The position numbers were made by a program, and so were the translations under genes. Positions 1-31,296 of a DNA stretch of 31,296 nt are shown one piece after another. Numbering within the stretch: position 1 is the stretch's first letter; every line of letters begins with the position of its first letter. The stretch lies in the IMG/VR virus record IMGVR_UViG_3300000553_000200, positions 1 to 31,296 of that record, one strand, 5' to 3'. Source of the stretch: a virus. Under the pieces are notes generated by a model, which saw nothing but the letters and a program-made list of their open reading frames with translations, ran no database searches and had not been told where the DNA came from.

Positions 1-825
1 ATCTTCTGGCTGTGCTGTCAAGTCTACCAACATTTTATTTCTTTCGTAGTCATCTAATACTCTGTGTTCTACCCCATCAGGGTCAACCCATCGTTGTAGC
101 ATCATGTTATTCCAGTTGTATCCTTGTTTTTCTCTATCTGCGAACGCCTCTGCCAAGCCGACCTTGTTCTTCGTACCTTTGGTCCTAACTCCTGGAAACG
201 CAGAAAAAACATTATCAGTCGGGTCGCCTCTAACTATTTTTTCAAAAAGAAGCCACCCTGGATCCGGTATCTTTTTAGGTTCCTTAGTTTTCTTGTCGAG
301 GACCGGTTTACCTTTCGCATCAAATATTCCTTCAATCGTGATCAATTCATCTGTAATACCATTGTACTGTTTTACATTTGTGGACAGCAGTTGAACAAAG
401 TCAGTGTCACTGCTTATAATCACATGGTCGTCAGCAGGATGTAACGCAATCCATCTTGCTATGATGTCGTCACCTTCTGCTGTGGCGCACCTTATAACAC
501 TACAGTTGGTTTTTTCAGAAAGATATTTATTCAAAGCATCGAAAGTTTCCCAAAACATTTGGTCTTCTTCTTGTTGTGATTCGGTTAATGCTTGTCTAGC
601 AACTGCTCGATTAGCTTTATAAGGCTTGTAAGCATCTTTGCGCCAGCTACGCCCTTCTAGAGCAAAAACCACATGATCCGCATTAAATCTACGTGCCATT
701 TTATTTGCTGCCATTAATGTAATATGCAGAGCCATACCAATCTTTTCCCAAGTATCAGTACCTCGGAAAGCTCCGTGACGGGCTCTAAAGAATAAGTTTG
801 CTGTATCAACAAGCAAGTAGTTCAT
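1..825 (-). CDS. 5'-3' exonuclease / RNase H (FEN family), C-terminus off window
   Basis: FEN-like flap nuclease, likely removing RNA primers and 5' flaps during phage replication, as T4 RNase H does. The frame is open from an ATG at 825 to the window edge (275 codons), so the stop lies outside. Visible family marks are the N-terminal metal Asp in MNYLLVDTAN (D7), a basic arch-like WRKDAYKPYK at 61-70, the acidic cluster EGDD at 117-120, SSDTD at 138-142, and RGDPTDN at 199-205 followed by a helix-hairpin-like FPGV. These acidic residues bind the two metal ions in this family. It fits the polymerase and clamp genes elsewhere in the window. The family is clear. Whether it is strictly the T4 rnh orthologue is not. 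Confidence 0.85.
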   Translation of the reverse strand, partial: MNYLLVDTANLFFRARHGAFRGTDTWEKIGMALHITLMAANKMARRFNADHVVFALEGRSWRKDAYKPYKANRAVARQALTESQQEEDQMFWETFDALNKYLSEKTNCSVIRCATAEGDDIIARWIALHPADDHVIISSDTDFVQLLSTNVKQYNGITDELITIEGIFDAKGKPVLDKKTKEPKKIPDPGWLLFEKIVRGDPTDNVFSAFPGVRTKGTKNKVGLAEAFADREKQGYNWNNMMLQRWVDPDGVEHRVLDDYERNKMLVDLTAQPED

Positions 826-832
826 ATAAGCC

Positions 833-1411
833 TTATATTAATTTGTTAGTGATAATGTATTGTAACACATAACGATTAAAAAAGCTATGAGCATCTTTAC
901 CAAAATGGCGACTATTTGGTGATACTGTGTACATTTTATTATCTTTGATTAAATTGGAAAAGGTCATTTTAGGATCGTAAGCTTGGAGGAAATTTACTCC
1001 CCAATCGTACGGAGCAAGATTGGTACTAAAGCAGGTGTTACTGTTTAAAAATAAATGTGGTTTATTTGTATTCTTGAGTTGTTGATGAAACAAGTATATG
1101 CTGTCATGCTCTAGTTTTTCATCAATCCAATCGTTCCACATTATTATTATTAATTCATTTTGGTTGCGGCCATTTTCTAACCACTGTTTGGTTTCATTTA
1201 TAATTTGTAGATTATCGTTATTGCTAGTGACGGCACAGTGTAGTCCGGCCCTAAGAGCTAAACTTAGTAATTTACCCCAACTGACGGACACGTTGTCTGG
1301 ATGCGGCAAATGGCCCATCCATGCCAGCACAGGATCATCTGACGCAAATATGTAGGGATTGGTTGCTTCTGCTGCCGACACATGAGTGCTACCATTTACA
1401 TATAGCATCAT
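833..1411 (-). CDS. SGNH-hydrolase-like protein of unknown role
   Basis: A 192-residue protein whose ATG overlaps the stop of the upstream cytidylyltransferase-like gene (ATGA). The N-terminal YVNGSTH resembles an SGNH block I (GxSxT), SNNDN near residue 64 resembles the block III Asn, and the C-terminal GKDAHSFFNRY resembles the block V Asp/His pair. Those four blocks place Ser, Gly, Asn and His in SGNH esterases. I have the impression that similar proteins are common and unnamed in marine T4-like phages. Substrate unknown. Its position between a nucleotidyltransferase and an exonuclease suggests no specific job. Either of the first two Met codons could be the start. Confidence 0.55.
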   Translation of the reverse strand: MMLYVNGSTHVSAAEATNPYIFASDDPVLAWMGHLPHPDNVSVSWGKLLSLALRAGLHCAVTSNNDNLQIINETKQWLENGRNQNELIIIMWNDWIDEKLEHDSIYLFHQQLKNTNKPHLFLNSNTCFSTNLAPYDWGVNFLQAYDPKMTFSNLIKDNKMYTVSPNSRHFGKDAHSFFNRYVLQYIITNKLI

Positions 1412-1881
1412 TTTTTTAACAATCTCAGGGTTTCCGATTCTGCTACACGTTTTCTTAAACTGCTGGAGCTGAAGCTATGGTCTCTTCCGTTAAATACCAA
1501 TTCAATGTTGCGGTGGTAACATTCTGCCATTCCGGTAAAATCTTTATCTTGGTATTCTATACCTAGTATGCGAACATCAATTGGCAATATCAATAACAAG
1601 TCTACAATGTCTTGCTCGGTTTGATATATCACTACTTCGTCTACATAACGACACGCCGCTAGTTGTATCTGTCGCTCGACTATACTTTGTACGGGTTTAT
1701 TTTTAGTATCTGGCCTATCTATAGTAGGGTCCGTTTGTAACGCCGCGATGAGATAATCACAGTGATTTTTAGCTTCTGCTAACATGGCTATGTGTCCGGC
1801 ATGTAACATGTCAAATGCCGAGAAGGTCACACCTATTCGTTTACCCTCTGCCTTAAGTCCTTTAACTTTATTAAATATCAT
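1408..1881 (-). CDS. Cytidylyltransferase-like nucleotidyltransferase (HxGH)
   Basis: A 157-residue protein of the small nucleotidyltransferase family (glycerol-3-phosphate cytidylyltransferase, HldE C-domain). It should join a nucleotide to a phosphorylated small molecule and release pyrophosphate. The signature HAGH lies at 27-30 in the family context FDMLHAGH, and the C-terminal SSSLRKRV at 139-146 corresponds to the ISTT-type loop that contacts the nucleotide. The length matches a stand-alone domain. It overlaps its upstream neighbour by 11 bases. With the epimerase, dehydrogenase and glycosyltransferases nearby it may activate a sugar for glycosylation. The substrate cannot be read from sequence. 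Confidence 0.75.
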   Translation of the reverse strand: MIFNKVKGLKAEGKRIGVTFSAFDMLHAGHIAMLAEAKNHCDYLIAALQTDPTIDRPDTKNKPVQSIVERQIQLAACRYVDEVVIYQTEQDIVDLLLILPIDVRILGIEYQDKDFTGMAECYHRNIELVFNGRDHSFSSSSLRKRVAESETLRLLKK

Positions 1882-2098
1882 TGAAATAATCCGGGTTGAG
1901 TAATTCTAATTCTAACACATCATATTTGACTGTGCTGTTGGTTTCGGCTAGCTCACACCAATATTTGGCATTTTCCGCCGCTTCTCTAGTTTCAAATCTG
2001 TCTTTCCAGCCTAGTGGGGTGTGGGCTTTGTAAAATAACACACTGCTGCCGGTATCCCTTGTCAGCATATAAACTATCACTGTCTTGGGTTGATTCAT
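1871..2098 (-). CDS. Small conserved-looking phage protein, unknown
   Basis: A 75-residue soluble protein with no motif I recognise. It has a mixed beta/alpha look (N-terminal KTVIVYML, then ETREAAENAKYWCELAE, which should form a helix). Its ATG shares one base with the stop of the upstream gene (TAATG), with a GAGG ribosome site inside that gene's last codons, so translation is probably coupled. No signal peptide or membrane segment. Function unknown. Confidence 0.6.
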   Translation of the reverse strand: MNQPKTVIVYMLTRDTGSSVLFYKAHTPLGWKDRFETREAAENAKYWCELAETNSTVKYDVLELELLNPDYFNDI

Positions 2099-2463
2099 TA
2101 ACTTACCTCGCTACGACCATCTCCCACATCGCGTGATTTAACCACACGATTGTTCATGGCTTCGTATTGTTCAAAAGTTTCTAATACCACATTACGACAG
2201 ACAGCAGTAAACCATCGGTCTACTATGTCAGAGTCTGTATCTTTTGGAGACATCTGATATCCATGTCTAATTAAATCGGCAACAAATTTATCGTTCCAGT
2301 CTAATTCAAATGACCCATTTTGCATGTCGTTAGGGTCAACCTCCATGCTTATCATGTTTACATATGACTCGCCTTTTTCTGTGGCAATTTGTTTAGCTGA
2401 TTTTGCCGCTTCTTTTACCGCTTCTGCTGTTGTCTTTTTCTTAAATCTATCAAATATTCCCAT
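2098..2463 (-). CDS. Hypothetical protein downstream of queE
   Basis: A 121-residue protein starting MGIFDRFKKK. I chose the ATG at 2463 because it forms a TAATG overlap with the queE stop and has GGGGG five bases upstream. A longer form would start at 2475. The N-terminus is short and basic, then comes a helical Ala/Lys-rich stretch (residues 12-30). The C-terminal half contains DSDIVDRWFTAVCRN. No known domain. The tight coupling to queE suggests co-expression but does not show a role in deazaguanine synthesis. Confidence 0.6.
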   Translation of the reverse strand: MGIFDRFKKKTTAEAVKEAAKSAKQIATEKGESYVNMISMEVDPNDMQNGSFELDWNDKFVADLIRHGYQMSPKDTDSDIVDRWFTAVCRNVVLETFEQYEAMNNRVVKSRDVGDGRSEVS

Positions 2464-3317
2464 TAAGTCCCCCATGCATTCTTAAAAAGCGGCACTTGTA
2501 GCCTATCACTATACCTCAATCCACGTTTCATAGCTGCCAAGGCCACTGCTTTATTATTTAAAGAATATACGCTCTCTACACCGCCCACCGGCATCAAGTA
2601 GACATGACCTGTGAATCCTGCCTGCTGGAATTCATCTATGGCACGTTCGGCATCTGCGATATCTTCTTCTGTGGCCACGACGAATTTCAAGTAGGTAGTA
2701 CCATACTGTTCATATTCGCACACTACTTCTGGTTTAATAGCATCTTCCCACTTTTCGCCAGAACACGGAAGTTTAGCACTGACTGAAAATGTAACTTCAC
2801 GCCCATAGCTTTCATCAATGTAATGATCTAAATAATTTTTAAATTCTGGAGTAAGTTTCTGAGTACCATTTGTTTCAAAGGTAATTTCTTTCAACGCCTT
2901 CATTTTAGGATTGTTCAGTAAGTCCGGATAAGCACGTTGCCAACCTAGTAACGGCTCACCGCCTGTAATAACTAGGTGCTCGTCTCGCCACTCACCATGT
3001 GGCAAGATCTCCATGATACGAGCCACGATGGCATCGGTCTCCAGCATGGGACTGAGATGTTTGAATTCTGGCATCCATGATGCGAAACTGTCGCAGCCCG
3101 AAGAAACCAAAGGCAATTCCTCGTATTTTGCAAAAGGATAAAGCTGATGGATAGAGGCTACGTCCTCGGCTTCGGTACTCAATTTGCCTTTAGGCATACC
3201 AAAACCCTTACAAGAAAAATTGCAGCCAAACGTTCTAAGAAATACGCTTGGGACTCCCATATATCTTCCCTCTCCCTGAATTGAATAGAAAAGTTCCGCT
3301 ATCTTAATCTTGCTCAT
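2463..3317 (-). CDS. queE: QueE, 7-carboxy-7-deazaguanine synthase (radical SAM), phage variant
   Basis: Converts 6-carboxytetrahydropterin to 7-carboxy-7-deazaguanine (CDG), the ring-contraction step of 7-deazaguanine synthesis. The ATG at 3317 (MSKIKIAEL) has AGGA at good spacing. Family marks are FYSIQGEGRYMG near the N-terminus, RTFGCNFSC with the first two cluster Cys, LVITGGEPLL for SAM binding, and ETNGT. The usual third cluster Cys after CxxxC is replaced by Phe (CKGF), and about 40 residues later the text GCDSFASW matches the segment that normally carries the third Cys. An insertion therefore seems to split the cluster loop. At 284 residues it is longer than compact bacterial QueE. 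FolE, QueD and DpdA are in the same window. Confidence 0.85.
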   Translation of the reverse strand: MSKIKIAELFYSIQGEGRYMGVPSVFLRTFGCNFSCKGFGMPKGKLSTEAEDVASIHQLYPFAKYEELPLVSSGCDSFASWMPEFKHLSPMLETDAIVARIMEILPHGEWRDEHLVITGGEPLLGWQRAYPDLLNNPKMKALKEITFETNGTQKLTPEFKNYLDHYIDESYGREVTFSVSAKLPCSGEKWEDAIKPEVVCEYEQYGTTYLKFVVATEEDIADAERAIDEFQQAGFTGHVYLMPVGGVESVYSLNNKAVALAAMKRGLRYSDRLQVPLFKNAWGT

Positions 3318-3327
3318 ATTTTTAGTC

Positions 3328-3672
3328 CTATTTCTGTTTAAACATTTTAACATCTTCTACCGCATGATGTAAAGCTGATGCATAGTTCATGGCCTGTTGT
3401 TCAGTCATGCCGAGGACAGTTTCCGTTTTGACATAGCCCCGCGTCAGTAGTTGCCAAACATGATGCCATCGTGTTTTACTCCAAAAATTGGTTTTAACTG
3501 TCACATACACATGTACTTCTACATCGCTCTCGCTGGCTTCAATCCAGACTGTGTGCTCATGATCACTCTGACCACACTCGCAGGTGACTTGATACATTTT
3601 TGAGTCACCCCAATCATTGCGTTTCAATATGCCTGTAGCCGGAGTTTCTGCCAGTTTATTCTTAGTTTTCAT
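3328..3672 (-). CDS. Hypothetical protein with CxCG/His-rich N-terminal segment
   Basis: A 114-residue protein, unknown. After a 25-residue leader it has YQVTCECGQSDHEHTVW, a Cys/His set that could bind a metal ion, then a beta-rich stretch and a C-terminal helix. Two starts are possible. The ATG at 3672 overlaps the MazG-like gene by 11 bases but has no clear ribosome site. The ATG at 3597 (MYQVTCECG) has GGGGTGA seven bases upstream and would give 89 residues. It sits between the MazG-like gene and queE in a tightly packed operon. No function can be assigned. Confidence 0.6.
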   Translation of the reverse strand: MKTKNKLAETPATGILKRNDWGDSKMYQVTCECGQSDHEHTVWIEASESDVEVHVYVTVKTNFWSKTRWHHVWQLLTRGYVKTETVLGMTEQQAMNYASALHHAVEDVKMFKQK

Positions 3673-3937
3673 ATATGGTTGACCATTTTTTAAGTTTGTT
3701 AAATTTATTCTGTTTTGCTATGGTTATTTCTTCCTCGGTCAACACACCGTGATTATATAGTAGGTCAATCATAGCAACAACATCGCCAACTTCCTTAACC
3801 AATTGCTCTCGTTGAGTTCCTTCGCCGTTTAAATAGACATTATCTATTCCAAAACGTCGACACTTGCTAACAGCCTGTATTACTTCGGCACATTCTTCTT
3901 GTAGTATATCTAAAATTTCGTTTATTTTATTATTCAT
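3662..3937 (-). CDS. MazG-like nucleotide pyrophosphohydrolase
   Basis: A 91-residue single-domain protein of the all-alpha NTP pyrophosphohydrolase group. These enzymes hydrolyse (d)NTPs or related nucleotides to the monophosphate. The metal-binding acidic pairs are visible as EECAE near residues 14-18 and EVGDVVAMID in the second half, in the ExxE...ExxD arrangement. The length fits a phage MazG-like domain rather than the double-domain bacterial enzyme. The start overlaps the phosphoribosyltransferase stop (ATGA), with GGA just upstream. Both may tune nucleotide pools during infection. Family is clear, substrate is not. Confidence 0.8.
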   Translation of the reverse strand: MNNKINEILDILQEECAEVIQAVSKCRRFGIDNVYLNGEGTQREQLVKEVGDVVAMIDLLYNHGVLTEEEITIAKQNKFNKLKKWSTIYEN

Positions 3938-4434
3938 TTAGTCCACCATTTTTCCCAGGGAAATTCAATCCAGATGTCATCCTCGGCCTTGTTTATCTCT
4001 ACTGCTGAGTAGTCCATCTTGACGTTACATTTACTAGCAAGATTATCTACCACCACTGCGAATCTCACGTTGTAATTCCATACTAGATTATTCCAACGCT
4101 TTTCGTCCGGTAGACAACTGCTACGCCAGTCTTCCATAATCCAATTAAATGTAGCGCCTGTGTCATTGATATCGTCGACGATTAAAATACGTTGCCCTTC
4201 GAAAGCATCTTCTGCTAGTCCTAGATTGCTAACAGTATCGCCACCGTCTCTTAAACTGACATCTAAACTGATCATTTTTACACCCAAATATTGGCTGATC
4301 AATATAGCAGGCATCAACCCACCGCGTCCAATGCCTACAATAATATCAGGACGCCAGCTATCTTTTGTTATTTGTCTCAAGATTTCCTGACAAAGACGTT
4401 CAGAATCTCTCCAAGTTAATTGTGTTTTTTTCAT
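3934..4434 (-). CDS. Phosphoribosyltransferase (type I PRTase)
   Basis: A 166-residue type I phosphoribosyltransferase, probably acting on a purine base with PRPP. The PRPP loop is plain: LIVDDINDTGAT around residues 84-95. The earlier DIIVGIGRGGLMPA at 30-43 is the family's first PRPP-contact segment. I chose the second ATG (4434), with GGAAAG four bases upstream. The first ATG at 4446 lies so close to the -10 box and late motif that it would have almost no leader. The gene opens an operon and has the strongest promoter in the window directly upstream. It could serve purine salvage. Specificity for guanine, xanthine or hypoxanthine is not decided by sequence. Confidence 0.8.
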   Translation of the reverse strand: MKKTQLTWRDSERLCQEILRQITKDSWRPDIIVGIGRGGLMPAILISQYLGVKMISLDVSLRDGGDTVSNLGLAEDAFEGQRILIVDDINDTGATFNWIMEDWRSSCLPDEKRWNNLVWNYNVRFAVVVDNLASKCNVKMDYSAVEINKAEDDIWIEFPWEKWWTK

Positions 4435-4445
4435 ATTACTTTCCA

Positions 4446-4478
4446 TAGCTAGTATATTTAGATATTATATACTAGCTA
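4446..4478. repeat. Perfect 12-bp inverted repeat over promoter
   Basis: TAGCTAGTATAT at 4446-4457 is the exact reverse complement of 4467-4478, with a 9-base spacer (4458-4466). The repeat covers the -10 box and the CTAAATATA late motif upstream of the phosphoribosyltransferase. It could be an operator or a hairpin in a readthrough transcript. It is AT-rich and has no T-run, so it is not a standard terminator. Confidence 0.7.
4453..4461 (-). promoter_or_regulatory. Late-type promoter motif CTAAATATA
   Basis: CTAAATATA on the minus strand, just downstream of the sigma70 -10 box. The same nine bases occur upstream of the sliding clamp and of the 69-residue MRLHEF gene. CTAAATA is like the T4-type late promoter variant reported in cyanophages. 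A start near 4447 would leave about 13 bases before the ATG at 4434. Confidence 0.5.
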
Positions 4479-4492
4479 GAGAAATTTGTCAA
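4464..4492 (-). promoter_or_regulatory. Perfect-consensus sigma70 promoter
   Basis: On the minus strand TTGACA (4492-4487), exactly 17 bases, then TATAAT (4469-4464). Both hexamers match consensus fully. Expected start is near 4457, about 20 bases before the phosphoribosyltransferase ATG. The -35 box overlaps the stop codon of the upstream epimerase. This looks like a host-polymerase early promoter. Confidence 0.85.
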
Positions 4493-5373
4493 CCTAGTAT
4501 TTGCCCAATACCTTCTTCGAAACTTCTAGGTTGAAAATGAGGCATGATGCTGCGTAGGGTAGATATGTCGGGCCTGCGTGTTTTTGTAGATCCAGCCTTG
4601 CTAGGAATTTGTTTCCATTGTGGGGTTATTTTAAGAGTGTTGGCAATTATGTTAACCGCATCGTTTATAACTATTTCAATATCGCTTCCGATATTAACCA
4701 ACAGTCGATTGGAATTTTCCGCACAGTATATTGAAGCAGCCATGGCATCTTCGACATAACAGAAGGAACGGGTTTCATCCCCTCCGATTATTTCAAATAT
4801 GCCTTTTTCAATCTTTGTCAGTTGATCGCTTAGGAAATGTCCCGGACCGTCATCTGGCCCGTAGACATTGTAATAACGTATCATAACATAGGGTAATGTG
4901 CTGTTGGCTAGATAATTTTCGCTGGTAATTTTTGCTAATCTATAACTCCATCTGGCATTGTGTATATTGTTTATTTTGATATCAAGTGTTTCTGGTATAG
5001 GGCTAGGTTCTCCCGACGGTATCTCTGAACTGCTGGCATATACTATGCGTTTAAGATTGCTACACTTAGCGGCAAATTCAAATGTTTTCACATCAGATAT
5101 AAAGTTTTTACTTAATACTTCATTTGGTCGATCATAAAAATTAGTAGTACCATTTATAGCGCCATAATGATAAATGTATTCAAAGTCTGTGGGTAAATCT
5201 TGATAAGTGCTGTCATTGACCAAATCGGCTAGAATAAATTTAGCACAGTCGGGAACTACCTTACTTCTAGAATGATTGTCTACTACCCACACTTCGTGAT
5301 GAGATTCGGTTAATTGTTTGACTAATTCCCTGCCCAATAAACCACTACCGCCAGTTACCAGTATTTTACTCAT
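4489..5373 (-). CDS. NAD-dependent epimerase/dehydratase (extended SDR)
   Basis: A 294-residue extended short-chain dehydrogenase, probably altering a nucleotide sugar. The Rossmann glycine motif is GGSGLLG at 8-14. The catalytic set is SSS at 114-116 and Y144-RLA-K148 (YxxxK). NVYGP-like text (YYNVYGPDDG) and RSFCYVEDA are typical of UDP-sugar epimerases and decarboxylases. Length is normal for a single-domain enzyme. It overlaps the UDP-sugar dehydrogenase-like gene (ATGA), and the glycosyltransferase lies just upstream of that, so the three form a sugar unit. The exact reaction (4-epimerase, 4,6-dehydratase or decarboxylase) cannot be settled. Confidence 0.8.
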   Translation of the reverse strand: MSKILVTGGSGLLGRELVKQLTESHHEVWVVDNHSRSKVVPDCAKFILADLVNDSTYQDLPTDFEYIYHYGAINGTTNFYDRPNEVLSKNFISDVKTFEFAAKCSNLKRIVYASSSEIPSGEPSPIPETLDIKINNIHNARWSYRLAKITSENYLANSTLPYVMIRYYNVYGPDDGPGHFLSDQLTKIEKGIFEIIGGDETRSFCYVEDAMAASIYCAENSNRLLVNIGSDIEIVINDAVNIIANTLKITPQWKQIPSKAGSTKTRRPDISTLRSIMPHFQPRSFEEGIGQILG

Positions 5374-6143
5374 TTAGTAAAACTTTCGTTGTCTTTTAGA
5401 GTGGCATCTATCAAAGCATAATTTAGACCCAACTGTTTAATGAGATTGGCATAAGCACTGGTATCTTTAGGCAAGCAGTGTCCGCCAAACCCACGTAAAT
5501 TTTCACTACAATCCAAGTATGCCGGATTGAAACATTCGCGCTTGATAATAGCGTTGTAAACATTCTGATAATCTACACCTAATGATTTGCATATTTCGTA
5601 AGTAATATTGGCAAATATAATTTGTACGCTGTGATTTACGTTGTTAAAATACTTTACTACTTCTGCTTCGGCTGGCTTTACACAAGAAATATTCTTTGGA
5701 TAATGCCCGTGTGTTTCTTTGATGATGTCGTAATCTTCGTCTCTGACACTGCCAATTACCAACAAGTCCTGGTGTTCGACAAAATCTTCGTAAGCACATC
5801 TAGCACGTAAAAATTCAGGAACAGAACATATTTTAAGAGTAGAGTGTTTCGCAGATAACCTATCTGCGGTTCCGGGAATTACTGAACTTTTTATAGCAAC
5901 GAGCCCTGTGTAATTGGCAGTATCTAAGTCATTCATTACCTGTTCTACTATACTAGTATCGCAGTCACCGTTGGCAGCACGATCAGTGGGCACACAAACG
6001 AACACCACATCAGTGTCTAAAATATCGCTAAATTTAGTTTCAGGATACGCAGGATCCACAAAACTCATAACATGTCCTAGCTCTCCCAATCCCCGATATA
6101 CTGCTGATCCCACAGTACCTTTTCCTATCATTCCTATTTTCAT
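5370..6143 (-). CDS. UDP-glucose/GDP-mannose dehydrogenase family, shortened
   Basis: Resembles the NAD-dependent dehydrogenases that oxidise UDP-sugars to uronic acids. The N-terminal Rossmann motif is GMIGKGTVG. Later come VPTDRA, KSSVIPGTADRL, SVPEFLR, the catalytic Lys in EVVKYFNNVN (K164), and the catalytic Cys in GFGGHCLPKDT (C223). The protein ends about 35 residues after that Cys, at 257 residues, whereas typical enzymes exceed 400 and carry a C-terminal nucleotide-sugar domain. No decayed remainder follows because the epimerase starts immediately (ATGA). It may act with a partner or on a simpler substrate. Start overlaps the glycosyltransferase stop (TAATG). Confidence 0.8.
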   Translation of the reverse strand: MKIGMIGKGTVGSAVYRGLGELGHVMSFVDPAYPETKFSDILDTDVVFVCVPTDRAANGDCDTSIVEQVMNDLDTANYTGLVAIKSSVIPGTADRLSAKHSTLKICSVPEFLRARCAYEDFVEHQDLLVIGSVRDEDYDIIKETHGHYPKNISCVKPAEAEVVKYFNNVNHSVQIIFANITYEICKSLGVDYQNVYNAIIKRECFNPAYLDCSENLRGFGGHCLPKDTSAYANLIKQLGLNYALIDATLKDNESFTK

Positions 6144-6985
6144 TATTCAGCCTTTATTTTATATTGAACCATCTGCTTGTTGATGTCATTGGCTCTTAAT
6201 TTTTCCCAGGGATCCTGCTTGCCTAGTTTTACATTTTCCCAAAAAGGTAACTCTATACCTTTGTCTTTTAAATGCTTTGCGATTGTTTCTGCGTCGACTA
6301 TTCTGGCATTTCCATAACCCAAATGATGGAAGTCTTCTGGACTGCTGGGATTTCCCTCTAGTATCTTGCGATTTTTGTGAGTAGAGTCATTGTTATTGCC
6401 AGTTAAGTCATATCTATCATGAGTGGCGTAGATGTCCACGATTTCCATGATGTCCAGCATATATGCTATTTGACTTAGTTCGGCATCTATCATTTGATGT
6501 CTTGCTACAAATCCAAAGAGGTCATACCATTCTTTGGGATATATGGGAAATATTGAATATGGATGTTCTCGATGTACATGCATTTTTAGTAGTTTGAACT
6601 CGCCGTTGTGATCGGTAATTTTTTGATCCCAGTTGGTAGTCTCCATCCAAGCATCATCGTTCCATATCATTAACCAATCCGCTGATGCTTCTTCGGCCAA
6701 TCCGTTGTAGTAAAGATTGAGTCCCTCGTAACCCATAGGGTCAAAGGCCATTACGGTATAAGCCGCGCCTTTTTGCTGAAGCCATATTTGAATCTCTTCG
6801 TTGAAGAATTTTAATCCTACTTCATCGTCATTATCAAAACCTAGAATCAATTGGATATTTTCTATCTTAGATACTCGGTTAAAAAGACTGATAATGCTGA
6901 GTTTAAGAGCAGTAGTTCTGCCACGGGTAGGTAGAAGAACTGCTACTTTATAGTCATTTTTTTTGCTGGGTTTGGACTTGGCCAT
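6143..6985 (-). CDS. GT2-like glycosyltransferase
   Basis: A 280-residue protein with a GT-A type look. The N-terminus has VAVLLPTRGR, as in many family 2 transferases, then LGFDNDDE. A DXD-like metal motif WNDDAW lies at 108-113, after SADWLMI. The C-terminal part (AWMETTNWDQK onwards) lacks features I can name. A ribosome site AAAGGA precedes the ATG. It heads the unit with the dehydrogenase and epimerase, so it may use their product. The acceptor could be phage DNA, a virion protein or a host glycan; sequence gives no choice. Confidence 0.7.
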   Translation of the reverse strand: MAKSKPSKKNDYKVAVLLPTRGRTTALKLSIISLFNRVSKIENIQLILGFDNDDEVGLKFFNEEIQIWLQQKGAAYTVMAFDPMGYEGLNLYYNGLAEEASADWLMIWNDDAWMETTNWDQKITDHNGEFKLLKMHVHREHPYSIFPIYPKEWYDLFGFVARHQMIDAELSQIAYMLDIMEIVDIYATHDRYDLTGNNNDSTHKNRKILEGNPSSPEDFHHLGYGNARIVDAETIAKHLKDKGIELPFWENVKLGKQDPWEKLRANDINKQMVQYKIKAE

Positions 6986-7044
6986 TGTTATCCTTTAAGT
7001 GTAGTTGATTTATTTAACAATAATGGCAGTCTACTTAAAATTTT

Positions 7045-7566
7045 TTAGACTTCGTAAATAGCTGAGTTAGCACCATGTTCGGCACATTCGACTCTTACAC
7101 AATAACAACGATTATTAGTATTGGCTCTAATTAAAGCATCAGCAAAATAAAATGCGTGTTCGGCAAATTTCTCTGCGCCAACACCATCAAAGATTCTAAT
7201 CTCTGCTAGATCCAATGCTTCTAGTTCTTGGAACTTGGCTAAGTGTGGATCTTGCCGATCCAATGCTAACTTATGGTCAAAGTTATCTTCTAACCAGGCT
7301 TTGAGCTTCTTAAGTCCACCAAAGTCTACAGCCCAGTTTTTGTCATCTAATGAGTCACACCCAAATGTGAATGTAAATGCTAGACTGTACCCGTGTAGCA
7401 AGTGACAGTGACTGTGATCTGCATTTGGCTGCCTGAATACAGCACTGAGGCCAATGTTGTGTCCATAATGTTTTGTTGAATAATATTTTGGTTTGCGAGG
7501 TGCTGGCACCTCTACCATTTGCCCCGTTAAAGAAGCTTGTAACTGTTCTTCGTCATATTGAATCAT
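7045..7566 (-). CDS. queD: QueD-like 6-carboxytetrahydropterin synthase, variant metal site
   Basis: T-fold enzyme expected to turn dihydroneopterin triphosphate into 6-carboxytetrahydropterin, the QueE substrate. The ATG at 7566 has AGGAG seven bases upstream. A longer form from 7647 would lack a ribosome site and run through the promoter. Residues 51-60 read HSHCHLLHGY: the catalytic-type Cys (C54) and one zinc His (H58) match canonical CxxxHGH, but the last His is Tyr (Y60). The earlier SAAH-type zinc His is replaced in LSAVF. NFDHKL near 95-100 and CAEHGANSA near the C-terminus fit the family. Other His residues nearby (H51, H53, H55) may supply metal ligands. Confidence 0.8.
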   Translation of the reverse strand: MIQYDEEQLQASLTGQMVEVPAPRKPKYYSTKHYGHNIGLSAVFRQPNADHSHCHLLHGYSLAFTFTFGCDSLDDKNWAVDFGGLKKLKAWLEDNFDHKLALDRQDPHLAKFQELEALDLAEIRIFDGVGAEKFAEHAFYFADALIRANTNNRCYCVRVECAEHGANSAIYEV

Positions 7567-7585
7567 GCTGTTTCTCCTATGTTTA

Positions 7586-7614
7586 ATTTTAGCATAGGCA
7601 GCAGAATTTGTAAA
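7586..7614 (-). promoter_or_regulatory. Sigma70-like promoter upstream of queD
   Basis: Minus strand TTTACA (7614-7609), 17 bases, TAAAAT (7591-7586). Each hexamer differs from consensus by one base. The predicted start near 7579 leaves a 13-base leader containing AGGAG before the queD ATG at 7566, which supports that start. Confidence 0.65.
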
Positions 7615-7646
7615 GCGGGAATGATGCCCTGAGACCGCTTGAAACA

Positions 7647-7654
7647 TATTTATT
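7647..7654 (-). promoter_or_regulatory. Late-type promoter motif AATAAATA
   Basis: Minus strand AATAAATA, one base from the T4 late consensus TATAAATA and fitting the NATAAATA pattern. It overlaps the stop codon of the 67-residue gene and would add a second, late start for queD. Confidence 0.4.
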
Positions 7655-7853
7655 TTTTAGGGTAATTATTTTGTAATTTCCATATTTTTTCTTTGGCTTC
7701 GTTGAGGTCTTGCCTTAAACTGACATTTAGATTTTCAGCTATTGTCAATCTGTCTTGTAAGGCAGTATCGAGCACAATAGGTTTTGGTCTAGAATGATAA
7801 GCAATAGTTGTTCCAACAGCCCACCCAAGAATAAAAAGTAGTAAAGATATCAT
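7650..7853 (-). CDS. Small single-pass membrane protein with coiled-coil tail
   Basis: A 67-residue protein. Residues 2-18 (SLLLFILGWAVGTTIAY) form one hydrophobic segment. The rest is charged and heptad-like (LQDRLTIAENLNVSLRQDL), suggesting a short coiled coil. The short N-terminus suggests a membrane anchor with the coil in the cytoplasm or periplasm. It overlaps folE by four bases (ATGA). This layout is seen in spanin or holin accessory proteins and in many unnamed phage proteins. No specific function can be claimed. Confidence 0.55.
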   Translation of the reverse strand: MISLLLFILGWAVGTTIAYHSRPKPIVLDTALQDRLTIAENLNVSLRQDLNEAKEKIWKLQNNYPKK

Positions 7854-8611
7854 CTTGGGGCAAAATCCTGCTGTAGTTTAATATTGTCGAAGAACTCTTT
7901 CTTTGTTCCTATGTCTTCGTTAAATGCGCCCTTTAATACAGTGGTCTGTGTAAGACTAGAATGCGCCATTACGCCTCTATTTTCTACACATCCGTGAGTA
8001 GCCTGTATGTAGACTCCGACATTCTCGGAACCAGTAGCTCGCATTATTTCTCGAGCGATGTCGTTACATAACTCTTCTTGCAGTGTACCACGGCGAGCAC
8101 ACCACTGAGCGATTCTAGTATACTTAGATAGACCGATAAGTCTGTTGGCGGCAATAATGCCAATATAAGCCACACCAGTAACGGGTTGGTGATGATGACT
8201 ACACATACTGCGTAACTCACTACGTACAACAAGCATGCCTTCATATCTATCTTGACTATCATTTGGAAAAGCTGTTGCATCTGGAGCAGGATCATAACGA
8301 CCTGCCATGATTTCGTTGAAATACATTTTTGCCAAGCGCCGAGCTGTGCCTTGACTATTTGGATCTGTTTCTCGATCAATTAGTAGTGTGTCTAATACTC
8401 GTTCAAATGCTTCTGTAGCTTCATCGATCAAATGTTCTTTGGCGCTCTCATGCAAATAATCGCTGATATTATCTCCGGCCCAGAAACGTTTTTTATCCTG
8501 TTTCATTCTGGCGCGGAGGGCATCTGCCAAACTACTTTCTCGATATTCACCATCTCTGGTCATAGTATCTATAGCCATTCTCGATTCCATAAGTGTGTGT
8601 GTTTTAATCAT
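7850..8611 (-). CDS. folE: GTP cyclohydrolase I (FolE)
   Basis: Converts GTP to dihydroneopterin triphosphate, the first step of both folate and 7-deazaguanine synthesis. The C-terminal half holds the family core: MCSHHHQPVTG with zinc ligand C137 and following His, RLIGLSKYTRI, ARRGTLQEEL, and HGCVENRG with zinc ligand C208. The N-terminal 60 residues are less conserved. The ATG directly follows the upstream gene's stop and has a GGGGAAG ribosome site. With QueD and QueE it would give three consecutive steps of the pathway in one phage. At 253 residues it is slightly longer than the bacterial enzyme. Confidence 0.9.
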   Translation of the reverse strand: MIKTHTLMESRMAIDTMTRDGEYRESSLADALRARMKQDKKRFWAGDNISDYLHESAKEHLIDEATEAFERVLDTLLIDRETDPNSQGTARRLAKMYFNEIMAGRYDPAPDATAFPNDSQDRYEGMLVVRSELRSMCSHHHQPVTGVAYIGIIAANRLIGLSKYTRIAQWCARRGTLQEELCNDIAREIMRATGSENVGVYIQATHGCVENRGVMAHSSLTQTTVLKGAFNEDIGTKKEFFDNIKLQQDFAPR

Positions 8612-9001
8612 TTATTCTTCCCCTTGTTGAAGTCGTTCTAGTATTTCTTGTTGCTCTTGTTGTTTTGTTTTATTTAGATCGTATTTTTCAAATCTATAAC
8701 TATACTTCATAGAAGGCATGAGTGATACTTTTTCAAAAGTATCCATTTGCTCTTGATTGACATTGTAGACATACCCTACTAGTTCTCGGTCTTTGTTACC
8801 GTCATCTTCTATACCATAACTTTTCCTGTCTCCGCGTATTGCGTCTCGGCTGACATAGTATTCGTCGTCAATGTCTTGTACAAATTTTTCTAACGTTTTT
8901 TCATCTTTATTATATACAAAGTATAGATAGTCAGCATCATACAATCTATCATAGTCATTTTTATTATCGGTTAATTTTTCTATGCGTTCTTGTAGTATCA
9001 T
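8612..9001 (-). CDS. Hypothetical charged protein, possibly leaderless
   Basis: A 129-residue protein with many Asp, Glu, Lys and Tyr residues and a Gln/Glu-rich helical C-terminus (TKQQEQQEILERLQQ). No known domain. It has no ribosome site: the sigma70 -10 box at 9013-9008 puts the expected transcription start on the A of its ATG at 9001. It is the first gene of the operon carrying folE. Function unknown. Confidence 0.6.
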   Translation of the reverse strand: MILQERIEKLTDNKNDYDRLYDADYLYFVYNKDEKTLEKFVQDIDDEYYVSRDAIRGDRKSYGIEDDGNKDRELVGYVYNVNQEQMDTFEKVSLMPSMKYSYRFEKYDLNKTKQQEQQEILERLQQGEE

Positions 9002-9007
9002 ATGTCT

Positions 9008-9036
9008 AGTATATAGAGTATTTAGATTAATGTCAA
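9008..9036 (-). promoter_or_regulatory. Sigma70-like promoter, start at ATG
   Basis: Minus strand TTGACA (9036-9031), 17 bases, TATACT (9013-9008). A late-type CTAAATA (9025-9019) sits inside the spacer. The standard offset from the -10 box puts +1 at 9001, the first base of the downstream ATG. Confidence 0.75.
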
Positions 9037-9038
9037 TA

Positions 9039-10151
9039 CTATCTGATATTTTTTAATAATGCTTTGGCTGAAAAGAAATTTTCAGACAGTATTTTTGATT
9101 GTTTGTTTACGTATGGCACAAACTCATTGTAATTATCCATATAACTCACAATCTTATCACAGAGATTTTGTCGATGTATTAAATAACTACCAAAATCTTC
9201 AGTCCATTGGCTAGGATATTTGAACATAGGATAATACATTTCTGTATAACTTAAACGATCTGGAACTACGGGGATAGCATCCACTAGAGCACCTTCATAG
9301 CATGAAATGCCCAAGGTTTCTTGTAAGTTAGCACTGAATACTAGTTTAGCTTCACCTAACAAATTATGATATTCATTTTTTGTTAGCTGTTGATCCTGAC
9401 ACACTACAAATTCATATTCGGGTAAGTGTGTAGCTAAGTCTCGAAAAATCTCTACTTGCTTCTCTGGTGCGATGCGATGTGGGAAAAGAATAAGGTCACG
9501 CTTGGGCATGTTCTTATATGGAGTTAGAATATCGTCCATATATTCCATAGGCCATCCTGTTTGTTGCATCTTGGGAAATTTACTGTCTAATACTTCGGCT
9601 AAATCTTCTTTATACCAAGGATTTTCATTTTGAAATCCTCCGTTGAGTAATTCTCTAAAGATTAATTCCATATGAAATTTAGTAGCAAAATAGTTATGGT
9701 CGTAGCAGTGATAGAAACTCTGCTCAGCATGGCGGACCCACGGCTTAGCACCAACAAGCCGCCCTAGGAAATCTTGGGGATCGTATGATCCACTATGAAA
9801 TAGTCCGTGGAGTGTCCAGTTAAAGCCTAATAGATCCTTCATATATTTGAGTTGAATAACTGTAGGATTCCACGCGTCTGTAAAAAGGATGTGATCGTCA
9901 GTAGAAGTCTCACCCCTATTGTGATGCTCTAAAAAATTACATAACTGAGAACTTTTCCAATAGTTGGTATCTGAAAAGTTTAAGAAAGCACCGGGAGTGA
10001 GTTGGCTATTCTTTTGAACGCCGTCGATCTGAACAACATTAAACTTATCGCCTAACTTATGTTTAAGTAATTTTGGAATGTGTTCGTGCCATTGTTTTGT
10101 ATAACGGGTCTCTAAACACTCAAGGGAGAAAATCCAAATTGTGGGTTTCAT
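9039..10151 (-). CDS. GT4-like glycosyltransferase
   Basis: A 370-residue protein with a GT-B type C-terminal half. DLILFPHRIAPEKQVEIFRDL resembles the donor-domain start (sugar transferases of family 4 have fPHRl.peKg), and KLVFSANLQETLGISCYEGALVDAIPVVPD contains the conserved E-x7-E type segment. The ATG at 10151 (MKPTIWIFS) has GGAGG eight bases upstream. A longer form from 10193 would start inside the promoter. It has its own promoter and precedes the folE operon. The acceptor is unknown. It differs in sequence from the GT4-like protein at 21.2-22.6 kb. Confidence 0.75.
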   Translation of the reverse strand: MKPTIWIFSLECLETRYTKQWHEHIPKLLKHKLGDKFNVVQIDGVQKNSQLTPGAFLNFSDTNYWKSSQLCNFLEHHNRGETSTDDHILFTDAWNPTVIQLKYMKDLLGFNWTLHGLFHSGSYDPQDFLGRLVGAKPWVRHAEQSFYHCYDHNYFATKFHMELIFRELLNGGFQNENPWYKEDLAEVLDSKFPKMQQTGWPMEYMDDILTPYKNMPKRDLILFPHRIAPEKQVEIFRDLATHLPEYEFVVCQDQQLTKNEYHNLLGEAKLVFSANLQETLGISCYEGALVDAIPVVPDRLSYTEMYYPMFKYPSQWTEDFGSYLIHRQNLCDKIVSYMDNYNEFVPYVNKQSKILSENFFSAKALLKNIR

Positions 10152-10175
10152 TAAATAAGCCTCCGTGCCATAATG

Positions 10176-10183
10176 TATAAATA
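10176..10183 (+). promoter_or_regulatory. T4-type late promoter for the homing endonuclease
   Basis: TATAAATA on the plus strand, a full match to the T4 late consensus, about 30 bases upstream of the plus-strand HNH gene. Homing endonuclease genes of T4-like phages often carry their own late promoter. Confidence 0.6.
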
Positions 10184-10184
10184 A

Positions 10185-10213
10185 AGTATACACTACTTAT
10201 CAGTAAAAGTCAA
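10185..10213 (-). promoter_or_regulatory. Sigma70-like promoter for the glycosyltransferase
   Basis: Minus strand TTGACT (10213-10208), 17 bases, TATACT (10190-10185), one mismatch per hexamer. Start near 10178, leaving a leader of about 27 bases with GGAGG before the ATG at 10151. It lies back to back with the plus-strand late motif. Confidence 0.7.
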
Positions 10214-11052
10214 TGCTTATGAACAAATCAGAATTAAAAAATCTAATAGAAACTTATCCAAACCAAGTAACAGATTTACGATCTGTAATCAAGAACTACA
10301 TTAAAACTTGTTCAACAGACTATCCTTCAGATTGGCCTTTGTTTCAAAAAGCATTTCACGAATTATATTTAGAAGCAACGGTTGATCCTGTGTTGTGTCC
10401 AGTATGCCGTATCAACCCTTTGAGATTTACAGGACTCCGTAATGGATATACCAAAAATTGCTCTGCTTCTTGTAGGAATCGTAACCCAGAATTCTTGAGA
10501 AAATATAAGGATGCTTGTTTGGCAAAATACGGAACAGAATTTGCCTCTCAATCAACAACATTTAGAGATACAGTAAAAAATACATTACTTGAAAAATACG
10601 GAGCAGATAATCCGATGCGTATTGATAAATTTAAGAGTAAGTTAAAAGATGTATTACTTGAAAAATATGGGGTTGACAACGCTTCTAAATCAAATATTGT
10701 AACAGCTAAAATTAGAAAATCACGGATCGACTCTGGCAGCTGGGTAAGCGATGAAGATCGTACAGAGTTAGAAAAATATCGATTAGCAGTAAAGAAAATA
10801 ACTGCTAAATCATATCACGATCATTACTACAAAATCAATCCTAATAACTTAACTCGTTCAAGATATCAATACCATGTAGATCATATTTTTTCAGTAGAAG
10901 AAGGATTTAAACAAAAAGTTCCAGTCGAAGTTATTGGTCACTGGACTAATTTAAGAATGTTATGGCATTTAGATAATTCTATTAAAAATACTAAATGCCA
11001 TACCACCTTAAAACAACTACTTGAACAATACAAGTTAAAACGGTCTTCCTAA
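10213..11052 (+). CDS. Free-standing HNH homing endonuclease
   Basis: The only plus-strand gene recognised. A zinc-finger-like set CPVC (62-65) and CSASC (83-87) is followed by three KYG repeats (near 105, 128, 151; LLEKYGADN and LLEKYGVDN), which are typical DNA-binding modules of phage homing endonucleases. The HNH core is HVDH at 221-224, N246 in WTNLRML, and NSIKNTKC at 255-262. Such enzymes cut a related genome and spread by repair. It lies between two unrelated minus-strand genes with its own late promoter, and its end overlaps the next gene by 18 bases. Start at 10213 or 10219 is undecided; neither has a strong ribosome site. Confidence 0.85.
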   Translation: MLMNKSELKNLIETYPNQVTDLRSVIKNYIKTCSTDYPSDWPLFQKAFHELYLEATVDPVLCPVCRINPLRFTGLRNGYTKNCSASCRNRNPEFLRKYKDACLAKYGTEFASQSTTFRDTVKNTLLEKYGADNPMRIDKFKSKLKDVLLEKYGVDNASKSNIVTAKIRKSRIDSGSWVSDEDRTELEKYRLAVKKITAKSYHDHYYKINPNNLTRSRYQYHVDHIFSVEEGFKQKVPVEVIGHWTNLRMLWHLDNSIKNTKCHTTLKQLLEQYKLKRSS

Positions 11053-11256
11053 TCTACGAGCATCTTCTAACCACATATTCTTGGCATTTTTGCCTTGAAT
11101 AAATTTGTTGTACTGCTGCCATGCATAACTTTTGAAGTTATATAAATCTGCTTCGTTATATTTATAGCCGTAGTCTTGACAAAACGATAAAAACTTATCT
11201 AAATCATCTTGAATGGCAAGTGCTCTTGCGTTGGGTTTGAAATATTGCTTTCCCAT
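11035..11256 (-). CDS. Small conserved-looking phage protein, unknown
   Basis: A 73-residue protein rich in aromatic and charged residues (NFKSYAWQQYNKF). I have the impression that similar small proteins recur in marine T4-like phages without a known role. It ends inside the last codons of the convergent HNH gene (18-base overlap), so the endonuclease may have been inserted directly against it. A run of A with AAGG-like bases precedes the ATG. Function unknown. Confidence 0.6.
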   Translation of the reverse strand: MGKQYFKPNARALAIQDDLDKFLSFCQDYGYKYNEADLYNFKSYAWQQYNKFIQGKNAKNMWLEDARRLGRPF

Positions 11257-11301
11257 TTTTTTCCTTAAATTTTAATACTGCTGGTTGATAAAATTCTAAA
11301 C

Positions 11302-11327
11302 TATTTAACATTAAATTCTGTTAAATA
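11302..11327. repeat. 9-bp perfect inverted repeat at gene end
   Basis: TATTTAACA at 11302-11310 pairs exactly with 11319-11327 across an 8-base spacer. It overlaps the stop codon of the T-fold gene. In the transcript it forms an AT-only-rich hairpin followed by a T-rich stretch, possibly a weak terminator or a binding site. Confidence 0.5.
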
Positions 11328-11776
11328 ACAATTGATTGTGCTGGACGAGTAGTATTAAATTCTAAATAAGCACCGTTAATATTATCTTCTGACACGTCAA
11401 TCCGCACATCGCAGTCTGGATATCTAACAGCGATTTGTAAATATAAATCTTGAGCTATCATTTCGCAGCTTTTTGAATTTAATGATAGTGTATTAGATCC
11501 GTATAAATTTTCTAACCATCTACGCATTTGTATAAATTCAATATCTCGATTTGAATGTTTTACTTCGATCCAAACCTTGATAAAAAAGTAGTGCATGTGT
11601 TTAAATGCTAAATGTGATACATCGTATTCATCGCCTGTAGCGTATTTAGAATCTGTGGCCGCTTCGGGAAAACAATGATATCCTTCTTTTTGTATTGATA
11701 CATACACAAATTGTTTTGCTTTTTCCATAATTCTAATAGCTTTCTCTGCTAATGCTTCTAATCTTTGCTGTTCCAT
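11321..11776 (-). CDS. QueD/PTPS-like T-fold protein
   Basis: A 151-residue protein that I assign tentatively to the T-fold (6-pyruvoyl tetrahydropterin synthase-like) group. Support: HMHYFFIKVWIEVKHSNRDI, like the HrH-F-v strand of the fold; KSCEMIAQDLYLQIA, like the second-half helix; and DVSEDNINGAYLEF, like the C-terminal substrate-binding strand. It lacks the CxxxHGH site of QueD. It may be a QueD paralogue or a protein with another pterin-like ligand. AAAGG six bases upstream supports the ATG at 11776. It sits in the operon with DpdA, which is suggestive but not proof. Confidence 0.5.
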   Translation of the reverse strand: MEQQRLEALAEKAIRIMEKAKQFVYVSIQKEGYHCFPEAATDSKYATGDEYDVSHLAFKHMHYFFIKVWIEVKHSNRDIEFIQMRRWLENLYGSNTLSLNSKSCEMIAQDLYLQIAVRYPDCDVRIDVSEDNINGAYLEFNTTRPAQSIVI

Positions 11777-11777
11777 A

Positions 11778-12059
11778 TCAAACCTTTTTTAACATTTCAA
11801 AAGTAACAATTTTACCAATGCTTTCTGCGACGTCAACACCATCGGGTATAACGTGTAGGAAAAAGACAATTTCACCTTTCTTAGGGTTATACCTTCTTAC
11901 TTCTACTATTGTACCACCCGAAACTTTTTGTATTGAAAATCTTAAAGGATCTGACAAATCAATAGTTTCTCGATCACACACACCTAATGAATATGTTTCG
12001 ATATTGCGACCGTAATCCCAGCCCCATTTACATAACTTAGCCCATAGTAATCTAATCAT
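11778..12059 (-). CDS. Hypothetical protein
   Basis: A 93-residue protein starting MIRLLWAKL. I chose the ATG at 12059 because it overlaps the upstream stop as ATGA, the pattern of this operon. A longer form from 12092 would overlap by 37 bases. Several beta-strand-like stretches (GGTIVEVRRYN, EIVFFLHVI) suggest a small beta-rich domain. No known motif. Confidence 0.55.
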   Translation of the reverse strand: MIRLLWAKLCKWGWDYGRNIETYSLGVCDRETIDLSDPLRFSIQKVSGGTIVEVRRYNPKKGEIVFFLHVIPDGVDVAESIGKIVTFEMLKKV

Positions 12060-12574
12060 TGTATTTCTGTATCCTGTGTATATTGATCCCAATAGGTATA
12101 TTTGTCTTTACTCATGAGATCATGTAGTTGATGAGTCCACACACCTGGATTTGTTTTACCCCAAGTGAGGTCATCCAGTTTAAGTGTAGCGTTATAGTTA
12201 AGCTGATTAATGTAAGGGATCTTACAACTAATCATTGGTACGAATCTAGGATATTCGCTATACCCAGATTCAATTACTCCTTCGGTATGACTTACATCAA
12301 AATCTAGTGTTACCCAGTAGTCAGCTTTTAAACAAGCCAAGATAACATCGTCCCAAGCTTTATATTCGTCCTGACTGATAGATTTTGGATTGAAACTCTG
12401 ACTAGTTCCAAAATAAATGTGATTGACTTTGGCTTCGCTAGCTTTATCAAAAATCTCACATATATCCGGTGTTCCGACTACAAACAATGTTTTCATACCA
12501 TGGCATACAGTATGCTCTACTTCGTACCCTGTAAAGTAAACGACACCTTGTCGTTCTTCTGTGTTTAGCGCCAT
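12056..12574 (-). CDS. Conserved-looking phage protein, unknown
   Basis: A 172-residue protein without a known catalytic motif. The N-terminal VVYFTGYEVEHTVCHGMKT and middle KVNHIYFGTSQSFNP look like strand-loop units, and WVTLDFDVSH lies later. I think similar proteins occur in many marine T4-like phages without assigned function. It overlaps the dehydrogenase upstream by 10 bases and couples to the next gene by ATGA. Confidence 0.6.
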   Translation of the reverse strand: MALNTEERQGVVYFTGYEVEHTVCHGMKTLFVVGTPDICEIFDKASEAKVNHIYFGTSQSFNPKSISQDEYKAWDDVILACLKADYWVTLDFDVSHTEGVIESGYSEYPRFVPMISCKIPYINQLNYNATLKLDDLTWGKTNPGVWTHQLHDLMSKDKYTYWDQYTQDTEIQ

Positions 12575-13452
12575 ACAATATACCCTCTACTATACCCGCT
12601 TGGACGATCCATACCATCCGCAAACGCTTGCTGCCACTCTGTATCTCTATTATACGCTTGAGTCCAGAACTTGTCAACATCAAGGTTGCCCATTTGTATC
12701 TTATTTTTTGCGTCCCACATGGCATTGATAAAATTCTTATGCCTTGGACTAGGTCTAACCGTGGTACAGGCTCGCCATAACTGTTGTTCGGCTTCCCCAC
12801 GACTGACCTCTTTACCTACGGCATCGATAATCAACGCATTGTTATTAAGCTTGATATCTGTACCTATTTGATATTTTCCAGATAAATCAATCACTATATC
12901 ATAATTCTCTTTAGCAGATTTTATTAATTCTGTGCCCCATAGATTGATATTGTGGTTGCCTAGCACATCTACATAAAAATGATAATCTAATAATTTATTG
13001 CGGGCCACCCATGCTAGGAATCCGCTACCAATAATCAGTACCCTTCCGCCTGTCCTAGTCTGAAACTCATTTAAGTTTTGTGATATCAAATGTATGCCAC
13101 AGGCCACTGGTTCAAGAATGTAACGAGGGTGAGCTGTGGGTACTGGCACAAATTCATCCTTGCGAACATTATACATATCCGCGTATGCCGGCTCACCTCG
13201 GGTAGCTACGTATTCGCCCACTTTGACATTATGTATTTCTGAACCAATTCGAGTTATAATACCCAACCCTTCGTGCCCCTGCATGTGTAATGGTAGTGGA
13301 CCAAAATCTCCCGACATCATGTCAATGTCACTGCGACAAACTCCAGTCATAACCGCACGTACTTCAATTTCATCTTGTGCGGGCTCGTTTTTTTCATACT
13401 CTACTTCTTTGAAGAATCCTTCGCCTGTGGTTTGTAAGCATCTTACCTTCAT
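12565..13452 (-). CDS. Zinc-type alcohol dehydrogenase-like (MDR) oxidoreductase
   Basis: A 295-residue medium-chain dehydrogenase/reductase. The GroES-like N-terminal domain has the catalytic zinc ligands C39 in GVCRSD and H60-E61 in QGHEGLG. VKVGEYVATRG follows as usual. The nucleotide-binding part starts at RVLIIGSGFLAW and is shorter than normal, so the enzyme is about 45 residues below typical length. It overlaps the Gfo/Idh/MocA gene (ATGA). The pair resembles oxidoreductase pairs used in cyclitol or sugar oxidation. In a phage they may prepare a sugar-like group. The substrate is unknown. Confidence 0.75.
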   Translation of the reverse strand: MKVRCLQTTGEGFFKEVEYEKNEPAQDEIEVRAVMTGVCRSDIDMMSGDFGPLPLHMQGHEGLGIITRIGSEIHNVKVGEYVATRGEPAYADMYNVRKDEFVPVPTAHPRYILEPVACGIHLISQNLNEFQTRTGGRVLIIGSGFLAWVARNKLLDYHFYVDVLGNHNINLWGTELIKSAKENYDIVIDLSGKYQIGTDIKLNNNALIIDAVGKEVSRGEAEQQLWRACTTVRPSPRHKNFINAMWDAKNKIQMGNLDVDKFWTQAYNRDTEWQQAFADGMDRPSGYSRGYIVWR

Positions 13453-14336
13453 AAATTTTCTATTCTTTCATGTATCCAAAAATCTTTTAATAATTGATCT
13501 TGCCAAAAATTGTTATTGTTTATATTAGCAACACAGTCTTCAATCATTGCTTTATAAGCACTTTCTGGACACAATCCCAATTCAAAACGTTTGACTGTGC
13601 CATCAGTCAGTTCAAATTCTATAGCGCGATTGTCTTCTTTACTATCGGCCCAATTGGCTTCTAATTTCCAAGTCTTATGTTGACTCATAAATTTAATCTT
13701 ACACATGTCATCTACATCATAGATACCATCTCGTTTTACAGTACCATATTCGGTATCACCAATTTCTGACAAAGAATGCAACTGCTTGGATTCATTCCCA
13801 GTCATATAACCCTTGGTCCATTCTGTATTAATAGCCATATACAAACTTAACAAATGCGGCATTAGATCTCTACTGACCCCACCAAATGCTAATTTTTTAG
13901 TAGTGAACCAAGTACCAGGGCCGGGAATACGATTCTTGTTGATCCATTTAAGTTTGATAGCTGTGCTTTTATCAACGTAACTACGCATTTCATCTAAATT
14001 ATCACGCCACATATTATTCTTAACCATCATAAAACGTGTACTCTTAAATGTATGTGTCAATGTAGCCCAATTTTCGCTATTCTTTACTCCGGGTTTTTCA
14101 ACAAAAACAATTCCGGCACAAGCAGCCACTTTAGTAGCCAATTCAAAATGTGTGTAGTTAGGAGTACAAATATGCACAGTATCAAACGTACCGTAGCTGG
14201 TAATAGCAGATACAACATCCGTGAAGTCAGCTCCTTTGTTGACATCTGCGTCTACAGTAACTACTGTAGATCCTAGCTCGGTTAGTACACTTTTGTATAG
14301 TTGACCAATTCCCATTCCAATTATTAAACTTTTCAT
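13449..14336 (-). CDS. Gfo/Idh/MocA-family oxidoreductase
   Basis: A 295-residue NAD(P)-dependent oxidoreductase of the glucose-fructose oxidoreductase family. The Rossmann start is SLIIGMGIG. TPNYTH at 58-63 and EKPG at 80-83 (the family's EKP motif, with the catalytic-type Lys) are clear. FGGVSRDLMPHLLSLY later matches the usual GGG..D..H segment. Start and stop are both ATGA overlaps, so it is translated in step with its neighbours. It sits immediately before the MDR dehydrogenase. Substrate unknown, probably a sugar or nucleotide-linked sugar. Confidence 0.8.
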   Translation of the reverse strand: MKSLIIGMGIGQLYKSVLTELGSTVVTVDADVNKGADFTDVVSAITSYGTFDTVHICTPNYTHFELATKVAACAGIVFVEKPGVKNSENWATLTHTFKSTRFMMVKNNMWRDNLDEMRSYVDKSTAIKLKWINKNRIPGPGTWFTTKKLAFGGVSRDLMPHLLSLYMAINTEWTKGYMTGNESKQLHSLSEIGDTEYGTVKRDGIYDVDDMCKIKFMSQHKTWKLEANWADSKEDNRAIEFELTDGTVKRFELGLCPESAYKAMIEDCVANINNNNFWQDQLLKDFWIHERIENL

Positions 14337-14551
14337 TTTATTTCCACTTTATATTCGCAACCACACCCTGTGTTTAACATATCTTTAATGCTGGAGTTTT
14401 TGTCGATTGGATTCCAAACAACAAAATTATTAACTACTTCGCCTTTTCGACAGGATTTACATATATGACTGTACAATTCAGCTTTTAATTGATCTACTGA
14501 GTCAAAGTTTTTCTGCCAAATTGGAAGAGACAATTTAATCAGTTTTATCAT
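14333..14551 (-). CDS. Small Cys-rich protein, possible zinc ribbon
   Basis: A 72-residue protein with HICKSCRKG (CxxC) and C-terminal NTGCGCEYK (CxC). The four Cys could bind one zinc ion. The N-terminus is short and basic (MIKLIKLSLP). It lies directly after dpdA with ATGA overlaps on both sides. A role with DpdA is possible by position only, and the text shows no catalytic motif. Confidence 0.55.
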   Translation of the reverse strand: MIKLIKLSLPIWQKNFDSVDQLKAELYSHICKSCRKGEVVNNFVVWNPIDKNSSIKDMLNTGCGCEYKVEIK

Positions 14552-16149
14552 GCAAAAAGTACGTTAAATTGACTGGTTGCGTTTTTGCTTTTCTTGCCTG
14601 TATAGCCACGTGTGCCTACGATGTCCATCCAATACCTATCATAGTATTCAATGATAGCTAGAGCATCTTCTTTATCATTGGCAGCAAATATAGCATCTAC
14701 TATATCTTTAAATCTAGCTCTATCGCCTCGTTCATTGACCATCATTCTTGGCCATGATCCATTGTCGTACGCTCGATTGGCACGTTGCACTGCTTCCAAG
14801 TGAAGCCATACATTGTGTGCCATTAGTAAGGCGTAGCTAAATGAATCCCAGCTGGTTTTACCTTCTTTGCCTATTTTGTTCAACATGCCCGGAGCATACA
14901 CACAAACATCTTTAATCAGTAATTTGGCACTCACAGGGCTTTCATCAAAATGATCAACTAACTTGTCCTGTAGTACAGCATCTCGATATGTACGTGTATC
15001 ACTGGAATATTTTTTGTCATCGGCAATAGAGTTCATACGATAACACCATTTGCCATCATGGGGTAGATCTATGTGATGATAAACTTGACCGTTGGCAGTG
15101 GCTAAAAACGGACTGGCGCAGTCAAATGATATGGTAAAACTAGGATTCACATACTTACGAACAGCACGTTGTATATCTGTTAGTAACATGGCCCATTCTA
15201 ATTTGCTTGTGCCTAAAAAGTGCATCCAATCCTGGTGTCCCTCTTGTAGCAAGCCGTCAAATTTCAATGCCACTAGTCGTTTTAATACTAGGTGTATGTC
15301 ACACATGTTCTGTCCGCCCATAGCCCATCCATTAAATGGCCTGTCATACTTAGTGGGGTCGCAGAAGTCTTTCATTTTTTCATACCAGTCATCTGCTTGT
15401 GTATGATTTTCGCCCTGTAATACATTTAAAAACTTACAAGCTCCAGAACGATGCTTGATCCAGTATTCATTATTGTATTTGGTAGCTTCAACGGCTTGAT
15501 CATATGATTCGATGCCTGTAGCTTTCATACCCGCTGGACTACGCGATACCCAAGCCGGAATATCCAATACCATTCCGTAATCCATATAAGTGTCCATCCA
15601 AGTTAATACTTGGCTACGTTTTTTCTGTGCGGCGTCTAATTTATCTTGATAGATTTTTACATGATCAACTTTGACGTATTTGATATTGCCATTTTTGTCA
15701 TGTTTAGGTTTGCCTGTTTTATCTAAAGCCGGAACATGCTCGATGCCTTTGGCTTTGGCTTCTGCTATTTTGGCTTTAACTTCTGCTCCAGTCGGATCTC
15801 GCCATTCACCTTCCCAAACACCTTTACCTATTTGAAATCCACCTGAGTCACCCAAGATAAAAGTATTGGCTCGATCTCTGCCACGAACCATGTCTTCGTT
15901 CCAGTCTTGTTTAGTAGTGTCTAGATTGGCATGCCCGGCACTGTACAAGCTCCATTTGTATGGAAATAATCCCTGCTGAGCATTTAGCCAGTTAAGCATT
16001 TCCATATCTGGTATTGCTTGTGGCATGCGTGATTTTGGCACACCTGCTCCGCTACGCTGTTTACCAATATAAGTGGCATAAAATCCACTGAGTGCTGGCA
16101 AAAATAATGCGTAATTGGATTGTTTAGCTGTTAAATTGTCTTGGGTCAT
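14548..16149 (-). CDS. dpdA: DpdA-like 7-deazaguanine DNA transglycosylase
   Basis: A 533-residue TGT-like enzyme, expected to exchange guanine in DNA for a 7-deazaguanine base. TGT-family marks are ILGDSGGFQ with the substrate-binding Asp at 101, VLDIPAW near 194-200, NVLQGE at 242-247, WAMGGQ at 275-280, and SFDCASP at 341-347, which matches the nucleophile Asp segment of TGT (D343). The zinc-binding C-terminal Cys cluster of tRNA TGT is not seen, and the presence of FolE, QueD and QueE supports a DNA rather than tRNA role. It is in the sliding-clamp operon, with ATGA at both ends. Assignment to the DpdA group is firm; the subgroup is not. Confidence 0.85.
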   Translation of the reverse strand: MTQDNLTAKQSNYALFLPALSGFYATYIGKQRSGAGVPKSRMPQAIPDMEMLNWLNAQQGLFPYKWSLYSAGHANLDTTKQDWNEDMVRGRDRANTFILGDSGGFQIGKGVWEGEWRDPTGAEVKAKIAEAKAKGIEHVPALDKTGKPKHDKNGNIKYVKVDHVKIYQDKLDAAQKKRSQVLTWMDTYMDYGMVLDIPAWVSRSPAGMKATGIESYDQAVEATKYNNEYWIKHRSGACKFLNVLQGENHTQADDWYEKMKDFCDPTKYDRPFNGWAMGGQNMCDIHLVLKRLVALKFDGLLQEGHQDWMHFLGTSKLEWAMLLTDIQRAVRKYVNPSFTISFDCASPFLATANGQVYHHIDLPHDGKWCYRMNSIADDKKYSSDTRTYRDAVLQDKLVDHFDESPVSAKLLIKDVCVYAPGMLNKIGKEGKTSWDSFSYALLMAHNVWLHLEAVQRANRAYDNGSWPRMMVNERGDRARFKDIVDAIFAANDKEDALAIIEYYDRYWMDIVGTRGYTGKKSKNATSQFNVLFA

Positions 16150-16511
16150 TGTTGTATTTCAGTTAATTTTAATATGATATCAAGTTGTTCTTGAGCATGT
16201 TGTACATTGTGTGCGGCATCGGCAATAGTAGGATTCTTTTCAATCAATTCTTTCAAATGTTTTTCCTTATCACGCTTGTCCTTGGCCCAGTTCAACAGTT
16301 GCTCTGCTTCGGCAGTCAGATTCACAGTGGCATGAGCCGTGCTCATTACTATCCAATTAGCCCCGTCCCATATCTCAATATTTTGACTAGAAGTATTGAA
16401 TCGCAGGTTGCCAAGGCCTTGGGCTCCGCCGTAGTTATTGATATAAGTGTGATTAGTCTGACCTCCTTGAATATAGAGATAAGGGCTAGATGTACCTATA
16501 TTTTTAATCAT
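16146..16511 (-). CDS. Phage structural-like protein with coiled-coil tail
   Basis: A 121-residue protein. The first half is Gly/Asn/Tyr-rich with short repeats (TYINNYGGAQGLGNLRF, then IEIWDGANWIVM), as in phage tail or fibre proteins that fold as beta-structure. The second half is helical and charged (LLNWAKDKRDKEKHLKELIE). It lies between the clamp and dpdA with ATGA overlaps. Its place among replication genes is odd for a structural protein, and the role is unproven. Confidence 0.55.
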   Translation of the reverse strand: MIKNIGTSSPYLYIQGGQTNHTYINNYGGAQGLGNLRFNTSSQNIEIWDGANWIVMSTAHATVNLTAEAEQLLNWAKDKRDKEKHLKELIEKNPTIADAAHNVQHAQEQLDIILKLTEIQQ

Positions 16512-17230
16512 TTACTTTGGGCAGGAAGAATAAAATTATAAACAGCCAACCCAGAATCAACGGTAATCATAGCCGCTCCGTCGTCACTAATTTTCATTAC
16601 CTTGTCTCCATACAAATCCAAGATAGAAATAACTGTTTTGATTGGCCAGCTCCAAGCACGTTTAAGCACACCATCTACATCTGCATGGAACACAAAATTA
16701 CCTGCGTGTGTACTATGATCGCCAAAGAAGAATTTTAAATCTCCATCTTCTGTTTTAGCTTGGAAATTTGTTTCCTCTGAATTCGCCTGACTCTGCATTT
16801 TCAAACGCTGGATAGCGATAGCACTGGGCTCAAAAGTCAAATTCCAATTGGCTCCTTTAAATTTTACTGTCTTAAGTTTTTCATTGATAAGTTCACTAGC
16901 CATAAAACGATAACTATTTTTAAAATCACCTGTGGCATTTTCAAATTCTAACTGTTCTGGCTCGTTAGTAGTCTTGCGACTAATAGTGAGTTTGGCATTT
17001 TCTTTGTACTCTTGTAAACTCAACAAGATTTTAAGTTTTGACAAATTTGGCATACCAAATGTTCCGATAAATTCTGCTACCGGATTGGCAAATTTGCCAT
17101 CAACCACAACTGACCGGTCTTCGGATATTCCGCTAATAGTAGTTTCGTCTGCTGTGCCATTGATTTTAATTAAATCAATATTTCCTAATTCCAAAGTGTG
17201 ACTGACTAAATCTAGTAAATGATCTCTCAT
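16508..17230 (-). CDS. T4 gp45-like DNA sliding clamp
   Basis: A 240-residue protein, close to the length of T4 gp45. It should form a trimeric ring that holds the polymerase on DNA and, in T4, also activates late transcription. Similarity is at the fold level: an N-terminal helix (DLVSHTLELG), paired beta-rich halves, NLSKLKILLSL in the middle, and a C-terminal stretch (GLAVYNFILPAQ) like the end of gp45. The gene follows the polymerase C-terminal half, which ends in SLFEF, a likely clamp-binding peptide. AAAGGA precedes the ATG, and a CTAAATATA motif lies about 40 bases upstream. Confidence 0.7.
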   Translation of the reverse strand: MRDHLLDLVSHTLELGNIDLIKINGTADETTISGISEDRSVVVDGKFANPVAEFIGTFGMPNLSKLKILLSLQEYKENAKLTISRKTTNEPEQLEFENATGDFKNSYRFMASELINEKLKTVKFKGANWNLTFEPSAIAIQRLKMQSQANSEETNFQAKTEDGDLKFFFGDHSTHAGNFVFHADVDGVLKRAWSWPIKTVISILDLYGDKVMKISDDGAAMITVDSGLAVYNFILPAQSK

Positions 17231-17270
17231 TGTATTATTTCCTTTAAAGTAATGTTGTTAGTGTAACAGA

Positions 17271-17279
17271 TATATTTAG
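17271..17279 (-). promoter_or_regulatory. Late-type promoter motif CTAAATATA
   Basis: Minus strand CTAAATATA in the 80-base gap before the sliding clamp gene. No convincing TTGACA-type box accompanies it. An operon from the clamp through dpdA to the T-fold gene would start here. Confidence 0.5.
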
Positions 17280-17310
17280 ATTTTACTACTCATTTGATAG
17301 AATTTTGTTG

Positions 17311-18294
17311 CTAAAATTCAAATAATGATTGGAATGTATTTTCTGTATTGGTAGCACTGGCAAGATCCCAATCTAGTACGCTGAGTAGATTGTCAATCTT
17401 TTGATCTACAATAGTGGCTTCCATCAAACTGTCATCAAATGGCAGCTCTTTAAACCAGTCTGGAATACGTTGTTCGTCTGTAGGGTAGCCTATGCTAGTC
17501 CAGCCTAGTGGATTTTGTTTTAATTTACATACGATAGTTTTCATACCGTCAACTATAGCCATAGAATAGTTGTCCCCGTTCATTCTACGCAAGTTATTCC
17601 AATTAAGCGCCGCACGTACATGTCCTGGCATATTAGCCTTACCTTCAGCTTCTTCTTTTTTACCATACATAGTAAGATTGTTAACTCGCTTAGGAGTGCC
17701 TTTTTCCCAAGCCGGACGTTGTGCGAATGCATACTTGAATTCACGTATACGTTCCACAATTTCTTCTCGACCAGTTCCAGTTAATACTTTTTCCAATATC
17801 TCATAGAGAAAATCTTGTATCACTTTAGGAGTATCTGAACGTTTTAAATCTAAGCCCATGGCTTTTATCTTGCCTGGCTTACCATCCACATCCAATCGTT
17901 TTCCTTCTAAATCATAAATCAACACAGCATATCTTTTCTTTGTGATGAAAAGACTATTTGATCCAATCAGCTCACGGCCAGCTTTGATTAACTCCCCTGC
18001 TTCTCTTGGACAATGAAATGCCTGTTCCATAAATGCGGGAAAACTATCATTTACTTGATCAGAAATGGAATCATATAACTGTGTACACATGTCTTTATTC
18101 CACGACATTTTACCGCTGGAAACATCATCTTTAAGCATGGGCCAAGCAGTAAAGTAACAACTGTCAGTATTATGAACTAATATATCATTGGCGAAAAAAA
18201 AGGGGTCTTGATCTGCTATACTTAGATCATATACATAATCATCGACCTCACCTAAACACTCTATACTCTTTACTGCTGTTCTTGTAATATCCAT
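17311..18294 (-). CDS. Split intein C-part plus DNA polymerase B C-terminal part
   Basis: The first 42 residues are an intein C-terminal segment: EVDDYVYDLSIAD and FFFANDILVHN, ending in the splice-site HN (18169-18294). The extein starts T-DSCYF, which rebuilds polymerase motif C YGD|TDS when joined to the upstream half. Then come FITKKRYAVLIYD (the KxY region) and thumb sequences. The end is FQSLFEF, like the gp45-binding tail of T4 gp43. AAGG eight bases before the ATG shows independent translation, so the intein must act in trans. Extein length (285) plus the N-part (584 plus a few residues) gives about the size of T4 gp43. Confidence 0.85.
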   Translation of the reverse strand: MDITRTAVKSIECLGEVDDYVYDLSIADQDPFFFANDILVHNTDSCYFTAWPMLKDDVSSGKMSWNKDMCTQLYDSISDQVNDSFPAFMEQAFHCPREAGELIKAGRELIGSNSLFITKKRYAVLIYDLEGKRLDVDGKPGKIKAMGLDLKRSDTPKVIQDFLYEILEKVLTGTGREEIVERIREFKYAFAQRPAWEKGTPKRVNNLTMYGKKEEAEGKANMPGHVRAALNWNNLRRMNGDNYSMAIVDGMKTIVCKLKQNPLGWTSIGYPTDEQRIPDWFKELPFDDSLMEATIVDQKIDNLLSVLDWDLASATNTENTFQSLFEF

Positions 18295-18485
18295 TTAGCT
18301 ACCTTGTCTACTGTTTCTTGTTTATTAGTGAGAAAATCGTTTTCCCATACCACATAAGTCTTAAATCCAAACGATTCGGCTGTTTTTAATTTTAACATAT
18401 CACTATTCCATATGTCAACCGCTAAATTTCCACGTACTGATGCTGTTGGTAGATAAAATTTTGGATTAGCATGCCAGGCAAATAA
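18270..18485 (-). pseudogene. Vsr-like (EDxHD-type) homing endonuclease remnant
   Basis: A frame of 71 codons with no start, between the two polymerase halves. It begins after a TAA at 18488-18486 and ends at 18270. It reads AWHANPKFYL, then VDIWNSDMLKLKTAESFG and TYVVWENDF. These match the C-terminal half of Vsr-like homing endonucleases (WHxNPKxY ... W..D..K...A...G... WE.D). The N-terminal catalytic part is gone. It overlaps the N-part stop on one side and the C-part ATG on the other. It is likely the leftover of an endonuclease gene that once lay in the broken polymerase gene. Confidence 0.65.
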
Positions 18486-20568
18486 TTAGATCTGTATTCA
18501 ATATATCAGTGGGTTTTACTTCTAATAGCATACCATCTCGATCGACCATTATGCTGTGATCTTCGGTTACTTTAACTGATTTTCCGTTTTCTAAAGTAAT
18601 TTTGTATAACTTCTTTTTTGTTTTATGTCGCATGATATAAGATATCTTACTCATAACAGTAGCATCTTCGTATGCGTTAAATCCAATGACCTTAGCCGAT
18701 GACCAAGTTGCATACTCTTTCTCCCCAATCATACTATGCTCTGGAGTTTGTCTAAATAGATCTGCGATGGTTATTTCGCCTGAATCGGTTTTGATAAGTG
18801 TATCGCCTGTCACACTGTCGCCGTATACAATAGCATCACCCAAGTGATCCTTAACACCAGTAATACATTCATTGATATAGCCAGCCATGTGTCTGGCAAT
18901 GCTACGTCCTGTTAGTGTAGTTGACTGCCCAATACGTTTGTCAAAGAATCTACAATGCGGATTCAAAATAGCACCGTATAAGGAATTTAAATTAATTTTT
19001 TTCACTAACTGTCGTTTGTCCCAAAAGGCAATTTCTTTGGGGTCAGTAGCTTCTTTCTTTTTAGCCTGTAGTTCTTTACGTTCAGCGTACCAACGTTCAA
19101 GTAACCCCGGAACCACACCTTTGCGTTCATACGTAACTATAGTTCCATTAGCAGTCAACATCCACGGCTGATTGCTGTTAAAAATCATGTGCCAAATGTC
19201 TGCGGCACTGTGTACAGTACTGTCTCCATCTTGCCAGTCTACTGTTATTTCTGTACCTTTTTGTTGTTCCATAACTGCCGTATACTCTAGCGAGGCAAAT
19301 ACTCCTTCCCAAGCTGCCGCAAATGTCTTGCCCCTGTCAACAATTTCATTTATGTACCGGTCAGTCATTACAGGACGTAGTTGTCCGACGACAGTTTCCA
19401 TTCCCATATTTAATGCTCGTATAGCCGATGGATACAGGCTGTTAATGTCAACTGCGCCTACCCATTCATGCATGCCTTTTTTTGGATAAGCTACATAAGC
19501 TCCGGCTGCCGCGGTATCGTCATCTGTCAATCTTTGTTTGCGATTGGGCACTACTAGCCCACGTTCATGTGCTTCTACGATAATAGCCTGTTCTGTAACA
19601 GCCACGGCTCCCATGGTGGTCGGAATCAACACAGTATTGGCATGCGCCAATTCATTGGCTAAGTCTATAAACTTTAACTTTGAATCTAACTTATTAAGCA
19701 ATAACGTGTCGTGTCTATTATATTCAATAAACTTTTTAAAGTTTTGATTATATAATTGATCTAGCGTACCTTCATAAGCTGTTTTATGTTCATTAAGCTC
19801 ATATTCACAAATGGCGTCTAAACTATAGCTGTGCCGTTCTTCGTAAGTGTATTTTCTATACAACTGCATGTAGTCCATGTGTACACGTCCGACGATATCA
19901 TATGTAGTATTGGTAGCCCCAAACCTATCAAATTCTCGTTCTTTAGGATACTGACCCCACAAACAAAATCTGCGTGTGTCATCTTTGCTGAGTACACGTT
20001 TGATACGATTGACTGTATAAGGTATATCATATCCCTCGCTGTTCCATCCAGACAACACGTCGGCATCTTCAATTAAATCCAAGAAAGTTTTCAGCATATC
20101 TGCTTCATGCTCAAAAACTATACAGTTACTGAAATCAGCAGTTACTTCCTTTGCTGTTTCTATAGTCATATGTTTGGGCGGAATAGTCAGTGTTACTAAT
20201 TGATCTAACCACTGTAGATAAACTGAAATGGCAGTTATGGCATTGAATGGATCAGTAGTGGGTGAATAACCGCGTTCTTTATGGAAGTCTACTTCAATGT
20301 CAAAAAATGCCACTTGCAATTCAGGAGCATCAACTCCCTTGTAGTTTTCTTCTAAGCAACGGAATATGGGATTGATATCGGCTTCGTATAGCTGTTTGCC
20401 TTTTTGTATGGCAACTTCGCGCCTAAATTCTTTGGCAGTACGTGCACTAAATCTACTAACAGGTGTACCATAGATAGATTTAAATTTGCCCCTAACATCA
20501 TCATAGTAAAATATATAATCCGCTGGATACTCTTTATAAACACGTTCTCCGTTGACTCGCTCAACCAC
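18466..20568 (-). CDS. DNA polymerase B N-terminal part plus split intein N-part
   Basis: Family B replicative polymerase, 3' exonuclease and palm. Exo I is FFDIEVD (D90, E92), Exo II SGWNSEGYDIPY, Exo III YNRHDTLLL; motif A is DINSLYPSAI, motif B KKINLNSLYG, and the frame reaches motif C at AIVYGD. There the intein starts with Ser (18816): SVTGDTLI, block B KVTEDHSIMV (TxxH), 116 residues, ending with a TAA at 18466. Start is uncertain: GTG at 20568 is the first usual codon, but coding-like sequence (NISYIDSLYDREHDRI) runs about 18 codons further up to near 20622 without ATG, GTG or TTG. An out-of-frame ATG lies at 20629. Confidence 0.85.
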   Translation of the reverse strand: MVERVNGERVYKEYPADYIFYYDDVRGKFKSIYGTPVSRFSARTAKEFRREVAIQKGKQLYEADINPIFRCLEENYKGVDAPELQVAFFDIEVDFHKERGYSPTTDPFNAITAISVYLQWLDQLVTLTIPPKHMTIETAKEVTADFSNCIVFEHEADMLKTFLDLIEDADVLSGWNSEGYDIPYTVNRIKRVLSKDDTRRFCLWGQYPKEREFDRFGATNTTYDIVGRVHMDYMQLYRKYTYEERHSYSLDAICEYELNEHKTAYEGTLDQLYNQNFKKFIEYNRHDTLLLNKLDSKLKFIDLANELAHANTVLIPTTMGAVAVTEQAIIVEAHERGLVVPNRKQRLTDDDTAAAGAYVAYPKKGMHEWVGAVDINSLYPSAIRALNMGMETVVGQLRPVMTDRYINEIVDRGKTFAAAWEGVFASLEYTAVMEQQKGTEITVDWQDGDSTVHSAADIWHMIFNSNQPWMLTANGTIVTYERKGVVPGLLERWYAERKELQAKKKEATDPKEIAFWDKRQLVKKINLNSLYGAILNPHCRFFDKRIGQSTTLTGRSIARHMAGYINECITGVKDHLGDAIVYGDSVTGDTLIKTDSGEITIADLFRQTPEHSMIGEKEYATWSSAKVIGFNAYEDATVMSKISYIMRHKTKKKLYKITLENGKSVKVTEDHSIMVDRDGMLLEVKPTDILNTDLIICLAC

Positions 20569-20795
20569 GTGTATTCTGTCATGTTCACGATCATATAAAC
20601 TGTCAATGTAGCTGATATTAATTCTCCATTTTAACTAATACTAATAAATACTTACGTAGATACACTTTACAGGCAAAATATTCTCCAAATGAATTGAATA
20701 CAAAAGCAACCAAAACTTTCGGAGAATTATATTCAGATACTATTGCTCGAGAAAACAAAATCAAGCAATATTACAATTTAGTCACTAAATGGGGC

Positions 20796-21056
20796 TTATA
20801 GAGTCTTTCCGACAGTGGTCAATATTTGCTCTAAAAGACTATGATCATCTTGTGTGCGACCAAATTCAGCCTTGTGAGCAATTTTAATTGCTTTCTTTAA
20901 AATGCCAGGTTTGATTTCTAATTCTTCAGCGATGGCTTTGACAGTGTCATTTAAGCCTGTAGTCAAAGTTTCAATTTCAAATGTCACTGCCATTCCTTCA
21001 TTGATAATTTGTTCAAGTTTTTTAGTTTGTTCTGCTGTAAATACGCGATCTGACAT
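20796..21056 (-). CDS. DsbA-like dsDNA-binding late regulator (tentative)
   Basis: An 86-residue helical protein with MAVTFEIETLTTGLND, VKAIAEELEIKPGILKKAI and KAEFGRTQDD. It matches my recollection of the T4 DsbA-like small proteins of marine T4-like phages; T4 DsbA binds double-stranded DNA near late promoters. The size is right (T4 protein 89 residues). AAAGGAG upstream of the ATG is strong, and a TATAAT lies about 20 bases upstream. The name rests on weak similarity, so treat the function as likely but unproven. Confidence 0.5.
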   Translation of the reverse strand: MSDRVFTAEQTKKLEQIINEGMAVTFEIETLTTGLNDTVKAIAEELEIKPGILKKAIKIAHKAEFGRTQDDHSLLEQILTTVGKTL

Positions 21057-21076
21057 AAGTTCTCCTTTAATAATAC

Positions 21077-21082
21077 ATTATA
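21077..21082 (-). promoter_or_regulatory. -10 box TATAAT, no clear -35
   Basis: Perfect TATAAT on the minus strand, with an expected start near 21070, ten bases or so before the AAAGGAG ribosome site of the DsbA-like gene. The -35 position 17 bases upstream does not resemble TTGACA, so an activator may be needed, or the box may be chance in AT-rich sequence. Confidence 0.35.
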
Positions 21083-21112
21083 CATTAAGTACCAAATACT
21101 ACCTATTAATTT

Positions 21113-21162
21113 GGCTACTTTTAGATATTTTGGTAGCGAATCAAAATATCAGGGCAGTAGCC
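21113..21162 (-). other. Nested inverted repeats, possible structured RNA or terminator
   Basis: In the 143-base gap after the glycosyltransferase. An outer 7-bp stem pairs 21113-21119 with 21156-21162. An inner 9-bp stem pairs 21124-21132 with 21142-21150, closed by a 9-base loop. A competing GC-rich hairpin lies at 21152-21166 (GGGC/GCCC ends). The two forms exclude each other. It could end the upstream transcript or act in the leader of the DsbA-like gene. Confidence 0.45.
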
Positions 21163-21199
21163 GCCCAGCCTCGCAACTAAATGCGGTCCTAAGGCCATT

Positions 21200-22567
21200 C
21201 TATTCGAAAGCAAACAGTGTGCCAAATGGATCTTTCGATTCAGTTGGCATTAGGTTGCTTCCTCGACATCTATAATAAGTTTGATTATAACTATGTAGTA
21301 CTTCTACAGTAGATACGCTAGGAATCTTGAGCATTTTGTAAATCTCATCTGTGCAAAAACTTGACTGTGCTTGAGTAAAATCTTCATGTTTAATTAAACC
21401 CTGCTGATCCAATGCTTTATAAAAGTTATTTTTTGGAACTGAATCACTGGTTATTCTTTGAGCTAATGCTGACAACACATCGCGTATATTTTGATTACGT
21501 TGTGTCAATTTATTCTGTAGTGCCGTATCAACACCTGCGCCGTATACTTCCTTAAGTACGTTGGCAACGTCTTTTTCATTTACTATAATAGCATAGTCTC
21601 TGTGTGCTTGACTCCACTCGTTTTTGTCTAATAATACAGTTGGACAAGAATGTGCTGTTTCTAATGCTCCCAATCCAAATGTTTCACTGACTGCGGGATG
21701 ATAAGCCGCCCCGAGACTTTGTATTATACGTGTTTTCTCCATACCTGTCACACCCACGTGTATTTTGTATTCAATGCCTTCTTTTTTGAAACGTTCTTGG
21801 AACTTCTTAGCACTGGTTTCGGATGGCACTAGAACCACAGCTGGCAAACCAGATGCTTTTAGTGCGGCAATATACGCTTCGGGATTTTTACGTGGTTCCC
21901 ACGGTCCTACAAAACCAACTCCCCAACGTTCAACGGGCAGTGAAGAGAAATTAAGTAATTCTTGCTCTGGTACTAAGGGCGGAACAACTAAACACTCATC
22001 TGTTTTATTGGGATATTGTATACGGGCATGTGACTGTATCCAATTACTTTGACATGCTAACACAACATCAGGTAAGTTACACAATGCTCTATAATGATCA
22101 GTTACCCCTGGAGAAAAAATATCATGTAATACTTTAATGCCTGCTTCTGACTCATGATGTGTTGCGTGTAATACTGTACAATATTTGTGTACCCCAATAC
22201 TGGTAACAGCATCTAATGCTTCTCCTACATTAGTAACTATCATATCATATGTATGACTGCGTAAAGCTTTGACCAAGGAATTTCGAAAATTTAATGATAA
22301 CGCTGTATCAAAAGGTTTTGAAAAAGAACTAAGTTCTTTATATATTGAATCAACTATAGTATTGTCTGGTTGTATCCATTGTACTCGTTGTTTGTATGCT
22401 GAAAATAATCCATTATCTCTAACCGCAGCATCTGATATAATGTCAATATGATATCCTGCGTCCAATGCCCAGTCAATAATGCTTTTTGAATAAGCACCAA
22501 CACCTCTGTATACAAAGTTATTGCGGGCTACTAACATACCAATTCGTTTAGTAATTTTTACAGTCAT
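21200..22567 (-). CDS. GT4-family glycosyltransferase
   Basis: A 455-residue GT-B type transferase. The N-terminal half starts ITKRIGMLVARNNFVYRGVG. The donor domain starts with VGFVGPWEPRKNPEAYIAAL, and SETFGLGALETAHSCPTVLLD carries the E-x7-E-type signature near residue 295. The last 60 residues (SVSTVEVLHSYNQTYY onwards) are a tail of unknown role. It has its own promoter whose start falls at the ATG, with no ribosome site. Together with the other transferases it suggests glycosylation of phage DNA, virion or a host surface. Acceptor unknown. Confidence 0.75.
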   Translation of the reverse strand: MTVKITKRIGMLVARNNFVYRGVGAYSKSIIDWALDAGYHIDIISDAAVRDNGLFSAYKQRVQWIQPDNTIVDSIYKELSSFSKPFDTALSLNFRNSLVKALRSHTYDMIVTNVGEALDAVTSIGVHKYCTVLHATHHESEAGIKVLHDIFSPGVTDHYRALCNLPDVVLACQSNWIQSHARIQYPNKTDECLVVPPLVPEQELLNFSSLPVERWGVGFVGPWEPRKNPEAYIAALKASGLPAVVLVPSETSAKKFQERFKKEGIEYKIHVGVTGMEKTRIIQSLGAAYHPAVSETFGLGALETAHSCPTVLLDKNEWSQAHRDYAIIVNEKDVANVLKEVYGAGVDTALQNKLTQRNQNIRDVLSALAQRITSDSVPKNNFYKALDQQGLIKHEDFTQAQSSFCTDEIYKMLKIPSVSTVEVLHSYNQTYYRCRGSNLMPTESKDPFGTLFAFE

Positions 22568-22572
22568 ATGCT

Positions 22573-22601
22573 ATGTTAGCATATTTATCTTGGTTTGTCA
22601 A
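22573..22601 (-). promoter_or_regulatory. Sigma70-like promoter, start at ATG
   Basis: Minus strand TTGACA (22601-22596), 17 bases, TAACAT (22578-22573). ATAAATA (late-type) lies in the spacer. The start falls at 22566-22567, on the glycosyltransferase ATG. As at 9.0 kb, the -10 box is followed by AG(A)CAT and then ATG. Confidence 0.65.
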
Positions 22602-22727
22602 CTATACGGGAGCAAATGGCAAAACTGGTCGATCTCTTTCAGGATACGCAGAGTCTGGTTCTGGATAGATAGGATAAGGATACACAATTAATCCAACGTG
22701 CTGGCAATAACGTTTGGGCAGGATATA
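22602..22727 (-). other. Open frame continuing past the 1488-residue protein's TAA
   Basis: The same reading frame stays open for 41 codons after the TAA at 22728, then ends with TAG at 22602, one base before the next promoter. The text is proline/tyrosine-rich and protein-like (VYPYPIYPEPDSAYPERD, then PVLPFAPV). A short form could start at an internal GTG (27 residues). No ribosome site is clear. It may be a readthrough extension, a tiny gene, or a remnant. Confidence 0.35.
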
Positions 22728-25700
22728 TTACTGCTGGTCTTCATTGTGTGGTTCCCACGAGTAATCAACATTTACTACTGTTTTGTTTTTCTTGGCATAG
22801 TAAGCTTTGGGATCAAAGTTGTCTTTGGTAACTTTAATTGTTTTGTTTGTACCGTCGTCAAAATATATTTTCCAAATATAATACTGCCCAGGTTTCAACT
22901 CTTTATCTTTTTTAATAGCTTCTGCCAATGCCCGTTCTAAATTTTCTACTCCTTCGCAATGCCATTTACGCAAAGCCTTGTTGATACGACTATTTGGATC
23001 ACGTTTGGTTTTTGCGCCGGCACGATGTTTTTTCATGCCTTTCATGCGAGCACAGAAACTCTTACGACGTTTAGCCGCTTTACTGCCTTTTTTAAGTTTG
23101 CTAGGTTTGGTTGTCACGGCTGTTTGTAACTTGCTGCCAGGATGGCTACGACGATAACTGTCGACACCTTTTTTATTTAATCCGCCGTTTTTATTTTTGC
23201 CTTTGCTAGTCTGCCAAGCTTCGGCTTCATTTAACAGAGATTGATCATCCATATCATCATACATTTCCCAGATGACATCTTCGTCTATCTGATTCAAACT
23301 GGCTAGTTCACTGACCATGGCTTCTATCATGTCAAATTGTTTATTAGCTTCGTCATCTTCTCTGATGGGAAGACTGACATCTCTATCTTCTATATCGTCC
23401 CCGTACTTTTCATCTTCTATTTTTTCTATAACTCTCAGTATATAGTTTCTATAATTATCACCAATTATTGTTTTAGGTATAGCTATCTTTTTTATTTCTG
23501 TTCCACGTTGTGTAATAGTGGCAATTCTAGTTGTAATGTCAAAATCTATTCTATAAGGAGGAATAACCAGACTAGTGGGAATATCAATTCTTTCGGGCGG
23601 TCTTCCATAGGCTTCTGACACACCTTGGTCTTTGACTAATCGTAATGCTGTAGCCGGTAAGTTATTTGCCTGACCGCCATCGTCTAGGTCAATGTAATAG
23701 GTTTTTGGGGCGCCTTTGTGTGCGCCATGTTTAATTTCTCTAATCCAACCTGTCTTACCAGCGTGTTCGCCTTTGACAACTTTTACCTTTTTGGCTAGAC
23801 CCTTGCCTTCCGCCACACCTTGCTCAACGCTTTCTTCCATTGCTCCGTATGCAGATTCTTCAAAGTGCTTAATATGTGCTCTTAAAATACCTTTGAATTT
23901 TTCTAAATCATCTTTAGAAAATTCTTTAATACCTCCGAACTCACTTTGATAAGACCTTTCTCCTTGACCTTTTCCGTAATTAAACCAATTATTAAATTTA
24001 ATGTCAGGATCAAGTCGTTCTTCAAAATATTCTAATCGCTTATGTGTATCACGCACTATTGTATTAAATGGTGAACCTATACTATAAGCACCGGGGGCAT
24101 TATCTAAAAAACCATAAACTGTGCCTAATGTTTGTGCAACACGCTTGTTTGATACATTCTTAACACCACCAACATATCCGGCACCACCTGCCACAGCCGC
24201 CGCACCCAAGCCTTTTAAGAATCCTCTACGGTCTACTTCTTCTAATGAGCCTTCCGCCACACCTTGTTCGTTAGTAGTGCTATGTGACTGCATAAGCTCA
24301 CCGGAACGCTTAACATAGTTGTTATATAATTGTGCTAGTTTTTCTACGGGAATAGTTTTTCCAGTGCGAGCGTTAATATCTCTGGCCCAGCCTTGAATAA
24401 ACTGCTCATCCGATGTGCCCATTGGCCAGCTTGCTACATTATCATTGAATGTTTGTTTAATAACATCCATGATGCCTTCCGCCACACCTTCCTTCTGATA
24501 TACTATAGCCAGTTCTCTCTCACGGATTTGTCTTTCCAAATCTTTTATCCGACGAGCAACACTCGGTTTCTTGGCCAATAACGGTTTCAGTGTTTCAATC
24601 TTATTCTTAAGCCATTGTATTTCGTGATGTGCTTGACTGGCTGAACCACCAAACCCACCTCGTGTAGTTGAGCCTTCCGCCACACCTTGTTTTAGACAAT
24701 GTTTTAGTTCTGCTACTGCTTCTTCGTATGAATCATACCCAGACAAATCTTTACCACTAGCATAATGCTTCATGTAATACTGACCAACACCTGGGCTCGA
24801 TTCACGGTCAATACCGACTTCGCCCACTGGCTTGCCATTCTTCTTAAACACTTTGCGTTGTTGGTCTGCATGACCTTCTGCGACACCTTCGGTCTTTTCA
24901 TAATCTTCTGGTTCAGCGGGTGGTTCACCTACTATTCCTATGTACTTTATATTGGCTACTGGTTCTTTGTATTTGTTTTCAATATAGCTTTCAACGTCAC
25001 AATCGGCGTCGCAGGTAAATTTAATCTTTTTACCAGAATCAAGCGTGACTATCCACTGTTCACGTTCGTAGTCACGCAAGCTTTCTGCTACAGCTATTTG
25101 TTTTGGTTTTTTGATTTTGATAGGATTAGTTCTAGGTCTTTTGATTAAACTACTTCCCAAAGTATGACTAGATACGTCGGCAGCTTCTTGCAGTTTTTTG
25201 TACTTTAATCTGGCAGCGTTGTACACAGCGGGATTTTTGTCAAAGTTTTTATACTGCTTTTGCTCCATTGCCCAAGTTATGAAATTTTCTGGTAATGTGG
25301 TACTTTCTTCGCACCCACCAACAGATTTTTTACTGAATTCTGTTGGAGCAGGATCTGTTCCTTTTAAGTAACCACCAAACTTGGGACCAGTAGGTTTGTG
25401 TGCAGCCCATGACATACTAGCTTCGTCTACTTCTTTGTCATTTAGGTTTTTTTCTATGTATCTACGCATAGCTTCTTGACGTTCTTTAAATGGCAAATGT
25501 GCTATACTTTTTAAAAACTCAAGACGTGATTTTTCCAAATTAGCAAGATGTTGTCTAAATTTATCTGCTCTGCTGATTTCGTTTATTTGTGAATCCAACT
25601 GCTTCATCAACTGTTCAAACAAATCAGGTTGAACAGGTTCTTTTTGATCCAATGGCAATGGCATCTGCGGACTATTTTTCAATTCTTCTTCTTCTTTTTC

Positions 25701-27194
25701 TTTACGTTGTTGCTCGTACGTGGGATAATAATTTACATATTTCTGTACCACAGGCTGATGTAACCATGCCAGTGTGTTTTCTTTATTGGAAAATATTTGA
25801 TATATTTTATCAGGAGATTCCCCTGTACTTTTCATTATAGCTATCAAACTCATAACGCCAAATATATAATTTCTCTGTAGTGTAAGACTTTTATTTGGCC
25901 CAAATTGCCACGTCACTCTCTGTTGTGCTGGATTTAACCAAGCTCTGCTAAGTTCGGTAACATTGGCACGACCTTGATTAATGTCGTCTTCTTTGTAAGG
26001 ACTAAAACTGGCAGGTCCTAAATCTTCGTTTATTGATTCTGTCATGGCTGATTCTTTTCCTAATAATTCACCTGCTGTTAGATTCAAGTCTGGTATCTGT
26101 ATAATACTATCCGGATCAAACTCATCTATCCCCGGAATATACTTGGGAGTGGCCGAAGCTACTGGTGTGGGTATATTTGGAGCATTGATAGGTTCTGTTG
26201 CGCCAATTGAAGGCGCGGTTGTTTGATTCTTTGGTGAACCTAAATATGCGGTGCTGGGCAGATCTTTTAAAGACTGTGCTATTTGCCCAAATGGAGATGC
26301 ACTAGCTGACTGAGGAACGTCTTTACCAGTCGGAGATTGTTTTTTGACTTTATCAGATTGGGAGCCTACATTGTCAATGTCAGTCCCGTTTCTCATAGCT
26401 GGAGATGCTATCCATCCGCTTGAACTAGTTGGCACTGACGCAGCAGTGGCTGCCTTAGCTGTTGTTTTGGCAGTGGCAATAGTTGGCATTTGTTTTATCC
26501 TATTCAAATCAGGATTTTTGTTGCCTTTGGCATAATCAGTGGCCGCATGAGCCGCTTGTACAGGATCCAGTCCCATTTTAGCTACTTCTCTGTTAAATGC
26601 TTGGAAACGTTCTTCTTGATCTTTAAAACGTTTTTCTTTATCGGTTAAATCTCGATTGGTGCGATCTATTTTTTTATAAAGTTCATCTTTGGCTTTTTCA
26701 AGAGAATCAATTTCTTTTTGCTGAGCCGCATTTTCTTTGTCTTGCTGATAAGCATGAGCTACAATAGCCTCCTCATCACTAAGACCTGGGAATTCCTGTC
26801 TATATCTTCTTAACGCACTTTTTACATCATCACGCTGGCTGCCTTTATCACTGTTGTTGTTTTTTTCGCTTTTGCTGTAAGTTTTTTTCTTTTCACTGTC
26901 AGCTTCTTTTAGTGAGTCTTGTGACGAATTCGTGTACTCTTCTAAATCTTTTTCTTGGTTCCAATGATATCCCTTGTACTTTTCTGGATCATAGGGCTTT
27001 ACTTGACTGTTAGATTTATTCTGTTTGGCATAAGCTGAAGCTCCCATAGCTTTGCGTGTGCTGATATCTAAGTGTTTGAATCGAGGATTATTTACGTAGT
27101 CATTTATGCACTGCTGTTGAGTGGCATATTGTTTGGCCTCTTCCATGTCAGAAGCTTCATTCATTTCATTTAAGATTAAATCAAATAAGTTCAT
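22728..27194 (-). CDS. 1488-residue modular polyprotein-like protein with GVAEG junctions
   Basis: Unknown giant protein. Regions: an N-terminal MNLFDLILNEMNEA; a coiled coil (about 155-210); a low-complexity A/S/T/P linker (about 230-350); a middle with SWAAHKPTGPKFGGYLKG (about 590-610). Then come short modules separated by (E/Q)GVAEG at 769, 836, 902, 977 and 1125 and QGVSEA at 1190. One module begins with DRRGFLKGLG (988-997), like a Tat signal; another has a KOW-like VKVVKGEHAGKTG. A very basic segment (about 1326-1412: KKGSKAAKRRKSFCARMKG) may bind DNA. A small domain appears twice, at about 705-752 and 1437-1480. VAE|G fits the T4 prohead-protease rule, so it may be cut during head maturation. 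Confidence 0.7.
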   Translation of the reverse strand: MNLFDLILNEMNEASDMEEAKQYATQQQCINDYVNNPRFKHLDISTRKAMGASAYAKQNKSNSQVKPYDPEKYKGYHWNQEKDLEEYTNSSQDSLKEADSEKKKTYSKSEKNNNSDKGSQRDDVKSALRRYRQEFPGLSDEEAIVAHAYQQDKENAAQQKEIDSLEKAKDELYKKIDRTNRDLTDKEKRFKDQEERFQAFNREVAKMGLDPVQAAHAATDYAKGNKNPDLNRIKQMPTIATAKTTAKAATAASVPTSSSGWIASPAMRNGTDIDNVGSQSDKVKKQSPTGKDVPQSASASPFGQIAQSLKDLPSTAYLGSPKNQTTAPSIGATEPINAPNIPTPVASATPKYIPGIDEFDPDSIIQIPDLNLTAGELLGKESAMTESINEDLGPASFSPYKEDDINQGRANVTELSRAWLNPAQQRVTWQFGPNKSLTLQRNYIFGVMSLIAIMKSTGESPDKIYQIFSNKENTLAWLHQPVVQKYVNYYPTYEQQRKEKEEEELKNSPQMPLPLDQKEPVQPDLFEQLMKQLDSQINEISRADKFRQHLANLEKSRLEFLKSIAHLPFKERQEAMRRYIEKNLNDKEVDEASMSWAAHKPTGPKFGGYLKGTDPAPTEFSKKSVGGCEESTTLPENFITWAMEQKQYKNFDKNPAVYNAARLKYKKLQEAADVSSHTLGSSLIKRPRTNPIKIKKPKQIAVAESLRDYEREQWIVTLDSGKKIKFTCDADCDVESYIENKYKEPVANIKYIGIVGEPPAEPEDYEKTEGVAEGHADQQRKVFKKNGKPVGEVGIDRESSPGVGQYYMKHYASGKDLSGYDSYEEAVAELKHCLKQGVAEGSTTRGGFGGSASQAHHEIQWLKNKIETLKPLLAKKPSVARRIKDLERQIRERELAIVYQKEGVAEGIMDVIKQTFNDNVASWPMGTSDEQFIQGWARDINARTGKTIPVEKLAQLYNNYVKRSGELMQSHSTTNEQGVAEGSLEEVDRRGFLKGLGAAAVAGGAGYVGGVKNVSNKRVAQTLGTVYGFLDNAPGAYSIGSPFNTIVRDTHKRLEYFEERLDPDIKFNNWFNYGKGQGERSYQSEFGGIKEFSKDDLEKFKGILRAHIKHFEESAYGAMEESVEQGVAEGKGLAKKVKVVKGEHAGKTGWIREIKHGAHKGAPKTYYIDLDDGGQANNLPATALRLVKDQGVSEAYGRPPERIDIPTSLVIPPYRIDFDITTRIATITQRGTEIKKIAIPKTIIGDNYRNYILRVIEKIEDEKYGDDIEDRDVSLPIREDDEANKQFDMIEAMVSELASLNQIDEDVIWEMYDDMDDQSLLNEAEAWQTSKGKNKNGGLNKKGVDSYRRSHPGSKLQTAVTTKPSKLKKGSKAAKRRKSFCARMKGMKKHRAGAKTKRDPNSRINKALRKWHCEGVENLERALAEAIKKDKELKPGQYYIWKIYFDDGTNKTIKVTKDNFDPKAYYAKKNKTVVNVDYSWEPHNEDQQ
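23614..24890 (-). repeat. Dispersed 17-bp coding repeat (GVAEG junctions)
   Basis: On the plus strand CCTTCCGCCACACCTTG is exact at 23806-23822, 24250-24266 and 24673-24689, has one mismatch at 24475-24491, and is more diverged at 24874-24890 and 23611-23627. Each copy encodes (Q/E)GVAEG (or QGVSEA) in the same frame. Distances are about 180-445 bases, setting module sizes of 65-148 residues. Conservation of the bases, including synonymous positions, suggests recent copying or recombination between modules. Confidence 0.85.
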
Positions 27195-27901
27195 TATTTC
27201 TCTTCGAGGTAGTCAGTACCTTCATCGTTTGCCAATTTAGATCGGCAGTGTGCTCGATACATCTCCAGCGCCATCTCTGCTTCATCTAATGTTTTAAATT
27301 TAGTAGGCAATGCTCTGCCAGCACGTTTGATACAAAATCCTTCGCGCATATTTCCATGTAATTCTACTAGGACGCTACCTCCTCCGCCACTTAATCCAAC
27401 TTCTTCGCAGGGAATATCCAATGTTTTTACCGGAGCGGATTCAGCATAAGTGTTGTTACTACCCTGAGAATAAGTAGGATCTGTCATGCCAGCTGGAGCT
27501 TCTCCCGAGGCAGGAGTTTGATTAGGATCTTCTTCAAGCGAATATTCATCTTGATCATTGTCATGCTTTATGTCTTGATGTTTAGTGTGTAAACTAGAGT
27601 TTTTAATATCTTTTTTCTTGATATCAGAATCTTGTTTTTTCTTAGATATCAACTCCTTGTCTTGTTTTATCTTTTCTTCGGCAGACTTCAAATAATCATC
27701 TAGTGAAGCACGTACCTTGCCTAGAATATCTTCTGCGAATTCAACCCCACCGACCATGGGAATGGCGGATTCGTCTTTTTTTAGATTAGTAAATAAAGCA
27801 GGTTTCTTTTGTTTAGAGTCAACAGGCTTTGACTCTTTAGGATCGATTCTTCCTTCGAGTATGGCTAGTTTTTCAATGATAGTTTTGAATTCATAGTCCA
27901 T
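27194..27901 (-). CDS. Acidic virion-associated-type protein, unknown
   Basis: A 235-residue protein beginning MDYEFKTIIEKLAILEG, a helical start that I recall from similar marine T4-like phage proteins. The middle (about 80-150) is charged and disordered, with DIKKKDIKNSSLHTKHQD. The C-terminal domain (about 160-225) has VELHGNMREGFCIKRAGRALPTK and TLDEAEMALEMY, a compact alpha/beta unit. It lies between the Dps-like gene and the 1488-residue gene, meeting both by TAATG-like overlaps. Likely co-expressed late. No enzyme motif; function unknown. Confidence 0.55.
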   Translation of the reverse strand: MDYEFKTIIEKLAILEGRIDPKESKPVDSKQKKPALFTNLKKDESAIPMVGGVEFAEDILGKVRASLDDYLKSAEEKIKQDKELISKKKQDSDIKKKDIKNSSLHTKHQDIKHDNDQDEYSLEEDPNQTPASGEAPAGMTDPTYSQGSNNTYAESAPVKTLDIPCEEVGLSGGGGSVLVELHGNMREGFCIKRAGRALPTKFKTLDEAEMALEMYRAHCRSKLANDEGTDYLEEK

Positions 27902-28341
27902 TATTCTCTATTTTCCTTTAAAAAACTTTCTAACATCCACATATATTTGTTGGTTTTGGCCAAACGGTCAGCAATAAAATTTGCTATGTCCTGTTTATTT
28001 TCGCGGGTAGCAGACTCAAAACATTCATTTAATAAGTCTATCATTATATGAGAATCTGCCAGTAATTCTTCTATCATTAATTTTGCTCTTGGAACCATGA
28101 TTTGATCTTGAATACGACTTAACTCTTGGAATCTGGTTAGGCTAGTGGGAGTATATTCATCTAGTGTACGTATGAATTCTCCAGTTGGATCAACTGCCGA
28201 ATATGCATCTTCATACACTTTCTGTAGAAATTTGTGATATTGATAGAAATCTTTCCCTTCTACATTAAAATGAAAGAAATGAGCTTTCAAATAGTAAACA
28301 AATTCACTGGCCAATAAGATTTTTAATAAATCAGCTAACAT
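27901..28341 (-). CDS. Dps/ferritin-like protein
   Basis: A 146-residue four-helix protein of the Dps group. I chose the ATG at 28341 with AAGGAAA upstream and an 11-base overlap with the MRLHEF gene. Dps-type marks are AHFFHFNVEG (canonical LKxxHWNVxG; H24), DFYQYHKFL (H36), and SAVDPTGEFIRTL (canonical DxxAERIRxL; D51 and E55). These positions form the ferroxidase centre at the dimer interface in Dps, so iron binding and oxidation is plausible. It has no long basic tail for DNA binding. In a phage it may protect DNA from iron and peroxide chemistry or be carried in the head. Confidence 0.75.
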   Translation of the reverse strand: MLADLLKILLASEFVYYLKAHFFHFNVEGKDFYQYHKFLQKVYEDAYSAVDPTGEFIRTLDEYTPTSLTRFQELSRIQDQIMVPRAKLMIEELLADSHIMIDLLNECFESATRENKQDIANFIADRLAKTNKYMWMLESFLKENRE

Positions 28342-28540
28342 TAGATTTCCTTTTATACTTTTTGTATTCAGCAGGCGTGTTAGGACACGAATCTGCGTCA
28401 GTAGTATATTTAGCTGAAAAGAGAGATCCAGGTGGTATTCTTCTTTGTACAGCGCCAAGAGGCATAGCTACTGTGGCAATAGATCCGCTTACTGTGGCAA
28501 CACTATCTTCATTTAAATTAACAAATTCATGTAATCTCAC
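28331..28540 (-). CDS. Small protein with MRxxEF-type N-terminus
   Basis: A 69-residue protein starting at GTG (28540), with AAGGA six bases upstream. The N-terminus MRLHEFVNLNED is like MRAQEF in two genes just upstream, and may be a head-targeting peptide cut after Glu. The middle is Ala/Val/Ser-rich (ATVSGSIATVAMPLG), and the C-terminus is basic (YKKYKRK). It is the first gene of the block ending with the 1488-residue gene and lies just after a CTAAATATA motif. Function unknown. Confidence 0.6.
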   Translation of the reverse strand: MRLHEFVNLNEDSVATVSGSIATVAMPLGAVQRRIPPGSLFSAKYTTDADSCPNTPAEYKKYKRKSNVS

Positions 28541-28561
28541 GGGTTATCCTTAATATACTAC

Positions 28562-28570
28562 TATATTTAG
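28562..28570 (-). promoter_or_regulatory. Late-type promoter motif CTAAATATA
   Basis: Minus strand CTAAATATA in the 53-base gap before the MRLHEF gene. Start near 28555 leaves a 15-base leader with AAGGA before the GTG start. The same nine bases occur at 4453-4461 and 17271-17279. Confidence 0.55.
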
Positions 28571-28593
28571 CTCTAACCGTAAGATTTTAATTA

Positions 28594-29472
28594 TTAAAAA
28601 TTATGCTGTACTTTATATTCCTCGTCTGGGAATTTTTGTAAATAGGCATTAATTAATTGATCAAAACTAGCGCCAAATCTAGCTTTTAAAGATTTCAAAC
28701 TAACTCCTTGGTCTTTTTCATTCATAAATTGTCCATCAGATGTATTGTTTATAATATAGTCTTCCCCACGATTATGATAAATTTCTAAATAGTCATCGTC
28801 ACTACGAATAGGAATCCCGTCAATGCTATAGTCAAAGTGTAACTGATATTTTTCTCCAGGATGCTGTGGTTTTGTTGGTATTACAATTATTAAAGGAGTA
28901 TTTTCAGCGTATTCGTTGAAATAATTGTAACCTTTTGTGGCTGCTGTACACCATTTGGTATTTTGTCCGTAGTAGCAAGCAGCCGTTTGATCAAATGGAA
29001 TAATAGCACGTAAATTACTGTCTTGATATAATAACTCTGCGTTGCCTTTGTCTTTAATTTCGGCAGCCTGAATATCAGGATACTCATCTACAACACCCAT
29101 AAAGTCACTAAAGTGTTGATACCCGTTAATATCGTTTCTAGGAGCAGGAATTTTTTTACGTCTCACTAGTTGATAAAACTTTTCTAAATACTCAGGTATT
29201 TGACTTAATACGTCTTCAAATCTGTAACCACCACGGCTGTAAGTTCTAGCCATCCAAGGTACATATTGTTTATTTGGTGTAGGATCTGCCAATTCTAATT
29301 TTTGTATGAGATCATTTATTATATTTTGATCTGGTTCATTTCCTATGTCTCTGCCTAAAGCTCTACGTATCCAAGCTGGACCTTCTTGCTTAAACATATT
29401 CAAGATAGATGGGCCTAATTTCTGTGCGGTAATAGCACGATCATATTCGGCTAGGAATTCTTGGGCTCTCAT
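28594..29472 (-). CDS. MRAQEF-type protein with NTKWCTA motif, unknown
   Basis: A 292-residue protein. The ATG at 29472 overlaps the upstream stop (ATGA), the same way the GNAT gene starts, so MRAQEFLAEYDRA is the likely N-terminus. A longer form from 29484 is possible. The first half is helical. The conserved-looking core is ACYYGQNTKWCTAAT (165-179), then a Phe/Tyr-rich loop and GEKYQLHFD. I recall this WCTA...GxKYQ pattern from many unnamed phage proteins; its chemistry is unknown to me. The Cys and Trp make an enzyme plausible. The targeting-like N-terminus suggests it may travel in the capsid. Confidence 0.65.
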   Translation of the reverse strand: MRAQEFLAEYDRAITAQKLGPSILNMFKQEGPAWIRRALGRDIGNEPDQNIINDLIQKLELADPTPNKQYVPWMARTYSRGGYRFEDVLSQIPEYLEKFYQLVRRKKIPAPRNDINGYQHFSDFMGVVDEYPDIQAAEIKDKGNAELLYQDSNLRAIIPFDQTAACYYGQNTKWCTAATKGYNYFNEYAENTPLIIVIPTKPQHPGEKYQLHFDYSIDGIPIRSDDDYLEIYHNRGEDYIINNTSDGQFMNEKDQGVSLKSLKARFGASFDQLINAYLQKFPDEEYKVQHNF

Positions 29473-30164
29473 CGACCAGTCCATTTCGCAATCAAAGATA
29501 CGCCATTATCGTCCATTTCGTCATAGACTCTCAACCCTCTTATTTGGCTGACTATCTCATTACTGCCAGTACGTATAGGAAATGCGTACACACGATCTGT
29601 CTCACCAGGGATCTCTTTGCTAGGAGCCTGATGTATAACTTGGCCACCGTGTTTTAGGATGGCCTGTGCAATTTTGTCATTAATGATATAATCATCTACC
29701 ACACCAAACATTTCAACTCCGGGTATCGTGTGCAACATTTGCCACATTCTCCTACCACCTGTGGTCTGTATGCTACCGGCCATGAGTGTATATTTCAATA
29801 TGGTCAAGGCAATACCGTATAGGCTTCGTGCCAGTCCTTGTCTACGATATTGTTCGTCTATTGTAATGGTTTCAACCTGGTACAGATTGGGCAATACTTG
29901 GACTAGTCCACCACTGGCACGTTCCAGGTGTAACTTGCCCACTATGATATCGTTGGGTCGTTCACGTTGTTCTCGCGGTTTTTTAGGATCAACAATATAG
30001 ATCACAGTGCCTTCAACATAGTAACCAAATCTACTTCCGCCCGGCAAGGGACGTATGCGACGCATGTTTTTTGTATCCACAGTGAAAGGCAATTCTTTAT
30101 TGCCACCTGTATAGAGACCAGGTTCTGCCCGTTCTATTTCTGTAACGAATTCTTGGGCTCTCAT
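29469..30164 (-). CDS. GNAT-family N-acetyltransferase with MRAQEF N-terminus
   Basis: A 231-residue protein with a GNAT core. YQVETITIDEQYRRQGLARSL (about 95-115) holds the acetyl-CoA-binding motif RxxGxA (R107/R108, Q109, G110). Strands before it (DIIVGKLHLERAS) fit the fold. After the core an extra alpha/beta part (about 150-215) follows. The N-terminus MRAQEFVTEIERAE matches the downstream protein and has a VTE|I site. It overlaps the genes on both sides by ATGA. If packaged, it could acetylate a host target early in infection. Target unknown. Confidence 0.75.
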   Translation of the reverse strand: MRAQEFVTEIERAEPGLYTGGNKELPFTVDTKNMRRIRPLPGGSRFGYYVEGTVIYIVDPKKPREQRERPNDIIVGKLHLERASGGLVQVLPNLYQVETITIDEQYRRQGLARSLYGIALTILKYTLMAGSIQTTGGRRMWQMLHTIPGVEMFGVVDDYIINDKIAQAILKHGGQVIHQAPSKEIPGETDRVYAFPIRTGSNEIVSQIRGLRVYDEMDDNGVSLIAKWTGR

Positions 30165-31296
30165 TTTTTCTTTGCTTTCTCTCGACCAGATTTCATATTA
30201 GCTAACCAATGAGCCATACGTGCTTTTTCTCCTGACGAATGCTTGGCAGTTTTACGTAAACTACTGACTGAAGCTTTTGTGTTAACACCCATACGTTTAC
30301 TTAATCCTTTGCGCCCAGGATGTTTACCATCTGCGAAGTTTTCATACAGATCGGGATCAAATTCGCTGTCGTTGAGATAATACACTGTGCCGTCGCGATA
30401 AGTTAATTGACAAACATCTTCCTCGCCGTCGGCCTGCTGTATGTCCCAGCCCATGCTACGCAACACCATGGCAATTCGGTCTTGATCATCTGTGTTATTC
30501 CACCAACGATTGGCCAATTCGTAGACATTTGGCGGAACATCACCGTCACCGTCTTGTGGTTCAGCAGGAGCAAATTCTCGTAATTGTCGAGCAGTGTGGG
30601 TGGCATGATATGCTTGTAAACTGGCGTAGGCTTCTTTTTCAGTTGCAAAATCGTGACCAAGTATGTCGAAGCTGTAGAATGGGCCATGGGGATTCTGATC
30701 CAATTTCCAATACTGCCAGGCCCAGGAACCGTTGTTTAATTTCATGGTGTCGCCCACATGCTGACCATTTTTGTTCTTCAAAGACGTTGGATATTCTGGC
30801 TCTTCGTAGTTGTCATCGTCTCGTGGTTCGGCGGGTGCGAATTCATTTATCGCTTCTTTAACTGCTTGAGAAAATATTGGACCTATAACATAACGACCAG
30901 TTTCGCTTATTATTAACCTATTCATTTTATCAATTAATTCAGGAGTTAGATCCCTGTTACGCATATAACGTGGGAAGATATGTACTTCTACAGGAATGTC
31001 GCCTTCTGTGTTTTTGATAGCTGTCATACGATGACGACCATCATGCCCATCTACTTTAGGGAATTCACCTTCCATGTCAACTGTTAAAAACGGTGCCCCA
31101 AATCCTCTATTATCTTTTTCTTGTTCAAGATGTTGTATGGTTTTTTTGTCATCAGCCGACAGAGGCATTGGCTTGGCAAGCTCTAAAAACTTGCTAGGTT
31201 TCATCTTGACACGTAGGCCAAAATAATCCACATCTTGATTATGAGGCACAGCACCTATACCATTTTTATTGTCAATTTTTAATTCATCTAAAGGCT
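30161..31296 (-). CDS. ParB/Srx-like fold protein with repeated EFAPAEP linkers, N-terminus off window
   Basis: The frame stays open from the stop at 30161 to the window edge, so the start lies outside. A GTG at 31249 is internal. The N-terminal part has KVDGHDGRHRMTA, the ParB/sulfiredoxin-type GHxGRHR loop. Two similar linkers, NEFAPAEPRDDD and REFAPAEPQDGD, separate it from a middle domain (YPTSLKNKNGQHVGD) and a third domain (DVCQLTYRDGTVYYL). The last 55 residues are very basic (KHPGRKGLSKRMGV, then SSLRKTAKHSSGEKAR), likely binding DNA. The modular build resembles the 1488-residue protein. Confidence 0.7.
   Translation of the reverse strand, partial: PLDELKIDNKNGIGAVPHNQDVDYFGLRVKMKPSKFLELAKPMPLSADDKKTIQHLEQEKDNRGFGAPFLTVDMEGEFPKVDGHDGRHRMTAIKNTEGDIPVEVHIFPRYMRNRDLTPELIDKMNRLIISETGRYVIGPIFSQAVKEAINEFAPAEPRDDDNYEEPEYPTSLKNKNGQHVGDTMKLNNGSWAWQYWKLDQNPHGPFYSFDILGHDFATEKEAYASLQAYHATHTARQLREFAPAEPQDGDGDVPPNVYELANRWWNNTDDQDRIAMVLRSMGWDIQQADGEEDVCQLTYRDGTVYYLNDSEFDPDLYENFADGKHPGRKGLSKRMGVNTKASVSSLRKTAKHSSGEKARMAHWLANMKSGREKAKKK
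30551..30844 (-). repeat. Two EFAPAEP linker repeats
   Basis: Related sequences at 30821-30844 and 30551-30577 each encode EFAPAEP followed by R/Q, Asp and more acidic residues. They mark the borders between three domains of the ParB-like protein and probably arose by duplication. Confidence 0.6.

What the first reader, a model, noticed from the sequence alone, without database searches (positions are those of the whole stretch)
17311..20568. DNA polymerase gene broken by a split intein at motif C
Seen: the N-half ends AIVYGD then a 116-residue intein N-part; the C-half starts with a 42-residue intein C-part ending HN, then TDSCYF. Joining rebuilds YGDTDS, the catalytic site. The halves are separate genes with their own starts, 171 bases apart. 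Known: this is the fractured-gene arrangement described for split inteins with free-standing Vsr-like endonucleases. Polymerase activity would depend on trans-splicing.
Basis: partly seen in the sequence, partly recalled or inferred. Interest (0 to 1): 0.8.

Follow-up and report, generated by a model that had tools for sequence, protein, structure and literature searches.

The report
Split-intein phage polymerase, endonuclease lost
A bacterial virus encodes its DNA polymerase as two separate proteins that a protein-splicing element (a split intein) almost certainly stitches together at the active site; the kind of arrangement is already known, but this copy has lost the selfish DNA-cutting gene that once spread it, and relatives show the same loss happening many times.

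Summary
A family-B (T4 gp43-like) phage DNA polymerase is encoded as two ORFs on the minus strand (N-half 18466-20568, C-half 17311-18294). They carry a 116-aa Int-N and a 42-aa Int-C inserted exactly between YGD and TDS of motif C. The joined exteins match intein-free relatives end to end (869 vs 869 aa). AlphaFold2 and Foldseek place the intein next to the Aes123 PolB1 split intein, which is proven to trans-splice. The interpretation needs one correction. No free-standing Vsr-like endonuclease is left here: the 171-bp gap holds only its last ~67 codons. A close relative (L006) has the full ~317-aa endonuclease; the window differs from it by a 792-bp deletion at a CTGGCA repeat. Window and L006 inteins are 99% identical in DNA while their exteins are ~77%, a strong signature of recent homing. 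Among 62 distinct intein sequences from IMG/VR, 42 are split with endonuclease, 16 split with it deleted, 4 contiguous; one contiguous case (L097/L099) looks like re-fusion of a split intein. Published precedents: Aeromonas Aes phages, Pseudomonas MIJ3/PA5oct, Tenacibaculum PTm1. It is a new member of a known kind. Splicing itself was not tested here.

The parts
18466..20568 (-). N-half gene of family-B DNA polymerase: N-extein (exonuclease and polymerase up to motif C ...YGD) plus Int-N; true start probably upstream at ATC 20614-20616
   Evidence: ORF; Pfam DNA_pol_B_exo1, DNA_pol_B, Intein_splicing; start comparison
18817..20568 (-). N-extein, 584 aa from the GTG, ends AIVYGD
   Evidence: alignment to intein-free relatives L007, L010, L012
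18469..18816 (-). Int-N, 116 aa, Ser1, block B TEDH
   Evidence: PDB 9HTH E=3e-19; AlphaFold2 pLDDT ~90-95
18472..18477 (-). CTGGCA: 6-bp repeat at the junction of the 792-bp endonuclease deletion
   Evidence: alignment to L006
18270..18476 (-). Remnant (about 67 codons plus stop) of a Vsr-like homing endonuclease gene; its last 25 bp overlap the Int-C start
   Evidence: 99% DNA identity to the 3' end of the intact endonuclease in L006
18302..18305 (-). AAGG ribosome-binding-site candidate of the C-half, inside the endonuclease remnant; A/G-rich stretch kept in the deletion variants inspected
18169..18294 (-). Int-C, 42 aa, ends HN
   Evidence: Pfam Intein_splicing C-part; AlphaFold2
17311..18168 (-). 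C-extein of the DNA polymerase, 285 aa, begins TDSCYF (+1 Thr)

Best explanation
The phage makes its replicative polymerase as two polypeptides. Int-N and Int-C bind each other, form a HINT fold, and splice in trans: Ser1 acyl shift, transfer to Thr+1, then Asn cyclisation. This joins YGD to TDS and restores motif C. Inference from anatomy, homology and selection; about 0.85 likely. The intein arrived by homing of a unit 'Int-N / free-standing Vsr-like endonuclease gene / Int-C' that cuts intein-free alleles at the conserved motif C codons; the horizontal transfer is shown, the cleavage is inferred. Afterwards a 792-bp deletion between two CTGGCA repeats removed most of the endonuclease gene; shown. 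Only its 3' end stayed, because that end carries the ribosome-binding site and start codon of the C-half; inferred from the pattern across relatives. The element is now immobile on its own but must keep splicing, because its host protein is broken at the catalytic centre.
For: Exact insertion in motif C with intact empty alleles. Splicing residues Ser1, TxxH and terminal Asn conserved in 72/72 relatives with both parts, penultimate His in 69. Confident HINT fold for both parts; best PDB match 9HTH, the fused Aes123 PolB1 split intein (TM 0.86 by target, E 6e-15), an intein that trans-splices (PMC11923092). Purifying selection on the intein between two endonuclease-less copies: dN/dS 0.08 Int-N, 0.03 Int-C. 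Homing: window vs L006 intein 99% vs extein ~77% nt; the same pattern in L104/L110, L097/L099 and others. Deletion: 792 bp with 6-bp repeat; the same state in L002 and L003; an independent 762-bp deletion at CCAAAAT in L005. Repeated loss on the intein tree: 14 changes, at least 7 forced by starred branches. Endonuclease assignment: Vsr structures are the best sequence (E 0.012) and fold matches (prob 0.99).
Against: No splicing assay. Block F has Pro where proven relatives have His (QDPFFF vs GNHNFF in Aes508), although this is constant in the family. The window vs L002/L003 remnant divergence (8/193 bp) does not fit one simple deletion followed by clonal descent. Vsr similarity is weak statistically. 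Endonuclease cleavage of the motif C target is not shown.
Confidence: 0.85

Rival explanations
1. The two halves work as a non-covalent two-subunit polymerase; the intein parts only dimerise (or are inert) and splicing is weak or absent.
For: Phage 25 gp43A and gp43B co-purify and have polymerase activity without an intein (PMC2988022). Atu_ph07 polymerase is split elsewhere with no intein.
Against: Here the break is inside motif C between two catalytic Asp-bearing residues, with 158 aa of intein attached at the active site. Splice-junction residues are invariant or nearly so in 72 relatives and the intein is under purifying selection.
Confidence: 0.08
2. The polymerase is a decaying pseudogene, or the break is an assembly artefact.
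For: An endonuclease fragment lies in the gap; the contig is metagenomic.
Against: Same structure in L002 and L003. Between these and the window the extein parts differ only by synonymous changes; dN/dS is 0.04-0.09 for exteins where it can be estimated (L005, L006, L007).
Confidence: 0.02
3. Primary endonuclease-free split intein: the locus never had a functional endonuclease, and the 3' fragment is a regulatory leader for the C-half.
For: The deletion variants inspected retain the stretch that carries the C-half ribosome-binding site.
Against: L006 has the intact gene with 99% DNA identity on both sides of the deletion and a 6-bp repeat at the junction.
Confidence: 0.02
4. The deleted form is itself spread as a non-autonomous element, mobilised by the endonuclease of co-infecting phages.
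For: Two haplotypes of the same deletion differ in the intein tract while exteins are nearly identical. Trans homing of a defunct intron by a neighbouring endonuclease is cited for T4 (reference title in PMC2988022).
Against: No donor/recipient series seen that requires it; repeated slippage at the same repeat or ordinary recombination explains the haplotypes too.
Confidence: 0.1

Closest known systems
Aes123 / Aes508 PolB split intein of Aeromonas phages (PDB 9HTH; PMC11923092; NC_019543)
   Same: Split intein in motif C of a phage family-B polymerase; Vsr-domain ORF between the halves in Aes508; Ser1; same HINT fold; trans-splicing shown for Aes123
   Different: Inserted two codons further on (DTD|S, +1 Ser); cysteine-less (the window intein has Cys); 38% identity in Int-N; endonuclease present in Aes508
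Split PolB intein of Pseudomonas phage MIJ3/PA5oct (PMC6892783)
   Same: Split intein plus endonuclease ORF in PolB; closest named polymerase relatives (52%); similar blocks B and N4, no His in block F
   Different: Site DTD|S with +1 Ser; a different 560-aa endonuclease, intact and annotated HNH; 42% identity in Int-N
Salicola phage SCTP-2 PolB mini-intein
   Same: Same insertion site YGD|TDS
   Different: Contiguous, not split; 40% identity; ends KN
Tenacibaculum phage PTm1 split polymerase
   Same: 'intein-containing split DNA polymerase precursor', 'VSR endonuclease', polymerase in a row
   Different: DTD|S site, 34% identity in Int-N, endonuclease present
Contiguous PolB inteins of DPANN archaea at the same site (L350-L352)
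   Same: YGD|TDS insertion, homologous Int-N
   Different: Contiguous and several hundred residues long; 31-39% identity
Fractured genes of Dassa et al. 2009 (NAR 37:2560; paper not held, known here from title, citations and memory)
   Same: Split intein halves on separate ORFs flanking a Vsr-like endonuclease gene, in relatives
   Different: In the window the endonuclease is deleted

Membership tests
Split inteins | Int-N and Int-C encoded at the ends of two separate ORFs | tested here: met
Split inteins | Splice-site chemistry residues (Ser/Cys1, block B TxxH, penultimate His, terminal Asn, +1 Ser/Thr/Cys) | tested here: met
   S1, TEDH, HN, T+1; block F His absent
Split inteins | HINT fold formed by the two parts together | tested here: met
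   AlphaFold2 with the linker read through: parts at pLDDT ~90, linker disordered; Foldseek top hits all inteins
Split inteins | Trans-splicing activity | not testable with these tools
   needs co-expression
Fractured gene with Vsr-like endonuclease | Gene interrupted at a conserved site, intact alleles elsewhere | tested here: met
Fractured gene with Vsr-like endonuclease | Complete free-standing endonuclease ORF between the halves | tested here: not met
   Only a ~67-codon 3' remnant in the window; full in L006 and about 40 distinct relatives
Vsr-like / EDxHD homing endonuclease (for the relatives' ORF) | Vsr-type nuclease domain | tested here: inconclusive
   Best but weak hits: Vsr 1odg/1vsr E 0.012, 1cw0 prob 0.99 E 0.05; Pfam MTES_1575 below cut-off; conserved SNLE, YDIKH, EFNGDYWH motifs
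Aes123 PolB1 cysteine-less split inteins | Absence of Cys in the intein | tested here: not met
   Cys in Int-N (IICLAC) and Int-C (ECLGEV)

The most novel reading that the evidence does not exclude
Fractured genes are not an end state but part of a cycle. A split intein with its own endonuclease invades; the endonuclease is repeatedly deleted while the split persists (the window); sometimes a larger deletion re-fuses the halves into a contiguous mini-intein (L097 from an L099-like ancestor: 952-bp deletion, 98% identical intein, the old Int-C start kept inside the fused ORF). Split-to-contiguous reversion by this route would be a new step in intein evolution.
Probability: 0.55. Interest if true: 0.6.

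Novelty: new member of a known kind. Interest (0 to 1): 0.45.

Why it matters
An essential replication enzyme is broken at its catalytic centre, so the phage depends on protein trans-splicing. The locus and its relatives catch a selfish element at every stage: empty site, mobile split intein with endonuclease, endonuclease-less split intein, contiguous mini-intein. Some pairs of inteins differ almost only by one deletion. That makes endonuclease loss and re-fusion of fractured genes directly testable. The family also supplies about 70 new natural split and contiguous inteins with Ser1 and mostly Thr+1, of possible use as ligation tools.

Tried and rejected
Assembly artefact (rejected: L002, L003). 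Empty linker between the halves (rejected: endonuclease remnant). HNH identity of the lost endonuclease (rejected: no HNH hit; Vsr best). Atu_ph07, annotated as two DNA polymerases, as a second case at this site (rejected: split elsewhere, motif C intact). Phosso long polymerase as an intein carrier (rejected: YADTDSSYF uninterrupted). Solved-structure search with the endonuclease from two sequences gave only noise; the 19-sequence profile found Vsr. Relaxed selection on the remnant as proof of decay: window vs L002 shows excess change, but half is synonymous and it is too much for drift at the extein rate, so left unexplained. Dassa 2009 could not be read, and no readable paper was found that places the Nanoarchaeum equitans split PolB site.

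Full report
OBSERVATION. On the minus strand the window encodes a family-B DNA polymerase in two ORFs. The N-half (18466-20568) ends AIVYGD followed by 116 aa of Int-N; the C-half (17311-18294) starts with 42 aa of Int-C ending HN and continues TDSCYF. The gap is 171 bp. Pfam finds DNA_pol_B_exo1 and DNA_pol_B in the exteins and Intein_splicing in both intein parts. Joining the flanks gives 869 aa, aligned without a gap at the junction to intein-free relatives such as L012 (869 aa, 88% identical). L007, a closer relative, has the empty site with the same codons.

THE GAP. Frame +1 of the gap reads HANPKFYLPTASVRGNLAVDIWNSDMLKLKTAESFGFKTYVVWENDFLTNKQETVDKVAKWILQEQQ* and its stop lies inside the Int-C coding sequence. 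In L006 the same reading frame continues upstream into a complete ~317-aa ORF between the intein halves. Aligned to L006, the window lacks 792 bp, with CTGGCA at both deletion ends. Flanking DNA within the intein is 99% identical. The deletion removed the N-terminal zinc-finger-like part, the repeat region and the conserved SNLE, YDIKH and EFNGDY residues. It also removed the original N-half stop (CLAT-TAA in L006); an out-of-frame TAA now ends the N-half after CLAC, so Int-N kept its length.

WHAT THE LOST GENE WAS. A 19-sequence profile of the intact ORFs finds E. coli Vsr as the best solved relative (E 0.012). The AlphaFold2 model (pLDDT 88.7) has Vsr as its best two Foldseek hits (prob 0.99 and 0.97, E 0.05-0.07). 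Both are weak in E-value, but concordant. In Aeromonas phage Aes508 and Tenacibaculum phage PTm1 the ORF in the same position is annotated with a VSR domain.

MOBILITY. Window vs L006: intein and remnant 99-100% identical per 100 bp, exteins about 71-83%. Synonymous distance is 0.014 for Int-N and saturated for the N-extein. Across 3403 pairs, 43 have Int-N more than 10 points more similar than the adjacent extein, including L104/L110 (99.1 vs 71.5%) and L097/L099 (98.5 vs 76.2%). Horizontal transfer of the intein between diverged phages is therefore shown; cleavage by the endonuclease as its cause is inferred.

FAMILY SURVEY. Scans of IMG/VR with Int-N and Int-C and with the endonuclease, de-duplicated: among distinct sequences from the intein scans with both parts visible, 42 are split with a full endonuclease, 16 split with it deleted, and 4 contiguous. 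Most sit at YGD|TDS; five sit at DTD|S. Detection depends on the peptide patterns used, so these are not population frequencies. On the intein tree (quick search) the deletion state changes 14 times, at least 7 forced by starred branches, and contiguity 5 times, at least 4 forced. Deletion ends differ between lineages: window 792 bp at CTGGCA, L005 762 bp at CCAAAAT, L104 856 bp at TT. The intein-free side is common too: most of the 80 loci found with the polymerase have an uninterrupted YGDTDS.

WHY THE 3' END STAYS. In intact relatives the endonuclease stop overlaps the Int-C start, and an A/G-rich stretch just upstream of ATG/GTG lies inside the endonuclease gene. The deletion variants inspected keep that stretch and start, L140 with a divergent upstream sequence. 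Losing it would silence the C-half. This is inference from pattern.

RE-FUSION. L097 is one ORF through the intein...LIICL-KGKK-MDIERTT..., and L099, its sister (96% SH-aLRT), is split with a full endonuclease and reads KGKKMDIERTT at its Int-C start. They differ by a 952-bp deletion with AAAA at the ends and 98.3% intein identity. Since the endonuclease and the split are shared with most of the surrounding tree, the contiguous form is most simply derived. The opposite direction is not formally excluded.

MECHANISM. Ser1, TxxH and terminal Asn are present in 72/72 relatives with both parts, penultimate His in 69, and +1 is Thr in 67. With the linker read through, AlphaFold2 gives a confident HINT fold for both parts and a disordered linker. 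The best PDB match is the fused Aes123 PolB1 split intein 9HTH, also the best sequence match (E 3e-19). The Aes123 intein trans-splices, at about 30% efficiency in its native form (PMC11923092). Window vs L005, both without endonuclease: dN/dS 0.08 and 0.03 for the intein parts. Trans-splicing is therefore the best-supported mechanism, but it was not assayed. Non-covalent assembly is the main rival, because phage 25 gp43A/gp43B do this without an intein (PMC2988022).

COMPARISON. Split PolB inteins with an endonuclease between the halves are published for MIJ3 (PMC6892783) and annotated in Aes508, AS-gz and PTm1. MIJ3, Aes508 and PTm1 have them at DTD|S, two codons downstream. The window's site, YGD|TDS, is shared with SCTP-2 (contiguous) and with contiguous PolB inteins of DPANN archaea. 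The window is a new member of the phage PolB split inteins and an endonuclease-less derivative of the fractured-gene arrangement; it fails the 'complete endonuclease ORF' criterion itself.

VERDICT. Observation confirmed, interpretation partly supported, kind already known. The added value is the loss of the endonuclease, the homing signature and the series of states in relatives.

Noticed in passing
window 20614-20616 (-): Probable non-canonical ATC start codon of the polymerase N-half (GGAG-AATTAAT-ATC-AGC-TAC, reading ISYIDSLYDRE), also in L002, L003, L004, L008, L009; relatives have ATG, GTG or TTG there.
   Followed up: partly
window 18270-18476 (-) against L002 3918-4121: Window and L002/L003 share nearly identical exteins and the identical 792-bp deletion, yet the remnant differs at 8/193 bp while the window's is almost identical to intact L006. 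Either the same repeat recombined twice or the intein tract was replaced by recombination.
   Followed up: partly
window 10213-11052 (+): Free-standing homing-endonuclease-like gene (phrog_3339 'homing endonuclease' E 1e-12, DUF7487) on the + strand among minus-strand genes.
   Followed up: no
window 2463-3353, 7045-7647, 7850-8611 (-), perhaps 14548-16149 (-): Radical SAM (QueE-like), 6-pyruvoyl tetrahydropterin synthase (QueD-like) and GTP cyclohydrolase I genes; the 533-aa ORF without a Pfam hit could be a DpdA-like transglycosylase (guess). Suggests 7-deazaguanine DNA modification.
   Followed up: no
window 22728-27194 (-): 1488-aa ORF with several recurring GVAEG segments; only small matches (DUF6321, a TAT-signal-like stretch at 987-1006).
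   Followed up: no
L187, L193, L206, L208, L209 against the rest: Homologous split inteins with homologous endonucleases occupy two sites only two codons apart (YGD|TDS and DTD|S).
   Followed up: partly
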